Below, in pieces: positions 1 through 64,000 of a DNA stretch of 64,000 bases. The translations under genes and the position numbers were made by a program. Below the pieces are notes generated by a model. It did not search any database. It was given only the letters and a program-made list of their open reading frames with translations, and was not told where the DNA came from. This stretch comes from Polaribacter litorisediminis. Lineage in GTDB: Bacteria; Bacteroidota; Bacteroidia; Flavobacteriales; Flavobacteriaceae. Position 1 is the stretch's first letter. Every line of letters starts with the position of its first letter. Location of the stretch: contig NZ_CP082966.1 of NCBI RefSeq assembly GCF_019968605.1, positions 1,475,001-1,539,000 of the forward strand. The letters run 5' to 3'.

Positions 1-561
1 AAAATCGATATATGCTTCATCTATAATTACTAAACCATTAAATTTTAATAATAATTCTTCTACTTTATCAGTTGAGAAACTGTTTCCAGAAGGATTATTT
101 GGCGAACATAAAAACAGCATTTTAGTGTTTTTATCAACATTATCAAGAATTTGAGCAACTTTTGGTTGAAAATCTTCCGTTAATAAAACTTCTCTATTTT
201 CTATATTATTGATGTTCGCCAAAACCGAGTACATTCCATATGTTGGTGGTAATGTAATAATATTGTCTTCTTTTGGTTCGCAAAATGCTCTAAAAATTAA
301 ATCTAATACTTCATCACTTCCATTTCCTAAAAGAATATTTTTTGTGTCAACATTTTTAATCGTTGATAATAAATCTTTTACCGAATGTTGTTGCGGATCT
401 GGATATCGATTAACGCCATTTTCAAAAGGATTTTCATTAGCATCTAAAAAAATCATATCGTCAGAAGTGGCGTCCTTGTATTCATCTCTGGCTGATGAAT
501 AAGGTTTTAGAGATTTTATATTTTCTCTAATGAGATTTTTTATATTGAAATTTGTCTTCAT
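1..561 (-). CDS. hisC: Histidinol-phosphate aminotransferase, N-terminal part (runs off left edge)
   Basis: PLP-dependent class I/II aminotransferase that makes L-histidinol phosphate from imidazole acetol phosphate. About 187 residues are visible. The N-terminal half shows the HisC signatures LDANENP, RYPDPQ, the GNGSDE loop that holds the PLP phosphate, LCSPNNPSG, and finally VIIDEAYIDF at the window edge. The lysine that binds PLP lies beyond the edge. The start is the ATG at 561-559. The gene follows hisD on the same strand, 88 bases downstream, with a palindrome in between, so it belongs to the his operon that starts at hisG. The family call is firm; only completeness is unknown. Confidence 0.93.
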   Translation of the reverse strand, partial: MKTNFNIKNLIRENIKSLKPYSSARDEYKDATSDDMIFLDANENPFENGVNRYPDPQQHSVKDLLSTIKNVDTKNILLGNGSDEVLDLIFRAFCEPKEDNIITLPPTYGMYSVLANINNIENREVLLTEDFQPKVAQILDNVDKNTKMLFLCSPNNPSGNSFSTDKVEELLLKFNGLVIIDEAYIDF

Positions 562-606
562 TTTTATTATGCTAAATTTATTCTAGCATTTTGTTGTTTT
601 TTTTCC

Positions 607-639
607 AGACCTCACAGGTTTTAAAAACCTATGAGGTCT
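607..639 (-). repeat. Intergenic palindrome between hisD and hisC
   Basis: AGACCTCA-c-AGGTTTT is followed after one base by AAAACCT-a-TGAGGTCT: a 16-base inverted repeat with one mismatch and almost no loop. It has no long T tract on the his strand and lies inside the operon. It may be a mobile palindromic repeat of the kind common between genes in Bacteroidota, or an RNA-processing hairpin, rather than an operon terminator. Confidence 0.6.
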
Positions 640-649
640 TTGTTGAGTA

Positions 650-1933
650 TTATTTTAAATCATCTAAACGTAAAGTAACCGCATTTTTATGCGCTTGTAA
701 ACCTTCTGCTGCTGCCATAATTTCTATGGATTTCCCAATCGTTTTAATCCCTTCTTTCGATATTTTTTGAAACGTAATACTTTTCATAAAACTATCTAAA
801 TTTACACCTGAATACGCTTTTGTAAATCCGTTAGTTGGCAACGTATGGTTGGTTCCTGAGGCATAATCTCCGGCACTTTCTGGCGTATAATTGCCTATAA
901 AAACGGAACCTGCATTTTCTATATGATCCACATAAAAATCATCATTCTTCGTACAAATAATAAAATGTTCTGGCCCATATTCATTGATTAAATCTAAAGC
1001 AATTTCATCTGTTTCAACAAAAATAGATTTCGAATTTTCAATCGCTTTAGAAGCAATTTCAAATCGAGGCAATTCTTTTAATTGACGTTCAATTTCTATG
1101 GCAACAGCTGAAATTAATTGTTTAGAAGTTGAGACCAATATAACTTGACTATCTTTTCCGTGCTCTGCTTGACTCAATAAATCTGAAGCTACATAACTTG
1201 CATTTGCCGTATTGTCTGCAACCACCAATAATTCACTCGGTCCTGCGGGCATATCAATAGCAACGCCATATTTGGTTGCTAACTGTTTTGCAACGGTTAC
1301 AAATTGATTTCCGGGACCAAAAATTTTATAGACTTGTGGAATGGATCTTGTTCCGAAAGTTAATCCTGCAATTGCTTGAATGCCCCCTACTTTAATAATT
1401 TTTGTAACTCCACAAAGTTTTGCTGCATATAAAATTGCTGGGTGAATTTTACCTTCTTTATTTGGTGGCGAACAAAGCACAATTTCTTTACAACCTGCAA
1501 TTTGAGCAGGAATTGCCAACATTAAAACCGTAGAAAAAAGCGGAGCAGTTCCGCCAGGAATATATAAACCAACTTTCTGAATCGGTCTTTTTTCTTGCCA
1601 ACACTGAACCCCTTTTACGGTTTCTGCATATACATTTTCAGTTTTTTGTGCGTTATGAAAAGTAGTAATATTTTTCTTTGCCAATAGAATAGCCTCTTTT
1701 AATTCTTCTGATACTAATGAAATTGCTAACGCTATTTCATCCAAAGAAACCACAGTATTTTCTAGCTTTACACCGTCAAATAATTGCGTGTATTTATCAA
1801 CGGATATATCACCATTTTTTTGAATATCATCAAAAATTTGATTCACATTCTTTTCAATATCATCAATTGTTTTTGTAGGTCTTTGTAATATTTGAGACCA
1901 ATTTTCTTTCGGTGGATTTATAATCGTTTTCAT
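650..1933 (-). CDS. hisD: Histidinol dehydrogenase
   Basis: Zinc-dependent NAD+ oxidoreductase that oxidises L-histidinol twice to L-histidine, the last step of the pathway. The 427-residue length is normal for HisD. Visible signatures include GLYIPGGTAPLFSTVLM near residue 125, the block IFGPGNQFVTVAK, AGPSELLVVAD, and SQAEHGKDSQ, which carries the Gln and His of the metal/substrate site. The motif GPEHFIICT holds the catalytic Glu-His pair. It lies 104 bases downstream of hisG and upstream of hisC. This is the usual order G-D-C in Bacteroidota. Nothing in it looks truncated or shifted. Confidence 0.97.
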   Translation of the reverse strand: MKTIINPPKENWSQILQRPTKTIDDIEKNVNQIFDDIQKNGDISVDKYTQLFDGVKLENTVVSLDEIALAISLVSEELKEAILLAKKNITTFHNAQKTENVYAETVKGVQCWQEKRPIQKVGLYIPGGTAPLFSTVLMLAIPAQIAGCKEIVLCSPPNKEGKIHPAILYAAKLCGVTKIIKVGGIQAIAGLTFGTRSIPQVYKIFGPGNQFVTVAKQLATKYGVAIDMPAGPSELLVVADNTANASYVASDLLSQAEHGKDSQVILVSTSKQLISAVAIEIERQLKELPRFEIASKAIENSKSIFVETDEIALDLINEYGPEHFIICTKNDDFYVDHIENAGSVFIGNYTPESAGDYASGTNHTLPTNGFTKAYSGVNLDSFMKSITFQKISKEGIKTIGKSIEIMAAAEGLQAHKNAVTLRLDDLK

Positions 1934-2037
1934 GATTTACTTGTTACGCAACGCTGAAATTTATTCAATGTCTTTTTAATTCTTTAAGATTTTTTAAAAC
2001 TGAAGCTCGTTCAGCATACTTTAAATGTTGATAAGAT

Positions 2038-2895
2038 CTAAAGCACCATTTTTTCAATAGGACATACTAAAATACCCTCTGCTCCATTTTGTTTTAATTC
2101 ATCAATAATTTCCCAAAATTCATTTTTAGAAATTACGGTATGCACAGAACTCCAACCTTTTTCTGCTAATGGTAAAACTGTAGGACTTCTCATTCCTGGT
2201 AATAATTTCAAAATGGCCTCTAACTTTTCATTAGGTGCATTTAGCAATACATATTTAGAGTTTCTTCCTTTTAAAACAGACTGAATTCTAAATTGAACTT
2301 TCTGTAAAATAGTGTTTCTTTCTTCTGAAATTAATGGTGATACCGCTAAAACTGCTTCCGATTTTAATAAAACTTCAATCTCTTTTAAACCATTTTTGAA
2401 TAATGTGCTTCCGCTAGAAACGATATCACAAATTCCGTCTGCCAAACCAATATTTGGGGCAATTTCTACAGAACCATTAATGATATGCAAGTGTGCATCG
2501 ATGTTTTGATCTTTTAAAAATTTTTTTACGGTTTGTGGATACGAAGTTGCTATTCTTTTTCCGTCTAAATCTTTTAAAGAATTTGCATCAGATTCTTTTG
2601 GTACGGCTATAGAAACTTTGCATTTAGAAAAGCCTAAACGCTCTATAAACTTAATTTCGCCTCCTTTTTCTATCAAAACATTCTCGCCAATAATTGCCGC
2701 ATCAACGACTCCATCTCTTAGATATTGAGGAATATCGCCATTTCTTAAATAGAAAACTTCCAAAGGAAAATTTCTTGCCGATGCTTTTAGCTGATCTTTT
2801 CCGTTATCAATAGAAATACCAATGTCTTTTAAGATTCTCATAGAATCTTCATTTAATCTTCCTGACTTTTGTACTGCAATTCTTAAGTTACTCAT
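2038..2895 (-). CDS. hisG: ATP phosphoribosyltransferase, long form
   Basis: Catalyses the first committed step of histidine synthesis, joining ATP and PRPP. At 285 residues it is the long HisG form with a C-terminal ACT-like regulatory domain (from about residue 210, starting near the LPGMRSPTVLPL block), which binds histidine for feedback inhibition; no HisZ partner is needed. N-terminal signatures are LRIAVQKSGRL and VVDAAIIGENVL, and the PRPP loop region ISDIVSSGSTL-like (GICDIVSSGST) is clear. It is the first structural gene of the operon. It is preceded by a leader peptide and terminator at 3004-3120, so it should also be controlled by attenuation. Confidence 0.97.
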   Translation of the reverse strand: MSNLRIAVQKSGRLNEDSMRILKDIGISIDNGKDQLKASARNFPLEVFYLRNGDIPQYLRDGVVDAAIIGENVLIEKGGEIKFIERLGFSKCKVSIAVPKESDANSLKDLDGKRIATSYPQTVKKFLKDQNIDAHLHIINGSVEIAPNIGLADGICDIVSSGSTLFKNGLKEIEVLLKSEAVLAVSPLISEERNTILQKVQFRIQSVLKGRNSKYVLLNAPNEKLEAILKLLPGMRSPTVLPLAEKGWSSVHTVISKNEFWEIIDELKQNGAEGILVCPIEKMVL

Positions 2896-2928
2896 AAGTA
2901 CATTTTAATAAATTTTAAATCTTCTTTT

Positions 2929-2954
2929 AGATTCCCTTTTTCAAGGGAATGACA
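2929..2954 (-). repeat. Hairpin repeat, copy 1 (GTCATTCCC family)
   Basis: On the minus strand TGTCATTCCCTT-GAAA-AAGGGAATCTA forms an 8-bp stem with a GAAA-type loop. The same element with compensating changes in the stem (CCCGT/ACGGG) occurs at 14683-14707, flanked by the same GTC and CTAAA. This marks it as a dispersed intergenic repeat and not part of the his control region proper. It lies in the untranslated region between the his attenuator and hisG. Confidence 0.6.
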
Positions 2955-3003
2955 GTTTATTTGTAATCTTTTGCTATGCAAAAGAAGCGTTTTTTCAAAT
3001 AAA

Positions 3004-3032
3004 AAACCTGTTTGATTTGCTCAAACAGGTTT
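3004..3032 (-). terminator. his operon attenuator terminator
   Basis: AAACCTGTTTGA, loop of five, TCAAACAGGTTT: a perfect 12-bp inverted repeat followed on the minus strand by TTTTTT. It lies between the leader peptide stop (3064) and hisG (2895), so transcripts that start upstream must pass it to reach hisG. The minus-strand segment TCAAGC at 3071-3076, inside the last codons of the leader, can pair with GTTTGA of the 5' arm. That gives a plausible competing antiterminator. Confidence 0.85.
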
Positions 3033-3063
3033 ATAAATATTTTGATTTTATTCAATACATTTC

Positions 3064-3120
3064 TAAATCGCTTGATTGCAATTGTAAAAATGATGATGAT
3101 GATTTTGCGTAATTGTCATG
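3064..3120 (-). CDS. hisL: his operon leader peptide
   Basis: An 18-codon reading frame translates to MTITQNHHHHFYNCNQAI and a TAG stop. The four consecutive CAT His codons at 3091-3102 are the hallmark of ribosome-mediated attenuation. With enough charged tRNA-His the ribosome reaches the stop and covers the segment 3071-3076, allowing the terminator at 3004-3032 to form. Stalling on the His run leaves that segment free to open the terminator. An AAAAGA-like stretch lies just before the ATG. Position, composition and hairpin all agree; that it is translated is inferred. Confidence 0.82.
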
Positions 3121-3137
3121 TCTTTTATTCGATGGGC

Positions 3138-3170
3138 AAATATTCAAATTTTATTTTGATAATTCCAAAG
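3138..3170 (-). promoter_or_regulatory. Candidate promoter of the his leader
   Basis: Reading the minus strand, TTTG (3170-3167) is followed 25 bases later by AATATTTG (3145-3138), an imperfect match to the Bacteroidota TAnnTTTG -7 element with a TTTG -33 element at roughly the expected spacing. A start near 3130 would leave about 10 bases before the leader ATG. Weak but well placed. Confidence 0.35.
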
Positions 3171-3369
3171 GATGCTCATAAAAATTTCGTTAAAATAAAA
3201 TATTCATCAAGATTTTGATATTTGTTTAAAATTAAGTTTTTAATCGAGCCATGTTCATTCACTATATTTTTAGAATAAAAAACAAACTTCACTAACCTAT
3301 AAAATAGCATATTTCAGGTAAAATAAATTCAATCTTTAAATGTTATGTTATTTTTTAGGTTTGATACAT

Positions 3370-3984
3370 CTAAATTAAAATAAAAACTGCAATCAGCATA
3401 AAAACAACAATTTGCATCCATTTTAAATACCAACCAATTTTAGCATTTTCTTTAATCTTATAAGAAATAGCGCCCGCCAAAATAGCAATTGTGGAAAATA
3501 TAAGCAGAGAAACGAGCATAAATATCAATCCTAAAATATAAAATTGAAGTACGTGAGAAATACGATCAGAAAATAAAAAACCAGGAAAAAAGGCCAAAAA
3601 GAAAATAGATACTTTCGGATTTAAAACGTTCATAATAAAACCCTGTTTAAACAATTGTAAAGTAGTTTTCTTCTCGACAGCATTCACTGAAAACACAATA
3701 TTTGCTTTAGATTTGTAAACTTTAAAAGCTAAAAATAATAAATATGAAGCCCCAAATAATTTAATTGCAAAAAATAAGTTTTCCGATTCTTTTATGATAG
3801 CGGAAACTCCGAATGCTAATAAAGTAGTGTGCACTAAACATCCAGAAATAAGCCCGAAAACAGTTGCCAAACCAAATTTTCTACCATTAACAATACTTTG
3901 TGTTAACACAAAAATATTGTCTGGTCCTGGAGAAATTGCTAAAATAGAAGTTGCGATTGCAAAAGATAAAAGAGTTTCTATCAT
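3370..3984 (-). CDS. LysE/RhtB family amino-acid exporter
   Basis: A 204-residue membrane protein of the LysE superfamily, which exports amino acids such as lysine, threonine or homoserine lactone. It has about six hydrophobic segments. The family signature lies near residue 16-25, SPGPDNIFVLTQS, where the family usually has GPGPD; the second conserved block LNPKVSIFFLAFFPGF lies near residue 120. It is on the same strand as the his operon but ends 250 bases before the his leader. It therefore seems to be a separate unit. The substrate cannot be read from sequence. Confidence 0.88.
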   Translation of the reverse strand: MIETLLSFAIATSILAISPGPDNIFVLTQSIVNGRKFGLATVFGLISGCLVHTTLLAFGVSAIIKESENLFFAIKLFGASYLLFLAFKVYKSKANIVFSVNAVEKKTTLQLFKQGFIMNVLNPKVSIFFLAFFPGFLFSDRISHVLQFYILGLIFMLVSLLIFSTIAILAGAISYKIKENAKIGWYLKWMQIVVFMLIAVFILI

Positions 3985-4338
3985 GGGCGTAAAAATACAC
4001 TTTTTTATAAGTTTTATAAAAAAGCAACGTCGTATAAACCATTTTTTTTGACGTTAATTTTAATTCAAATTTTAAGAATGATTTGTGTTGATAGCAGAAT
4101 TAAAAATCATGGACACATCTCGCTTTGTTTGTTAAAAACATTAAAAACTTAAACAATATTAACAATTTCATAGGAACTAAATTTATTATCTTTGTCATTA
4201 TTTTTTAAACGATAAAAGCTATATATTTTTTGAAATAGATACTCTTTTCCAAAAAAATAGTGTTTCTAAATATCTAAAAGAATATGAATGATGTTTGTTT
4301 AGAAAAAGAATAAATTTAAGTTTTAAAATATTTTATTG
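3985..4338. other. Intergenic region between the LysE gene and the carotenoid operon
   Basis: Divergent intergenic stretch of about 350 bases. No reading frame or RNA gene was recognised. It holds a good plus-strand -7 element, TATCTTTG at 4187-4194, about 145 bases ahead of crtZ, which leaves a long AT-rich 5' leader. Confidence 0.6.
4187..4194 (+). promoter_or_regulatory. Candidate -7 promoter element for the carotenoid operon
   Basis: TATCTTTG matches the Bacteroidota TAnnTTTG element exactly. No clear TTTG -33 partner is seen at the expected distance. The next genes downstream on this strand are crtZ, crtD and cruF. Confidence 0.45.
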
Positions 4339-4800
4339 ATGGGGTTTTTGATTGTTTTTGCTACTTTTTGGGGAATGGAATTCATGGCTTGGTTTACACA
4401 TAAATATGTGATGCATGGGTTTTTATGGAATTTACATTTAGATCATCATGTACCAAACAGAAAAACTTTCTTCGAGAAAAATGATGCTTTTTTCTTAATT
4501 TATGCTGTTCCGTCTTGGTTGTGCATTATGCTCGGTTCTATGTTTGGTGCATGGACCGTGATGTATATTGGTTTTGGAATTTTAGCCTACGGAATTGCCT
4601 ATTTTTTAGTACATGAGGTATTTATTCATCAAAGATTAAAATGGTTTCGGAATAGTGATAACATTTATTTAAGAGCTATTCGAAGAGCACATAAAATGCA
4701 CCACAAACATATAGGCAAAGAAGACGGAGAGTGTTTTGGAATGTTAATTGTACCCTTTAAATACTTGAAACAAGAACTTAAAAAAGCAAAGGCTGCATGA
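4339..4800 (+). CDS. crtZ: Beta-carotene (carotenoid 3-) hydroxylase
   Basis: Small membrane di-iron hydroxylase of the fatty-acid hydroxylase superfamily that adds 3-hydroxyl groups to beta-ionone rings. It has 153 residues. Histidine motifs are all present: HKYVMH, HLDHH and HKMHHKH near the C terminus, between hydrophobic helices. A TTG codon precedes the ATG; the ATG at 4339 is preferred. The stop overlaps the start of the next gene (ATGA), indicating translational coupling in an operon with the desaturase and CruF-like genes. Confidence 0.92.
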   Translation: MGFLIVFATFWGMEFMAWFTHKYVMHGFLWNLHLDHHVPNRKTFFEKNDAFFLIYAVPSWLCIMLGSMFGAWTVMYIGFGILAYGIAYFLVHEVFIHQRLKWFRNSDNIYLRAIRRAHKMHHKHIGKEDGECFGMLIVPFKYLKQELKKAKAA

Positions 4801-6257
4801 AAAAGGCTGTTGTGGTTGGTGCCGGAATTGCAGGAATTGCTTCTGCAATTCGTTTACAAAACAAAGGATATGAGGTGCAGGTTCTTGAAAAAAACGCCTA
4901 TCCTGGCGGAAAGTTAACAGAACTTAAAGGCAATGGATTTCGGTTTGATGCAGGTCCTTCACTTTTTACCATGCCAAATTTAGTAACCGAGCTTTTTGAA
5001 ATTTCTGGAAAAAAGTCTTCTGATTATTTCAATTACGATCGTCTTGAAACCTTATGTAATTATTTTTATGAAGATGGAACAAGAATTTCGGCCAATGCAA
5101 ATATCAATATTTTTGCAGAAGAAATTGAAAAGAAAACAAACGACTCTGCCGATAAAGTCATCAAACATCTTAAAAAAAGTGAATTTATTCATAAAGCCAC
5201 CGAAGAACAATTTCTCAATAAATCTTTGCATAAAATAAATTCCTTTCTCTCATTTTCTACAGTAACATCAATCTTAAAGTTGCCTTTTTTGAATATTTTT
5301 AGTTCGATGAATAAGGTCAATGAAAAAGCATTTATAGATTCTAAAACGATTCGATTATTCAACAGATATGCTACTTATAACGGTTCGAACCCATACAAAG
5401 CTCCTGGTATATTAAATATCATTCCGCATTTAGAGTTTGGTTTAGGAGCCTATTTGCCAAAAGGCGGTATGCATCAAATTACAAACAGTTTGGTTAAATT
5501 GGCTAAGGAAATTGGTGTTGAGTTTCATTTTAATCAAGAAGTAACTGCTATAGAAACCAATCATAATTTAGCGAAAAAGGTCATTACAAAAAATAGTAAT
5601 TACAACGCTGATGTTATTGTTTGTAATGCTGATATTCATACGGTTTATGAAAAATTAATTCCATCAGCAAAAAAACTAGCAAAAGTAGATCAACAAGAAA
5701 GGTCTAGTTCTGCTCTTATTTTTTATTGGGGAATTGATAAAGAATTTGCTGAGTTAGATGTGCATAACATTCTATTTACTGAAGATTACAAAACAGAATT
5801 TGATCATCTTTTTGATTCTAAAACAATTTACGAAGATCCAACGGTTTATATTAACATTACCAGCAAACACATTAAGGAAGATGCTCCTGAAGGAAAAGAA
5901 AATTGGTTTGTGATGATTAATGTACCTTCTGTATATAAACAAGATTGGGATACTATGATTGCAAAAGCAAGAAAAAATATTTTGACCAAAGTATCTAGAA
6001 TATTAGGAGAAAATATTGAAAAATTCATTGAATTTGAAGAAATATTAACGCCTCAATTGATACAAGATAAAACAAATTCATATAAAGGGTCGTTGTATGG
6101 AACGTCTAGCAACAATCGATTTTCGGCATTTTTTCGTCATAAAAATTTTTCATCGCAATACAAAAACCTCTATTTTTGCGGCGGCAGTGTGCATCCAGGA
6201 GGAGGAATTCCGTTAGCACTTTCTTCGGCAAAAATTATTGATACCCTTATAAAATGA
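4797..6257 (+). CDS. crtD: Carotenoid desaturase, CrtD-like (CrtI superfamily)
   Basis: FAD-dependent carotenoid desaturase of 486 residues. The N terminus has the dinucleotide fold VVGAGIAGIASAIRL and the PGGKL block. The C terminus has the CrtI-family signature GGSVHPGGGIPLALSSAK. CrtI (phytoene to lycopene) and CrtD (3',4'-desaturation of 1'-hydroxy carotenoids) are homologous and hard to tell apart by eye. Placement directly before a CruF-like hydratase, and no crtB alongside, favours CrtD. The start overlaps the crtZ stop by four bases and the stop overlaps the next start by four. The superfamily is certain; CrtD rather than CrtI is an inference from context. Confidence 0.7.
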   Translation: MKKAVVVGAGIAGIASAIRLQNKGYEVQVLEKNAYPGGKLTELKGNGFRFDAGPSLFTMPNLVTELFEISGKKSSDYFNYDRLETLCNYFYEDGTRISANANINIFAEEIEKKTNDSADKVIKHLKKSEFIHKATEEQFLNKSLHKINSFLSFSTVTSILKLPFLNIFSSMNKVNEKAFIDSKTIRLFNRYATYNGSNPYKAPGILNIIPHLEFGLGAYLPKGGMHQITNSLVKLAKEIGVEFHFNQEVTAIETNHNLAKKVITKNSNYNADVIVCNADIHTVYEKLIPSAKKLAKVDQQERSSSALIFYWGIDKEFAELDVHNILFTEDYKTEFDHLFDSKTIYEDPTVYINITSKHIKEDAPEGKENWFVMINVPSVYKQDWDTMIAKARKNILTKVSRILGENIEKFIEFEEILTPQLIQDKTNSYKGSLYGTSSNNRFSAFFRHKNFSSQYKNLYFCGGSVHPGGGIPLALSSAKIIDTLIK

Positions 6258-6892
6258 TAAAAAATATTTCCATTGAAAATCGGTGGATTATCCTTTTGCT
6301 TTTGTTCTATTTCTTTGGATTATTAGGAATGTCGATCGTTCAATTTCGTGATTTATTTTTGATGTTTACACCACTCAATTTGCTAATAACCTTGTTGGTT
6401 TTTTATAAAATAAATAACGATTTTAGTAGACGGTTTTTAATTTTATCATTCCTTGTTTTTTTAATAGGATTTTCAATTGAAGCCATTGGAGTTGCTACTG
6501 GTGTTTTATTCGGAAATTATGCGTACGGAGCTCCTTTCGGATTCAAACTTTTTGAAACTCCGATACTCATTGGGGTTAATTGGCTTTTTTTAGCACTAAG
6601 TGCTCATGGAATTGTGCAATCTTTTACTAAAAAAGCATTGTGGCTTATTATACTTCCCTCGTTATGTATGACTTTATTAGATTTTTTGGTAGAGCCTGTT
6701 GCTATGAAATTAGATTTTTGGAGCTGGGAAAATGATAGCATTCCGATACAAAATTATGTGATGTGGTTTGTAACGAGTATTTTTATTCATTCGATAATTT
6801 ACTTTTTTAGTCCTAAAATAAACACGAAAGTGAGTTTTTTTATTTTCGGCGCTCAACTTATCTTTTTTGGCGTTTTAAACCTCGTTCTTTAA
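6254..6892 (+). CDS. cruF: CruF-like carotenoid 1',2'-hydratase family membrane protein
   Basis: Polytopic membrane protein of 212 residues with about six or seven hydrophobic segments. It matches the carotenoid biosynthesis family that includes CruF: GNYAYGAPFG near residue 90 and TLLDFLVEPVAMKLDFWSW in the C-terminal half, the Asp-rich membrane motif typical of the family. CruF adds water to the linear psi end of gamma-carotene-type carotenoids, giving the 1'-hydroxyl group. It starts inside the desaturase stop (ATGA) as the last gene of the operon. With CrtD and CrtZ it predicts myxol- or saproxanthin-type pigments. Confidence 0.78.
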   Translation: MIKNISIENRWIILLLLFYFFGLLGMSIVQFRDLFLMFTPLNLLITLLVFYKINNDFSRRFLILSFLVFLIGFSIEAIGVATGVLFGNYAYGAPFGFKLFETPILIGVNWLFLALSAHGIVQSFTKKALWLIILPSLCMTLLDFLVEPVAMKLDFWSWENDSIPIQNYVMWFVTSIFIHSIIYFFSPKINTKVSFFIFGAQLIFFGVLNLVL

Positions 6893-7220
6893 ATAAAGAA
6901 ATCTACAATTGTAAGACTATAAAAATCAGCATTTTCTGTAAACAAAGTTTAGAATCACTGCTCTATGTAGCGATATAATATCGTGATAATTCGTTTTTAT
7001 GCTTATTTTATAAGTCACCAAATATTTCCTTTTGATTTATAATTTAGATTTTTAATATTTGGCAAAAAGCCAGCAATTTTAGTTGAAACAGAAAACTAGA
7101 ATTTTAAAATATAAATTTTCAGTAAACTCATCTGATAAGAAAAATAGATTAAGATTACTTGAATTTTAGACAAAATAAAGTACTGAAAATTAACTTTTTT
7201 GATTAACTAATTATCTCTTA
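6893..7220. other. AT-rich spacer between convergent genes
   Basis: About 330 bases between the plus-strand carotenoid operon and the minus-strand receiver gene. No convincing hairpin, reading frame or RNA was seen. Confidence 0.5.
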
Positions 7221-7610
7221 TTATAAAGACTCTAAAAAATCAACAGTTATTGGTTTCGTTGTATAGCTAAAAATATTATTGGTATTTTTTGTTTTTAAGA
7301 TATCATTATCATCAACACTTCCAGAAACCACACATATTTTACATTTTCCTGAAACATTTAAATTTAAAGAATCAAATGCCTTTACAAATTCCATACCATC
7401 CATGAGTGGCATGTAAAGATCTAATAGAATTACTTCTGGTAAATTTTCTTCAATCTCTTTATTTTCTTCCAAATATTTAATAGCATCTAAACCACTATTA
7501 AACTCTAAAATTTGTTCTGCTATTTTGTTGTTTTTAATTAAAACTTTTACCAAATAATTATCAATTTCATCATCATCGATAATCATTATTTTATTGTATT
7601 TAAAATCCAT
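7221..7610 (-). CDS. Single-domain response regulator receiver protein
   Basis: A stand-alone CheY-like receiver of 129 residues with no output domain. The acidic triad IIDDDE lies at residues 10-15. The phospho-acceptor is Asp64 in ILLDLYMPLMDG. The switch Ser is in VVSGSV and the conserved Lys-Pro in TTKPIT near residue 119. The spacing and the long stretch before Asp64 are typical of Bacteroidota relay receivers. It is downstream of the LytTR gene by 23 bases, so the two are probably co-transcribed. The partner kinase is not evident; the PAS kinase at 9281 is the nearest candidate. Confidence 0.9.
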   Translation of the reverse strand: MDFKYNKIMIIDDDEIDNYLVKVLIKNNKIAEQILEFNSGLDAIKYLEENKEIEENLPEVILLDLYMPLMDGMEFVKAFDSLNLNVSGKCKICVVSGSVDDNDILKTKNTNNIFSYTTKPITVDFLESL

Positions 7611-7633
7611 ATATTTTTTTAACGGTATTAAAA

Positions 7634-8383
7634 TTATTCATTAATAAATTTCACAAACTCTTCTTGCCTTCTTTTTGCAACAGGTAACAATTTCCCGTCT
7701 GGTAACTCACAAAATAAGCCATTATTCTTTATAATTTTAATGATATATTTTATGTTTACAATATAAGAATGATGTATTCTGAAAAAATTATTATTTAAAG
7801 AAGGTTCGTATTCACCAAGATTTCTACTAGAAACAATCATTTGTTTATTTGCCGTATAAAATTCGGTGTATTTGCCATCTGCTTTACAAAATACAATATC
7901 CTCAACTTTTAAAAGTTCAATTTTATCTACAGATGTAATTGATACATATTCAAATTTCTTTTTAAGCGTATTTATAGTGTCTATTTTTCCAATGATATTT
8001 TTTTGAAAAACCGATTCCATTTCTATGTGCTTGATGATTTTATATACAGAAACAATTAAGTTGTTGCTATTTATGGGCTTTAATAAAAAGTCTATTGCAT
8101 TGTATTTATACGCCTCAAATGCATCGCTTTTATTTTTTGAGATATATAATAATTTTGGTTTAATGATATTTATTTCATTAAATATTTGGGGGTTAAACAC
8201 CAAATCATCTTTGCTTAGAATTAATGCATCTGGTTTATGGGTGTTTATTAATTCTGTAATATTTTTGAAATCAGGAATAATTTCTACAACTGAAAATAAA
8301 ACTGAATTTTCGCTCTCAAATTGCTTAAATAGTTTTATAACATTTAGATCATTTTCAATTATAATTGTTCTTAAAATCCGCAT
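7634..8383 (-). CDS. LytTR-type response regulator with degenerate receiver
   Basis: A 249-residue regulator with an N-terminal receiver-like domain (about residues 3-120) and a C-terminal LytTR DNA-binding domain (about 145-245; VEDIVFCKADGKY, FFRIHHSYIVN). The receiver keeps acidic residues E10 and D12 and the LLKPIN Lys near residue 103. At the phospho-acceptor position the usual Asp is Ser57 (DALILSKD). It is therefore unlikely to be phosphorylated in the normal way, although D59 or D60 could substitute. It is the first gene of a two-gene unit with the receiver protein downstream. Confidence 0.88.
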   Translation of the reverse strand: MRILRTIIIENDLNVIKLFKQFESENSVLFSVVEIIPDFKNITELINTHKPDALILSKDDLVFNPQIFNEINIIKPKLLYISKNKSDAFEAYKYNAIDFLLKPINSNNLIVSVYKIIKHIEMESVFQKNIIGKIDTINTLKKKFEYVSITSVDKIELLKVEDIVFCKADGKYTEFYTANKQMIVSSRNLGEYEPSLNNNFFRIHHSYIVNIKYIIKIIKNNGLFCELPDGKLLPVAKRRQEEFVKFINE

Positions 8384-9280
8384 TAATATTATTTTAAAGG
8401 TTTATTCCTAAAGCAATAATACAAATATTTTTTTATACTTTTCTATAGATTCCTGAACATAATACGAATTCTTTTTTAAAATTACTGTAAAATAAAATGA
8501 TGATTTTATTTCTTTATAGAAAATAGAAAAATAAAGTAGAGCATTCGTTACAGTTTCTTTTTATGTTGAAATAGAAAGGAAAAAAGGACGTTTTATTGCG
8601 GTCATTTCAATGCGGATTTTTTATAATTATCAACATAGAGAATAGCAGTCATAATTATGAATGATGCTAGATTATTGTTGTATAAACTTTGTGATACTCT
8701 CTAAAATAATCGTAATTCAGTAAAGTTTATACTATTTTTCTAAGTTCATTTTATTTTACTTAGCTAATATTTAAAACTTTTATCTAGTAAAACGGATTCG
8801 ATATCAATTATAATAAAACACTTATTCTTTAAAACTTATCACTTATACTCCTATTCTCTCGAGTACGAATAAGATTTTTTATTTATAAATTCATTGAACA
8901 CTTTCGCTTAAATTTATCAATATTTATAATTGATTGCAGTGGAACTATAAAATATCGATTTTTTAATTTTTATCTAGAATTAAAAAGTAGGCGTTTTGTT
9001 ACTGTTCAAGAAAGCGACAAAAATATATTGAATACTTTTTGTAACCTATTAGTGTTGAAAAATAGTTAAATTATAATTTTAAATAATCTTTTAATTAAGC
9101 TAAAAAAATTGTAAATTTCACGCGTAATTTTTTTAAAAAAAGGTTATCAGAGTATCCTTTTTAGATTGATTCCCCCAAGAATATTTTAGTAATAAGCATA
9201 TTGAAAGTTTAGTCTTTCAGATGACTTTTCATTATTAGTCATTCCAGTATAATGGTGAATGAATCTTAAACACCCTATAA
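8384..9280. other. Long AT-rich intergenic region between divergent signalling genes
   Basis: Nearly 900 bases without a supported gene. Both strands are rich in stop codons. Several TTTG-containing segments occur (for example near 8690 and 9040) but none gives a full promoter match. It separates the minus-strand LytTR unit from the plus-strand PAS kinase and must hold both promoters. No tRNA, repeat or palindrome was seen. Confidence 0.5.
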
Positions 9281-10828
9281 ATGAATAAAAACAAACTAAC
9301 ATACCAAGAATTAGAAAAAGAGGTTGCAATGCTTCGCGAAGAAAAAGATAGATATTTTCGGGATTTCTATGATAACTCTCCTAATATTTATATTTCAGTT
9401 TCTCCAAGTGATGGAACAATCTTGAATTGCAATCAAACCTTTTTATCTGAAACTGGTTTTTTAGAAGAGGAGATTATTGGTTCTTCGATATTCAAAATAT
9501 ATCATGATGATTGTATCAATGAAGTAAAAAAGTTAAAACAAAAGTTTTCAAAAACTGGAAGAATTACGAATGAAAACTTAATTTTAAGAAAGAAGAATGG
9601 TCGTAAAATGTATGTCATTTTAAATTCTACTGCCATAAAAAACACTTTTGGGGAAACATTGCATTGCATTTCATCATATCGTGATATTACGCGACAAAGG
9701 AAATCAGAAATTATTCTTAAAGAAAGCGAATCTAGATTTAAAAAAATGTTTGAAAGTCATAATTCTATTATGCTAATGTTAGAACCCAATACGGGTGCTA
9801 TTATCGATGCTAATGAATCTGCTATTCGATTTTATGGTTATGACAAGCTTCAACTTTGTTCAATGAACATGGATGATATTAATACGTTACCAGAAGAGCA
9901 GCTTATAATGGAACGCATAAAGGCTATAAATGAAGAAATGAATTCTTTTATATTCGCCCATAAATTGGCAAATGATGAAATACGAACTGTTGAAGTTCAT
10001 TCTTCTCCTATAAGTTTTCATGAAAAAAAAATACTATTTTCTATCATACATGATATTACAGATCGTACAATAGCACAACAAGCACTTTCAAAAAGTTTAC
10101 AAGATCTTAAAGAACTTAATGCTACAAAAGATAAACTGTTTTCAATAATTTCGCATGACTTAAGAAGTCCTTTTAGCAGTATTATAGGTCTTTCTAGTTT
10201 ATTAACAGAGAGCGCAGAAAATTTAAATTCTGAAGAATCTAAAGGTATTTTAGAAATGATTAACACATCTTCTAAAAGTGCCCTTAATTTGTTGGATACT
10301 TTATTAGAATGGGCAAAAACTCAAAGGGGACAAATTCATTTTAATCCTGTTCAATTAAATTTAGAACCAATCATAACAGATGTATTTGATACGCTAAAAA
10401 CAACCTCAAAAATTAAAGAAATTTCCTTAAATTTTCCTCAATCTAATGAAATAGACCTGATTGCTGATGCAAATATGTTGAAAACAGTATTATATAATTT
10501 GATCTCTAACGCTATAAAATTTAGTTATAAAAAAAGTAAAATCGATATTTATGCTAAACATAAAGGTAATAATATCGAAATTAGTGTTGTAGATCATGGC
10601 GTTGGTATTGAAAAAGAAATCATAGATAAATTATTTAGCATTAATAACAACATTACAACGAGAGGAACATTAAATGAAAAGGGTTCAGGTTTAGGTTTAT
10701 TAATTTGTAAAGAATTTATACAAAAGCATGATGGACAAATTTGGATTGAAAGTGAAGTAGGAAAAGGAAGTGCATTTAAATTTACAGTGCCTTCAAGTAT
10801 ACCAGAAAAGGAACCAGTGAACCATTGA
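9281..10828 (+). CDS. PAS-PAS sensor histidine kinase
   Basis: A soluble 515-residue sensor kinase without membrane segments. A short coiled coil (residues 5-25) is followed by PAS domains at about 25-140 and 150-265, each ending in the PAC motif (RDITRQR; HDITDRT). The HisKA domain has His292 in ISHDLRSPF. The HATPase domain shows the N box NLISNAIKFS, G1 DHGVGIEKE and G2 GSGLGLLI. No cofactor-binding Cys (LOV type, NCRFLQ) is seen in either PAS domain. It is monocistronic and stands between a LytTR/receiver unit and the phytochrome unit, all likely signalling partners. Confidence 0.93.
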   Translation: MNKNKLTYQELEKEVAMLREEKDRYFRDFYDNSPNIYISVSPSDGTILNCNQTFLSETGFLEEEIIGSSIFKIYHDDCINEVKKLKQKFSKTGRITNENLILRKKNGRKMYVILNSTAIKNTFGETLHCISSYRDITRQRKSEIILKESESRFKKMFESHNSIMLMLEPNTGAIIDANESAIRFYGYDKLQLCSMNMDDINTLPEEQLIMERIKAINEEMNSFIFAHKLANDEIRTVEVHSSPISFHEKKILFSIIHDITDRTIAQQALSKSLQDLKELNATKDKLFSIISHDLRSPFSSIIGLSSLLTESAENLNSEESKGILEMINTSSKSALNLLDTLLEWAKTQRGQIHFNPVQLNLEPIITDVFDTLKTTSKIKEISLNFPQSNEIDLIADANMLKTVLYNLISNAIKFSYKKSKIDIYAKHKGNNIEISVVDHGVGIEKEIIDKLFSINNNITTRGTLNEKGSGLGLLICKEFIQKHDGQIWIESEVGKGSAFKFTVPSSIPEKEPVNH

Positions 10829-10932
10829 TAAAACGCGGGAATTTTATCTAAAGCGAATCAGCTTTCGAAGAGATCTATAAAATAACGTAAGTATTGTGCC
10901 CTTAAGGCTAATACCTCGAAGTCCTTTGTTAA

Positions 10933-11301
10933 TTATAGCGTTGCTTTCATTTCTAGAATCATTTGCCACATTTTTTTTACATCTACAGGTTTGCTAAAAT
11001 ATAAGTCAAAACCCGCATTTAAACATTTATCTTCCCATTCTTTACCTGTATAAGCCGTTAAGGCTACATAAATTCCCTTTTGATTTTCTTTAAATTTTAG
11101 ATTTTGTAAAACACCAAAACCATCGATTTTTGGATCTGCAAGATTTAAATCTAAAATAAAAATATCAAAAGCTTCTGACTTGGCGATATCTATAGCTACA
11201 AATCCATTTTCTTCCGTTTTTATTTCACAAAATCCTTTTAGTGATTTTGAAATAACCAATCTATTAATTGGGTTATCCTCTACATAAAGTGCTTTCATCA
11301 T
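10933..11301 (-). CDS. Response regulator receiver partnered with the phytochrome kinase
   Basis: A 122-residue CheY-like protein. Acidic residues lie in YVEDNPIN (residues 6-13). The phospho-acceptor is Asp51 in FILDLNL, the switch Thr is in ALTAYTG and the conserved Lys in YFSKPVD. It starts 7 bases after the phytochrome kinase stop on the same strand, so it is very probably the direct phosphorelay partner. That kinase has no receiver of its own. With no output domain, it must act by protein contact or pass phosphate on. Two adjacent ATG codons begin the frame; the second is equally possible. Confidence 0.9.
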   Translation of the reverse strand: MMKALYVEDNPINRLVISKSLKGFCEIKTEENGFVAIDIAKSEAFDIFILDLNLADPKIDGFGVLQNLKFKENQKGIYVALTAYTGKEWEDKCLNAGFDLYFSKPVDVKKMWQMILEMKATL

Positions 11302-11308
11302 TTTTTTT

Positions 11309-13678
11309 TTAATTAATGGGTATGTTTACTTCAAAATTAGATCCAAAACCGAGGTGACTTTCTAACTCAATAGTACCTCCTAGATATTCTGTATATATTT
11401 TAACAATATAAAGACCTAAACCACTACTAATGTCTTGACTTCCTGTAATATTAGATGACATATAAAAAGGTTCGAATATCTTATCTAATTCCTCTGGATT
11501 GATTCCGGGTCCGTTATCTTCTACTGAAAATCGTAGCAATCTTCCATAATTTTTAATTATTATTTTTGCATTTACATGAACAATCGCTTTGGGGCCACTA
11601 TATTTTAAAGCATTGTTTACTAAATTGATTAAAATTTGACTTAAAATCATTTCATTCGATAAAATTAAAGTGTCAACATTATGAATATGCCACTTTAAAG
11701 ATTGTCCTTTTGTGTGCGCAATATCTGCGACAGTTTTTAAGTTTGATGCAAAAAAATCGTCTAAACTAATAGAGGTTATTAAGCTTTTTGACGAATCTCC
11801 TCCTGTTAAATCTAGATCCATCAAACGATTAAATGTTTGCAGCATTCTTGCACCACTTTGATATATGAGCTGAGCAAATTGGCGTGTTTCTTTATTTTCT
11901 GAACCAGATTCATTTATAAGAGTTGCAAGGCCCATAATTCCGTTTAAAGGGGTGCGCATTTCATGACTCATATTGCTCATTACTACGCTTTTTAAACTGT
12001 TAAACCGGTCAGCCTCTCTGCCCGATTTTACCATAATATCCACTTTTGCTTGTAATTGCTTTTTCTCTTCTTGCAAAAGAAAGTTAGCATAATTTAAATC
12101 ATTGACCTTCTTTTCAAGTACTACTTCAATTTGATTACTATTAGATTCATTGCGAAGATGACTTAATATATTAGCCTGCAAAGCATTAAAAAGTTCCTGA
12201 ATCATTTTTCTATCACTTTTTTGCCAAGGTAGTGATTGATTTTTAACGAGCTCTTGCCAAGCTTTAAAGTTTTTTCGTGGGATAAAAGATTTGTTAGACT
12301 CCTCTTTATTCTCTTCAAAAGGTTTACCTGCCCATGTATATATTCTGTTTTTTTCTTCTCTATATAAAATTAAAACAGACCTATCTGGATCATTTAACCT
12401 TATTGCTGCAAGACCTGATACGATAGCGTTTAAATCATTTGTAATCTCTTCTTTACGATTATAAAAAAAGGTATTAAGCGCTTGTCCGTTATTCATGTTT
12501 TTCTCTAATTGTGCTATAATTTTAAAGACATCAATTTCTTCTAGAACAATGCCATGATTTACAATTGCATTTTTACTGTAAATAGAGAAACCTATTAATT
12601 TTAATTCTTTGGATAAAGCAGTCCATTCATGAAGAATTAAGGACTCAAGAGATTTCACTTTACTATTTTGTCGAATATTTCTACATATTTCTTCTTGGGT
12701 ATATCTGCGGTAATTTTGCTGTTTAATTAAAATAGTTTGCAGCCGAAGAGAAATACCATTGGTAAAGAATATTGCTAACATTCTCTTATTAAAAGATAAT
12801 GTTTTTGGACTTTTATAATGATGGCAAAAAATTATACCCCATAATTCACCATCGTTAATAATACTTGTACCAAAAGTAGCTGTAACGCCCATATTTTTTA
12901 AGTATTGCAAGTGCGTGGGGCTTGCTGTTCTAAAAACTGCGTTACTTAAATCAACTGGGTTGTTATAATTTAAACCATAGATAGGAATTCCTTCATCGTT
13001 TATATCAGAAATAGACCTAATAAGATTTTTTTTATAAAGTTCTCGTGCCGGTTTTGGCATATCACTAGCAGGATATCGTAGGCCTAAAAAAGACTCTAAG
13101 CCGAAAGATTTTTCTTCAGCTATGACCTCTCCATCTCCATTTTGATCAAATTTATAGCACATTACTCGATCAAAACCAGTAAGCTCTTTAAAATGACTTA
13201 CAGCACTAGAAGCCATATCTTTTTCTCGATTGAAACTACTTATTGATTTTAAAAAGCAATCTAATGAGGATAGTTTTGCAGTTAAAACTTCAGGTTCATT
13301 TTTATCAAATGATTCTAATTCAATAAGTACTTCACCAATAGTAGATTTTGAAAACCGTGCTTGATGCGGAACACCTTCCCAATCAATTATAGTAGGATAT
13401 ATGAGGCTTAAACTTTTACTTTTATTAAATTTTTTGAAACAATTAATTATGGAGTCATTAAAAAGGTGACTCAAAATAATTTTATCTGAATTCTGTAGTA
13501 AAGATTCTATTAAATTCTGAAGATTTGATGAAAAATATATTAATTCCTGATCAGAATTAAATCCGAATAGCAATCCATGAGTATCTATTCTTCCTAATTG
13601 ATGAATAGGTTCTTCATCGCAATTTTGAATATTAACTTTAAACTTATTTGCTAAATCTTTTTTTAAATTATTTTTCAA
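11309..13678 (-). CDS. bphP: Bacteriophytochrome histidine kinase
   Basis: Red/far-red photoreceptor kinase of 789 residues with the order PAS_2, GAF, PHY, HisKA, HATPase. Cys20 in NCDEEPIH is at the biliverdin attachment site of bacteriophytochromes. The GAF domain has DRVMCYKF, the PASDMP motif with Asp206, and His256 and CHHY (286-288) near the chromophore. The PHY tongue reads PRKNF (467-471) where the family has PRxSF. The kinase part has His572 in SHEMRTPL, LVNNALKYSG, DNGPGI and GLGLYI. A receiver gene follows by 7 bases. No heme oxygenase gene to make biliverdin is in the window. Confidence 0.95.
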   Translation of the reverse strand: MKNNLKKDLANKFKVNIQNCDEEPIHQLGRIDTHGLLFGFNSDQELIYFSSNLQNLIESLLQNSDKIILSHLFNDSIINCFKKFNKSKSLSLIYPTIIDWEGVPHQARFSKSTIGEVLIELESFDKNEPEVLTAKLSSLDCFLKSISSFNREKDMASSAVSHFKELTGFDRVMCYKFDQNGDGEVIAEEKSFGLESFLGLRYPASDMPKPARELYKKNLIRSISDINDEGIPIYGLNYNNPVDLSNAVFRTASPTHLQYLKNMGVTATFGTSIINDGELWGIIFCHHYKSPKTLSFNKRMLAIFFTNGISLRLQTILIKQQNYRRYTQEEICRNIRQNSKVKSLESLILHEWTALSKELKLIGFSIYSKNAIVNHGIVLEEIDVFKIIAQLEKNMNNGQALNTFFYNRKEEITNDLNAIVSGLAAIRLNDPDRSVLILYREEKNRIYTWAGKPFEENKEESNKSFIPRKNFKAWQELVKNQSLPWQKSDRKMIQELFNALQANILSHLRNESNSNQIEVVLEKKVNDLNYANFLLQEEKKQLQAKVDIMVKSGREADRFNSLKSVVMSNMSHEMRTPLNGIMGLATLINESGSENKETRQFAQLIYQSGARMLQTFNRLMDLDLTGGDSSKSLITSISLDDFFASNLKTVADIAHTKGQSLKWHIHNVDTLILSNEMILSQILINLVNNALKYSGPKAIVHVNAKIIIKNYGRLLRFSVEDNGPGINPEELDKIFEPFYMSSNITGSQDISSGLGLYIVKIYTEYLGGTIELESHLGFGSNFEVNIPIN

Positions 13679-13829
13679 ACGAAATATTAGTTTGGGGGAT
13701 TTATAGGATGCAATTTAAATAAAAATTATTAATAAATGTTCGCCATAATTACATTTTTAAAAATTTCCTTTCAAAACATGAAACACATGAACATATAAAA
13801 GTAAATTCCATCACTTATTGCACTAAACA

Positions 13830-13843
13830 TGACACTTATGTCA
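13830..13843. promoter_or_regulatory. Operator-like palindrome upstream of bphP
   Basis: TGACA-CTTA-TGTCA is a perfect 5-bp inverted repeat with a 4-base spacer, about 150 bases upstream of the phytochrome start. It looks like a dimeric transcription factor site, but no such factor can be assigned. Confidence 0.3.
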
Positions 13844-13987
13844 CCAATAAACTCAACTATATTTATTTTTTTTAAGACCCCCCCTATTTTTAAACTTCAT
13901 AAAGTGCCTAATAGCTTAAAAATTGTGCAGAATAATTAGAAGATTGTATCAAATGTAAACAACCATATTTTTATCATATTTATATAG

Positions 13988-14208
13988 TGTTGTCCGATTA
14001 CAATTAGCTAAAGTGTTTTAAAGTATTGATAGTATTGATTTTCAAGAACTTTTAAAGTAGTACACCTTGCTTTTAAAACTGCTTTAGAATTTATGATGTA
14101 TCTAAAAATTTAAAATCATAATAATATTGTTTTTCAGTTAGTTACAGCCAAGTCTTTGTTCTTGATTCTAACAGAGAAAGCGGTCTTTTTGTCTTTTATC
14201 GGACAACA
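13988..14208. mobile_element. MITE-like element or insertion sequence relic
   Basis: Bounded by TGTTGTCCGAT at 13988-13998 and its exact reverse complement ATCGGACAACA at 14198-14208. The 221-base interior has no transposase frame. The sharp terminal inverted repeats and G+C-richer ends in an AT-rich gap suggest a non-autonomous element, or an internal deletion of an insertion sequence. No clear target-site duplication flanks it. Confidence 0.55.
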
Positions 14209-14647
14209 ATGATTTTTATATATGAATTTTTATGAAATCATGCTTAATGAAGTATATCACGCTATTTTATTACTATTTTTTTGATTAATTTAACCTGAAG
14301 TAAGTCTGCTGTTAAATCTAGTTTTATAGATTTTTAAAAAATTTTATTCTTTTCTTTTTAGTTTCTATATTTCGTTCTAATAATTTATTTATAATAAATG
14401 TAAAATATTAATAAACAATATGTTAGAATACATAAAAGGAAGTGCGAGGTTTGTTTCTAATAATTAAGTTTTCACCAACTTCGATGAATTTTATTCTTGG
14501 TTACCTAAATATACTTTATAAAAAACAGCTCCAAAAAGGAGCATGTCCTAATTTTTATCACCCTAAAGAAACCTTATTTTTCCCTGATAAAATTGAATTC
14601 AAAAACTATCAAAGAACCCTTTACTTAGAATTTAATCGAAAAGAATT

Positions 14648-14668
14648 CCTCGATGCTCTGCGTCGGGG
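14648..14668. repeat. CCTCGA...TCGGGG palindromic repeat, copy 1
   Basis: CCTCGA-TGCTCTGCG-TCGGGG can fold with G-T pairs. On the other strand it contains CGCAGAGC, shared in near-identical form by the repeat at 14764-14785. Confidence 0.5.
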
Positions 14669-14682
14669 TTTCCGTTGAAATT

Positions 14683-14707
14683 GTCATTCCCGTGAAAACG
14701 GGAATCT
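14683..14707 (+). repeat. Hairpin repeat, copy 2 (GTCATTCCC family)
   Basis: ATTCCCGT-GAAA-ACGGGAAT, a perfect 8-bp stem with a GAAA loop, flanked by GTC and CTAAA exactly as in the copy at 2929-2954. The stem bases differ from that copy in a compensatory way. Confidence 0.65.
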
Positions 14708-14725
14708 AAATAATAGAATTTTGGT

Positions 14726-14747
14726 TTTTGACCTTTTTAGGTCAAAA
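14726..14747. repeat. Perfect hairpin in the repeat cluster
   Basis: TTTTGACCT-TTTT-AGGTCAAAA is a perfect 9-bp inverted repeat. On the minus strand it lies downstream of the DUF779 gene and might act as its terminator, though no long T tract follows. Confidence 0.5.
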
Positions 14748-14763
14748 TGAAACGAGCGAAAGA

Positions 14764-14785
14764 CCTCTATGGCTCTGCCTCGAGG
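14764..14785. repeat. CCTC...GAGG palindromic repeat, copy 2
   Basis: CCTCTATGGCTCTGCCTCGAGG shares the core GCTCTGC and flanking CCTC/GAGG arms with the copy at 14648-14668. It is nested in a longer hairpin, TGAAACGA (14748-14755) with TCGTTTCA shortly after it. Confidence 0.45.
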
Positions 14786-14811
14786 ATAGTTCGTTTCAAG
14801 AAATTCTTTAT

Positions 14812-15165
14812 TTATGCATTCAACTGGGCATTTTCTTCCTCAGTTAAAAGTCTTGAATGGATTAAAAAACGAAGTCCTAAAGGAATTTCTAACGAAAAAC
14901 TTGCGCCACGACCTTTGGTAACATCTACGGTTAAATGTGTATGTTTCCAATATTCAAATTGATCTTGATTCATATAAAAGTTCACGCCATTTAAGTTCCC
15001 TAATAGAATATCGCTTTCATCTAAATACATATCATCTTTTTCAAATAACATGGGGGCAGAACCATCGCAACAACCACCACTTTGATGAAATATTAATTCG
15101 CCATGTTTTGCTATTAGTTGCTTTACAACTTTCTCTGCTTCTTTGGTTATTGCTACTCTTTCCAT
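14812..15165 (-). CDS. DUF779 family protein
   Basis: A 117-residue soluble protein of the DUF779 family. The signature is SGGCCDGSAPML near residue 30, with two adjacent Cys residues, plus WKHTHLTVDVTKGRG in the middle. Family members are commonly encoded next to acetaldehyde-type aldehyde dehydrogenases, as here, where the dehydrogenase is immediately upstream on the same strand. The molecular function of the family is not known to me; a role in maturation, redox state or metal binding of the dehydrogenase is only a guess. A terminator at 15183-15210 separates the two genes, so it may have reduced or separate expression. Confidence 0.9.
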   Translation of the reverse strand: MERVAITKEAEKVVKQLIAKHGELIFHQSGGCCDGSAPMLFEKDDMYLDESDILLGNLNGVNFYMNQDQFEYWKHTHLTVDVTKGRGASFSLEIPLGLRFLIHSRLLTEEENAQLNA

Positions 15166-15182
15166 AATTTAAAGGTATTAAA

Positions 15183-15210
15183 AAGGCTGAATTTAAAATA
15201 ATTCAGCCTT
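15183..15210 (-). terminator. Terminator after the aldehyde dehydrogenase gene
   Basis: AAGGCTGAATT, six-base loop, AATTCAGCCTT, followed on the minus strand by TTTTT. It lies 22 bases past the dehydrogenase stop and just before the DUF779 start. Confidence 0.8.
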
Positions 15211-15231
15211 CACATTATTCATTAATTTCTA

Positions 15232-16731
15232 CTAAAAAAATCCTAATTTATTTTTATCATAAGAGATTAACATATTTTTAGTTTGGCGATAATAATTAAG
15301 CATCATTACATGATTTTCTCTTCCAAATCCAGATTTTTTATAGCCTCCAAATGGTGCATGTGCTGGATAAGCGTGGTAACAATTTACCCAAACACGACCT
15401 GCTTTTATGGCTCTTGGAATTTGATATAATTGATGAGCATCTCGGGTCCAAACTCCAGCTCCAAGTCCATAAAGTGTATCATTTGCAATTGCTATAGCTT
15501 CCTCTTCATCTTTAAATTTGGTTACGCAAGCAACAGGGCCAAAAATTTCTTCTTGGAAGACTCTCATTTTATTATGACCTTCTAAAATAGTAGGCTGAAT
15601 GTAAAAACCGTTTGCTAAATCTCCATCTAATTTTTTAACTGCTCCGCCAGTTAATACTTTTGCACCTTCCTCTATACCTATTTTAAGGTAAGATTGTATT
15701 TTTTCGTATTGGTCGTTAGAGGCTTGTGCACCAACCATAGTGTTGACATCGTATGGATTAGCTTGCACAATAGCGTTCGTGCGCTCAATAACACGTTCCA
15801 TAAAAGCATCGTAAATATCTTCCTGAACTAAAATTCTTGAAGGACATGTACAAACCTCACCTTGATTAAAGGCAAATAACACTGCACCTTCAATAGCTTT
15901 ATCTAAATAGGCATCGTCTGCATCCATCACAGAATTAAAGAATACATTTGGAGATTTCCCACCTAACTCCATCGTTACAGGATTCAAGTTTTTAGATGCA
16001 TATTGCATAATTAATTGTCCAGTTGTCGTTTCTCCTGTAAAAGCAACTTTGTCTACTTTTGAACTTGATGCTAATGGTTTACCTGCTTCCGGACCAAAAC
16101 CATGAACAATATTAATAACTCCTGGAGGAAACACATCTGCAATTTTTTCCATTAATAAAGTCGCCGAAGAGGGTGTTTGTTCTGCTGGTTTTAAGACCAC
16201 GCAGTTCCCTGTAACGATAGCTGGGGGTAATTTCCAAGACAGCATTAATAATGGAAAATTCCATGGAATAATCTGTCCAACAACCCCTAGTGGTTCTTTA
16301 ATATTCATAGATAATGTATGTTGATCTAACTCAGTGGCACCTCCTTCTTCTGAACGAATACATGCAGCAAAATAGCGCCAATGGTCTACACACAAAGGAA
16401 TATCTGCATTTAATGTTTCGCGAATTGGCTTTCCATTATCGCATGTTTCAACAAGCGCAAACTCTTCTAAATTAGCCTCAATAATATCTGCAACTTTATA
16501 TAATAAATTAGAACGTTCTGTGGCCGATGTATTTCCCCAACTTTCTTTAGCGGCATTGGCTGCATCTAAAGCCAATTCTACATCCTCTTTTTGAGATCGT
16601 GGATATTTAGCAATGAAACTATTATCTATGGGCGATGTGTTTTCAAAATATTGACCACCTATGGGTTCTACAAATTTCCCGTTGATAAAATTAGAATATT
16701 TCTCTTTAAATTTTGGTTTAGAATAACTCAT
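15232..16731 (-). CDS. NAD(P)+-dependent aldehyde dehydrogenase, acetaldehyde type
   Basis: ALDH-superfamily enzyme of 499 residues that oxidises aldehydes to acids. The catalytic Glu is in MELGGKSPNVFF and the catalytic Cys in NQGEVCTCPSR; the Asn of IIPWNFPLLM is present. The sequence resembles the AldB/ExaC group that oxidises acetaldehyde and related short-chain aldehydes, consistent with the DUF779 neighbour. A divergent AraC-type gene lies 166 bases away and is the likely regulator. The gene has its own terminator. The family is certain; the substrate is inferred from relatives and neighbours. Confidence 0.92.
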   Translation of the reverse strand: MSYSKPKFKEKYSNFINGKFVEPIGGQYFENTSPIDNSFIAKYPRSQKEDVELALDAANAAKESWGNTSATERSNLLYKVADIIEANLEEFALVETCDNGKPIRETLNADIPLCVDHWRYFAACIRSEEGGATELDQHTLSMNIKEPLGVVGQIIPWNFPLLMLSWKLPPAIVTGNCVVLKPAEQTPSSATLLMEKIADVFPPGVINIVHGFGPEAGKPLASSSKVDKVAFTGETTTGQLIMQYASKNLNPVTMELGGKSPNVFFNSVMDADDAYLDKAIEGAVLFAFNQGEVCTCPSRILVQEDIYDAFMERVIERTNAIVQANPYDVNTMVGAQASNDQYEKIQSYLKIGIEEGAKVLTGGAVKKLDGDLANGFYIQPTILEGHNKMRVFQEEIFGPVACVTKFKDEEEAIAIANDTLYGLGAGVWTRDAHQLYQIPRAIKAGRVWVNCYHAYPAHAPFGGYKKSGFGRENHVMMLNYYRQTKNMLISYDKNKLGFF

Positions 16732-16774
16732 AAATGATGTAATTAAATTAGTAATTTGTTGTTTTTTAAATCTT

Positions 16775-16797
16775 AAAAATAGATTATTTCTATTTTT
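16775..16797. promoter_or_regulatory. Palindrome in the divergent aldehyde dehydrogenase/AraC intergenic region
   Basis: AAAAATAGA, five bases, TCTATTTTT: a perfect 9-bp inverted repeat about 45 bases upstream of the dehydrogenase start and 100 bases upstream of the AraC gene. It could be an operator for that regulator. Confidence 0.35.
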
Positions 16798-16897
16798 GAT
16801 AAAGTTATTTTATCATATTCGAAATATCTTGAACATATTTATTGTATTTTTGAACATATCTCTTATTTTTAATATTTATGTTTTAAAATTTTTAACA

Positions 16898-17821
16898 GTG
16901 AGTATAAATTCCATCTTAAAGCAACATCAAACCAAAAGAAATCTAACCACTTTAGTGGAAAATAGAACGACCTATAATGCAGATTATGCTGAGTTGAATA
17001 TTTATGAAACCCATGATTTTGCTGAAAAAGTAGCGCTGACATTTGACTTTCCTGTTATAGCCACCATGCTTACTGGAAAGAAAGTTATGCATATTGATGG
17101 TTTTAAAACTTTTGACTTTTTTCCTGGAGAATCGGTGGTCATGCCAAAAAACAAGGAGATGGTTATCGATTTCCCTTTAGCGACAAAAAAAAATCCAACG
17201 CAATGCCTAGCGCTTGGTATCGAAGCATCTAAAATTAACGAGGTCGTTGAGAAATTTAATCAAAATGTTGCTATTGAATACGAAAACAACAATTGGAATT
17301 TAGATAAAACAGCATCGCATTTAGTTAATAATACAGAAATTAATTATTTAATTGAACGATTAACGTGCACGTTTACGAATGATAGTATATCTAAAGATGT
17401 TTTATTAGATTTAATGATACAAGAATTAATCATTAGACTTTTACAAACAAAGGCAAAATCTTTAATTATAAATAATCCTAATCAAATTTTCAATGACACC
17501 AGAATAGGAACTGTCATTGGGTATATAAAAGAGAATTTAACCAATAAAGATATTAATGTAAATGTATTGGCAAAAAAAGCTTGTATGAGTGCCTCTCATT
17601 TTCATAAAAAATTTAAAAACACCTTAGGAGTTTCTCCGATTGATTATTTAAATTCTGAAAAAATTAAATTTTCAAAAAAACTAATGAAAGAAACTAAAGA
17701 TTTTAGAATGTCTGAAATCGCTTTTAAATCTGGTTTTAACAACACGAGTTATTTTAACAGACAATTTAAGAAGATGGAAATGATGACGCCTCAACAATTC
17801 AAAAAATCACTTGTTTTTTGA
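16898..17821 (+). CDS. AraC family transcriptional regulator
   Basis: A 307-residue regulator. The N-terminal region (about residues 20-170) matches the AraC-type regulator N-terminal domain found with aldehyde or alcohol responsive members. The C-terminal region (about 205-305) has the double helix-turn-helix: ACMSASHFHKKFK and IAFKSGFNNTSYFNRQFKKM. There is no ATG at the front of the frame; the GTG at 16898 (VSINSILKQH) fits the family N terminus. The 34 codons before it are very AT-rich and hydrophobic and look untranslated. It is divergent from the aldehyde dehydrogenase and probably controls it. Confidence 0.85.
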   Translation: MSINSILKQHQTKRNLTTLVENRTTYNADYAELNIYETHDFAEKVALTFDFPVIATMLTGKKVMHIDGFKTFDFFPGESVVMPKNKEMVIDFPLATKKNPTQCLALGIEASKINEVVEKFNQNVAIEYENNNWNLDKTASHLVNNTEINYLIERLTCTFTNDSISKDVLLDLMIQELIIRLLQTKAKSLIINNPNQIFNDTRIGTVIGYIKENLTNKDINVNVLAKKACMSASHFHKKFKNTLGVSPIDYLNSEKIKFSKKLMKETKDFRMSEIAFKSGFNNTSYFNRQFKKMEMMTPQQFKKSLVF

Positions 17822-17940
17822 ATAATTTGTGATAGACTCGTAAAATAGAAATACTGTTTTAAGCAGGCATGTTCATTAATATCAAAGTGTTGGTGTTAGT
17901 ACCCTACCTTTAATTCATTTGTGGATTTTTCTAAATAAAA

Positions 17941-18819
17941 TTAAAGAAGCGCCAAAATATCTTCTAAAATAGGATTGCTATTTTTTTTATTCCAAATTAC
18001 GGAAAGTGTTGTTTTTTGAGGAATCATATCCAATTCAATAAATTTAATTTTATAACCTCCTCTGCGAGCTAACGATTGTGGCACAATAGAAATTCCAAAA
18101 TTATTTTCCACTAATTTAAAAATAGAACTAGAGTGAATGGTATTATGAGAAATTAGAGGAGTAAAAGCGCAATCATCAAAAATTTGCATTACTTTTTCGT
18201 GGTAAGAGGCACTATACTTTGCATCAAAAAGAATGAAAGACTCCTCACTAAACTGCGCTAAACTTTTAAAATTATTTTTATGAATACTATGATTTTTGGG
18301 CAACACCAAACAAAAATTTTCTTTTAAAATTTCTTTTATTTCCAATGCTCTAGGAACCCTCTCTAAACGTACAAACCCAATATCCGAAGAAAAAGAAAGT
18401 AAATCATCTATTTGTTGCTGATTATCAATTTCTTTTAAATTAAAAAGTATATCTGGGTGATTTTTCTCAAAACTTAATAATAAATTAGGAATTACATCTT
18501 GCATGGCAGAACCCACATAACCAATTTTTAATTCTCCTTTCATACCATCATGCAATAATTTTGCATGATCTAAAGTATAAGAAAGTGTTTTTAGTTGCAA
18601 TGAAAATTCTTTTTTTAAATACGCCCCAACTTTCGTTAGGAGCACCTTTCTATTATGACGTTCAAAAAGAACAACCCCCAACTCTTCCTCTAGCATTTTA
18701 ATTTGTCTACTTAATCCTGGTTGAGAAATAAATAACTTCTCGGCTGCTTTTCTAAAATGTAATTCTTCGGCAACTGCTAAAAAATATCGAATGTGTCTTA
18801 ATTCTATTTGATGCTTCAT
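17941..18819 (-). CDS. LysR family transcriptional regulator
   Basis: A 292-residue LysR-type regulator. The N-terminal winged helix (residues 1-65) reads ELRHIRYFLAVAEELHFRKAAEKLF with the LSRQIKMLEEELG recognition segment. The effector-binding substrate-fold domain covers about 90-290. It is transcribed away from hutH with only 82 bases between the starts, the classic layout for a LysR regulator controlling its divergent neighbour. Control of the hut operon, perhaps with urocanate or histidine as inducer, is inferred from this position alone. The family call is secure. Confidence 0.92.
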   Translation of the reverse strand: MKHQIELRHIRYFLAVAEELHFRKAAEKLFISQPGLSRQIKMLEEELGVVLFERHNRKVLLTKVGAYLKKEFSLQLKTLSYTLDHAKLLHDGMKGELKIGYVGSAMQDVIPNLLLSFEKNHPDILFNLKEIDNQQQIDDLLSFSSDIGFVRLERVPRALEIKEILKENFCLVLPKNHSIHKNNFKSLAQFSEESFILFDAKYSASYHEKVMQIFDDCAFTPLISHNTIHSSSIFKLVENNFGISIVPQSLARRGGYKIKFIELDMIPQKTTLSVIWNKKNSNPILEDILALL

Positions 18820-18869
18820 AGGTATTATTTATTACATTGATTAGTATTATAAAGCATCAAAAGTAATCA

Positions 18870-18877
18870 TAACTTTG
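18870..18877 (+). promoter_or_regulatory. Candidate -7 promoter element of the hut operon
   Basis: TAACTTTG matches TAnnTTTG, 24 bases ahead of the hutH ATG. No clear TTTG -33 partner is seen, as expected if an activator such as the divergent LysR protein is required. Confidence 0.5.
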
Positions 18878-18901
18878 TAAAAACTCAACTAATAATAAAC
18901 A

Positions 18902-20392
18902 ATGTTTAAATACGGAATAGATCAACTTACACTTCTTAAAGTACGAGATATTGCTAACGGAAATTTAAAAACCATCATTACTAATGAAGCCAAAGAAAAA
19001 ATAATTGCCTGCAGAAAAAAAGTAGAAACCATCACCAAAAAAAACAAAGCGGTATATGGTATAAATACTGGTTTTGGACCTTTGTGTGATGTGCAAATAT
19101 CACCTAAAGAAACCCATCAACTTCAAACCAATTTACTCATTACACATGCTGTGGGGGTTGGTGAAAATATTGACAAACAATTGTCTAAATTGATGATGAT
19201 TTGCAAAGTGCATGCATTATGTCAGGGTTTTTCTGGCGTTCGTTTAAAATTGATAGAACGTATTATTTATTTTATAGAAAATGATTTATTACCAACTGTT
19301 CCTATGCAAGGTTCTGTGGGAGCTTCGGGAGATTTAGCGCCTCTTTCTCACTTATTTTTACCAATTATTGGTGAAGGAGAATTTTGGGTGAATCATAAAA
19401 TTCTTCCTGCCAAAGAAGTTTTAGAAAATCATAATTTACAACCTTTAGAATTGCATGCTAAAGAGGGTTTAGGCTTAATAAACGGCACTCAATTTATTTT
19501 AGCACATACGATTACCGGACTTCTAAAAATGGACTATTTATTGGATTTAGCAGATGTTTCTGGTGCCATGAGTATTGAAGGTTATAAAGGAAGTTCGTCT
19601 CCTTTTAGAGAAGAATTACATCGCATAAGACCGTTTAAAGGAAGTATAAAAGTTGCAGAAAGAATGCGAAATTTATTTAAAAACTCTCAAAACATTACTT
19701 CTCATGAGAATTGCGAACGTGTTCAAGACCCCTACTCTATGCGCTGTATTCCTCAGGTACATGGTGCTTCTAGAAATGCATTTTACCACTTACTAGAATT
19801 GGCGGAAATAGAAATGAATGCGGTTACCGATAACCCCATTGTATTGAGCGAAACAGAAGCAATTTCAGGAGGTAATTTTCACGGACAACCTTTGGCTATG
19901 GCATTAGATTACTGTTCAATTGCTGCATCAGAATTAGGAAATATTGCAGACCGACGTTGTTATTTATTGTTAGAAGGGAAATATGGTTTACCAAGATTAC
20001 TAACTAAAAGTGGCGGTTTAAACTCTGGTTTTATGATTCCGCAATACACCACCGCAGCTTTGGTTACCGAAAACAAATCGTTGTGCTTCCCTCCTTCTGC
20101 AGATAGTATTCCAACTTCTTTAGGACAAGAAGATCATGTCTCGATGGGAAGTATTTCTGGTCGACAATTCAATGAAATTTTAGGGAATTTAGAAAAAATA
20201 CTAGCTATCGAATTGATGTATGCCGCGCAAGCACTAGAATTTAGAAGACCCAATACATTTTCTAAAATCATAGAAAAAAATCATACAATTATTAGAGAAA
20301 AAGTTGATAAATTAGAAGAGGATAGACTTTTAAAGGATGATATTTATAATATGATTCAATTAGTGAGAAATAAAAATATTATCGTAAAATAA
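18902..20392 (+). CDS. hutH: Histidine ammonia-lyase
   Basis: Converts L-histidine to urocanate and ammonia, the first step of histidine utilisation. At 496 residues it has the normal HAL length. The self-made MIO cofactor arises from Ala141-Ser142-Gly143 in GSVGASGDLAPLSHL. Other conserved features are YGINTGFGP near residue 52, the Gln-rich block VQDPYSMRCIPQVHG, and NDNP-like VTDNPIV. It is the first gene of hutHUIG, and hutU begins 8 bases after its stop. Confidence 0.97.
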   Translation: MFKYGIDQLTLLKVRDIANGNLKTIITNEAKEKIIACRKKVETITKKNKAVYGINTGFGPLCDVQISPKETHQLQTNLLITHAVGVGENIDKQLSKLMMICKVHALCQGFSGVRLKLIERIIYFIENDLLPTVPMQGSVGASGDLAPLSHLFLPIIGEGEFWVNHKILPAKEVLENHNLQPLELHAKEGLGLINGTQFILAHTITGLLKMDYLLDLADVSGAMSIEGYKGSSSPFREELHRIRPFKGSIKVAERMRNLFKNSQNITSHENCERVQDPYSMRCIPQVHGASRNAFYHLLELAEIEMNAVTDNPIVLSETEAISGGNFHGQPLAMALDYCSIAASELGNIADRRCYLLLEGKYGLPRLLTKSGGLNSGFMIPQYTTAALVTENKSLCFPPSADSIPTSLGQEDHVSMGSISGRQFNEILGNLEKILAIELMYAAQALEFRRPNTFSKIIEKNHTIIREKVDKLEEDRLLKDDIYNMIQLVRNKNIIVK

Positions 20393-20400
20393 AATTAATC

Positions 20401-22401
20401 ATGACGTTTCAAGAACAAATTTTACAAGGAATTCCTGCAATTTTACCTGCTAAAAGAAGCTATCCTAAAGATGCAAATAGAGCTCCAAAAAGAAAAGATA
20501 TTTTAACAATTGAAGAAAAACAGCTCGCGATTAAAAATGCTTTACGATATTTTCCAAAAGATTGGCATCAAGAATTAGCTACTGAATTTGCGAATGAATT
20601 AAAAGAATTTGGCAGAATATATATGTATCGGTTCAAACCAGCGTATAAGATTTTTGCTAGATCAATTGCAGAATATCCTTCAAAAACACAGCAAGCTGCA
20701 GCCATCATGTTAATGATTCAGAATAATCTAAACCCATCAGTTGCGCAGCATCCAGAAGAACTCATCACCTATGGCGGAAATGGTGCTGTTTTTCAAAATT
20801 GGGTGCAATATCTTTTGGTCATGCAGTATTTAGCAATGATGACAGCAGAACAAACTTTACATGTATATTCGGGTCATCCCATGGGTTTATTTCCCTCCTC
20901 TAAAAATGCACCAAGAGTTGTCGTAACCAACGGAATGATGATTCCGAATTACTCAAAACCAAACGATTGGGAAAAGTTTAATGCTTTAGGAGTTACTCAA
21001 TATGGGCAAATGACTGCGGGTTCATTTATGTATATTGGTCCGCAAGGAATTGTACACGGAACCACGATTACGGTGATGAACGCATTTCGAAAAATATTAA
21101 AAAAAGAGGAAAATCCGAATGGAAAAATATTTTTAACAGCAGGATTAGGCGGCATGAGTGGCGCACAACCCAAAGCGGGAACTATTGCAGGTTGTATTAC
21201 AATTTGCGCAGAAGTAAACAAAAAAGCGGCTATAAAAAGATATGAGCAAGGTTGGGTAGATGTTTTAATTGATGATATTGATATTCTTGTTGAAAGAACC
21301 TTAAAAGCTCAAAAAAATAAAGAAATTGTTTCAATCGCTTTTATTGGAAATATTATTCATGTTTGGGAAAAATTTGATGAAGAAAATATCTTTATTCATA
21401 TCGGTTCAGATCAAACGTCACTGCATATTCCTTGGACAGGGGGGTATTATCCTGCAGATATTTCTTATGAAGCTGCCAATATTTTACTAAGAGAAAATCC
21501 TGAATTATTTAAAAAAGAGGTACAAAAATCTTTAAGAAGGCACGCAAAATCTATCAATAATCATACTAAAAAAGGAACCTATTTCTTTGATTATGGAAAT
21601 GCCTTTTTATTAGAAGCGTCAAGAGCTGGTGCCGATGTAATGGCAAAAAATAAGATTGATTTTAAATATCCTTCTTATGTGCAGGACATTTTAGGTCCCA
21701 TGTGTTTCGATTATGGTTTTGGACCTTTTAGATGGGTGTGTGCTTCTGGGAATCCTAAAGATTTAGACAAAACGGATGCCATTGCTGCAACTGTTTTACA
21801 AGAATTAATGGAGAATTCACCCGAAGAAATAAAACTACAAATGCAGGATAATATCACTTGGATACAGAATGCAAAATCCAATAAAATGATTGTTGGTTCT
21901 CAAGCTAGAATTCTATATGCAGATGCTGAAGGGCGCATAAAAATTGCAGAAGCTTTTAATAATGCCATTGCAAAAGGAGAAATTGGCCCAATAATTTTAG
22001 GTAGAGATCATCATGATGTGAGTGGAACAGATTCTCCCTTTAGAGAAACTTCTAATATTTACGATGGTAGTAAATTTACTGCAGATATGGCAATTCATAA
22101 TGTTATTGGAGATAGCTTTCGAGGTGCAACTTGGGTTTCTATTCATAATGGCGGCGGCGTTGGTTGGGGAGAAGTAATCAATGGTGGTTTCGGAATGCTC
22201 TTAGACGGCACAAAAGAGGCAGAACAGAAATTAAGAAATATGCTTTTTTATGATGTAAATAACGGAATTGCAAGAAGAAGTTGGGCAAGAAATAAAGAAG
22301 CTATTTTTGCCATAAAAAGAGAAATGGAAAGAACCCCAAATCTAAAAATTACGTTGCCTAACTTCGTGGAGGAAAATCTCTTAAAAAATTTATTTGAATG
22401 A
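20401..22401 (+). CDS. hutU: Urocanate hydratase
   Basis: Converts urocanate to 4-imidazolone-5-propionate using tightly bound NAD+ as an electrophile. It has 666 residues, the longer form with extra sequence at the front. Conserved blocks include YSGHPMGLFPS, TAGSFMYIGPQGIVHGT, the nucleotide site TAGLGGMSGAQPKA, and GPFRWVCASGNPKDL. The C-terminal block IHNGGGVGWGEV is also present. The ATG follows the hutH stop by 8 bases and the stop overlaps the hutI start by four bases. Confidence 0.97.
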   Translation: MTFQEQILQGIPAILPAKRSYPKDANRAPKRKDILTIEEKQLAIKNALRYFPKDWHQELATEFANELKEFGRIYMYRFKPAYKIFARSIAEYPSKTQQAAAIMLMIQNNLNPSVAQHPEELITYGGNGAVFQNWVQYLLVMQYLAMMTAEQTLHVYSGHPMGLFPSSKNAPRVVVTNGMMIPNYSKPNDWEKFNALGVTQYGQMTAGSFMYIGPQGIVHGTTITVMNAFRKILKKEENPNGKIFLTAGLGGMSGAQPKAGTIAGCITICAEVNKKAAIKRYEQGWVDVLIDDIDILVERTLKAQKNKEIVSIAFIGNIIHVWEKFDEENIFIHIGSDQTSLHIPWTGGYYPADISYEAANILLRENPELFKKEVQKSLRRHAKSINNHTKKGTYFFDYGNAFLLEASRAGADVMAKNKIDFKYPSYVQDILGPMCFDYGFGPFRWVCASGNPKDLDKTDAIAATVLQELMENSPEEIKLQMQDNITWIQNAKSNKMIVGSQARILYADAEGRIKIAEAFNNAIAKGEIGPIILGRDHHDVSGTDSPFRETSNIYDGSKFTADMAIHNVIGDSFRGATWVSIHNGGGVGWGEVINGGFGMLLDGTKEAEQKLRNMLFYDVNNGIARRSWARNKEAIFAIKREMERTPNLKITLPNFVEENLLKNLFE

Positions 22402-23639
22402 ATGTACTTTTTATAAATATCAAAGAATTAATTCAAGTACGAGAGCACTCCGTAGATTTTATTTCTGGGAAAGACATGAATGTTTTACCCACGATTAAAA
22501 ACGCTTTTTTATTAGTTGAAAATGGATTCATTGCCGATTTTGGATTGATGGAACACTGCCCTAATATAGCAATTAAAACGATTGATGCTAGCGGAAGAAT
22601 GATCTTACCTTCTTGGTGTGATTCTCATACGCACCTTGTGTATTCAGGCAATCGAGAAGATGAATTTGTTGCTAGAATTAACGGACTTTCATATGCTGAA
22701 ATTGCTGAAAAGGGCGGCGGAATTTTAAACTCTGCTAAAAAACTACAAGAAACTTCAGAAGAAGATTTATACAACGAAAGTAAAATTCGATTAGAAGAAA
22801 TTATTCAATTAGGCACAGGTGCTGTAGAAATAAAATCGGGATATGGTTTAACAAAAGATGCGGAGTTAAAAATGCTTCGTGTCATAAAAAAATTAAAAGA
22901 AAATTATTCGGTAGCGATAAAAGCTACTTTTTTAGGTGCTCATGCAATTCCAGCTGCCTATAAAAACCATAAAAGCGGGTATTTACAAATGTTAATTGAT
23001 GATATGCTACCGATTATTGCAAAAGAAAAGTTAGCGGATTTTATCGATATTTTCTGTGAAACAGGCTATTTTTCTGTGAAAGATACAGCGCAAATCTTAA
23101 AAGCTGGACAAAAGCACGGACTCCGAGGTAAAATTCATGTCAATCAGTTTACTGCCATAGGCGGAGTTGAAGTTGCTGTTCAAAACAAAGCATTATCGGT
23201 AGACCATTTGGAAGAAATGAGAACTGAAGATATTGAAGCTCTTAAAAACACCAAAACAATGCCAGTTGCCTTGCCAAGTTGTTCTTATTTTTTAAGCATT
23301 CCGTATGCACCCGCTAGAAAAATGATCAACGCGGGTTTGCCTTTGGCCTTAGCAACAGATTACAACCCTGGTTCTACACCTTCTGGAAACATGAATTTTG
23401 TGGTTGCTACGGCTTGTATTAAAATGAAAATGACACCCGAAGAAGCTATAAATGCGGCAACAATTAACGGAGCTTATGCCATGAATTTACAAGAAAAAGT
23501 AGGTTCTATTACCAAAGGAAAATTAGCGAATTTAATTTTGACTAAGAAAATTAATTCTTATAATTTTATTCCTTATTCTTTTGGAAATCATCAAATTGAA
23601 AGCGTATTTTTAAAAGGGAATGAAATTAAAAAAGCATAA
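22398..23639 (+). CDS. hutI: Imidazolonepropionase
   Basis: Zinc or iron amidohydrolase that opens imidazolone propionate to N-formimidoyl-L-glutamate. It has 413 residues. The amidohydrolase metal ligands are visible as DSHTHLVYSGNRE near residue 75, with further His and Asp in KATFLGAHAIP, IHVNQFTAIGG and LATDYNPGS. The start overlaps the hutU stop (ATGA), so the genes are translationally coupled. hutG starts within a few bases of the stop. Confidence 0.96.
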   Translation: MNVLFINIKELIQVREHSVDFISGKDMNVLPTIKNAFLLVENGFIADFGLMEHCPNIAIKTIDASGRMILPSWCDSHTHLVYSGNREDEFVARINGLSYAEIAEKGGGILNSAKKLQETSEEDLYNESKIRLEEIIQLGTGAVEIKSGYGLTKDAELKMLRVIKKLKENYSVAIKATFLGAHAIPAAYKNHKSGYLQMLIDDMLPIIAKEKLADFIDIFCETGYFSVKDTAQILKAGQKHGLRGKIHVNQFTAIGGVEVAVQNKALSVDHLEEMRTEDIEALKNTKTMPVALPSCSYFLSIPYAPARKMINAGLPLALATDYNPGSTPSGNMNFVVATACIKMKMTPEEAINAATINGAYAMNLQEKVGSITKGKLANLILTKKINSYNFIPYSFGNHQIESVFLKGNEIKKA

Positions 23640-23640
23640 A

Positions 23641-24606
23641 ATGGAATTCTTTAAAAATTTAAAAGTCGATTACACAACAGGGAATAAAAATAATTATTCT
23701 GGTAGAAGTTCTAAGCTTCCCAATCAATATTGGCATCAAGAAATAAAGGTTTCGAGTATTGAAAAACTAAAGATTCCGAATACTATTGATATTGGTTTGA
23801 TTGGTTATGCTTGTGATGAAGGGGTTCAAAGAAATCAAGGTAGAATTGGCGCTAGAAAAGGTCCAAAAAGCATAAGAACTAAATTAGGAAAACTTCCGAT
23901 TCATTTTAAAAATAAAAACATTACCGATTTTGGAGATATTATTTGCGTTGATACTAATTTAGAGGATTGCCAGAAAGCACTTTCTAAAAGCATTAGTACA
24001 TTAATTAAGAATCATGTTTTACCAATTGCCATTGGTGGCGGCCATGATATAGCTTTGGCTAATTTCAACGGAATCAAAGATGCTATTAAAAATACTTCAA
24101 AAAATAACATCGGAATTATCAATTTTGATGCACATTTCGATGTAAGAAAAGTGGATACTCAAGGAAATTCAGGGACTCCTTTTTATCAAATTTTAAAAGA
24201 AAATGATACTGCTCGTTATTTTGCAATCGGAATTCAGCAACAATCAAACACCAAAGAATTATTTGAAATTGCAGCAGCATATAATGTTTCTTATGTTTCT
24301 AATTTTGACTGTGAATCCTTTGGCGAAGACTTAAAAAACAAACTAACTACTTTTATCGATCAAGTAGATTATATATACATCACAATCGATTTAGATGGGT
24401 TTTCATCCGCTTTTGCTCCGGGAGTAAGCGCACCTTCTGCACTCGGTTTTTCCCCTAACTTTGTTTATCAAGTTTTAACTTTTTTATTCCAAAGTAAAAA
24501 AGTCATTTCTTGTGATATTGCCGAATTAAACCCAAATTTTGATATAGACAGTGCTACCGCAGGTTTAGCAGCTAAATTAGTAGATTTTATGGTTTTGAAT
24601 TCCTGA
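23641..24606 (+). CDS. hutG: Formimidoylglutamase
   Basis: Arginase/agmatinase-family enzyme that splits N-formimidoyl-glutamate to glutamate and formamide. It has 321 residues from the ATG at 23641, which directly follows the hutI stop. An upstream in-frame codon would overlap hutI and is not preferred. Manganese ligands are in GGGHDIALANF, NFDAHFDVR and TIDLDGFSSAFAPG, the three arginase signatures in order. It completes a four-step histidine-to-glutamate pathway. No clear terminator hairpin follows. Confidence 0.95.
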   Translation: MEFFKNLKVDYTTGNKNNYSGRSSKLPNQYWHQEIKVSSIEKLKIPNTIDIGLIGYACDEGVQRNQGRIGARKGPKSIRTKLGKLPIHFKNKNITDFGDIICVDTNLEDCQKALSKSISTLIKNHVLPIAIGGGHDIALANFNGIKDAIKNTSKNNIGIINFDAHFDVRKVDTQGNSGTPFYQILKENDTARYFAIGIQQQSNTKELFEIAAAYNVSYVSNFDCESFGEDLKNKLTTFIDQVDYIYITIDLDGFSSAFAPGVSAPSALGFSPNFVYQVLTFLFQSKKVISCDIAELNPNFDIDSATAGLAAKLVDFMVLNS

Positions 24607-25035
24607 ATCTTGAGAATAACAATAATTTGATAAAACGTTCGTACTCAAAAATAGCTAAATTTATAGTTGAGTTACTAAAATCGTTATTGTCATTTCATCA
24701 ATACATAAAATTATAAAGGTATTTAGTCTTAGAGTGATTTCAGTTCTTAATTTGCTTTCAAAACAGATTATCATATTATTAACATTATAACGTATATATT
24801 AATTAAATAATAGTATTTGTAATCATTTACATATTTTTTAACTTATTTTTAGTCGATATATTGAATAAAACTCAAAGGTGTTCTTATTGACTAATACACT
24901 TATCCCATTAATATCTACATTTATTTTTCAAATGGACTCAAATACTACTGCGCTCTTTTTTTTAGCATTTTTTACTTTCTTTTAGTGTAGTTTTGAAGTG
25001 TCAGTAATTGTTAATAACTTATAATTCCCCCAATT
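24607..25035. other. Intergenic region after hutG
   Basis: About 430 AT-rich bases. No gene, RNA or strong hairpin was recognised. The promoter of the two small genes that follow must lie here or they would be distant members of the hut transcript. Confidence 0.5.
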
Positions 25036-25260
25036 ATGAAAGTAAATACATTAAAACAAATAGCCATCCTTTTAATTTGTGCAGTAGGATTATACCTTTC
25101 AGGTAGTAATTTACTAAACATCGCTGGTATTAAATCTTTATCTGATGCAGCAACTGTGATAACTTTTTTCTCTTGTTTTTTTCCTTTCTCAATTTTGACA
25201 ATAAACTTATCTATTAACTTTTTACAAATCTTTTTTAAATTTAAACCCCTACAATTATGA
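25036..25260 (+). CDS. Small hydrophobic membrane protein, unknown family
   Basis: A 74-residue protein with two probable membrane helices (about residues 8-32 and 38-68), a short loop and a basic start MKVNTLKQ. I do not recognise the family. The support for it being a gene is a good ATG, the hydrophobic pattern, and a four-base ATGA overlap with a second tiny frame. It follows hutG by 430 bases and is followed by a strong terminator at 25446-25474. No function is proposed. Confidence 0.55.
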   Translation: MKVNTLKQIAILLICAVGLYLSGSNLLNIAGIKSLSDAATVITFFSCFFPFSILTINLSINFLQIFFKFKPLQL

Positions 25261-25370
25261 AAAAATTAGACAAACTTGAAATTTCCGGAATTATTTTTTG
25301 TGTTACCTGCTTATTACCATTGTTATTTGCTTTTTTAGTAGATTTAATGCACAAAGGCTCAAATTTTTAA
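25257..25370 (+). CDS. 37-residue single-span membrane peptide, unknown
   Basis: Starts inside the stop of the previous small gene (ATGA) and encodes MKKLDKLEISG followed by one hydrophobic helix with two Cys residues (FCVTC) and the tail LMHKGSNF. A charged N terminus and a single membrane segment suggest a small inner-membrane peptide, perhaps a subunit partner of the 74-residue protein. No family is recognised; the overlap is the main evidence that it is translated. Confidence 0.5.
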   Translation: MKKLDKLEISGIIFCVTCLLPLLFAFLVDLMHKGSNF

Positions 25371-25445
25371 GAAGCCAAAATTTATGAGCAATCTACATGA
25401 GTTTTCCCCCACTTTTTGATTGCTATCCGTATTTTACCCATAAAA

Positions 25446-25474
25446 AAAACTTGAAGATATTTTCTTCAAGTTTT
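25446..25474. terminator. Bidirectional terminator
   Basis: AAAACTTGAAGA, five-base loop, TCTTCAAGTTTT, with eight T on the plus side and eight A before it. It can end both the small-gene unit on the plus strand and the YbbP gene on the minus strand. Confidence 0.85.
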
Positions 25475-25634
25475 TTTTAATAATATTCCAATTATTTTTC
25501 TTTACCATCTGGTATCGTTAAATGAATAATTGCAGCTAAACTAATTTTTTTGTGATGTTTTATAAATTGATGAAATGAAAGTTTTATTTTTTGAGTTTTC
25601 TTGTTTAGAAAATGAAATAAATCAGCATGAAAAC

Positions 25635-28175
25635 TTAACTTTCTTTTCTCAAAACCTCTAATGGCGGACTTTTTAAAACACTTCTAATATTACTCAAACC
25701 GATGAATAATACCAAAATTGTAATGCCGGGTAGAAATACTAAAAACGGTACTGCAGAGGGTAAAAAGGGTTCTTTGAACAATAAAGTTGCTAATAATTGA
25801 CTACTTACTAGCGACAATAAAATTCCGACCAAACTACCCAATACACCTAAATACACGTATTCAAGAGCCGTAATTTGTAATATTTGCTTGCTTTTAGCTC
25901 CTAATGTTCGTAACAAAACACTTTCTTTAATCCGCTGATATTTGCTATTTCTAACCGAACCGATTAAAACGATAATTCCCGTAAGAATACTAAAGAATGC
26001 CATAAAATTAATAATCCAAGATATTTTATCTAAAATATCCTCTACAATAGTAAAAATCTGTCTTAAATCTAAAATAGAAATATTTGGAAATTTCTTAACC
26101 AAATCCCTTTGCAAATCAGCAGACCTCGCTTCGTTAGGTACATAGGTTGTTAGCACATTAAACTGTGGTGCATTTTCTAAAATACCTAACGGAAATACAA
26201 TAGAAAAGTTCAATTGCATATTTCCCCAATTCACTTTTCTGATACTTCCAATCTTGGTTTCCATTAAAACTCCTTGTACATTTAGTACTACTTCATCTCC
26301 AACTTTTAAATCGGCATCTCTTGCTATATTATCTGCAATCGAAATTAAAATCGGTTCGTTCGGATTTGCTTTTTGAACCCAAGATCCTTCTAATATTTCT
26401 TCGGATTCTAACAATTCATCTCGATAGGTAGTTCTAAACTCATGGTTTAAAATCCAACGATTCATGTTAGATGTAGAGTCTTTACGAATATCATTTACTA
26501 ATCTATCTTTAATCCGATGCATTCGCATGGTAACAATCGGTATATTATCGATAACCTCTAAACCTTTAGGAAGAATTGTGTTTACAACCGCTTCTTTTTG
26601 TGCACTTTGTACATCCATTAAAATGATATTTGCATCATTTTTTTTATTCTCGATAGCTGTTTTTGCTAATAAAATATCTTTGGTAAAATACAACGTACTA
26701 ATTAAAAAAGTACCCAATCCGATAGCTAAAATTAAGACCATTGTTTGATTATTTGGTCGATATAAATTCAGCAAACTTTGTCGTTTTATAAAACCCCAAT
26801 TAGCAGGGAAATATTTTTTGATTGCCCTCATAAATAAACTTGAAACTGCTGCCATAATCGAGAAAGTAATTAAAATACCCACCGTAAATACAATTCCATT
26901 AAAAGCATCTTTTAACAACCAAAACGAAAATAAAAAGATAAAAAGTAAAATAGCCGCGAAAGTTAAAAGTCTTGCTTTTCTTGGTTTTACTAAATTTTCA
27001 TCGGTACCTCTTAAAACTTCTAAGGGCGAAACATACCAAGTACCTAATAAAGGCAATAATGCAAATAAAACCGACATTAAAACACCTAGCATTACACCCA
27101 TTATTATGGGTTGTATGGTAATCGATATTTGAACATCAAAAGGCAAAAATCCTTTTAAAATATAAGGAAATGCATATTGTAATCCCATCCCAATGGCGGA
27201 ACCTAAAATTCCACCAATCAATCCTATGCCAAGAATTTGTAATACATAAATTAAAAAAGTTTGTCTTCTTGTCGCTCCCAAACATTTTAAAACAGCTACA
27301 TTTTTTAGTTTTTCTTTGATATAAATATGCACGGAACTTGCAATTCCTATACAACCTAACAAAAGCGCAATAAATGCTGATAAATTTAAAAACCGGCTCA
27401 CATTATCATATCTTCTGCCTAGTTGAGCACTCGTATTTGTATGCGTATCAAGATCTGCATTTTCATCATCTAAAATAGGATCTATTTTTTTATTCAACAA
27501 AACCAAATCCATGGAAGGTGGCGCAACGAAAAAATACTGATATTCTTTTCTACTTCCTATTTGTAAGAGTTCCGTTTCTTCTATAAAACGAAAAGGAATT
27601 AGCACGGTTGGTGCTACTGAACTAGAAATGGCGGTCGTTCCAGGAATTGATTTTAAGGCACCCAAAATCGGGAATGTTAACTTGCCTAATTTAATAGAAT
27701 CTCCAGGTTTTAAATTATACTGCAATAATAAAGTAGCATCCACCAAGGCACCTCCCATTTTTTGATATTGTTGTGCAGCAATCACTGGTTCTGTATCTAA
27801 AGTTCCATAAAAAGGAAAATTACCCTCTATAGCCCTTACTTTTACTAATTTTGTCGCTTCATTTTTTGGAAACGCTGCCATAGAAACAAAATTAACTTCG
27901 GATGCGGCAACTTGTAAAGAATCTATAATTGCTTGTACTTTTTTAGAAGGGAGTTGTTTGCTATCAATAATAAAATCTGCGCCCATTAAGGCTTTCGACT
28001 GATTTTTAATATTATCTTTTAAATTTTCGCTAAACAATTGAATAGAAACTACTGCGGCAATTCCTAAAATAATGGATGCCATAAATAATAACAATCTAGA
28101 AAGACTTGCTTTACCATCTCTCCAAGCCATTTTAAACAGCCATTGCACCGAGGTTTTTGAGGTTAATTTGCTCAT
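25635..28175 (-). CDS. ybbP: ABC transporter permease, YbbP-like (FtsX family)
   Basis: An 846-residue permease with an N-terminal membrane anchor and large periplasmic domain. A four-helix FtsX core lies near 255-390 and a second FtsX core in the C-terminal 120 residues, with extra helices between, as in YbbP/SalY-type permeases. Conserved features include LKCLGATRRQTF in the first core and LRTLGAKSKQI in the second, the typical coupling segments. It overlaps the ATPase stop by four bases. With YbbA it probably moves a lipid or peptide substrate; adjacency to the TesA-like esterase is conserved in many bacteria. Confidence 0.9.
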   Translation of the reverse strand: MSKLTSKTSVQWLFKMAWRDGKASLSRLLLFMASIILGIAAVVSIQLFSENLKDNIKNQSKALMGADFIIDSKQLPSKKVQAIIDSLQVAASEVNFVSMAAFPKNEATKLVKVRAIEGNFPFYGTLDTEPVIAAQQYQKMGGALVDATLLLQYNLKPGDSIKLGKLTFPILGALKSIPGTTAISSSVAPTVLIPFRFIEETELLQIGSRKEYQYFFVAPPSMDLVLLNKKIDPILDDENADLDTHTNTSAQLGRRYDNVSRFLNLSAFIALLLGCIGIASSVHIYIKEKLKNVAVLKCLGATRRQTFLIYVLQILGIGLIGGILGSAIGMGLQYAFPYILKGFLPFDVQISITIQPIIMGVMLGVLMSVLFALLPLLGTWYVSPLEVLRGTDENLVKPRKARLLTFAAILLFIFLFSFWLLKDAFNGIVFTVGILITFSIMAAVSSLFMRAIKKYFPANWGFIKRQSLLNLYRPNNQTMVLILAIGLGTFLISTLYFTKDILLAKTAIENKKNDANIILMDVQSAQKEAVVNTILPKGLEVIDNIPIVTMRMHRIKDRLVNDIRKDSTSNMNRWILNHEFRTTYRDELLESEEILEGSWVQKANPNEPILISIADNIARDADLKVGDEVVLNVQGVLMETKIGSIRKVNWGNMQLNFSIVFPLGILENAPQFNVLTTYVPNEARSADLQRDLVKKFPNISILDLRQIFTIVEDILDKISWIINFMAFFSILTGIIVLIGSVRNSKYQRIKESVLLRTLGAKSKQILQITALEYVYLGVLGSLVGILLSLVSSQLLATLLFKEPFLPSAVPFLVFLPGITILVLFIGLSNIRSVLKSPPLEVLRKES

Positions 28176-28864
28176 AAAATGGCTACCGTTTTTTCATTAG
28201 ACATTATTTTACCTCCTTTTAATCGCAAAATTTGCTGGGTTCTATTGGCCAATTCTAAATCATGTGTAATAATTACCAAAGTAGTACCAGCTTCTTTATT
28301 TAATTGAAAAAGTAGTTGAATAACCTTTTCCCCAGTTTCTTCATCTAAATTTCCTGTGGGTTCATCTGCAAATAAAATTGAAGGTTTGTTAGAAAATGCT
28401 CTAGCCAGTGCAACCCGTTGCTGCTCGCCACCCGATAATTGCGAAGGATAATGATGCACACGATCTGATAAACCTACTTTTTGTAAAAGTGCTAAACCCA
28501 CTTTAGCAGCATTTTTTTCACCTTGAAGTTCTAACGGAACAATTACATTTTCTAAGGCTGTAAGTGTAGGCAATAATTGAAAATTTTGAAATATAAAACC
28601 AACTTCTTTGTTCCGTAGCAGCGCACGTTCATCTTCATTTAAATCATGTAAATTATTTCCGCATAATTCGATACTTCCAGAACTCGGGTAATCTAAACCT
28701 GCGCATAAACCTAATAAAGTCGTTTTTCCACTTCCGGATGGACCTATAATAGAAAAGATACTTCCTTTTTCTATCTCAAAAGAAATATCGTTTAATACTG
28801 TTAATTTTTTGGAACCACTGTTATAGGTCTTCTCAAGTTGATGAATCTTTAATATCTTTGTCAT
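28172..28864 (-). CDS. ybbA: ABC transporter ATP-binding protein, YbbA-like
   Basis: ATPase of about 230 residues from the preferred ATG at 28864 (MTKILKIHQLEKTY). Upstream in-frame starts at 28873 and beyond would add a short unconserved tail. Walker A is GPSGSGKTT, the Q loop is in FIFQNFQLLPTL, the ABC signature LSGGEQQRVALARA and Walker B ILFADEPTGNLD, followed by the H loop ITHD. It matches the MacB/LolD/YbbA group of ATPases paired with FtsX-type permeases. The neighbour YbbP overlaps by four bases, and a TesA-like gene is divergent. Confidence 0.93.
   Translation of the reverse strand: MTKILKIHQLEKTYNSGSKKLTVLNDISFEIEKGSIFSIIGPSGSGKTTLLGLCAGLDYPSSGSIELCGNNLHDLNEDERALLRNKEVGFIFQNFQLLPTLTALENVIVPLELQGEKNAAKVGLALLQKVGLSDRVHHYPSQLSGGEQQRVALARAFSNKPSILFADEPTGNLDEETGEKVIQLLFQLNKEAGTTLVIITHDLELANRTQQILRLKGGKIMSNEKTVAIL
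28853..28860 (+). promoter_or_regulatory. Candidate -7 promoter element of the TesA-like gene
   Basis: TATCTTTG, an exact TAnnTTTG match 34 bases upstream of the esterase ATG. It lies inside the first codons of the divergent ybbA gene, so the two 5' ends overlap. Confidence 0.45.
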
Positions 28865-28893
28865 TGTATTCATTTCAAATAAATTTACTGAAA

Positions 28894-29640
28894 ATGCTAA
28901 ACCTGAAAAATAAACAATTGCAGCCAAACATTAAAGATAGTGCTTTTAATGTTTTCATAAAGTTATGTTATTTTTCATCTGTCATATTGTTACTTTCTTG
29001 TGGATCGGATACGTCTAAAAAATCAGAAAACATTGACAATGTAACTCAGAATACTGAAAGTAAGAAAACAGAAAAAAATGTTTCAAAAAAGATTTTATTT
29101 TTTGGTGATAGTTTAACGGCTGGTTATGGTTTAGAAGATATCAATGATGCTTTTCCTGCGTTGATTCAAAATAAAATAGATGCTCTTTCTTTAGATTATA
29201 CAGTCATCAATTCCGGTTTAAGTGGGGAAACGTCCGCTGGTGGAAAAAGCAGAATTAACTGGGTGTTAAATCAAAAAATAGATATTTTTATACTAGAATT
29301 GGGTGCAAATGATGGTTTACGCGGCATTCCTTTAAAAGAAACTAGAAAAAACCTACAAGCTATTATTGATGCTGTGCTTGCCAAAAATGCGGATACCAAA
29401 ATTGTTTTAGCAGGCATGCAACTTCCGCCAAATATGGGAAACGATTATATTACAGAGTTTAAAAAGATTTTTCCTGAATTAGCAAAAAAGAATGGTTTGG
29501 AATTAATTCCGTTTTTATTGAAAAATGTTGGTGGAATTCCTGCTTTAAATCAATCCGATGGTATTCATCCAACGGCAGAAGGTCAAAAAATACTTGCGAA
29601 TAATGTTTGGGCAGTTTTAGAACCAATGCTTACTTCCTAA
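28894..29640 (+). CDS. tesA: SGNH/GDSL lipoprotein esterase, TesA-like
   Basis: Arylesterase/lysophospholipase-type hydrolase of 248 residues. The ATG at 28894 gives a basic start and a lipoprotein signal ending in the lipobox LLLSC near residue 37, so it is probably anchored in a membrane facing the periplasm. SGNH blocks are complete: FFGDSLTAGYG (Ser), SGLSGETSAGG (Gly), LGANDGLRG (Asn) and DGIHPTAEGQ (Asp-His). It is divergent from ybbA-ybbP, a conserved neighbourhood. The anchored form differs from the soluble periplasmic TesA of Escherichia coli. Confidence 0.9.
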   Translation: MLNLKNKQLQPNIKDSAFNVFIKLCYFSSVILLLSCGSDTSKKSENIDNVTQNTESKKTEKNVSKKILFFGDSLTAGYGLEDINDAFPALIQNKIDALSLDYTVINSGLSGETSAGGKSRINWVLNQKIDIFILELGANDGLRGIPLKETRKNLQAIIDAVLAKNADTKIVLAGMQLPPNMGNDYITEFKKIFPELAKKNGLELIPFLLKNVGGIPALNQSDGIHPTAEGQKILANNVWAVLEPMLTS

Positions 29641-29678
29641 AAAATTACTACGCGTGTTTTTTTCTTGCAGATAGTATG

Positions 29679-31220
29679 TTAATGCTTTTTGTCTGTAACT
29701 GTTTGTACTGCCCAATCTGGAAAAACGGTTGGATCAATATCAAATATAACAGTACCCCAAACTATTGTCATAATTACAATAATGATCGTTGCAAAGATGT
29801 CTATTATGACTCCTGTTTTTATCATTTGAAACATTTTTAACTTTCCAGTACCAAATACAATGGCATTTGGTGGCGTTGCTATCGGTAACATAAAAGCCAT
29901 GGATGCTGCTAAAGTAACCGGAATCATTATTAATAAAGGATTGACTTTTATTTCTGTTGCTAATCCAGAAATAATAGGTAACATCATTTCTGTAGTTGCG
30001 GTGTTCGATGTAAATTCGGTAAGCGTAGACATTAAAGTTGTTAATGTGCCTACCAACATGATTGGAGACATATCTTTTGTTCCTCCTAAAAGTCCACCAA
30101 CATAATTAGACAATCCAGAATCGATAAATCCTTTGGCTAAAGCAAAACCACCTCCAAATAAAAACACAATATGCCAAGGTAATTTTAGCATGATTTGCCA
30201 GTTTACCAAAGCTTCTTTCTTTTTGCTAGAAGGAATAATAAATAACAACATGGCAATAAAAATAGCAACAGTTCCATCATTTAAAAATTTAGGGTTTTGA
30301 AAAAAGGAACTCCATCCAGGAATAGTTACAAAACCAAGGTTAAGATTAGATCTGAATACCCATAAAACAGCTAAAGACACAAACAAAATAAAGACACGTC
30401 TTTGTTCTGCACTTACTTTTCCAAGAGCTTTATATTTATCACTGAAGAAAGAGGTATCTAAGTTTTCAATTTTTCCTTTTGGTTTATACGTAAAATATAA
30501 TAGCAACAACGAAAAAATAAAAATCATCACTGTAATTGGAAATGCAAAAGTGATCCATTGCCCAAACGAAATTTCGGGTGCTTCAGGATAAATAATTTCG
30601 AAGATTCTTAAAAAGGATAAATTAGGCGGTGTTCCTACAAGGGTTGCAATACCTCCTATAGAACAAGCATGCGCAATAGCTAATAACAAACCGGCAGCAA
30701 ACGAACTTATTTTTCCTTCCCCATACACTTCTTCTAAAGCTGCTGTTACCGAAAAAGCAATCGGCAACATCATCATAGCCGTTGCTGTATTAGACATCCA
30801 CATCGATAAAAATGATGATGCCAACATAAAACCTAACATAATTCTAAACGGACTCCCTCCAACAGTTGATAGTATTTTTAGTGCAATTCGTTTGTGAAGA
30901 TTCCATTTCTCCATCGCTAACGCCATGATAAAACCTCCAATAAATAAAAAAATCACATAATTTATATAGGCATTCGATATTGCTTTTCCGTCTAAAACGC
31001 CTAGCATAGGGAATAAAACGATGGGCAGTAATGATGTAATCCCGATAGGCAATGCCTCCGTAACCCACCAAAAAGCCATAAGCACAGCAATAGCCGCCGT
31101 ATAAGTAACTTCTGGTTTTCCGGGTTGTAGATCTACAAAAAAAATCATTCCAAAAAACACAAGCAATCCGGCAATTATTAATTTCATATTAATTTCTGTG
31201 TTCGCTTCAAAAGTTGCCAT
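29679..31220 (-). CDS. SLC13/DASS family sodium:dicarboxylate symporter
   Basis: A 513-residue transporter with about 11-12 membrane segments. The two pseudo-symmetric SNT substrate motifs are visible in WMSNTATAMMMLP and FTSNTATTEMMLP, and the PIGITSLLP helix-hairpin region near residue 60 is conserved. Family members carry succinate, citrate or other dicarboxylates with sodium. The stop lies 38 bases from the convergent TesA-like gene. The exact substrate cannot be assigned; dicarboxylates are most likely. Confidence 0.9.
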   Translation of the reverse strand: MATFEANTEINMKLIIAGLLVFFGMIFFVDLQPGKPEVTYTAAIAVLMAFWWVTEALPIGITSLLPIVLFPMLGVLDGKAISNAYINYVIFLFIGGFIMALAMEKWNLHKRIALKILSTVGGSPFRIMLGFMLASSFLSMWMSNTATAMMMLPIAFSVTAALEEVYGEGKISSFAAGLLLAIAHACSIGGIATLVGTPPNLSFLRIFEIIYPEAPEISFGQWITFAFPITVMIFIFSLLLLYFTYKPKGKIENLDTSFFSDKYKALGKVSAEQRRVFILFVSLAVLWVFRSNLNLGFVTIPGWSSFFQNPKFLNDGTVAIFIAMLLFIIPSSKKKEALVNWQIMLKLPWHIVFLFGGGFALAKGFIDSGLSNYVGGLLGGTKDMSPIMLVGTLTTLMSTLTEFTSNTATTEMMLPIISGLATEIKVNPLLIMIPVTLAASMAFMLPIATPPNAIVFGTGKLKMFQMIKTGVIIDIFATIIIVIMTIVWGTVIFDIDPTVFPDWAVQTVTDKKH

Positions 31221-31748
31221 AAGTAATTGGTTTTAGTTAATTTAGATTTGATATTTCATTACAAACATTCCTTTGTGTGTATCTACTTTTATTCGATTAT
31301 GAATATTTTAAAAAATAGGTTTGTCTTCATATTGTAAACTTAAGATTTTGTTATAAGCTTTGATACAGTAGTTTATACTCATATCGCAAACCATTATTTT
31401 ATCATCTAAAACATCAAAATCTGAATACAGTATCGTTATATCGAATTGTAATGGTCTATTATTTTTAAATGTACGGAATAAATATTCTTTTCAAAGGATA
31501 AATTATATGTCAAAACTTATTTCAATATTCTAAGATTAAAAAAAAAAAAAGAATGTTTGATGCATACTATAAAAGATGCACTTCAGAATAAACAAATAAA
31601 GAGCTGTATGCATTCATTATTTTAATAAGAACCTTTAAAAACCACCTTGAACAAAACGAACTTCAAAAAAATAATTGCATCAATATAATTGTATCTTTGC
31701 CTCATTATAAGAAACACATTACACCGAATAAATTTTTAGTTAATTTCT
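31221..31748. other. Intergenic region between divergent genes
   Basis: About 530 AT-rich bases including a run of 12 or more A near 31537. A TATCTTTG -7 element is present near its right end. No gene or RNA was recognised. Confidence 0.5.
31692..31699 (+). promoter_or_regulatory. Candidate -7 promoter element
   Basis: TATCTTTG, an exact TAnnTTTG match about 50 bases ahead of the DEAD-like gene. A TTG lies at 31675-31677, closer than the normal -33 spacing. Confidence 0.5.
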
Positions 31749-32360
31749 ATGCCCTTTAAAAAATTACATGCCTCTATAAAAGAGAAGCTAGAATCTCTTG
31801 AAATAAATACTCCGACTCCATTTCAAAGCAAAAGTATTCCTTTGATTAAAAGTGGTGCAAATATATTTTGTACTGCTCCAGAAAATAGTGGAAAAACAAC
31901 CACATTACTTCTTACCACGATGCAAAAGTTACAATGTGAGGAAGTAGGAACAGCGCCAAGAGCAATTATTTTAGTAGGTGATAATGAAAAAGCAAAAGCC
32001 TTGTATGATACTTTTAATGAGTACACAAGACGTACTTCGTTGCGCGTTTATGTATGTGATGAAAAGTTGCACATTGATTTGCTAAAATCAGAAATTTTTG
32101 AAGGCACAGATATTTTAATCGCAACGCCTCAAATAATGAATAAGTTGCTTTTATTAAATGGCGTAAATGTTACGCAGTTAAAACTATTTTGCATTGACGA
32201 TGCTGAATTTTTAAGTCAAAAAACTCCGTTATCGAATATTATGGCAATTACCCAAAGCCTTGCAAAGTGTCAGTTTGTAATTTATTCAGAGAAAATGCAT
32301 CCGTTTTTAAAGCGTTTTGAATCTTATTTTATGACGAATGCTAGAACGATTGGTCTGTAG
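31749..32360 (+). CDS. Solo RecA1-domain DEAD-box-like protein
   Basis: A 203-residue protein matching only the first RecA-like domain of DEAD-box RNA helicases. The Q motif is TPTPFQSKSIP (residues 21-31). Walker A is PENSGKTT (44-51), motif Ib TPQIMNKL (126-133) and motif II is DDAE (150-153) in place of DEAD. Motif III, normally SAT, reads SEK (180-182). The protein stops where the linker to the second domain would start, so motifs IV-VI are absent. It may bind ATP or RNA but should not unwind. The ATG, stop and conserved motifs indicate a real gene, not a decayed one. Confidence 0.82.
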   Translation: MPFKKLHASIKEKLESLEINTPTPFQSKSIPLIKSGANIFCTAPENSGKTTTLLLTTMQKLQCEEVGTAPRAIILVGDNEKAKALYDTFNEYTRRTSLRVYVCDEKLHIDLLKSEIFEGTDILIATPQIMNKLLLLNGVNVTQLKLFCIDDAEFLSQKTPLSNIMAITQSLAKCQFVIYSEKMHPFLKRFESYFMTNARTIGL

Positions 32361-32417
32361 AAATTTGACTAATCCATATTATTTAAAGTTTAATTTACGA
32401 TTAAAAAATTAAAAATA

Positions 32418-33056
32418 ATGATTCCTAAATTACACTATCTCTCTCAAGGAAATTCTCCGAAAGAACATTTAGAAAATATACAAAAGGCATGCTCAGCTGG
32501 GGCAGAATTAGTGCAATTACGTTTAAAAAATATATCAGAAAAAAAATATTTAAAATTAGCGGAACAAGCGAGAGAAATTACTGCTCACTTTCAAACTAGA
32601 TTATTGATAAACGGTGATTATAAAATAGCAAAAAGTATCAAGGCTGATGGTGTTCATTTAGAAAAATCAGGTGCTTGTCCAAACATTGCCAGAACTCATA
32701 TATACACTTGGCAAATTATTGGTAGTACTGCAAATACCTTGCAAGATTGTGAAACCTTAATTGGCAAACAAGTTGATTATATTAGTTTAAGTCCTTTTAG
32801 AGTTTCGAAAGCTCAAGAATCTTTATCAAAACCATTAGGTTTAGCGGGTTATAAAGCAATTATGGATGTTTTAAAAACCGAAACACCTATTATTGGTGCT
32901 GGAGGAATTACCTCTAAAGATGTGAAAAATATTTTAGAAACAGGAATTTCTGGAGTGGGAGTTTCTAATGAAATTACAAGGGATTTTAATTCGATTAAAG
33001 TGTTGAATGAATTATTGAAAGCTTCATCAACCGAAGAAAAACGGCACACTTTTTAA
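32418..33056 (+). CDS. thiE: Thiamine phosphate synthase / TenI family protein
   Basis: A 212-residue TIM-barrel protein of the ThiE/TenI family. ThiE joins the pyrimidine and thiazole moieties of thiamine. Visible blocks are ELVQLRLKN near residue 33, RLLINGDYKIA near 66, DGVHLEKSG near 78, IIGSTANTL and PIIGAGGITSKDV near 160. Some differ from canonical ThiE (normally QLREK, INDR and GQ after HL), so a TenI-type paralogue is possible. No other thiamine genes are nearby. It is downstream of the DEAD-like gene by 57 bases on the same strand, possibly co-transcribed. Confidence 0.82.
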   Translation: MIPKLHYLSQGNSPKEHLENIQKACSAGAELVQLRLKNISEKKYLKLAEQAREITAHFQTRLLINGDYKIAKSIKADGVHLEKSGACPNIARTHIYTWQIIGSTANTLQDCETLIGKQVDYISLSPFRVSKAQESLSKPLGLAGYKAIMDVLKTETPIIGAGGITSKDVKNILETGISGVGVSNEITRDFNSIKVLNELLKASSTEEKRHTF

Positions 33057-33102
33057 ATAAAACCAATTATTTTTTAAAAGTGAACCTTTAAACCATTAAA
33101 CT

Positions 33103-34353
33103 ATGAATTTAGAACATTTATTATACGATTACTTTATAAAAACTGGAATAAATGAGACATCAGCAGCCTATTTAAATATGGCTATTTTATTAATTACTGT
33201 CTTATCTATAGCCGTTTTGGTTGATGTACTCATTAGAAAAATTATGTTACAATTATTTACCCAGTTTGCCGATAAAAGTAAAACCAATTTCGATGATTTA
33301 TTAGTGAAAAACAAAGTACCACGTAATATTGCACATATCATTCCTTTAATTTTTGTTTTAGAGTGCACGCCATTAGTCTTTTCAGACTTTCCATATATCG
33401 AAAATATTATTCAAAAAAGCCTTGAAGTATTTACAATTGTTTTAATTCTTTGGATTGTTAGAAGCCTTTTAAGCACCCTGAAAGATTATTTTAAAACCTT
33501 GCCAGGCCTAAAAGACAAACCCATAGATAGCTATATCCAAGTATTTATGATTTTTGCTTGGGTCTTTGGTATTTTATCTGCTTTTGCCATCATAACAGGC
33601 ATAGAGTTTATCAAGTTTATTACCACCATTGGAGCTGCTTCCGCTGTAATTCTATTAATTTTTAAAGATACTATCCTTGGTTTTGTTGCTAGTATTCAAG
33701 TTTCTATCAATGATATGGTAAGAATTGGAGACTGGATTACTTTTGAAAAATATGGTGCTGATGGTGATGTTATAGAAATTAATCTGTCTACCGTAAAAGT
33801 TCAAAATTTTGATAAAACCATTACTACAATTCCTACTTATGCTTTAATTTCTGATTCTTTTAAAAACTGGAGAGGCATGTCGGAATCTGGAGGAAGACGT
33901 ATCAAGAGATCCTTACATATTAATTTGGATAGTATTCATTATTTATCAAAAATTGAAGTAGACAATTTAAAGAAAATTCAATCTATTCAGACGTATTTAG
34001 AGACACGTCAAGCTGATATTGATGACTACAATAAGAAAAATAACATTAACAAAGAGCTTTTGTTAAATGGAAGGAACCTAACGAATATTGGAGTTTTTAG
34101 AAAATATATTGAAACTTACATAGAAAATCACTCTGGTACTAACAAAGAAATGATGATTATGGTGCGTCAGTTATCACCAGGAACTCAAGGAATTCCTCTT
34201 GAAATTTATGCTTTTAGTAGTGATAAACGTTGGCAAAACTATGAATATATTATGTCTGATATTTTTGACCATGTAATTGCCGCAGTTCCTTATTTTGGTT
34301 TAGAAATATTTGAACTTCCTAGTAATTCTAGTTTTATCCGTTCAAAAGAATAA
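33103..34353 (+). CDS. MscS-family mechanosensitive channel, YbdG-like
   Basis: A 416-residue mechanosensitive channel with about five membrane helices in the first 190 residues and a pore-lining helix followed by an MscS beta domain (GDWITFEKYGADGDVIEINLSTVKVQNFD). The C-terminal cytoplasmic part carries the extended insertion seen in YbdG (MscM) proteins, and the length is close to that family. It protects cells against osmotic downshock. It follows the ThiE-like gene by 46 bases on the same strand. Confidence 0.9.
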   Translation: MNLEHLLYDYFIKTGINETSAAYLNMAILLITVLSIAVLVDVLIRKIMLQLFTQFADKSKTNFDDLLVKNKVPRNIAHIIPLIFVLECTPLVFSDFPYIENIIQKSLEVFTIVLILWIVRSLLSTLKDYFKTLPGLKDKPIDSYIQVFMIFAWVFGILSAFAIITGIEFIKFITTIGAASAVILLIFKDTILGFVASIQVSINDMVRIGDWITFEKYGADGDVIEINLSTVKVQNFDKTITTIPTYALISDSFKNWRGMSESGGRRIKRSLHINLDSIHYLSKIEVDNLKKIQSIQTYLETRQADIDDYNKKNNINKELLLNGRNLTNIGVFRKYIETYIENHSGTNKEMMIMVRQLSPGTQGIPLEIYAFSSDKRWQNYEYIMSDIFDHVIAAVPYFGLEIFELPSNSSFIRSKE

Positions 34354-34527
34354 ATTATTTCTTAAATTAAGGAATAAAAGTATATAATAGAAAAGAAATC
34401 TTCTTATGCGGATTTAATCGCTATTTCTATACGCTTTTATAAAATGCTATTATACCTTTTACAAATCTATATAGTCTTAGTTTTTTTGTAAACTTGTTCT
34501 CACAAATTAATAACTCAAAACAAAACG

Positions 34528-34878
34528 TTGGATTTACTTGCAGTTTTAACATGGTTTTCAGGATTGGCTTTTATCTATTTCGGCATTAGCTGCTTTTATT
34601 CAAAGTTTATTATCGATGAGTTTATTCGTTATAAGTTACCAAATTTTAGAAAACTAACCGGATTTCTTCAACTATTAGGTGCTATAGGCTTATTTTTAGG
34701 GCTTTATGTATTTCCTATACTCTTACTATTAGCTTCTTCGGGGCTGTGCATATTAATGCTTGCAGGCTTTATTGTCAGGTTAAAAATTAAGGATAATTTT
34801 ATAAAATCTGCTCCTTCTTTTACGTTTGCAGCTTTAAATTTATTTATCGCTATCAAAACTTTCTACACCTACTTTTAG
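34528..34878 (+). CDS. DoxX-like small membrane protein
   Basis: A 116-residue protein with four hydrophobic segments and the pattern FIYFGISCFYSKFI ... FRKLTGFLQLLGAIGL, typical of the DoxX-like family of quinol-oxidase-related or unknown membrane proteins. The start is TTG at 34528; no in-frame ATG lies upstream or near. Its 3' end overlaps that of a convergent gene encoding another four-helix protein of the same general type. Function is not known. Confidence 0.7.
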   Translation: MDLLAVLTWFSGLAFIYFGISCFYSKFIIDEFIRYKLPNFRKLTGFLQLLGAIGLFLGLYVFPILLLLASSGLCILMLAGFIVRLKIKDNFIKSAPSFTFAALNLFIAIKTFYTYF

Positions 34879-35252
34879 AACGAATAATAGGCAATAAATA
34901 GATTTATACTCATAAATAAAAAAGCTGGAAACGATTTGTACAATGCATCTTTTACCCTTAAATGCATAATTATAGAGCCGAGCAGTAGCGCAGCTAAACC
35001 TAAACTTCCTATTATAGCCAAATTCTCAAAATAAATAGAACTCAGTAATATAAGGGCTAAACTTACTTTTAAAAAACCTATGAAGTAACAAAATGACTTA
35101 GATAAGCCATATACTCGAAACTCTTCAAATATATTTTTTGCATTACCACCTCTCCACTTGGTCGCTTTTTGGGGCTGAATTAACCAAACATTTAAGATAC
35201 TAATGCCCACAATTAATTTTAAAGTGATGATAATATAGTCGATTATAGTCAT
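34875..35252 (-). CDS. DoxX-like small membrane protein
   Basis: A 125-residue protein with four membrane segments (about residues 5-25, 52-75, 80-98 and 108-124). The WRGGNAKNIFEEFRVYGLS loop and LKVSLALILL resemble the DoxX-like family. The conserved SFPAFLF segment before the last helix matches SAPSFTF in the convergent neighbour, so the two are distant paralogues arranged tail to tail with a four-base overlap. No function is assigned. Confidence 0.7.
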   Translation of the reverse strand: MTIIDYIIITLKLIVGISILNVWLIQPQKATKWRGGNAKNIFEEFRVYGLSKSFCYFIGFLKVSLALILLSSIYFENLAIIGSLGLAALLLGSIIMHLRVKDALYKSFPAFLFMSINLFIAYYSF

Positions 35253-35463
35253 AATTATTTCATTTTTGATAATGCCTAAATTAAGAAAATAATTTTAGTT
35301 TAATAGCCATTTCGTATAGAATCTATTTTTATGCATTGTTAATGGAGTATCTCCTACTCATATTTTAAAAATAACAAAGATTTAAGCTTTTATAAAGTGA
35401 ATGTATCTATATAAATTCGCTGAACCCGTATATTTGTTTTTTTATAAAATTATTTAATCAAAT

Positions 35464-36033
35464 TTGGAGCAAATAAAGGCATATTTAGATCAAGTCGCTA
35501 CGATATCTCAAGCAGATTGGGAGTTTTTTATTTCAAAATTACAGCGTCGTGAGATACCGAAGAAATCCGTTTTTTTGCAAATCAATGAAATAGAAAATCA
35601 TATTTCCTTTATAGAGTCTGGAGTGGTACGTTTGTTTATCCCAAAAGAAAATCCAGAAAAAGAAATTACATTTGGCTTTAGTTTTAAAGATCAATTTATT
35701 AGCGCTTATGATTCCTTTTTAACACAAAAACCCTCTTTATATCAACTGCAATCTCTTACCAAAACAACTCTTTTAAGTATTACTTATCGTGATTTACAAG
35801 AAGTTTATAAAACTACTCAGATTGGTAATTTAATAGGGAGATTAACGGCAGAGCGTCTTTTTCTTATCAAATCTAAACGAGAACAAAATTTATTAAATCT
35901 TACTGCAGAAGAGCGCTATAAAAGATTATTTAAAGAAAGACCAGAACTTCTAAAAGTGATTCCTCTAAAATATATTAGTTCTTATATTGGCGTTACAGCG
36001 CAAGCTTTAAGTCGTATTCGAAAACGTGTTTAA
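35464..36033 (+). CDS. Crp/Fnr family transcriptional regulator
   Basis: A 189-residue regulator. The N-terminal cyclic-nucleotide-binding fold (about residues 20-120) contains FLQINEIENHISFIESGVVRLF. The short C-terminal helix-turn-helix is ISSYIGVTAQALSRIRKR. It has no Fe-S cysteines, and the nucleotide-binding arginine motif is not obvious, as in many Bacteroidota members. Translation probably starts at TTG (35464). It lies 57 bases upstream of the desaturase on the same strand, and could control membrane lipid or neighbouring DoxX-like genes. Confidence 0.88.
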   Translation: MEQIKAYLDQVATISQADWEFFISKLQRREIPKKSVFLQINEIENHISFIESGVVRLFIPKENPEKEITFGFSFKDQFISAYDSFLTQKPSLYQLQSLTKTTLLSITYRDLQEVYKTTQIGNLIGRLTAERLFLIKSKREQNLLNLTAEERYKRLFKERPELLKVIPLKYISSYIGVTAQALSRIRKRV

Positions 36034-36090
36034 TTGATTTAGGTTCATTGTTTGCTGCATTTTATCAGATTATCTTTGTAAAAAAAACAA

Positions 36091-36819
36091 ATGATCATCA
36101 TCCTTTTTATCCTAACGCTTTGGTACGGGGGCTTATTTTTTCAATCTTTCTTTTTGCATCGGTATGCCGCACATCAAGTTTTTACGATGTCTAAATTTAT
36201 GGAGCGTATGACATTCGTTTTTACTTGGATTTTTCAAGGTTCTAGTTATTTGAGTGCGTATGGTTACGGAATTATGCATAGAATGCACCATGCGTATACG
36301 GATACTGAAAAAGATCCCCACTCCCCTTCTTATGATGCCAATTTGTTTGCAATGATGTGGAAAACCAAAACCATATATCAGGATATAAATGATCAAAAAA
36401 TTGCTGTAGATGCAAAATTTACTAAAAATGTTCCGCAATGGAAAACATTTGATGCTTTTGCAAGCTCTCGATTTTCTCGACTGCTTTGGATTACTTTTTA
36501 CATCCTTTTCTTTGCTTATTTTGCAACAGCTTTATGGCAATGGTTTTTGTTACCCATCGCACTTTTAATGGCACCAATTCATGGTGTAATTATCAATTGG
36601 TTTGGTCATATTTATGGGTATGTAAATTATAAGATGAAAAATACGAGTAAAAATTTATTTCATTTTGATTTTTTAATGATGGGCGAAGGATATCATAACA
36701 ATCACCATAAACATGCTAGTAGCGCAAATTTTGGGGTAAAATGGCATGAAGTTGATGTAACCTACATGATTATTAAAGTACTAGATTTCTTTAAAATAAT
36801 TCAGTTAAAGAAAAATTAG
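36091..36819 (+). CDS. Acyl-CoA/acyl-lipid desaturase
   Basis: Membrane di-iron fatty acid desaturase of 242 residues. The three His boxes are complete: HRYAAH near residue 23, HRMHHAYTD near 63, and GYHNNHH near 207. It probably introduces a delta-9 type double bond and so helps fluidity at low temperature, which would suit a marine flavobacterium. It is shorter than many family members at the N terminus, with the first helix just before box 1. It follows the Crp-type regulator gene. Confidence 0.9.
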   Translation: MIIILFILTLWYGGLFFQSFFLHRYAAHQVFTMSKFMERMTFVFTWIFQGSSYLSAYGYGIMHRMHHAYTDTEKDPHSPSYDANLFAMMWKTKTIYQDINDQKIAVDAKFTKNVPQWKTFDAFASSRFSRLLWITFYILFFAYFATALWQWFLLPIALLMAPIHGVIINWFGHIYGYVNYKMKNTSKNLFHFDFLMMGEGYHNNHHKHASSANFGVKWHEVDVTYMIIKVLDFFKIIQLKKN

Positions 36820-36849
36820 TACAACATAGGTGTTTTTTGCAGCTAAAAT

Positions 36850-38160
36850 CTAAACGGTATACATTCTAACTTTCTTCTTTTTTAAGCGAGCGTTATTCAG
36901 TTTTTCCACCAAACTTTCGGCTAAACTCAAAGGAACGGCTACAAAGGCACAATCTTGTTTCAATTCGATACCTCCCAATTGATCTTTAGATAATTTGCCT
37001 TGTTTGATAAACAATCCTGCAATATCACCTTTTGAAATTTTATCCTTTCTTCCGCCAGAAATAAAAACAGTTTCCCAATAAGCAGGTTTTCTTTCTGCTT
37101 GTTTAGAAATATCTTGTACTGCTGCATTTTTTATAAAATCGGGTAAGTGTTCGTCTTTCCATTTTAAAACATAAGCGGTTCCAGTGGCAGAAACTCTTGC
37201 TGTTCGCCCATTTCTGTGTGTAAATTCTTCAATAGCATTTGGCAATTCATAATGAATTATATAATTCATTTCAGGAACATCAATTCCTCTTGCTGCTAAA
37301 TCCGTGGCAATTAAAATTTGATTGGTTCCGTTTCTAAATTTTATCAAAGAACGTTCTCTATCTTTCTGTTCCATGCCGCCACTAAAACAACCATGTCTAA
37401 TATTTTTACTTTCTAAAAAAGTACTCACATTATGGATGCTATCTTTTAAGTTACAGAATATAATTCCTTGCTGATTGCCTAAATGATTTAATAAATGTAA
37501 CAAGGTATTTAGTTTATTTTTGGCTGGAGAAATTACCGTTTTTACAACTAATTTAGAAGTTGTTGCTTTTAAATAATTTACGGTATTTGGCTTTGTTAAA
37601 CCAACAAAATCAGGAATCTCAACTCCCTGTGTAGCAGAGGTTAATATTCGTTTATCTAAACAACTTAATTGATTGATAATTCCTCTCATTTCATATTCAA
37701 AACCAACTTCTAATGATTTATCAAACTCATCTAAAATTAATATTTTTATAAAATCTTTAGAGAATCTTTCATTTACAAAATGGTCAGAAACTCTTCCTGG
37801 AGTTCCAATTAATATGGCAGGCACATGTTTTAATTCAATTTTATCTTTAGACATGGGTCTACCGCCATAAACCGCATTTACTTTATAACCTGACCCCATA
37901 GAACGAATGACTTGTTCAATTTGAATGGCTAATTCTCTTGAAGGCACTAAAATTAATGCCTGAACTTCTTCTAAGTCAGGATCTAATCTTTTTAACAACG
38001 GTAACGAAAAAGCCAAGGTTTTTCCGGTTCCTGTTGGCGAAAGTAGAATTGTATTCTCATTTTTATTGATGGTAGCAATAGCTTCCTCTTGCATCGGGTT
38101 TAACTGAACAATATTCAGTTTTTGTAATATTTCTTTTTGTCCTTTGATGTGATTTGCCAT
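36850..38160 (-). CDS. dbpA: DEAD-box RNA helicase DbpA
   Basis: A 436-residue DEAD-box helicase with both RecA domains and a C-terminal RNA-binding domain of the DbpA type (last 75 residues; VFISGGRKDKISKGDIAGLFI), which recognises 23S rRNA hairpin 92 in known members. Walker A is SPTGTGKT, motif II is DEFD rather than DEAD, motif III is SAT, and motif VI is HRNGRTARV. It probably assists large-subunit assembly. The ATG at 38160 starts ANHIKGQKEIL; the convergent desaturase gene ends 30 bases away. Confidence 0.92.
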   Translation of the reverse strand: MANHIKGQKEILQKLNIVQLNPMQEEAIATINKNENTILLSPTGTGKTLAFSLPLLKRLDPDLEEVQALILVPSRELAIQIEQVIRSMGSGYKVNAVYGGRPMSKDKIELKHVPAILIGTPGRVSDHFVNERFSKDFIKILILDEFDKSLEVGFEYEMRGIINQLSCLDKRILTSATQGVEIPDFVGLTKPNTVNYLKATTSKLVVKTVISPAKNKLNTLLHLLNHLGNQQGIIFCNLKDSIHNVSTFLESKNIRHGCFSGGMEQKDRERSLIKFRNGTNQILIATDLAARGIDVPEMNYIIHYELPNAIEEFTHRNGRTARVSATGTAYVLKWKDEHLPDFIKNAAVQDISKQAERKPAYWETVFISGGRKDKISKGDIAGLFIKQGKLSKDQLGGIELKQDCAFVAVPLSLAESLVEKLNNARLKKKKVRMYTV

Positions 38161-38358
38161 AATGATTGCTAATTTTTTATCTGTTTGATGCTCCTAATTT
38201 TAAGGCCATCTATTTTTAAAATATACTTTTGTTTTCAGTAACAAAAGTCGATGCACACAATTTAATTTTTCTATAATTACTAGTAAAATTACAAAAGGAT
38301 AAATAACAAGAATCCCATTGCAATTTTCGAACAAATTACCGTTGTAAGAGGAGTAAAC

Positions 38359-39894
38359 TTACCAATCTATTGGAAAATAATCTTTAAGAAACTTACCTGA
38401 CCAATGTTTTCCGGTATTAATTCCATCGATTAAAGGATCCATCACTCTTGCTGCACCATCAACAATATCTAACGGTGGTTGAAAATCGTGTACTTCTTCT
38501 TTCTTTTTTGATAATTCTGCAGGATCCTCATCAGTAACCCAACCTGTATCTACTGCATTCATATAAATACCTTTCTTAGCAAACGTGGCAGATGAAGTAT
38601 GTGTTAACATATTTAAAGCCGCTTTTGCCATATTGGTATGCGGATGCCTGTCTACTTTTTTAAATCGATGAAACTTTCCTTCCATTGCAGAAACATTGAT
38701 AATATGTTTTTTACCTGTGTTTTCTTTCATCATTAAATTAGACAAACGATTGCATAACACAAAAGGAGCTACCGCGTTTACCAATTGAACTTCCACCATT
38801 TCAGTAGTTTCGATTTCACCTAATTTTAAACGCCAACTATTGGTTTTTCTTAAATCTACTTGTTGCAAATCCGCATCTAATTTTCCTTCCGGAAAAACTT
38901 CGGCAGTTTGTAAAGAAGTATCGAAACTATAGGGAATTTGAGATAATGCTGCCGAGTTTCGCAATCCGATGCCAGGTTCTGGACCATGCCAAGTTATGGG
39001 TAACACATTATTTTTATTTGTTTTAGAAGATGAAGCGCTCAGGTCTGCAATTTCTTTTAAACACTCTTGATGATTTTCTAATAATCTTTGTGCCAATTTT
39101 GGTAACTCTGAAATAGGTTTTTTCTCATTTTCCATCAAATGAAGGTAAAAACCAGAAGGCCTTCTTACAGTTTGTGCCGCATTATTGATTAAAATATCCA
39201 AACGATCATATTTTTGTTCAATATAGTTGCAGAAAATTTCTACACTAGGAATGTGTCTTAAATCTAATCCATGAATGTGTAAACGATGACTCCAATCTTT
39301 ATAATCTTCTTCTTTTGCAAAACGAATAGCAGAATCCGCAGGAAAACGGGTGGTTGCTATCACCGTTGCTCCAGATCGCAAAGCCATTAAGGTTATGTGA
39401 TACCCTATTTTTAATCGAGAACCTGTAATGACTGCAACTTGATCTTTTAAATCTGCGGATTGAAAACGTTTTGCATAATTTAAATCGCCACAATCTGTGC
39501 ACATGGTATCATAAAAATGATGCAATTTTGTAAAAACAGCCTTACAAACATAACAATTTCTGGGGGATTCTAATTCAGGAGTATCCTCTGATATAGAAGC
39601 TGCTGATAATAATTTCGGAGCTACAAATAACTCGGCTTCTCTTGCAGAACGTATTCCAGTTGATTTTCTTGCATGTTTATCGCTTTCTATTTGCTTGCGT
39701 TTTGCAGCTTTTTTAGCATCCTTTCTTCTTCGCTGAAATTCATTTCTATTGGGTCGAGACAATTCTCCTGCCACCTTAAAAAGGGCTATTCTTTGCGCTT
39801 CAGGAATTTCAAAAAGCTGATTGGTATTCTCCAATAAACTTTGTAAAGTTTTAATACAAGCAGTAATTTCTGGATTGTTATTTTTATCACTCAT
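38359..39894 (-). CDS. Zinc-ribbon short-chain dehydrogenase-like protein
   Basis: A 511-residue protein with an unusual layout. A highly charged helical N-terminal part (1-100) precedes a Cys4 motif (C114, C117, C132, C135), then an SDR Rossmann domain from about 150. The nucleotide motif is TGSRLKIGY (157-165), and INNAAQT (236-242) is present. The catalytic Ser402 is kept, but the YxxxK motif reads T420-N-M-A-K424, lacking the Tyr. An insert of about 120 residues lies between the NNAA and Ser blocks. Rossmann binding of NAD(P) is likely; ordinary SDR oxidoreductase chemistry is doubtful. Confidence 0.82.
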
Positions 39895-39955
39895 AAAAAA
39901 ATACGTTATCTTTTAAAAACAGTTTAATTTTGAAACAAAATTGATGGTTATAAAA

Positions 39956-41296
39956 TTATTTTCTCTTTGTTTTTTTAGAATCTTCCGTTTTAGAAATTTT
40001 TGAATTTGTTTGATTTAAATAATCTGCCAATACTTTTTCAATCAATTCTTCTTTTGTTAAATGATGAAAAACCGTTCTAACCTTTCTTTTAAAATCTTCA
40101 GAAACTGTTTTGTTAGGTTTGGTTTTAAATATTTTTTTTGCCCATAAGAGACCGTTATTTTCTTCTATACTTTGGGCATCTGCTTTTTGATAGGCATTAA
40201 AAGTAATGCCTAATTCATTCTGAAAATCAGCAATATCTGCTGCTTCTTCTTTCTGTAAAATGGTTAACGAAAGTCCCTTTGCTCCTGCTCTTGCCGTTCG
40301 TCCGCTTCTATGCACATAGGCATCATAAGTGTCTGGTAAATGATAATTCACCACGTAGGAAATTTCTTTTACATCAATTCCTCTAGCGGCTAAATCTGTA
40401 GCTACTAAAATATCGATATGACCTTCTCGAAATTGTCCCATAATTCGATCTCGAATTCCTTGCGTTAAACTTCCATGAATCGCTCCAGAAGAGAATTTAT
40501 GAATGGCTAAATTCTTAGCTAATTTATTAACAGCGGCTTTCGTTTTACAAAAAATAATACCTCTTTGCCCTTCTTTAGCGTTTAAAAAGTGCAATAAAAC
40601 CTCTAGTTTTTCTATTGGTTCTACAATTACGTATTGGTGCTCAATTCCTTGATGTCCTAAGGTTTTCATATCGGCTTCAATTTGAACAACCTCCTTAGAC
40701 ATATAATTATTTACGAGCTGTCTAATCGATCCGGGCATCGTTGCTGTAAACAATAAAGTTCTTCTTTTTTTGGGAATTTCTCTAATAATACTATCCAATC
40801 CTTCTTTTAAAGCGCTAACCATTTCATCGGCTTCATCTAAAATAAAATAAGAAATATTTTTTATGTTGATGGCTTTACGGCTCACTAAATCAGCTAAACG
40901 TCCGGGCGTTGCAACCACAATATGTGTGGTTTCTTTTAATCTTTCAATTTGAGGTTTAATCGGAATTCCCCCACAAATAACTGCCATGGATATTTCTGGA
41001 GTATTTGAAGCAAATGCTTTTAAATTTGCATGAATTTGTTGTCCTAATTCTCTTGTTGGTGCTAAAATTACAGCTTGAATATTGTCCTTTTTTGTATCCA
41101 TTAATTGGAGTAATGGCAAACCAAAAGCCGCAGTTTTTCCGGTTCCTGTTTTTGCCAAGGCAACTACATCTTCTTTTTGATGCAATAGTACAGGAATCAC
41201 CTTTTTTTGAATATCTGTGGGTACAGAGATTTTTAAAGCCGTTAAACTTTGTTGTAATTGTTGATGAATTCCTAAATCAGAAAAGGTCTTTGACAT
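39956..41296 (-). CDS. rhlE: DEAD-box RNA helicase, RhlE-like
   Basis: A 446-residue helicase from the ATG at 41296 (MSKTFSDLGIH), preferred over an upstream in-frame start because a promoter -7 element lies just before it. Both RecA domains are complete: AKTGTGKTAAFGLP, APTRELGQQ, TPGRLAD, DEADEM, FTATM, and HRSGRTARAG in motif VI. A basic C-terminal tail (KISKTEDSKKTKRK) follows. It has no DbpA RNA-binding domain, so it groups with RhlE/CsdA-type general RNA helicases involved in ribosome assembly or cold growth. Confidence 0.92.
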   Translation of the reverse strand: MSKTFSDLGIHQQLQQSLTALKISVPTDIQKKVIPVLLHQKEDVVALAKTGTGKTAAFGLPLLQLMDTKKDNIQAVILAPTRELGQQIHANLKAFASNTPEISMAVICGGIPIKPQIERLKETTHIVVATPGRLADLVSRKAINIKNISYFILDEADEMVSALKEGLDSIIREIPKKRRTLLFTATMPGSIRQLVNNYMSKEVVQIEADMKTLGHQGIEHQYVIVEPIEKLEVLLHFLNAKEGQRGIIFCKTKAAVNKLAKNLAIHKFSSGAIHGSLTQGIRDRIMGQFREGHIDILVATDLAARGIDVKEISYVVNYHLPDTYDAYVHRSGRTARAGAKGLSLTILQKEEAADIADFQNELGITFNAYQKADAQSIEENNGLLWAKKIFKTKPNKTVSEDFKRKVRTVFHHLTKEELIEKVLADYLNQTNSKISKTEDSKKTKRK

Positions 41297-41310
41297 TTTT
41301 AAAATTTGTA

Positions 41311-41318
41311 CAAAGGTA
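41311..41318 (-). promoter_or_regulatory. Candidate -7 promoter element of the RhlE-like gene
   Basis: On the minus strand TACCTTTG matches TAnnTTTG, 15 bases before the ATG at 41296. The resulting leader would be very short, which supports that ATG as the true start. Confidence 0.5.
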
Positions 41319-41451
41319 ACGACACTTTTTAAAAGGAAAAACACCAATGACTTATAATTATTAAAATCATTTAGTGTTTAAATATGTGAAATTCCTTGAG
41401 AAGACTATTTTAAAAATGTTATAAAAAAAAACTATCCTCAAATGCAAGATA

Positions 41452-41655
41452 TTAACAAGCAATATGATATTTTGTGTTTTCTATGATGTAACTTTTTAAA
41501 ACTCCTTTAGTTTTAAGCTCATCCATAATTGTATAAAGTGACAATATCATGTTTACATTGTCTACTTTTTTTAAAATTTGAAAACTTGTTAAAGGTTCTT
41601 GTTTGATCGTGTTTAATACTGATACTTGTTCTGGAGTAAGATTGTTTAGTTTCAT
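41452..41655 (-). CDS. Small winged-helix-like protein, unknown
   Basis: A 67-residue protein, NLTPEQVSVLNTIKQEPLTSFQILKK..., with a helix-rich pattern resembling a small winged helix of the MarR or PadR type. No family is recognised with confidence. The gene is alone between the RhlE-like gene and a long spacer. A 14-base direct repeat overlaps the region just upstream of its ATG. It may be a DNA-binding protein that regulates itself, but this is inference. Confidence 0.5.
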   Translation of the reverse strand: MKLNNLTPEQVSVLNTIKQEPLTSFQILKKVDNVNMILSLYTIMDELKTKGVLKSYIIENTKYHIAC

Positions 41656-41684
41656 AATATGGGGTTTTAAAATATGGGGTTTTA
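41656..41684. repeat. 14-base direct repeat upstream of the small gene
   Basis: AATATGGGGTTTTA occurs at 41656-41669 and again at 41671-41684, directly before the start codon of the 67-residue gene. A two-site operator or translational repeat is possible. Confidence 0.6.
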
Positions 41685-41948
41685 TACTGTAAATTTATAG
41701 AGATGTAAGCGTCAGGTTTATAATATTAGACAATCTCCCATTTACAGTCTTCGAAATGTAAGTTTTTATAGATGAACTGTATTTTTTAATTATAAAATAT
41801 CGACGAATAGGATTTTAAGTATTTTTTACAAATTTAGAATCTATAGAAATTTTAGACATTTTATGAAAACAATAAAAAAATTGCAGCAAAATTTTTATAA
41901 TGGCTGAATTCAAATCTTAAATGACATCTCTTTTTTATTTGAAATAAT

Positions 41949-43463
41949 TTAATTTGATTCCATTTTTTTTAAATACTCGACTACAGCTTTTCGAATATCA
42001 GAAGCTAATTCATCTTCTTTAGGGCTATAAACACTTAAAACCTCTTTATTTTCGGATGATAAGAAAGGAATATCAAATCCTTTTAATAAATAGTCAGAAA
42101 AAGCGACTGTATATGTTTTATTGATATTCAATTCTTTGTTTTGAATCATCCACTTCTCTCCTACTTTTTCAGCATTAAAACGTTGTAAATAGGCTCCTGT
42201 TCCAGCTGCTAAAAGTCCATAATCTAAAACACGTTTTAACAATCTTCCTTTAATTTGAACTTTTAAAACAGGACCTCCATAAGGCAGCACTCTAAAAATA
42301 TCAACAGCATTAATGGCGCCTGTTAATTGATCATCAATTCTTATGGATCCTCCGTTCACCAAAGCACAATCTACTGAATCATCAAAAGCGAAAGACATCG
42401 ATTTTGTAATGATTTCTCCTAAATTAGTTTGAATACTTCTAATTGGAGTATCTCGGCCATCTAAAGGAGTTTTTGCAGTGTAAATTACTTCCTCTGGATT
42501 AGGAATAATATTTTTAATTTTTGAAGTTAAAATAGTTTGCCATTTATCAACAATTTGAGCAACTTTCTCATCTGATTTTATGGAAGAATTTATTTCTTTC
42601 AATTCAGATTTTACACTTGTTTTTTTTGTCTTTTTATCAAAAGAAATTCTATGAATATACGCTGTTTTAGCATTGGCATCCGCTTTAGAAATAAGCACAC
42701 TTCCAATGGTGTCATATGAATTGGTATGTTCATGACCTCCCATAATTAAGGGCAAATTAGGAATTAATTTTGCAATTCTTTTATCGTTGGTTAATTTTAC
42801 ATGTGTTAACCCAAAAACAACATCCACAGAATCTTGTAATGCGGCATAAGAGGCTCTTGCTTTTACAAACATATTACCGTATTGTACAAATTCTTTTGGA
42901 TTAGACGGAATGCAAACACTTATAAAACCTACTTTAATGGTCGTTCCATCTTCATCAGAAAATTCTTTGATAAAGGTTTCGTTTACAGGTTCTTTTTTAC
43001 CGTTTATTTCTTTGTAAAAAGGCATCGATTTTTCTTTAGTTTTTAATTTTACATTCGCAGAAATCCAAGGAAAATTACTTTCATTTAAACGTTTTTGTAA
43101 ATCTTTCTGTGAAATATCAAATTCATGATTTCCAAAGGCTACCAAATCAAAATTCATAGAATTCATAACTTCTACCATTTGTTTTCCACGAACTCTTTCT
43201 CCATCAACTTTTATAGTTCCTAGCAAAGACGGACTTAAAAAATCTCCCGCCATAAAAAGCATGGTATTCTTATTTTCTTTTAGTAATTCTTTGTGAACGG
43301 TTTCTACTCGTGCCATTCCGCCAAATTCACCTCCTTGAATAGGTGCAATTTCATATACATCGTTTACCTGAAGAAATGTAAAATCTATTTTGCCATCTTC
43401 TTTTTGACAGGAAAAAATTGTAAATACAATAATTAAAAGGAGTATTTTTTTATAGAGTTCCAT
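41949..43463 (-). CDS. 5'-nucleotidase family lipoprotein, UshA-like
   Basis: A 504-residue surface or periplasmic metallophosphatase. The N terminus is a lipoprotein signal with Cys19 in IFSC. The calcineurin-like domain (about 27-300) has QVNDVYEI, GDFLSPS, FGNHEFD and GGHEHTN, with the metal-binding Asp, Asn and His residues. The 5'-nucleotidase C-terminal domain (about 330-480) has NGGSIRI and GLLAAGTGAYL. Expected activity is removal of phosphate from extracellular nucleotides for nucleoside or phosphate uptake. No neighbour is clearly linked. Confidence 0.9.
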   Translation of the reverse strand: MELYKKILLLIIVFTIFSCQKEDGKIDFTFLQVNDVYEIAPIQGGEFGGMARVETVHKELLKENKNTMLFMAGDFLSPSLLGTIKVDGERVRGKQMVEVMNSMNFDLVAFGNHEFDISQKDLQKRLNESNFPWISANVKLKTKEKSMPFYKEINGKKEPVNETFIKEFSDEDGTTIKVGFISVCIPSNPKEFVQYGNMFVKARASYAALQDSVDVVFGLTHVKLTNDKRIAKLIPNLPLIMGGHEHTNSYDTIGSVLISKADANAKTAYIHRISFDKKTKKTSVKSELKEINSSIKSDEKVAQIVDKWQTILTSKIKNIIPNPEEVIYTAKTPLDGRDTPIRSIQTNLGEIITKSMSFAFDDSVDCALVNGGSIRIDDQLTGAINAVDIFRVLPYGGPVLKVQIKGRLLKRVLDYGLLAAGTGAYLQRFNAEKVGEKWMIQNKELNINKTYTVAFSDYLLKGFDIPFLSSENKEVLSVYSPKEDELASDIRKAVVEYLKKMESN

Positions 43464-43522
43464 AAAATTGTTTTAAAACTAAAAAATTAATTTATATTTT
43501 TTACAAAATATGTTTACAGTTT

Positions 43523-43530
43523 CAAAAGTA
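43523..43530 (-). promoter_or_regulatory. Candidate -7 promoter element of the 5'-nucleotidase gene
   Basis: TACTTTTG on the minus strand matches TAnnTTTG about 60 bases before the ATG at 43463. Confidence 0.4.
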
Positions 43531-43544
43531 ATCACATAAAACAA

Positions 43545-43572
43545 CAAAACCCATCAAAATTGATGGGTTTTG
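43545..43572 (-). terminator. Terminator after the CHRD lipoprotein gene
   Basis: CAAAACCCATCAA, two-base loop, TTGATGGGTTTTG: perfect 13-bp inverted repeat with a T-rich tail on the minus strand, 20 bases past the stop at 43593. Confidence 0.8.
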
Positions 43573-43592
43573 TTCTGAATATATAAATTTAT

Positions 43593-45896
43593 TTATTCAT
43601 TAGATCCAATATTACCCTGAGCTACAATAGTACCCAATTCACTAGCACTTAAATGTACATTAATATAACCGTTATATGTTAATATGTCTTCATAAGTGAT
43701 TGCAGTATTATCATCTAATGAACTCACTTGAGTTGTACTCATTCCTGTAGTACCATCAACGGCATTAAAAGTGAACGCAATTCCACCTCCCGTGGCAACA
43801 TCATTCTGATGAATGTGCGCAGGGTGTATACCGCCAACTGGTGTGTTTTGAACATTTAAAACAGCTAGAGCAGAACCATTTACTCTTTTATAAAAAGTTG
43901 CCGTACCTGAAATACCCGCAACATCTTTTTCAGCTAAAGTATACATCTTTGAATCTCCAGTTAAATCATTCTGACCAATATCCCCTTGGGCAACTATAAC
44001 TCCTAATTCAGTTGAACTTAGGTGTACATTTACATAACCATCTAAACCTTCGATGTTTGCATACCCAAAAGAAGAACCATCATCAAAAGACGCTACATTT
44101 GTTGCACTCATTCCTGTATCTCCATTTACGGGAGTAAAAGAAAATAGAATCCCTCCTCCTTCTACTGCGGTATTTGCATGGATATGAGCAGGATGTAAAC
44201 CTCCAGCAGGTGTTCCTATTAGCATGATTTCAGCCAAGGCTTCTCCATTTTTACGCTCTGAAAAAGTAACAGTTCCTGAAATACCAGGTACCGCTTTCTC
44301 TCCTAAATCATATGATGTTGTCATTCCTGTAAGATCATTCTGACCAATATCCCCTTGGGCAACTATAACTCCTAATTCAGTTGAACTTAGGTGTACATTT
44401 ACATAACCATCTAAACCTTCGATGTTTGCATACCCAAAAGAAGAACCATCATCAAAAGACGCTACATTTGTTGCACTCATTCCTGTATCTCCATTTACGG
44501 GAGTAAAAGAAAATAGAATCCCTCCTCCTTCTACTGCGGTATTTGCATGGATATGAGCAGGATGTAAACCTCCAGCAGGTGTTCCTATTAGCATGATTTC
44601 AGCCAAGGCTTCTCCATTTTTACGCTCTGAAAAAGTAACAGTTCCTGAAATTCCAGCTACTGCTTTCTCTCCTAAATCATATGATGTTGTCATTCCTGTA
44701 AGATCATTCTGACCAATATCTCCTTGGGCAACTATAGTGCTTAATTGTGTTGCGCTTAGATGTACATTCACATAGCCGTCTAAACCTTCTATGTTTGCAT
44801 ACCCAAAAGAAGAGCCGTCATCAAAAGAAGCTACATTTGTTGCACTCATTCCTGTATCTCCATTTACGGGAGCAAAAGAAAATAGAATCCCTCCACCTTC
44901 TACTGCGGTATTTGCATGAATGTGCGCAGGATGTGAACCTCCAGCAGGTGTTCCTGATAACATGATTTCAGCCAAGGCTTCTCCATTTACTCTTTCAGAA
45001 AACGATACTGTTCCTGAAATACCCGCTACAGCCTTTTCTCCCAAATCATAAGATTTCGTCGATCCAGTTAAGTCATTTTGTCCAATATCTCCTTGTGCGA
45101 CGATAGTTCCTAATTCGCTAGCACTTAAGTGAACATTCACATATGCATCTAAAGTTTCAATATCTGAGAAGGCAAATGCAGTCCCATCATCAAAACTAGT
45201 AATATTGGTTGCACTCATTCCTGTATCTCCATTAATAGGTGAAAATGAAAGTAAAATTCCTCCACCTTCTACTGCCGTATTCGCATGAATATGCGCTGGA
45301 TGAACTCCGCCTTCTGGCGTGCCTGCTAATGTAATCTGAGACAAAACTTCTCCATTATTTCGTTCTGCAAACATTACGCTTCCCGAAATTCCAGGTGCTG
45401 CCTTTTCTCCTAAATCATAAGTTTTAGAATTTCCATTTAAATCATTTTGTCCGATATCTCCTTGCGCCACTATGGTGCCTAATTGATCTGCACTTAAATG
45501 CACATTAATGTATCCATCGAAATTCATCAACTCATCTAATGTAATAGGAGTTCCATCATCTAAAGTTGAAAACGTTGTTACACTTTGTCCATCGCTACCA
45601 TTTACTGGATTAAAACTAAGTGCGATTCCTCCACCTTCTGCCGCGGTGTTAAAGTGTATATGCGCTGGGTGACTCCCTCCGTCTGGTGTTCCAGAAAGAT
45701 GTAAAACTGCGGTTATAGATCCATTGCTATTTTCTATAAAAGTTGCTCCCCCAGAAATTCCGTCAACATCTTTTGATGGTAAATCGAAACCTAAGGTATC
45801 TGAAGGTACTGGTATCGTATTGTCATCATCGTCATTACAATTATAGAGCACTAAAGATGTTGTAATTAGTAATAAAATTAGTTTAATTTTTTTCAT
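43593..45896 (-). CDS. Tandem CHRD-domain lipoprotein
   Basis: A 767-residue exported protein. The N terminus is a lipoprotein signal (lipobox LVLYNC, Cys20) and a short Asp-rich linker, DDDD, of the kind found at the start of many surface lipoproteins in this phylum. The rest is six tandem CHRD domains of about 123 residues each, marked by GISG at the start, HPAHIHANTA, GGGI, and GYVNVHLSA...GTIVAQGDIG at the end. Repeats 4 and 5 (43980-44718) are almost identical in DNA. The CHRD domain is a beta fold of extracellular proteins first described in chordin; the ligand is unknown here. The repeats suggest an adhesive or structural surface role, an inference. Confidence 0.88.
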   Translation of the reverse strand: MKKIKLILLLITTSLVLYNCNDDDDNTIPVPSDTLGFDLPSKDVDGISGGATFIENSNGSITAVLHLSGTPDGGSHPAHIHFNTAAEGGGIALSFNPVNGSDGQSVTTFSTLDDGTPITLDELMNFDGYINVHLSADQLGTIVAQGDIGQNDLNGNSKTYDLGEKAAPGISGSVMFAERNNGEVLSQITLAGTPEGGVHPAHIHANTAVEGGGILLSFSPINGDTGMSATNITSFDDGTAFAFSDIETLDAYVNVHLSASELGTIVAQGDIGQNDLTGSTKSYDLGEKAVAGISGTVSFSERVNGEALAEIMLSGTPAGGSHPAHIHANTAVEGGGILFSFAPVNGDTGMSATNVASFDDGSSFGYANIEGLDGYVNVHLSATQLSTIVAQGDIGQNDLTGMTTSYDLGEKAVAGISGTVTFSERKNGEALAEIMLIGTPAGGLHPAHIHANTAVEGGGILFSFTPVNGDTGMSATNVASFDDGSSFGYANIEGLDGYVNVHLSSTELGVIVAQGDIGQNDLTGMTTSYDLGEKAVPGISGTVTFSERKNGEALAEIMLIGTPAGGLHPAHIHANTAVEGGGILFSFTPVNGDTGMSATNVASFDDGSSFGYANIEGLDGYVNVHLSSTELGVIVAQGDIGQNDLTGDSKMYTLAEKDVAGISGTATFYKRVNGSALAVLNVQNTPVGGIHPAHIHQNDVATGGGIAFTFNAVDGTTGMSTTQVSSLDDNTAITYEDILTYNGYINVHLSASELGTIVAQGNIGSNE
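43981..44718 (-). repeat. 369-bp tandem DNA duplication within the CHRD gene
   Basis: Bases 43981-44349 and 44350-44718 are identical over roughly their first 300 positions and differ at only a few in the rest, while flanking repeats are clearly more diverged. The period of 369 bases equals exactly 123 codons, keeping the frame. Confidence 0.85.
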
Positions 45897-46444
45897 GGTT
45901 TATTTTATTTTAGTTTAATGTTTGTGTGAATTATCAATACTTACGATAAAAGTTATGTTGTGGTTTTAAAAAAAAGTATTTTTTTTACAATTATTGAAAA
46001 AACTAACTTTACAGCGAAACCATTTTTTTAATTTTTTTCGAACAAATATAAATCGAAAACTTAATTTTGTTTAACTTTTGCACAGCAAAACTAAACAATA
46101 TATCTATGACGTTTTTAACTAAAAACTGTTTTAACATATGTTTAACCCAAGAAAGCATAAACAAAAAATAGATTGAAACAGATTTTTTTTGGAATTTAGT
46201 AAGAAAAATAAATGGATTGATAAAGAACCTGTTATACGTAAACAGCTTTAAAACCGTTTGTTTTTGAGTATTTTACGATAATTTTCATTTCTAGTGCTGA
46301 TTGAATTCAATGAATTATCTTTTAATTCATTGAAATTAAAAAATAGGCGAAATAAGGATGATTTATTGCAACATTAATTGTCTGAAAATCGTATTCGTAG
46401 TTGTTGTAACTGAAGTGCAAGAATATTTATAGATGTAGGTAGAA
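45897..46444. other. Intergenic region upstream of the CHRD gene
   Basis: About 550 bases upstream of the CHRD gene and downstream of the HMG-CoA lyase gene. A minus-strand TAGTTTTG at 46086-46093 matches TAnnTTTG and sits in an imperfect hairpin (46069-46095). No gene was recognised. Confidence 0.45.
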
Positions 46445-47305
46445 TTAAATAAAGACCTCTAAAGCCTTATTATAAGCGCTTTCAAAACTCATCGGTTTTA
46501 TATTTGTATCGGCCTTTGCCTCAGTAAAATAACTTAATAATTTTTCCGTTGGCATATTTCCTGTCAATTCGTCTTTTGCCATTGGGCAGCCACCATACCC
46601 TTTAATTGCGCCATCAAAACGGTTACAACCAGCTTTGTAGGCGGCATTTACTTTTTCATGCCATTTGTCTGGAGTGGTATGCAAATGTGCTCCAAATTCT
46701 ATGGCTGGATATTTCGGAATTAAATTTGAAAATAAATAGTCAATTACCTCTGGAGTTGAGCTTCCGACTGTATCGGAAAGGGATAAAATTTTTACGCCCA
46801 TTGTAGCTAACTTTTCTGTCCAATTGCCAACAATTTCCTCATTCCAAGGATCTCCATACGGATTGCCAAAACCCATCGATAAATAGGCAACAACTTCTTT
46901 GTTTGTTTTATCAGCAATAATTAAAATTTCATCGAGCGCTTTGATAGATTCATCAATTGTTTTATGCGTATTACGCATTTGAAAGTTTTCTGAAATTGAA
47001 AAAGGATATCCTAAATAATCAATCTCCTCAAATTGAGATGCGTCATTGGCTCCTCTTACATTTGCAATAATTGCAAGTAATTTACTCTCTGTTCTAGATA
47101 AATCTAATTTTGCTAAAACTGCAGCTGTATCTCGCATTTGAGGAATTGCTTTTGGAGACACAAAACTGCCAAAATCAATAGTATCAAAACCTACTTTTAG
47201 CAATGAATTAATATATAATGCCTTTTTTTCTGTGGATATAAAATGAGATTTTATTCCTTGCATTGCGTCTCTCGGACATTCTATAATTTTGACTTTTTTC
47301 ATCAT
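46445..47305 (-). CDS. Hydroxymethylglutaryl-CoA lyase
   Basis: TIM-barrel lyase of about 286 residues that cleaves HMG-CoA to acetoacetate and acetyl-CoA in leucine and ketone body metabolism. Signatures are KVKIIECPRDAMQGI, SLSDTVGSSTP, FGAHLHTTPDKWHEKVNAAYKAGCNRFDGAIKG and YGGCPMAKDELTGNMPTE, which includes the active-site Cys (GGCP). The start is one of two adjacent ATGs at 47305 or 47302; the further upstream extension looks unconserved. It is divergent from the MFS gene by about 80 bases. Confidence 0.93.
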   Translation of the reverse strand: MMKKVKIIECPRDAMQGIKSHFISTEKKALYINSLLKVGFDTIDFGSFVSPKAIPQMRDTAAVLAKLDLSRTESKLLAIIANVRGANDASQFEEIDYLGYPFSISENFQMRNTHKTIDESIKALDEILIIADKTNKEVVAYLSMGFGNPYGDPWNEEIVGNWTEKLATMGVKILSLSDTVGSSTPEVIDYLFSNLIPKYPAIEFGAHLHTTPDKWHEKVNAAYKAGCNRFDGAIKGYGGCPMAKDELTGNMPTEKLLSYFTEAKADTNIKPMSFESAYNKALEVFI

Positions 47306-47387
47306 TTCAAATATAAAGAAACTAAAGTATTCATAGATCAATTTAACGGATTATTAAACCCTTTTTTATTAATTTCGTTTGCTTAAA

Positions 47388-48560
47388 ATGAAAAATTCTA
47401 AACTTATACTTCCCGTTATTGTTATCTCTCAATTTTGCTGCACTTCTTTATGGTTTGCAGGCAATGGAGTAATGACCATGCTTGTGGAAACGTTTCATTT
47501 ACAAGAAAATGCCTTAAGTCATTTAACATCTGCAGTTCAATTTGGTTTTATTTTTGGCACTTTTACATTTGCTTTATTCACAATTTCTGATCGTTTTTCA
47601 CCTTCAAAAGTATTTTTTATCAGTGCTATTTTAGGCGCAATTTTTAATTTAGGACTCGTTTATTCTTCGCAAAATTTATTTAGCTTAATAGTTTTTCGTT
47701 TTTTAACTGGATTTTTCTTGGCCGGAATTTATCCTGTAGGAATGAAGATAGCCGCTGATTATTACCAAAAAGGATTAGGAAAATCGTTGGGTTATTTAGT
47801 GGGTGCTTTGGTTTTAGGTACTGCTTTGCCTCATTTATTGAAAGATATTTTAATAAATTATTCATGGAAAAGTGTTTTGATTTCAACTTCTTCTTTATCT
47901 TTTTTAGGAGGATTATTAATGATTACCTTTGTAAAAGATGGTCCCTATAGAAGACCAAGCGTAGGATTAAATTTATCAAGTAGTTTTCAGGTTTTTAAAA
48001 ATCTGAATTTCAGAAAAGCTGCCTTTGGATATTTTGGTCATATGTGGGAGTTGTATACTTTTTGGACTTTTGTGCCTGTATTTTTATTCATCTATCAAGA
48101 TTTACATCCAAACATAACTATAAATATTTCTATATTATCTTTTTTTATTATTGCTGCTGGAAGCTTGTCTTGCGTTCTATCAGGATTTCTCTCTCAGAAA
48201 ATAGGCGTTAAAAAAACTGCTTTTGGCTTTTTATTATTATCCTGTATATGTTGTTTTGTTTTTCCTTGGATATTTCAATTGGAAAATAAAAATTTATTTA
48301 TTGGTTTTTTAGTTTTTTGGGGAATGGTTGTTATCGCTGATTCTCCTCTTTTTTCAACTTTAGTTGCAAAGAATGCTCCTTCAAAAGACAAAGGAACCGC
48401 TTTAACGATTGTTAATTGTATTGGATTTTCGATTACCATTATCAGCATTCAATTGATAAGCGCTATCCAAGAATCCTTAAACTCGAACTTTATTTTTCTG
48501 GGGCTAGCGCTAGGTCCAATTTTAGGATTAATGGCTTTAAGAAGAAAATCATCTCTATAA
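47388..48560 (+). CDS. MFS transporter
   Basis: A 390-residue major facilitator superfamily protein with 12 hydrophobic segments. The loop between helices 2 and 3 carries the short basic SDRFSPSKVFF pattern, a weak form of the usual RxGRR motif. It has the look of the cyanate/nitrate-type or sugar-phosphate-type MFS, but the substrate cannot be assigned. The ATG at 47388 is chosen over a TTG three codons earlier. A terminator at 48583-48608 lies just after its stop. Confidence 0.85.
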   Translation: MKNSKLILPVIVISQFCCTSLWFAGNGVMTMLVETFHLQENALSHLTSAVQFGFIFGTFTFALFTISDRFSPSKVFFISAILGAIFNLGLVYSSQNLFSLIVFRFLTGFFLAGIYPVGMKIAADYYQKGLGKSLGYLVGALVLGTALPHLLKDILINYSWKSVLISTSSLSFLGGLLMITFVKDGPYRRPSVGLNLSSSFQVFKNLNFRKAAFGYFGHMWELYTFWTFVPVFLFIYQDLHPNITINISILSFFIIAAGSLSCVLSGFLSQKIGVKKTAFGFLLLSCICCFVFPWIFQLENKNLFIGFLVFWGMVVIADSPLFSTLVAKNAPSKDKGTALTIVNCIGFSITIISIQLISAIQESLNSNFIFLGLALGPILGLMALRRKSSL

Positions 48561-48582
48561 TTTTAAATTAGTAAGCAAAAAA

Positions 48583-48608
48583 AACTCCTAAATTTCTTTA
48601 GGAGTTTA
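48583..48608. terminator. Bidirectional terminator between MFS and aconitase genes
   Basis: AAACTCCTAAA, four-base loop, TTTAGGAGTTT between convergent genes, with an A-rich side that gives a T tract on the minus strand. Confidence 0.8.
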
Positions 48609-48627
48609 AAATATAATTTTGATAATT

Positions 48628-50895
48628 TTAAGCGTTTTGCTTTTTGATTAAATTTAAAGCAGAACCTTCGTTATACCAAGTGATTTGAGAATCATTATAG
48701 GTGTGATTCACTTTAAAAACATCTTTACTTCCATCTGCATGAACGGCTTCTATGGTTAATTGTTTTTCTGGAGCAAATTCGTTTAAATCTAAAAAGTTAA
48801 ACGTATCATCTTCTTGAATTAAATCGTAATCTGATTCGTTCGCAAACGTTAAACCTAACATTCCTTGTTTCTTTAAGTTGGTTTCATGAATTCTTGCAAA
48901 AGATTTTACAATAACAGCAGCAACACCTAAATGTCTCGGTTGCATTGCAGCATGCTCTCTAGAAGAACCTTCACCATAATTATGATCACCAACAACGATG
49001 GTCTTAATCCCTGCTTTTTTATAAGCTCTTTGCACAGCAGGAACGGCATCATATTCTCCTGTTAATTGGTTTTTAACAAAGTTTGTTTTTTTATTAAACG
49101 CATTGATTGCTCCGATTAAAGTGTTGTTTGCTATATTATCTAAATGACCTCTAAAACGCAACCAAGGGCCAGCCATAGAAATATGATCCGTAGTACATTT
49201 ACCAAAAGCCTTTATTAATAATTTTGCTCCTGTAATGGTATTTCCTAAAGGAGTAAAAGGTTCTAATAATTGTAATCTTTCTGAATCTTCATTTACAGCA
49301 ATTTTAACATGACTTCCGTCTTCTTCAGGAGCTAAATAACCATTATCTTTTACCTCAAAACCTTTTGGAGGTAATTCCCACCCCGTTGGTTCATCGAACA
49401 TTACTTCTTCTCCGTTTTCATTGATTAAAGAATCTTTTAGAGGATTAAAATCTAAACGACCAGCAATTGCAATGGCTGCAGTTATTTCTGGTGATGCCAC
49501 AAAAGCGTGTGTATTAGGGTTGCCATCTGCTCTTTTCGCAAAGTTTCTATTAAAAGAATGCACAATACTATTTTTTGGAGCATTTTTAGGATCTGAATAT
49601 CTTGCCCATTGGCCAATACATGGACCACAAGCATTGGTAAATATTTTTGCATTTAAGCTTTCGAAAATTCCAAGAATTCCATCTCTATCTGCAGTGTATC
49701 TTACTTGTTCTGAACCAGGATTAATCCCTAATTCTGATTTCATTTTTAACCCTTTATCAATAGCTTGTTGTGCAATTGAGGACGCTCTTGACAAATCTTC
49801 GTAAGATGAATTTGTACAAGAACCGATCAATCCCCATTCAACAACAAGAGGCCAATCATTTGCACTAGCTTTTTCTGTCATCTCAGACCCCACATTTGTT
49901 GATAAATCTGGTGTAAAAGGTCCGTTTAATAAAGGTCCTAATTCAGATAAATTTATGTCAATTACTTGATCAAAATATTTTTCTGGATGTGCATATACTT
50001 CAGCATCTGCGGTTAAATAATCTTTTACTTTATTCGCTGCATCTGCCACATCTTCTCTATCTGTTGCACGTAAGTAACGTTCCATCGATTCATCATAACC
50101 AAACGTTGATGTAGTTGCACCAATTTCAGCTCCCATATTACAAATTGTACCTTTTCCAGTACAGGACATTGAGGTTGCTCCGGGTCCAAAATATTCTACA
50201 ATTGCTCCTGTTCCGCCTTTTACAGTTAATATTTCAGCAACTTTTAAAATTACATCTTTTGGAGCTGTCCAACCTGATAATTTCCCAGTCAATCTTACTC
50301 CAATCAATTTCGGAAACTTTAGCTCCCAAGCCATACCAGCCATTACATCTACAGCATCTGCACCACCTACACCAATAGCAACCATACCTAAACCTCCTGC
50401 ATTTACCGTATGAGAATCTGTACCAATCATCATTCCTCCAGGAAATGCATAATTTTCTAAAACTACTTGGTGAATAATTCCTGCTCCTGGTTTCCAAAAA
50501 CCAATTCCATATTTATTTGAAACAGATTCTAAAAAATTAAAAACTTCACTACTTGTGCTGTTAGCGTGCTTTAAATCTTTAGCCGCGCCTTCTTTAGCTT
50601 GAATTAAATGATCACAGTGAACGGTTGTTGGCACAGCAACTTTAGCTTTACCTGCTTGCATAAATTGTAAAAGCGCCATCTGAGCGGTGGCATCTTGACA
50701 AGCAATTCTATCTGGAGCAAAATCAACATAATCCTTACCTCTTGCGAGTTCTTTAGTAGGTTTTCCTTGCCATAAATGAGAATATAAAATCTTTTCAGAT
50801 AATGTAAGTGGTTGTCCAGTAATTTTTCGTGCAGCATCAACGCGTTCTGTCATATTTGCGTAAACCTGCTTGATCATATCAATATCAAATGCCAT
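48628..50895 (-). CDS. acnA: Aconitate hydratase
   Basis: TCA cycle enzyme interconverting citrate and isocitrate. It has 755 residues, close to mitochondrial aconitase and typical of Bacteroidota. The three Cys ligands of the 4Fe-4S cluster are in [12 protein letters not shown] and [12 protein letters not shown]. Other blocks are [28 protein letters not shown], and the C-terminal swivel domain [15 protein letters not shown]. It is read as a single gene with a promoter -7 element at 50928. The exact subfamily (AcnA or mitochondrial type) was not resolved. Confidence 0.95.
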
Positions 50896-50927
50896 ATTCA
50901 GTTGTGATTTTAAAATTTTTCGTAAAA

Positions 50928-50935
50928 CAAATTTA
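50928..50935 (-). promoter_or_regulatory. Candidate -7 promoter element of the aconitase gene
   Basis: TAAATTTG on the minus strand, an exact TAnnTTTG match about 33 bases upstream of the ATG at 50895. Confidence 0.45.
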
Positions 50936-51077
50936 CAGTTTTAATATCACTTTTAAAAGATAAATAATAGATTGGTATAATTAATGAATAAACAAAAGCT
51001 ATTTCCTTAAATCTTGAATATTATTCAAAGAAAATAGTTTTTAATTTTACTTTTGAAAGTGTAAAAAGAAAATAAAA

Positions 51078-51446
51078 AAGCAGACTAATAAGCCGAATTC
51101 TGTACCCTAAAATTTTTAAGGCTCTTATCATTTATCTAGTTCTAAAATTACTTTTAGAATCTATCTGCCTACCCTTTAGAATCGAGCGAGTAGCCCTCAA
51201 GCTCTAATATACATGGCATTGCACATCATAGAGTTTACCTGGTTTCACTACAGCCGAACTGTACTTGCTTTCTGTTGCACTTGTCCTCAACTTACGTTGG
51301 ACGGATGTTATCCGCTATGAGCACTCTATTGTGTCCGGACTTTCCTCTTTATTCCGAACTTAATTTTAAAACCTTTGCTAAAATATTTCTATTTATGAGA
51401 AGGGTGTAAAAAAAAATCATCAAAAGCGATAAGAAAAGTCTGCTTT
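51078..51446 (-). ncRNA. rnpB: RNase P RNA
   Basis: RNA component of ribonuclease P, which trims tRNA 5' ends. On the minus strand the P1 arm AGCAGAC at the start pairs with GTCTGCT at the end. Between them are the universal blocks GAGGAAAGTCCGGACAC, GAAACCAGGTAAACTC, GAGGGCTACTCGCTCGA, AAGGGTAGGCAGATAGA and ACAGAATTCGGCTTA. The order and spacing are those of the bacterial class A RNA. Ends are set from the P1 pairing and may be off by a few bases. Confidence 0.93.
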
Positions 51447-51475
51447 CTATTTTGTAATTTATTTCTTTTACATTG

Positions 51476-51508
51476 AAAAAAAACCCACTTAAATAAAATT
51501 TAAGTGGG
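51476..51508 (-). terminator. Terminator after dnaJ
   Basis: CCCACTTAAA, loop, TTTAAGTGGG, followed on the minus strand by eight T. It lies about 130 bases past the dnaJ stop and just before rnpB. Confidence 0.8.
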
Positions 51509-51636
51509 AAAAATTGCTATGAAAAAGAAAAAGTGTTATCGATTTCTCAATAACACTACAAATGTAAATTAAAATTAATTCATAAAAAACATATTTCATA
51601 AAATAATCAATCTTTTTTTTACTTTTTATTATTTTA

Positions 51637-52764
51637 TTAAGAAAACATATCCTTTACTTTCTCAAAAAATGATTTATCGGATGTATTTGGACTTGGCGTA
51701 AAATTATCGTCTTTAGCCATTTTTTCAAAAAACTGTCTTTGTTCTTTATTTAATTCTTGTGGAGTCCATACATTGGTATGAATTAAAAAATCACCCGTTC
51801 CATAACGCTCAATACTTGGTAATCCTTTTCCTTTTAATCGTAAAATTCTACCTGATTGTGTACCTGCATCGATTTTAATCTTCACTTTACCCGTTACAGT
51901 CTCTACTTCTTTACTAGTTCCTAAAACTGCTTCAGAAAAATTAATATATAAATCATAATGAATATTGGTGCCTTCTCTCTTTAAAGTAGCATGAGGTATT
52001 TCTTCAATCAATACTAATAAATCTCCTGAAATAGAATTTTTACCGGGAGCTTCATTTCCTTTTCCTCCTACTTTTAATTGAACCCCTTCTGTTACACCCG
52101 CTGGAATGTTAATAGGTACAGTTTCTTCCTTAATAATTAACCCTTGCGCATCTGCCCCGGCCGGTTTAGAACTTATAATTTCTCCTGCTCCAGAACAAGT
52201 ACTACAAGTGGTTGCTGTTTGCATTCTACCTAAAATAGTGTTGGTCACACGCATTTGCTGACCAGAACCATTACAGGTTGTACAAGTTTTGTATCTAACA
52301 CCTGTGGCTTGCACTTTTCTGCGAACTTTTACTTTCTTTTCTACTCCTTTCGCAATTTCTTCTAAAGTTAATTTTACACGAATTCGCATATTACTTCCCT
52401 TCACCATTGCTTGTCTTTGACCACCGCCACCGAAGCCTCCGAAACCGCCGCCACCGCCAAAAATATCTCCAAACTGACTGAATATATCATCCATATTCAT
52501 ACCGCCACCGCCAAAACCGCCACCGCCGCCTTGAGGACCATCAAATGCTGCATGACCATATTGATCGTAACGAGCTTTTTTATTTTCGTCACTTAAAATC
52601 TCATAAGCTTCTGCTGCTTTTTTAAAGTTTTCTTCAGCAGTTTTGTCATCAGGATTTTTATCTGGATGATATTTGATTGCCATTTTTCTATAGCCTTTCT
52701 TAATTTCTGCCTGCGAAGCCGATTTTGAAATTCCTAATATGTCGTAAAAATCTTGTTTTGCCAT
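51637..52764 (-). CDS. dnaJ: Co-chaperone DnaJ
   Basis: Hsp40 that delivers substrates to DnaK and stimulates its ATPase. It has 375 residues. The J domain (1-70) carries the HPD motif in KYHPDKNPDD. A Gly/Phe-rich linker (75-115) follows. The zinc region (about 155-200) has only two CxxCxGxG motifs, CTTCNGSG and CSTCSGAG, where canonical DnaJ has four, so just one zinc site is expected. The C-terminal substrate-binding domains follow. grpE is upstream on the same strand, with a long hairpin repeat between. Confidence 0.95.
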   Translation of the reverse strand: MAKQDFYDILGISKSASQAEIKKGYRKMAIKYHPDKNPDDKTAEENFKKAAEAYEILSDENKKARYDQYGHAAFDGPQGGGGGFGGGGMNMDDIFSQFGDIFGGGGGFGGFGGGGQRQAMVKGSNMRIRVKLTLEEIAKGVEKKVKVRRKVQATGVRYKTCTTCNGSGQQMRVTNTILGRMQTATTCSTCSGAGEIISSKPAGADAQGLIIKEETVPINIPAGVTEGVQLKVGGKGNEAPGKNSISGDLLVLIEEIPHATLKREGTNIHYDLYINFSEAVLGTSKEVETVTGKVKIKIDAGTQSGRILRLKGKGLPSIERYGTGDFLIHTNVWTPQELNKEQRQFFEKMAKDDNFTPSPNTSDKSFFEKVKDMFS

Positions 52765-52779
52765 TATTTTTTATTTCTA

Positions 52780-52845
52780 AATCATTGCGAGGAACAAACA
52801 AATCTATTTATTCATTCATAGATGGTTTTGTTCCTCGCAATGATT
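52780..52845 (-). repeat. Long perfect hairpin repeat between grpE and dnaJ
   Basis: AATCATTGCGAGGAACAAA (52780-52798) and its exact reverse complement (52827-52845) form a 19-bp stem. Inside it, ATCTAT and ATAGAT add a second stem. No T tract follows, so it is better read as an intergenic palindromic repeat or RNA-stability element than a terminator. Confidence 0.7.
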
Positions 52846-52850
52846 CTTAA

Positions 52851-53399
52851 TTACTGTCCTATTACTACTTTTGGATAACGAATTATTTTATCACCTAGCT
52901 TATATCCTTTTTCTACACAATCAATTACTTTTCCTTTTAAATCGTCTGAAGGAGCAGGAATCTGGGTAATTGCTTCATGAATTTCTGCATCAAAAACATC
53001 ACCTGGATTGGTTTCTATTTTTAATAATCCTTTAAGCTCTAAAGTATTATAAAATTTTTGGTAGATTAATAAAACACCTTTTCTTAACTCTTCAGTTTCT
53101 GTATCTTCTTTTATATGTGCCAAAGCACGCTCAAAATCGTCAACAACTGGCAGTAAAGATGTCATCAATTCTTGTCCTGCAGTTTTAAACAACTCTATTC
53201 TTTCTCTAGTTGTTCTTTTTTTATAGTTTTCAAACTCGGCAAATAAACGTAAAAACTTGTCTTTTTCAGCTTGAATAATTTCCTCTGAGGTAGGTTCTTC
53301 TTTTACAACTTCTACTTCAACTTCTTGATTATCTTCAACTTGAACAGTTTCTTGCTCGCTTTTTACTTCTTCGCTTTTTATTTCTTCTTTTTTACTCAT
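52851..53399 (-). CDS. grpE: Nucleotide exchange factor GrpE
   Basis: Releases ADP from DnaK. It has 182 residues from the ATG at 53399 (MSKKEEIKSEE). An acidic, disordered N terminus is followed by a long coiled coil (about 45-100; RLFAEFENYKKRTTRERIELF) and the beta domain (about 130-182) with VFDAEIHEAITQIPAPSDDLKG and DKIIRYPKVVIGQ at the C terminus. A longer in-frame start upstream would run into the terminator hairpin at 53452-53484 and is rejected. dnaJ lies directly downstream; dnaK is not in the window. Confidence 0.94.
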   Translation of the reverse strand: MSKKEEIKSEEVKSEQETVQVEDNQEVEVEVVKEEPTSEEIIQAEKDKFLRLFAEFENYKKRTTRERIELFKTAGQELMTSLLPVVDDFERALAHIKEDTETEELRKGVLLIYQKFYNTLELKGLLKIETNPGDVFDAEIHEAITQIPAPSDDLKGKVIDCVEKGYKLGDKIIRYPKVVIGQ

Positions 53400-53451
53400 T
53401 TCTTGATAATAATTAAATTGTCTTTCACTTATTCGCAAAAATGTTGCCAAC

Positions 53452-53484
53452 AAAAAAATAGTGTCAAACTGACACTATTTTTTT
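53452..53484 (-). terminator. Terminator after the HNH/NUMOD4 gene
   Basis: AAAAAAATAGTGTCA, three-base loop, TGACACTATTTTTTT: a perfect 15-bp inverted repeat ending in a T tract. It begins at the stop codon of the HNH gene and separates it from grpE. Confidence 0.85.
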
Positions 53485-54040
53485 AGATCTGCACATCAGA
53501 CCAATTTTCACCTGATTTTATTCTATGAATTTGGGTGTCAGAGACTCCAAATCGCTTGGCAATCATCGATATTCTATTATTTTTATTTTTAAGCTGTCGC
53601 TTTATAATTTTTACTTTTCCTACAGATAATTTAGCAAAATCTCTACTCTTATTTTTTAAAATTTCATTCCAAGTTGGGTTGTTAAATTGATGTAATTCCT
53701 TTTCTCTTTTCGTTGCCCATTTTAAATTTTCTACGCTGTTATCCTCTTTATCGTAATTTAAATGTATCACATAAATTTGATCTTCAGTTTCTTTTTCAAT
53801 AAAGTGCTGTGCTACTAATTTATGCACATATCTACTCGTTGATTTTTGGTTAACTTCTTGTTTTAAAGAAATGTTTTCATAGCCTCGGATAAAAGTTGGT
53901 TTTCTTAAATATTCCTTTTCATTGGAACAATTAATAACTCTGCCATAATTAGAAATTTTAAACTTAAGTTTTTTTGATATTTTTTCATCAAACTGAACTT
54001 CTTTCCATTCTTCGTTATAAATATTTCGTATCATTTTCAA
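53483..54040 (-). CDS. NUMOD4/HNH endonuclease-like protein
   Basis: A 185-residue protein of the group I-intron/phage homing-endonuclease type. The NUMOD4 segment is residues 9-60 (EEWKEVQFDE...KFKISNYGRVINC). HKLVAQHFIE and the HNH core YVIHLNYDKEDNSVENLKWATKREKELH follow near 71-118, with conserved His and Asn. A C-terminal helix-turn-helix (about 150-180; MIAKRFGVSDTQIHRIKSGENW) would guide DNA binding. It sits between murA and grpE with its own terminator, and no intron or intein is visible next to it. Possibly a free-standing mobile endonuclease. Confidence 0.82.
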   Translation of the reverse strand: MKMIRNIYNEEWKEVQFDEKISKKLKFKISNYGRVINCSNEKEYLRKPTFIRGYENISLKQEVNQKSTSRYVHKLVAQHFIEKETEDQIYVIHLNYDKEDNSVENLKWATKREKELHQFNNPTWNEILKNKSRDFAKLSVGKVKIIKRQLKNKNNRISMIAKRFGVSDTQIHRIKSGENWSDVQI

Positions 54041-54075
54041 AAAATTAAGTTACAATCATTGATTAAATAATTTTC

Positions 54076-55386
54076 TTAATTTTCAATTCTTTCAATTTTA
54101 GCCCCAATAGATTTTAAGCGCGCCTCAATATTTTCGTAACCTCTATCTATTTGTTCAATATTGTTAATAATTGAGGTTCCTTTTGCCGAAAGTGCCGCTA
54201 TTAATAATGAAATACCTGCTCTAATGTCTGGAGATGTCATTTTGGTTGCTTTTAAAGAACTTTCAAAATTCATACCAATTACAGTGGCTCTATGAGGATC
54301 GCACAAAATTACTTTTGCGCCCATATCAATCAATTTATCAACAAAAAACAATCTACTTTCAAACATTTTTTGATGGATTAAAACCGTACCTTTTGCTTGA
54401 GTTGCGATGACCAAAATAATACTCAATAAATCTGGCGTAAAACCTGGCCAAGGAGCATCTGAAACTGTTAAAACAGAACCGTCAATATAATTCTGAATTT
54501 CGTAAGATTCTTGTTCTGGAATGTAGATATCATCACCTCTTTTTTCAAATTGAATTCCGAGTTTTCTAAAAACATTCGGGATTTGCCCTAAATTTTCCCA
54601 GCTAACATTCTTAATTGTTAACGCTGAGCGTGTCATAACAGCAACTCCAATCCAAGAGCCAATTTCAATCATGTCTGGTAAAACGTTATGCTCGCATCCC
54701 ACTAAATTATCAACGCCTTTTATCCTTAATAAATTAGAGCCAACACCTGTAATATTTGCCCCCATAGAATTCAACATTTTACATAATTGTTGAATGTAAG
54801 GCTCGCAAGCAGCATTGTAAATTGTTGTAGTTCCGGTGGCTAAAACTGATGCCATTAAAATGTTAGCAGTTCCGGTAACCGATGCTTCATCTAATAACAT
54901 ATCTGTACCAAACAATTCATCGGCTTCTACACCGTAAAAATGTTCTTCTTTATTATATCTAAATTTTGCACCTAAATTAATAAAACCCTCAAAATGCGTA
55001 TCTAATCTTCTTCTACCTATTTTATCTCCTCCAGGTCTAGGAATATATCCTTTTCCAAAACGAGCTAATAATGGACCTACAATCATAATAGAACCACGCA
55101 AAGAACTGCCATCTCTTTTAAAATCAGCAGATTCTAAATATTTTAAATTGATGTTATCTGCCTGAAAAGAATAAGAGTTTCTGCTTAACTTCTCTACTTT
55201 AACCCCCAGTTCTCCTAAAATAAAAATTAATTTATTTACATCTATAATATCAGGAACATTATTGATGATTACTTTTTCTGGAGTTAATAAAACTGCACAA
55301 AGTATTTGTAAAACCTCATTTTTTGCTCCTTGTGGAGTAATTGTCCCTTTTAATTTATGACCGCCTTCAATTTTAAATGATGCCAT
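54076..55386 (-). CDS. murA: UDP-N-acetylglucosamine 1-carboxyvinyltransferase
   Basis: First committed enzyme of peptidoglycan synthesis, adding enolpyruvate from PEP to UDP-GlcNAc. It has 436 residues. GAKNEVLQIL (20-29) carries the Lys-Asn pair of the active site. The catalytic loop reads RPGGDKIGRR (117-126), so Asp121 stands where most MurA proteins have the fosfomycin-reactive Cys. Other blocks, such as SVTGTANILMA and VSDAPWPGFTPDL, are typical. It starts 6 bases after the DUF4290 gene stop, indicating an operon. Confidence 0.95.
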   Translation of the reverse strand: MASFKIEGGHKLKGTITPQGAKNEVLQILCAVLLTPEKVIINNVPDIIDVNKLIFILGELGVKVEKLSRNSYSFQADNINLKYLESADFKRDGSSLRGSIMIVGPLLARFGKGYIPRPGGDKIGRRRLDTHFEGFINLGAKFRYNKEEHFYGVEADELFGTDMLLDEASVTGTANILMASVLATGTTTIYNAACEPYIQQLCKMLNSMGANITGVGSNLLRIKGVDNLVGCEHNVLPDMIEIGSWIGVAVMTRSALTIKNVSWENLGQIPNVFRKLGIQFEKRGDDIYIPEQESYEIQNYIDGSVLTVSDAPWPGFTPDLLSIILVIATQAKGTVLIHQKMFESRLFFVDKLIDMGAKVILCDPHRATVIGMNFESSLKATKMTSPDIRAGISLLIAALSAKGTSIINNIEQIDRGYENIEARLKSIGAKIERIEN

Positions 55387-55392
55387 TAACTT

Positions 55393-56046
55393 TTATCTTT
55401 TTCTATTTTTATTCTGGTTGCTGTGATGTGTTTTCTTGTGTGAAGTTTTAGAACTACTTTGACCTTGAAAATTTCTTTTTCTTAACAAGTTTTTACTTTC
55501 GGATAATTCTTCATCAGAATTTCTTAAATCAAATTTTTCACCAGACAAATCAAATAAATGTTTAAAAATTACGGCATCATCTACCGTATCTTTATTCCAA
55601 TTTAAATAACATTTTTTCATGTGATTTGCGATCGTAAAAACCAATGCTTCTCTCTTTTCGCCTTCTTCCCAACTCAAAGCAATGTCTATCATTGTTTGAA
55701 TATTGTTACCGTAATACCTATAATTAGAGGCATATTTAGGATACGGTAAACTTTCTGGTTTTTCTTGTAACTCTTCTCTAGACGGAATTGGATATGGTGA
55801 ATCTGCGTCTAATTTAAAATCTGACATTATATAAAGTTGATCCCATAATTTATGCTTAAAATCTGGCACATCGCGCAAATGAGGTTGTAAATTTCCCATT
55901 ACATCAACAATTGCTTTTGCCATTTTATCGCGCTCTTCTTTCGTTTCTAAAGCGATACAATGATCTACTAATTTCTGTATATGCCTGCCGTATTCTGGAA
56001 TAATCATTAACGGTCTTTCTGAATTATATTCTAAATCGAATGTCAT
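55393..56046 (-). CDS. DUF4290 family protein
   Basis: A 217-residue soluble protein found in Bacteroidota. The conserved N terminus is DLEYNSERPLMIIPEYGRHIQKLVDHC; the middle has FKHKLWDQLYIMSDF and ALVFTIANHMKKCYLNWNKDTV. The last 30 residues are basic and rich in Lys, His, Ser and Asn, and may be disordered. It is encoded just upstream of murA in one transcription unit, an arrangement common in the phylum. No biochemical role is known to me. Confidence 0.9.
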   Translation of the reverse strand: MTFDLEYNSERPLMIIPEYGRHIQKLVDHCIALETKEERDKMAKAIVDVMGNLQPHLRDVPDFKHKLWDQLYIMSDFKLDADSPYPIPSREELQEKPESLPYPKYASNYRYYGNNIQTMIDIALSWEEGEKREALVFTIANHMKKCYLNWNKDTVDDAVIFKHLFDLSGEKFDLRNSDEELSESKNLLRKRNFQGQSSSKTSHKKTHHSNQNKNRKR

Positions 56047-56186
56047 TTATCTATTTTTGAAGTGTGTTCTCGATGCATTTTCTTACGTTATTTTAATCAA
56101 AAGAAAACACTCGAACTGACAATTTATACTATTGTAGTTATTTAACGTTGCAAAATAGCAATTTATTTTAGTATTATGAATGCTTT

Positions 56187-58508
56187 TTAACCAATAATTT
56201 TCAATTTCACAAAACGCAATAGAAGATTCTTCTTTCCCGCGGTGCCAAATTTAATCATTGCTTTTTTATCGGGCCCTTTCCCTTCTAAAGAAAGGACTTC
56301 TCCCCTACCAAAACGATCGTGTTCTATAATATTACCAACCACAATTTTATTATCAAATAAATTTGATTTAGAGACAGTTTCTGATGCCTTTTTTAAATTT
56401 TTAGGAACTGTGATTTCTTTCTTTTTAACCAAATCGCGCTCCATTTTTTTGCGCTGAATAGGTTTTTGAAAACGAATTCCTTTAGGTGCATCTTCAAAAA
56501 TACTTTTGTCAATAAACTTATTTACAGAGGGTTCTGGCATTTTTGGAGTAATATAATACAAATATTGGTCATCAATTTCTTCTAAAAACCTACTAGGTTC
56601 AGCATCAATTAATTTACCCCAACGATACCTTGTTTGTGCATAACTTAAATACGCAACTTTTTCTGCACGTGTTAACGCCACATAAAATAACCTACGCTCC
56701 TCTTCTAATTCACTTCGAGTATTCATGCTCATGGCAGATGGGAATAAATTTTCTTCTAGACCCACAATATATACATACATATATTCTAATCCTTTAGATT
56801 GATGAATTGTCATGAGCGAAACACTGGGTTTGTCATCATCTTTTTTAGAGTCGAAATCTGTAGCCAAAGCAACATCTTCTAAAAACGAAGTTAATGAGGT
56901 ATCTTCTCCTTGTTCTATTTTATCTGTAATAAAATCTTTAATTCCGTTTAAAAGTTCTTGAACATTTTCTACTTTACTAACAGCTTCTGGAGTTCCGTCT
57001 TTTTCTAGATCTTTAATTAATTGTGTTTGTTTCACTACAATTTCTGCAATTTCAAACGCATTTTTTGTTTGAGATTCTATTTGCAAACGCAAAATCATGT
57101 TCATAAAATTCTGAAGTTTATTTTTAGTTCCAGAATTTATTTTTAAATCGATTTTGTCAATATATTTTAAAATATCAAAAATTGATTTTTTATAATGATT
57201 TGCAGCTATGGTTAATTTATCAATAGTAGTTGCACCAATTCCTCTTGCAGGATAATTGATGATTCTTTTTAACGCTTCTTCATCATTTGGGTTGATTAGA
57301 ATTCGCAAATAAGACAAAATATCTTTGATTTCCTTTCTTTGATAAAAAGAAATTCCACCATAAATTTTATAATCAATTCCTTTTTTTCTTAAGGCGTCTT
57401 CAATGGCTCTCGATTGGGAGTTTGTTCTATACAAAACGCAAAAATCATCGGGTGTTAATTGATGATTCATTTGGTTTTCCCAAATAGATTGTGCAACAAA
57501 ACGACCTTCTTCTCCATCAGAAATAGTTCGCATTACGTTAATCGAATCTCCAGCATCGTTAGAAGTCCAAACTTCTTTATCTAATTTTGTTTTGTTTTTG
57601 GCAATTACAGAATTTGCAGCATTCACAATATTTTTTGTAGAACGATAATTTTGTTCAAGCTTAAAGGTTTTTACCTCTGGATAATCCTTTTGAAAATTTA
57701 AAATATTCTGAATATTTGCCCCTCTAAAACTATAAATACTTTGAGAATCATCACCAACAACACAAATATTACCAAACTTATCTGCCAAAGCTCTTACAAT
57801 TATATATTGAGAATGGTTTGTATCTTGGTACTCATCTACCATGATGTACCGAAAACGATCTTGATATTTTGCCAAAGATTCTGGAAAACGAGCTAATAAT
57901 TCATTAGTTCTCAACAATAAATCATCAAAATCCATAGCACCAGATTTAAAACATCGGTCTACATATTCTTTATAAATATCTCCGACTTTAGGTCTGCTAG
58001 CATGCAAATCTGCTTCTTGTAAATCACTATTATTAAAGTAGGCTCTTACAGTAATTAAACTATTTTTAAAGGATGAAATTCGTCCTAATATTTGTTTGGG
58101 TTTATAGCGCTCTTTGTCTAAGCCCATTTCTTTAATAATAGCACTGATTAACCGAACGGAATCTTGCGTATCGTAAATGGTAAAGTTTGATGGAAAACCC
58201 AATTTATCCGCTTCCGAACGTAAAATTCTTGCAAAAACCGAATGAAAAGTTCCCATCCAAAGATTTTTTGCTTCACTTTGACCAACAACTCCAGCAATTC
58301 TTGCTTTCATTTCTTTGGCAGCTTTGTTGGTAAATGTGAGCGATAAAATATTAAAAGCATCCACGCCAGATTGCATTAAATGTGCAATTCTATAGGTTAG
58401 AACTCTTGTTTTACCAGAACCTGCACCTGCAATTATAATCATGGGTCCGTCTTTTTGCAAGACCGCTTGTTTTTGTGCTTCGTTTAAAGAATTTAAGTAT
58501 GTATTCAA
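56187..58508 (-). CDS. ATP-dependent DNA helicase, UvrD/PcrA type
   Basis: Superfamily 1A helicase of 773 residues. Walker A is IAGAGSGKTRVLTYR near residue 27, Walker B VDEYQDTNHSQY near 225, and further motifs GDDSQSIYSFRGA, LEQNYRS, TIHQSKGLEY and YVALTRAE are in order. The C-terminal tail (VGNIIEHDRFGRGEVLSLEG) is the PcrA/UvrD Tudor-like domain that binds RNA polymerase. It serves DNA repair and replication restart. It is divergent from the DsrE-like gene by 107 bases. Confidence 0.94.
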   Translation of the reverse strand: MNTYLNSLNEAQKQAVLQKDGPMIIIAGAGSGKTRVLTYRIAHLMQSGVDAFNILSLTFTNKAAKEMKARIAGVVGQSEAKNLWMGTFHSVFARILRSEADKLGFPSNFTIYDTQDSVRLISAIIKEMGLDKERYKPKQILGRISSFKNSLITVRAYFNNSDLQEADLHASRPKVGDIYKEYVDRCFKSGAMDFDDLLLRTNELLARFPESLAKYQDRFRYIMVDEYQDTNHSQYIIVRALADKFGNICVVGDDSQSIYSFRGANIQNILNFQKDYPEVKTFKLEQNYRSTKNIVNAANSVIAKNKTKLDKEVWTSNDAGDSINVMRTISDGEEGRFVAQSIWENQMNHQLTPDDFCVLYRTNSQSRAIEDALRKKGIDYKIYGGISFYQRKEIKDILSYLRILINPNDEEALKRIINYPARGIGATTIDKLTIAANHYKKSIFDILKYIDKIDLKINSGTKNKLQNFMNMILRLQIESQTKNAFEIAEIVVKQTQLIKDLEKDGTPEAVSKVENVQELLNGIKDFITDKIEQGEDTSLTSFLEDVALATDFDSKKDDDKPSVSLMTIHQSKGLEYMYVYIVGLEENLFPSAMSMNTRSELEEERRLFYVALTRAEKVAYLSYAQTRYRWGKLIDAEPSRFLEEIDDQYLYYITPKMPEPSVNKFIDKSIFEDAPKGIRFQKPIQRKKMERDLVKKKEITVPKNLKKASETVSKSNLFDNKIVVGNIIEHDRFGRGEVLSLEGKGPDKKAMIKFGTAGKKNLLLRFVKLKIIG

Positions 58509-58615
58509 GCCTAAGTTTTGTAAGAATTTAAAAGTGTGAAATTATGAAATGTTCATCAATAAATTTATCACTTTTGTAAAATTATAAATACATTTACGCA
58601 AATAAATCTAATATC

Positions 58616-59155
58616 ATGAAAAAAATTAATGTATTGGTGCTGTTTTTAATGTTTTCAAACTTTATTTCTTCTCAAAGTAATAGAGAGCCAGGTAAAATTA
58701 TAAAAAACTTTGGAGAAACATTTCATGTTGAAAATGTGGATATTAAAACCGATACTACAGCACAACTTAAGGTAATTTTTGATGTATCTAAATCTTCAGA
58801 AAAAGTAGATATTATAAACAAAAATATTGTGACCGCTGCTAGATTTTTAAATATGCATGCAAATGAAGGTATGAAACCTCATCAGCTAAAAGTAGCAATT
58901 ACAATACATGGTAGTGCTTGGAAAGATGTTTTAAATGATGAAGCTTATATGGAAAAATATGGTGTAAAAAATCCTAATTCAAAATTAATTAAGGAACTAA
59001 ACAATGCAGGAGTAGATGTAATTATTTGCGGACAAACATCAATGTACAGAAAAATTGATAAAATGCTTGTTTTACCCGAAGTAAAGTTTGCACTTTCTGC
59101 TATGACAGCTTTACTCCAGTACCAGAATAAAGGTTATAAATTTATAAAATTTTAA
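58616..59155 (+). CDS. Secreted DsrE/DsrF-like protein
   Basis: A 179-residue protein with a cleavable signal peptide (about residues 1-20, FISSQS) and a single DsrE-like alpha/beta domain. The pattern LKVIFDVSKSSEKVDIINKNIVTAARFLNMH and VDVIICGQTSMY (with a Cys near residue 143) is typical of the family. Cytoplasmic relatives act in sulfur transfer; this exported version has an unknown substrate. The next gene starts 4 bases after its stop and encodes a membrane protein, so the two form an operon. Confidence 0.82.
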   Translation: MKKINVLVLFLMFSNFISSQSNREPGKIIKNFGETFHVENVDIKTDTTAQLKVIFDVSKSSEKVDIINKNIVTAARFLNMHANEGMKPHQLKVAITIHGSAWKDVLNDEAYMEKYGVKNPNSKLIKELNNAGVDVIICGQTSMYRKIDKMLVLPEVKFALSAMTALLQYQNKGYKFIKF

Positions 59156-59158
59156 ATA

Positions 59159-59671
59159 ATGGAAGACAAATTTTTAGAAAGTATCGCTTATATTTTACCT
59201 GCTGTTGTTACCGGTTTTGTTGCTTATTATATGTTTAATGGGTTTATTCATCATAAAAATGCTGAGAAAAAATTAGAACTGTTAGCCGAAAAAAAGAAAG
59301 ATTCTTTGCCAATTAAATTGCAGGCTTACGAACGCCTTTTATTATTTTGTGAGCGTATAAATCCTGTTAAAATATTGATTAGAATAAAACCATTATCAAC
59401 AGATAAAAATGAATATTTACAGCTTTTAATTGGCAATATAGAACAAGAGTTTGAACACAATTTAGTACAACAAATCTATATTTCTGATGAAAGTTGGACT
59501 GCTATTTATGCTGCCAAAAGTGCCGTAATTAATAAATTAAAACAAGTTGCAGAATCTTCTAATTCAGCAAATGATTTACGAGAAAATGTATTAATCGATT
59601 ATTCTAAAATGTTACCTCCTACAGAAACTGCGATTGCTTTTATTAAAAATGAAGTAAAGAAATTATTATAA
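59159..59671 (+). CDS. Single-span membrane protein conserved with DsrE-like gene
   Basis: A 170-residue protein with one membrane helix (about residues 8-28, SIAYILPAVVTGFVAYYMF) and a mainly helical cytoplasmic part containing KLQAYERLLLFCERINPVKIL and YISDESWTAIYAAKSAVINKLK. The pattern resembles a family of Bacteroidota membrane proteins of unknown function. It starts four bases after the DsrE-like gene and is followed by a terminator, so the pair likely work together. No function is proposed. Confidence 0.7.
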   Translation: MEDKFLESIAYILPAVVTGFVAYYMFNGFIHHKNAEKKLELLAEKKKDSLPIKLQAYERLLLFCERINPVKILIRIKPLSTDKNEYLQLLIGNIEQEFEHNLVQQIYISDESWTAIYAAKSAVINKLKQVAESSNSANDLRENVLIDYSKMLPPTETAIAFIKNEVKKLL

Positions 59672-59675
59672 AAAA

Positions 59676-59718
59676 AAAGGCTCCAATCTTACTAAATATA
59701 TCAGTAATTGAAGCCTTT
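59676..59718 (+). terminator. Terminator after the DsrE-like operon
   Basis: AAAGGCT-c-CAAT-c-TTACT pairs imperfectly with AGTAATTG-a-AGCCTTT, beginning four bases past the stop. Two bulges, long stem. Confidence 0.6.
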
Positions 59719-59816
59719 ACTTATTTCTCAATTTAATACCAACTATCATATTAAATAACGGGTATCACTTTCTCTCTTAAAAATTGAATATTACTTCAAT
59801 TTTGCAATTTCTATTT

Positions 59817-60875
59817 TTAATTAAAATAGATTTTACTCGGTATTAAACCCACAGTAAATTCTTTCAATTCCATATTTGTAGTTGCGTCAAATATTTTTAG
59901 AGTTCCATTACTTGAAAAGTCTTTAGCATCTGTTACGTAAATTTTATTTTCGTTTACAGATATTCCATAAACGTTCGTATTTATGATTGGCGAAGTTGGC
60001 ACAGAAGTAGCTTCTTCACTCATTTTATAAATACTATTAGAAGTTGATAAAAACATAATTAAACCATCTATTACCATAGAATTTGGATGAAAACCAGCAG
60101 TAAAATTTAAAGTATTACTTACCTCGTTTGTAGCAGTATTAATCGTTACTAAACTTCCTAAAACCTCTGTTGGGTTCCAAGATGTTTTGGCGCTACCTTC
60201 GCAAGAAACTAAAATATTACCGCTAGCATCAATAGCTAATTCATCAGGAATATCTCCGACAGAAATGGTGGTTACAATTGTGTTTGTTGATGCATTGATT
60301 ACACTAACCGTATTTCCAGACCCCCAGCCTCCTTTATGGGATACATATAAAAAATTTCCCTTGGCAATAATTTGCTCAGGTCCTTCTGTTACAGTTATTT
60401 TACTAGAAATGGTGTTTGTTGCTAAATCGATCACAGCAACAAAATCATCTGATGTGTCCGAACCCTGGCCCCAATTTGTAACAAAGCCTTTTCCGTTTGC
60501 AAAAGCAATATATCTTGGGTTTACTAAACCTTCAGAAATTTCCGTAATCTTTTCCATCGTAAATCTATTTGCTACGGTTATTTTACTCCCTACATTTGCA
60601 ATTAAATACGCATCATCATTATTAAATCCTATGGATTGTAAAATGGTTCCTATATTTTGATTATTTACTTTATTGTAAATTTTTTCTTCGGCAACTGTAT
60701 AATCATCAGAAATAAAACTTATGGTTCCTGTGCCTCCAGAAAAAGCACCTTCGTTTGCAATTAAAATTCCATTATCGTAATTTCCTTTTGGTAGTTCTAA
60801 TTCATTATCATTATCGCAAGAAGTCAATAAAAAACCTGTGATGGTTGCTAAAAATAGTGTTTTTTTGAAATTCAT
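59817..60875 (-). CDS. btuG: BtuG-like vitamin B12-binding beta-propeller lipoprotein
   Basis: A 352-residue surface lipoprotein. The signal ends in the lipobox LLTSC (Cys20) followed by an Asp/Glu-rich linker typical of surface export in Bacteroidota. The rest is a seven-bladed YVTN-type propeller, with blade repeats such as VAVIDLATNTISSKI, VSVINASTNTIVTTI and LVTINTATNEVSNTL. In Bacteroides, BtuG forms a complex with BtuB and captures B12 with extreme affinity. Here it starts 5 bases after btuB, under the same riboswitch. The call rests on propeller type, export signal and neighbour. Confidence 0.85.
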   Translation of the reverse strand: MNFKKTLFLATITGFLLTSCDNDNELELPKGNYDNGILIANEGAFSGGTGTISFISDDYTVAEEKIYNKVNNQNIGTILQSIGFNNDDAYLIANVGSKITVANRFTMEKITEISEGLVNPRYIAFANGKGFVTNWGQGSDTSDDFVAVIDLATNTISSKITVTEGPEQIIAKGNFLYVSHKGGWGSGNTVSVINASTNTIVTTISVGDIPDELAIDASGNILVSCEGSAKTSWNPTEVLGSLVTINTATNEVSNTLNFTAGFHPNSMVIDGLIMFLSTSNSIYKMSEEATSVPTSPIINTNVYGISVNENKIYVTDAKDFSSNGTLKIFDATTNMELKEFTVGLIPSKIYFN

Positions 60876-60880
60876 TTTTT

Positions 60881-62716
60881 TTAAAAATTTATGGTTGTTG
60901 TGATTTGAAAATTAATGCCAGGCATTGGTCTATTTAAAGTATTTTGATACTTTTTATTGTATATATTATGGATTACAAAACCAATATTTGGTTTATTTTT
61001 TAATCTTGAGAGTTCATAGTTAATACCGACATTAGAAACTTGAAAAGCAGAAATTGTATCTACTAAAAACCGAACATCATCATTAAACAATATTTGATAA
61101 AAGGCGCTCCAACTTTTATGCTGATAATTAAATAGTGCATTGAATCTATTTTTTGGCACTGAAATTAATTGTTGATCTGTTTCTAAATCTTTAGCATCCG
61201 TATAGGAATAATTTGCATTGATTTCTAAAATATTATTTTTGAAAGCCGTTTTATAATTTGCAGAAAATTCAAGTCCGATGTTTCTAGTTTCATCTGTATT
61301 TGTTGGACTCCAAACATCATATTCATTCGGAATCCATTGAATTAATTCTGATGATTTTATATAAAATCCGTTTACTTGAAAAGAAATATTTTTAAAACTG
61401 ATGGCATTCCCAATTTCAAATTGATAAGAATCCTCTGGCTGTAAGTTGATATTTCCTCCAGGTTGCCAATACAAATCATTAAAAGTGGGAATTCTAAAGT
61501 TTTTTGAAGTATTGAATGAAAGCGTATAATTTTTATTCAGTTTTTGCTCAATTCCTAATGAATATAAAAAAGGCGACTCAAAATCATTTTGAAAGTCTTT
61601 TCTAAACTGAATGCCATAACTTAGTTTTTTTGTAAGCTGATGATTTAAAGAGAAAACCCCCGAAAAAATATTTCTAGTATTGGAATCAAAACTAGATCCG
61701 TAAGCAGAAACAGCTTCAAAACCAAGAATGCCATTTATTTTTAATTTTCTAGAAACGGAATTATTATAATCTATTTGAGCAATTTTTCTTTCGGTATTTC
61801 CTTCAGAAAAAATGTCTTTATTTTGATTATTGTCAAAGAATTTAAACTTTTCAAAAATGTAAGAAACTCGTGAAGTAATGTGTTCTTTAGGTGATAAAAA
61901 GAAATTCCATTCTATTAAATTTTTACTATTAAGATCTTCGTACCCGTCATTAGAAGGTGCATTTAATGTTCTAGATAAATTTCTATCAGCAAAAAAAGTG
62001 CTTGAATAAAATTTAAATTGATGTTTCTTGTTGAATTTATAACCGTAATTTGCATCAAAATTATAATTAAAATAATTACCATTTCCATTGGTTAAATTAG
62101 AGTCTAAATAGTTAAAATCATTATCAGAACTATTTGTACCCAAACCAATATTGATAAAACTTTTATCGGTAGCTTTCATATAATCATAACTTATATGTTG
62201 TGTGTTAAAGCTTCCATAATTTGCAACTATTTTATGACTTTCTTGTTCAGAAAATTGAATAAGATTGTCTAAATGTATGGTACCACCAATAGCACCACTG
62301 CCAAAAAGAACACTTCCTCCTCCACTTCTTACAGATATATTGTCATAAGAATTTGCTGAAATTGCATTGAAATCAATCTGGCCGTTTAATTGCGAATTAA
62401 TATTGATACCATTCCAAATTACTGCGGTATGTGAGGCACTTGTTCCTCTAAAAGAGGGCGAAGAAACCATGCCTAAACCATTTTCTTTAAAGTAAATAAA
62501 GGAGTTAAATTTTAAAATATCTGTTAACGAACGAATATTTCTAGCCACTAAACTGTCTGAAATTAAGATGGTGTGATATCCTTTAGAAAAATCATTTACC
62601 TTAGCAATAGAGATTGAAAAAGCATTTAAATTTATAACAACAGCATCTTTTTGCGAGTATAAACTACCTGCAAAAATAATCGGTAAAACGAAAATAAAAA
62701 GTCCTTTTAAGTTCAT
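60881..62716 (-). CDS. btuB: TonB-dependent cobalamin receptor
   Basis: A 611-residue outer-membrane receptor with a signal peptide (1-21), a plug domain (about 35-155; ILKFNSFIYFKENGLGMVSSPSFRGTSASHTAVIWNG, GSGAIGGTIHL) and a 22-strand barrel ending in TINF, with the usual C-terminal Phe for BAM recognition. TonB would be used to drive B12 import. A cobalamin riboswitch directly upstream fixes the substrate with good confidence. BtuG is encoded immediately downstream. Confidence 0.92.
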   Translation of the reverse strand: MNLKGLFIFVLPIIFAGSLYSQKDAVVINLNAFSISIAKVNDFSKGYHTILISDSLVARNIRSLTDILKFNSFIYFKENGLGMVSSPSFRGTSASHTAVIWNGININSQLNGQIDFNAISANSYDNISVRSGGGSVLFGSGAIGGTIHLDNLIQFSEQESHKIVANYGSFNTQHISYDYMKATDKSFINIGLGTNSSDNDFNYLDSNLTNGNGNYFNYNFDANYGYKFNKKHQFKFYSSTFFADRNLSRTLNAPSNDGYEDLNSKNLIEWNFFLSPKEHITSRVSYIFEKFKFFDNNQNKDIFSEGNTERKIAQIDYNNSVSRKLKINGILGFEAVSAYGSSFDSNTRNIFSGVFSLNHQLTKKLSYGIQFRKDFQNDFESPFLYSLGIEQKLNKNYTLSFNTSKNFRIPTFNDLYWQPGGNINLQPEDSYQFEIGNAISFKNISFQVNGFYIKSSELIQWIPNEYDVWSPTNTDETRNIGLEFSANYKTAFKNNILEINANYSYTDAKDLETDQQLISVPKNRFNALFNYQHKSWSAFYQILFNDDVRFLVDTISAFQVSNVGINYELSRLKNKPNIGFVIHNIYNKKYQNTLNRPMPGINFQITTTINF

Positions 62717-62759
62717 ATCTCATAAAATCTTTATCCCGAAGATTTTTATAAATTTAAGA

Positions 62760-62925
62760 TCCTTGGCAGGTCTCCTGACTTGTTTTTATGTTATGATACC
62801 TTCCCAACAAAAAATGTCAGTGGTAAAAGAGTTTATAACATCCTCAAACGAGGTACTAAAATAAATTTAGTATCAACTTACAGTTGCGGGAACAGTTCTA
62901 GATTTTAACTAGATTCCCTTTTAAT
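62760..62925 (-). promoter_or_regulatory. Cobalamin riboswitch
   Basis: On the minus strand the core blocks appear in order: AAAAGGGAATCTAG, GTTCCCGCAACTGTAA, CCACTG, GGGAAGG and finally the B12 box AGTCAGGAGACCTGCC (62780-62765). The 3' edge lies about 45 bases before the btuB ATG. There is no strong terminator hairpin, so control is probably by masking the ribosome site. Bound cobalamin would shut off btuB-btuG. Confidence 0.93.
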
Positions 62926-62965
62926 TTGATGTAAAATGATTTGTACATCAAAACCAAAAATCATG

Positions 62966-62992
62966 CAAATATAAATCGAATTGAATAAACAA
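62966..62992 (-). promoter_or_regulatory. Promoter of the cobalamin riboswitch transcript
   Basis: Minus strand TTG (62992-62990), 16 bases, TATATTTG (62973-62966): an exact TAnnTTTG -7 element with a TTG upstream at slightly short spacing. A palindrome TTTGATGTA/TACATCAAA (62925-62952) lies between it and the riboswitch core. Confidence 0.5.
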
Positions 62993-63049
62993 GCTAATTA
63001 ATAATGATTTGAAAAGTTATATCTTTAAATTCGCATAAATTAAACTATT

Positions 63050-64000
63050 ATGAGGATAGAAAATGAGTTAAAACTTGGTTTTAAAGATGTAATGATTCGT
63101 CCGAAACGATCTACATTAAAATCACGTTCGCAAGTAACTTTAGAGAGAGAATTTACTTTTTTGCATAGTGATTTGGTTTGGAAAGGCATCCCAATTATGG
63201 CTGCAAATATGGATACCGTAGGTACGTTTAAAATGGCAGAAGCTTTGGCTAAAGATGGCTTATTTACTGCAATTCATAAACATTATTCCATAACAGAATG
63301 GCAAGAATTTGCTAAAAACGCTTCAGAAAAAGTTTTAAAAAATATTGCAGTAAGCTCAGGGATTGGAAAAGATGATTCAGAAAAAGTAGCACGTATTTTA
63401 AATGAATTTCCGCGGATAAACTTTATATGTTTAGATGTTGCTAACGGATACTCTGAACATTTTGTGAATTTTGTCAAAAAAATGCGCAAAAATCATCCTA
63501 ATAAAATAATTATTGCTGGTAATGTTGTTACGGGTGAAATGGTCGAGGAATTATTATTAGCAGGAGCAGACATTATTAAAGTAGGGATTGGTCCTGGTTC
63601 TGTTTGTACAACTCGTGTTAAAACAGGCGTTGGCTATCCGCAATTATCTGCAATTATAGAATGTGCCGATGCAGCTCACGGAATGGGTGGTCAAATTATT
63701 TCTGATGGCGGTTGTAAAATTCCTGGAGATATTGCAAAAGCTTTTGGCGGTGGCGCCGATTTTGTTATGCTAGGCGGTATGCTTGCCGGCCATGAAGAAA
63801 GTGGCGGTGAATTCATTGAAAGAAACGGAGAAAAATTCAAAGCTTTTTACGGAATGAGTTCTACAACCGCTATGAATAAACATGTTGGTGGTGTAGCAAA
63901 TTATAGAGCATCCGAAGGAAAAACAGTAGAAGTACCTTTTAAAGGAGATGTTGAAGAAACCGTAACAGATATTTTAGGCGGCATTAGATCTACATGCACC
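63050..64000 (+). CDS. guaC: GMP reductase (runs off right edge)
   Basis: IMPDH/GMPR-family TIM barrel that reduces GMP to IMP with NADPH. The first 317 residues are visible from the ATG at 63050, [16 protein letters not shown]. The catalytic Cys is in [11 protein letters not shown] and the phosphate loop in [26 protein letters not shown]. There is no CBS-domain insert between residues 90 and 220, which separates it from IMP dehydrogenase. The stop lies beyond the window. It is divergent from the btuB riboswitch by about 60-90 bases. Confidence 0.93.

Follow-up and report, generated by a model that had tools for sequence, protein, structure and literature searches.

A Probable Ribosome-Mediated Attenuator With a Histidine Leader Peptide Upstream of hisG in Polaribacter litorisediminis and Its Counterparts in Other Bacteroidota

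Results

Layout of the his Operon Leader Region

The DNA analyzed in this work, called the window below, is a stretch of 64,000 nt from Polaribacter litorisediminis (contig NZ_CP082966.1, positions 1,475,001 to 1,539,000). Direct reading and Pfam give the following order on its minus strand, to which all coordinates of the locus refer: a promoter-like motif (3137..3169), a leader ORF, a terminator hairpin, hisG (2038..2895) and hisD, the next gene of the operon (650..1933; PF00815). The leader ORF MTITQNHHHHFYNCNQAI (3063..3119), read from the sequence, runs from the ATG at 3119 to the TAG at 3063 and has 18 codons. Codons 7-10 are four CAT (His) codons (3090..3101), which the sequence and its relatives mark as the presumed sensor. 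The intrinsic terminator (3004..3032), likewise recognized in the sequence and in relatives, has the arms D (3032-3021) and E (3015-3004) (AAACCUGUUUGA/UCAAACAGGUUU), which by direct reading form 12 perfect pairs followed by a U tail. An earlier sequence-only reading of this DNA had described an 18-codon leader with four consecutive CAT codons, a perfect 12-bp terminator with a T tail, and a long-form hisG. Direct reading confirmed the first two, and the HisG_C domain (PF08029) found by Pfam agrees with the third; the spacing between stop codon and stem, given as 31 bases, had to be corrected to 30.

The leader region folds with z = -4.7 and none of 200 shuffles is equally stable, the terminator supplying much of the stability. 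Between the terminator and hisG lie 108 nt of AT-rich DNA containing one copy of a palindromic repeat. This repeat (GTCATTCCC...GGGAATC) has copies at 2930-2953 (-) and 14683-14706 (+), with none expected by chance. Rfam also finds a cobalamin riboswitch at 62748-62973 (-) and a bacterial RNase P RNA at 51073-51381 (-) in the window.

The leader RNA matches no family of Rfam release 15 at gathering score or E <= 5, including His_leader (RF00514), the his attenuator of E. coli and Salmonella. A structured and conserved 5' region with a terminator at its end is also what a T-box or a metabolite riboswitch would look like, for which translation would not be needed; with neither class among the Rfam matches at these thresholds, a T-box or known riboswitch was rejected as a candidate, and the conservation of the reading frame and its His codons (below) leaves this explanation a very low probability in our judgment.

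Conservation of the Leader and Terminator in Related Genomes

A starting set of 110 hisG loci was composed of the best 30 of the 130 HisG-bearing genomes from a genus search (146 genomes searched) and the best 80 of at least 532 named-genome relatives. Removal of 13 exact duplicates and of L106, which has 180 nt of upstream DNA, left 96 relatives, chosen by HisG similarity and not randomly. The genera represented include Polaribacter, Tenacibaculum, Algibacter, Winogradskyella, Psychroserpens, Flavivirga, and Maribacter; among the named loci compared, none is named Flavobacterium. An ATG leader ORF with His codons is present upstream of hisG in 96/96 relatives. It is 15-19 aa long (18 aa in 60 and 17 aa in 34) and typically reads M-x-F-I-Q-x-H-H-H-(H)-F-Y/H-x-C-x-Q-A-x, with 380 CAT and 11 CAC His codons across the set. 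At least three His per 8 residues were found in all 96 relatives vs 2/96 on the reverse strand and 2-4/96 in three shuffles, and at least four in 82/96 vs none in either control; a chance ORF was rejected because these controls fall far below the relatives. A terminator of -8 kcal/mol or better was found in 96/96. Since runs of four His are not rare genome-wide (53 matches vs 7 for the reversed pattern), position and conservation, rather than the run alone, carry the evidence.

The same rules missed seven of 129 further loci, three without a leader at the His threshold and four without a terminator. In a family-wide draw of about one genome per genus, model R1 matched 180/199 genomes at E <= 0.01, with rough E-values and a check that covered only part of the 180 matches. 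The 58 family matches L170-L227 (E 5e-18 to 2.2e-6) all sit before hisG. Among 22 loci from the phylum search with R1 (L228-L249), all 11 with E < 1e-4 precede hisG, and only one (L247) of the 11 with E >= 1.1e-4 does; these weak phylum matches, probably generic terminators, were set aside.

Two loci depart from the common leader. A close relative from the same genus (L142, genome G119) has kept the terminator, spacer, and segment B (see below), and its leader MTFIQNYHRFYNCSQAI has a single His codon (NYHRF); this may represent decay or relaxed control. In L049 (2840-2979) the leader is three codons short (15 aa), and the letters of the downstream RNA are largely kept.

The promoter-like motif of the window, located by a conserved-motif count, consists of TTG at 3168-3166 and ATATTTG at 3143-3137, separated by 22 nt. 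Among the relatives, 86/96 have A[AT][ATC]TTTG 16-20 nt upstream of the leader ATG and 56/96 have TTG a further 21-22 nt upstream, compared with 0.079 and 0.005 in letter shuffles; this is a relaxed form of the motif, adopted after a stricter rule closer to the consensus gave 56/96 and 27/96. The motif is similar to the TAnnTTTG box that flavobacteria have at -12 to -5, according to the sections of PMC9723704 used here. If it is used like that box, transcription would begin about 13 nt ahead of the leader, near 3132 in the window.

Two Mutually Exclusive Sets of Helices

Alignment A1 holds 68 of the 96 rows; 28 rows, L049 among them, were left out to thin similar rows. Its helices were named by hand and then counted against shuffles. 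A held-out set of 115 sequences, non-identical to A1 rows and mostly from other genera of the family, was added by MAFFT without structure; L111 (identical to an A1 row), L142 (single His) and L143 (the window itself) were left out of it. The shuffles leave relatedness in, so the pairing figures below are supports and not probabilities.

The terminated set comprises P1, P2 and the terminator D:E. Helix P1 (3047..3113) pairs the Phe-Ile-Gln codons 3-5 (3113-3105) with UUGAAUAAA (3055-3047), 3' of the stop codon. Hairpin P2 (3058..3092) pairs 3092-3078, i.e., the last His codon and the FYNC codons, with 3071-3058, which consists of codons 17-18, the stop codon, and AAAUG. P2 belongs to the minimum-energy fold of the window copy, and three of the nine P1 pairs are lost there. 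In A1, 92.1% of the cells of this set are paired vs 88.2% after shuffling, and 102 cells are changed on both sides vs 39.4, values that 0/500 shuffles reach in either case; pairing drops to 53 and 52% when the set is slid by one column. The terminator is paired in 99.6% of cells, and P1 shows two-sided changes at 3/9 pairs. The P2 pair 44:59 is AU in 26 rows of A1, CG in 21, UA in 11, and UG in eight, and in held-out rows CG in 59, UA in 23, AU in 17, and UG in seven.

Within P2, covariation in the relatives links the stop codon (UAA or UGA) to a codon of the leader. Its middle letter (column 62) takes part in C-G in 32 rows of A1, U-A in 27, and U-G in one, and is unpaired in eight. The association between codon letter and stop-codon letter in pair 40:62 has Fisher p values of 3.5e-15 and 1.1e-12, kinship uncorrected; the HisG tree carries 15 changes of the stop-codon letter and 24 of its partner. 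The held-out rows gave 82.6% pairing vs 77.1% shuffled (maximum of 200 shuffles: 78.3%) for P2, 64.4% vs 55.5% (58.2%) for P1, and 98.6% vs 95.1% (95.8%) for D:E. P1, P2, and D:E thus covary in the sequences compared. Since the codons of the conserved FIQ and QA residues pair and covary as RNA, we rejected the idea that these residues are kept mainly for a function at the protein level.

The antiterminated set comprises the antiterminator B:D and hairpin P3. Segment B, UCAAGCG in codons 15-17 (3069..3075), is the antiterminator strand and pairs with 3027-3021 of D; the sequence-only reading had placed a competing segment at 3071-3076, which overlaps the comparison-supported UCAAGCG (3075-3069) and differs from it in its limits. 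P3 (3038..3059) pairs UGUAUUGA (3059-3052) with UCAAAAUA (3045-3038) in the window, and UGUAUUGA with UCAANAUA across relatives. P1, P2, and P3 are additional to the parts listed in that reading. Paired cells in A1 amount to 98.3% for B:D, in which UCAAGCG meets CGUUUGA or UGUUUGA, and to 97.7% for P3. There is little variation in this set, where a single pair changes on both sides, in five sequences, and two of the five measures applied to A1 show no advantage over shuffles (250 and 209 of 500). In the held-out rows B:D is paired at 97.9% vs 96.9% shuffled (maximum of 200: 97.5%) and P3 at 79.7% vs 73.7% (76.2%).

P3 and P1 are mutually exclusive, and P2 sequesters part of segment B. Because B, which lies in the last leader codons, pairs with the arm D that the terminator also needs, antiterminator and terminator exclude each other. 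Competition between B and E for D shows most clearly in a synonymous change of the Gln codon in B (CAG/CAA), which is tied to both partners. In 12 held-out rows D has C at column 109; 11 of them have G as its terminator partner, 11 have a Gln codon ending in G, and none has one ending in A. Among the rows with U at column 109, 68 have A in that third position and 31 have G. The column-109 change has only two origins on the HisG tree, and no such row occurs in the 68-row A1. As far as can be told from these sequences, B:D and D:E are mutually exclusive.

These pairings bear on the proposal that the hairpin is a constitutive terminator, which ends upstream transcription or insulates hisG, with the His ORF as a bystander and the hisG promoter further downstream. 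In its favor, terminators are often found between genes, the genome has other four-His runs (the 53 matches above), and the 108 nt of AT-rich DNA with the palindromic repeat separate the terminator from hisG. We nevertheless consider this proposal very unlikely, given that the leader, P2 and B:D are conserved, that P2 covaries across genera, and that 86/96 relatives have the promoter-like motif upstream at a constant spacing from the leader ATG. The sequence-only reading had suggested looking upstream of hisG in other Flavobacteriaceae for runs of His codons and covarying hairpins, and both are conserved (leaders in 96/96). It had also named what would count against it, a lack of such conservation or a hisG transcript starting downstream of the terminator; in its sequence part this test came out in favor, with leader and hairpins conserved and the promoter-like motif upstream of the leader.

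Folding With a Modeled Ribosome and the Proposed Mechanism

The 68 RNAs were folded as the part free of an assumed ribosome footprint (12 nt past the A-site codon) and ending before E. With the modeled ribosome on the first His codon, B:D exceeded 0.5 in 67/68 and P3 in 56/68, and mean B:D fell from 0.94 to 0.07 once the letters of D were shuffled. With the ribosome moved to the last His codon, B:D exceeded 0.5 in 33/68 (the window copy gave 0.92). The assumed footprint of a ribosome at the stop codon covers B, and B:D is 0/68 by construction. Without a ribosome, at equilibrium, B:D exceeded 0.5 in 33/68 (0.90 in the window copy). In RNA ending before D, the P2 inner stem exceeded 0.5 in 55/68 and P1 in 60/68; the window copy gave 1.00 for P2 and 0.00 for P1.

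We concluded that the leader region is very probably a ribosome-mediated transcription attenuator of the his operon, which would switch between a terminated form (P1, P2, and D:E) and a read-through form (P3 and B:D). A short ORF with His codons precedes the operon, and an intrinsic terminator lies between this ORF and hisG. The sequence-only reading of a his attenuator with a His leader peptide thereby gains support from the exclusive terminator and antiterminator, the conservation, and the covarying hairpins. The leader, the terminator, and their conservation can be read in the sequences themselves; from these we infer the start site, translation of the leader, stalling, termination, and the histidine response. 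A short leader RNA would start at the putative promoter just upstream. When histidyl-tRNA is scarce, the ribosome would stall on the CAT codons and cover the 5' arm of P2 (and P1), leaving B in the last leader codons free and allowing P3 to form; free B would pair with D before E is made, and the polymerase would continue into hisG. When histidyl-tRNA is plentiful, the ribosome would reach the stop codon and cover B, D:E would pair, and the transcript would end near 3004. In an untranslated leader, P2 (plus P1 in relatives) would form first and sequester B, favoring termination. Several results count against this reading: B:D and P3 show little variation, the column-109 change in D arose only twice, B:D forms in only 33/68 with the ribosome on the last His codon and in as many with no ribosome at all, three P1 pairs are lost in the window copy, the close relative L142 has a single His codon, four-His runs are common in the genome, and the leader is lacking in all but one of 30 genomes with a divergent HisG (see below).

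In this last step P2 would act as a protector, bringing about termination in the absence of leader translation, a role that we propose with moderate confidence on the basis of the folding model. Since the equilibrium without a ribosome already favors B:D in 33/68, the protector role depends on the order of folding; P2 forms in RNA ending before D, so sequential folding would favor P2 first. A polymerase pause hairpin, instead of or besides a protector, is equally compatible with these results.

Distribution Outside the Order of the Window

HisG was found at E <= 1e-10 in 252/296 genomes of a phylum sample. From 88 genomes outside the order of the window (L250-L337), hand-picked among the better HisG matches, 500 nt upstream of hisG were taken. 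At least three His per 8 residues occur in 72/88 vs 5/88 on the reverse strand and 5-11/88 in five shuffles, and at least four in 68/88 vs 1/88 and 0-1/88, respectively. The 16 genomes without a leader by this count are 3/3 in each of the families f15, f19, and f38, 1/1 each in f26 and f42, 2/2 in f48, 1/4 in f22, and 2/5 in f30. An added set of 30 genomes with divergent HisG, 25-35% identical to that of the window (L338-L367; families f13, f14, f16, f18, f20, f21, f27, f29, f31, f32, f36, f40, f45, and f49), has at least three His in 1/30 and at least four in 0/30, compared with two and one on the reverse strand. A phylum-wide leader was rejected on account of this 1/30. Judged by sequence, the leader accompanies one broad hisG lineage and is widespread, not phylum-wide.

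A terminator is also present in 42 of the 72 His-leader loci outside the order. In 23/42 of these the region that begins at the His cluster and extends 15 nt beyond the stop codon is more complementary to the 5' arm of the terminator than shuffles are (p <= 0.05, with about two expected); the same test gave 101 among 122 of L111-L249, nearly all from the order of the window, and its f1/f2 group includes a few loci of other families. The pairing letters are family-specific: GGUAAGC:GCUUACC in f4 and f37, CAGGUAG:CUACCUG in one f5 member, and GCCGG:CCGGC in some members of f17 and f35. Outside the order, the predicted attenuator logic is thus the same and the letters are different.

Family f24 departs from this pattern. 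In f24 (L304-L315) leaders were found in 12/12 genomes and terminators in 0/12, and the last His codon is 0-6 residues from the stop (0 in 6/12). The spacer to hisG has a C content of 0.26, a G content of 0.09, and a folding energy of -3.7 kcal/mol per 100 nt; C and G upstream of the leader are 0.18 and 0.14. Family f3 has terminators in 0/7 and a weaker C excess (0.17 vs 0.12). C-rich, G-poor, unstructured RNA is a hallmark of Rho loading sites. The f24 spacer resembles such sites, and leaders combined with this spacer and no terminator suggest Rho- or translation-based control; translational control is as compatible with the data as Rho.

The 30 of 72 His-leader Bacteroidota loci without an intrinsic terminator by the rule used, including 12/12 of f24, would also suit a more general alternative, namely that the leader is translated and senses histidine and control is exerted mainly via Rho, hisG translation, or the peptide itself. 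For the locus of the window we regard this alternative as improbable, because its family has the terminator and the competing segment in 96/96 and RNA pairing explains the conserved non-His letters; attenuation by the ribosome remains our preferred reading there.

Discussion

The proposed attenuator can be compared with that of enterobacteria, whose his leader has seven His codons. It shares with the E. coli and Salmonella attenuator a leader peptide with consecutive His, a terminator before hisG, a competing antiterminator, and a long, feedback-inhibited HisG. It differs in the helices P1, P2, P3, and B:D, in having no Rfam his-leader match, and, unlike the enterobacterial attenuator, in its four or three His codons and its putative TAnnTTTG-type promoter. 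In E. coli and Salmonella attenuation is combined with feedback inhibition of HisG, according to the sections of PMC8305728 used here; the two layers of histidine control pointed out by the sequence-only reading have this same arrangement and do not stand as a novelty.

A structured 5' element upstream of hisG has been reported in Flavobacterium psychrophilum. In that RNA-seq work, structured 5' elements without Rfam hits were described, one of them upstream of hisG; some, including that of hisG, are conserved in other genera of Flavobacteriaceae, and clues to leader-peptide attenuation were noted upstream of amino-acid operons (PMC9723704). The gene, the bacterial family, the lack of an Rfam hit and the conservation in other genera are shared with the RNA of the window, which is likely identical to that element, the two being likened by description only. 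Section 19 of that paper gives no leader sequence, helices, covariation, or distribution (PMC9723704). The probable his attenuator is thus partly anticipated in print: the description "undescribed-looking" fails for the hisG element and the attenuation clues, and holds for the anatomy as far as section 19 of PMC9723704 is concerned.

Further afield, a histidine leader peptide lies upstream of hisS and hisZ paralogues in bacilli; as of 2010, Proteobacteria and Actinobacteria were the only groups in which systems based on leader peptides had been demonstrated, and bacilli were then added, as stated in the portion of PMC2965389 drawn on here. The His-codon leader ORF and the terminator outside Proteobacteria are common to both systems, which differ in genes and phylum and are likened by description, not by sequence (PMC2965389). 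A paper on his genes in Bacteroidota uses "attenuation" once, for enterobacteria, and "leader" nowhere in the text considered (PMC8305728). Short ORFs reminiscent of leader peptides are described in Bacteroides thetaiotaomicron, in a main text that has neither histidine nor hisG in the portion considered (PMC7366714). In the open-access literature, with most subscription journals outside its scope, we found no description of this leader peptide or of a Bacteroidota-wide his leader. A comparative attenuator study from 2004 reportedly mentions candidates in Bacteroidetes/Chlorobi.

The observations can be joined in a tentative account, which we hold to be possible and somewhat doubtful. Control of hisG by a His leader would be old and widespread in much of Bacteroidota, excluding lineages with divergent HisG. 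The logic, His codons followed by a near-stop segment that mimics the 3' arm of the terminator, would have been kept while its letters were replaced wholesale between families. Family f24 would have lost the terminator, moved the His codons to the stop, and come to rely on Rho or translation, acting on a spacer that is rich in C, poor in G, and unstructured.

The leader RNA represents a well-aligned, covarying RNA family that is unmatched by Rfam release 15, and RNA pairing accounts for the conserved non-His letters of the leader. What makes it interesting is that the design is widely distributed while its letters are replaced, and that one lineage seems to use a similar leader with no intrinsic terminator. 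Ribosome-mediated attenuation requires a ribosome close behind the polymerase, and Bacteroidota have unusual promoters and translation starts; a conserved his attenuator therefore makes coupling testable with a small reporter. If the joint account is true, it would mean close coupling of ribosome and polymerase in bacteria that start translation without Shine-Dalgarno pairing.
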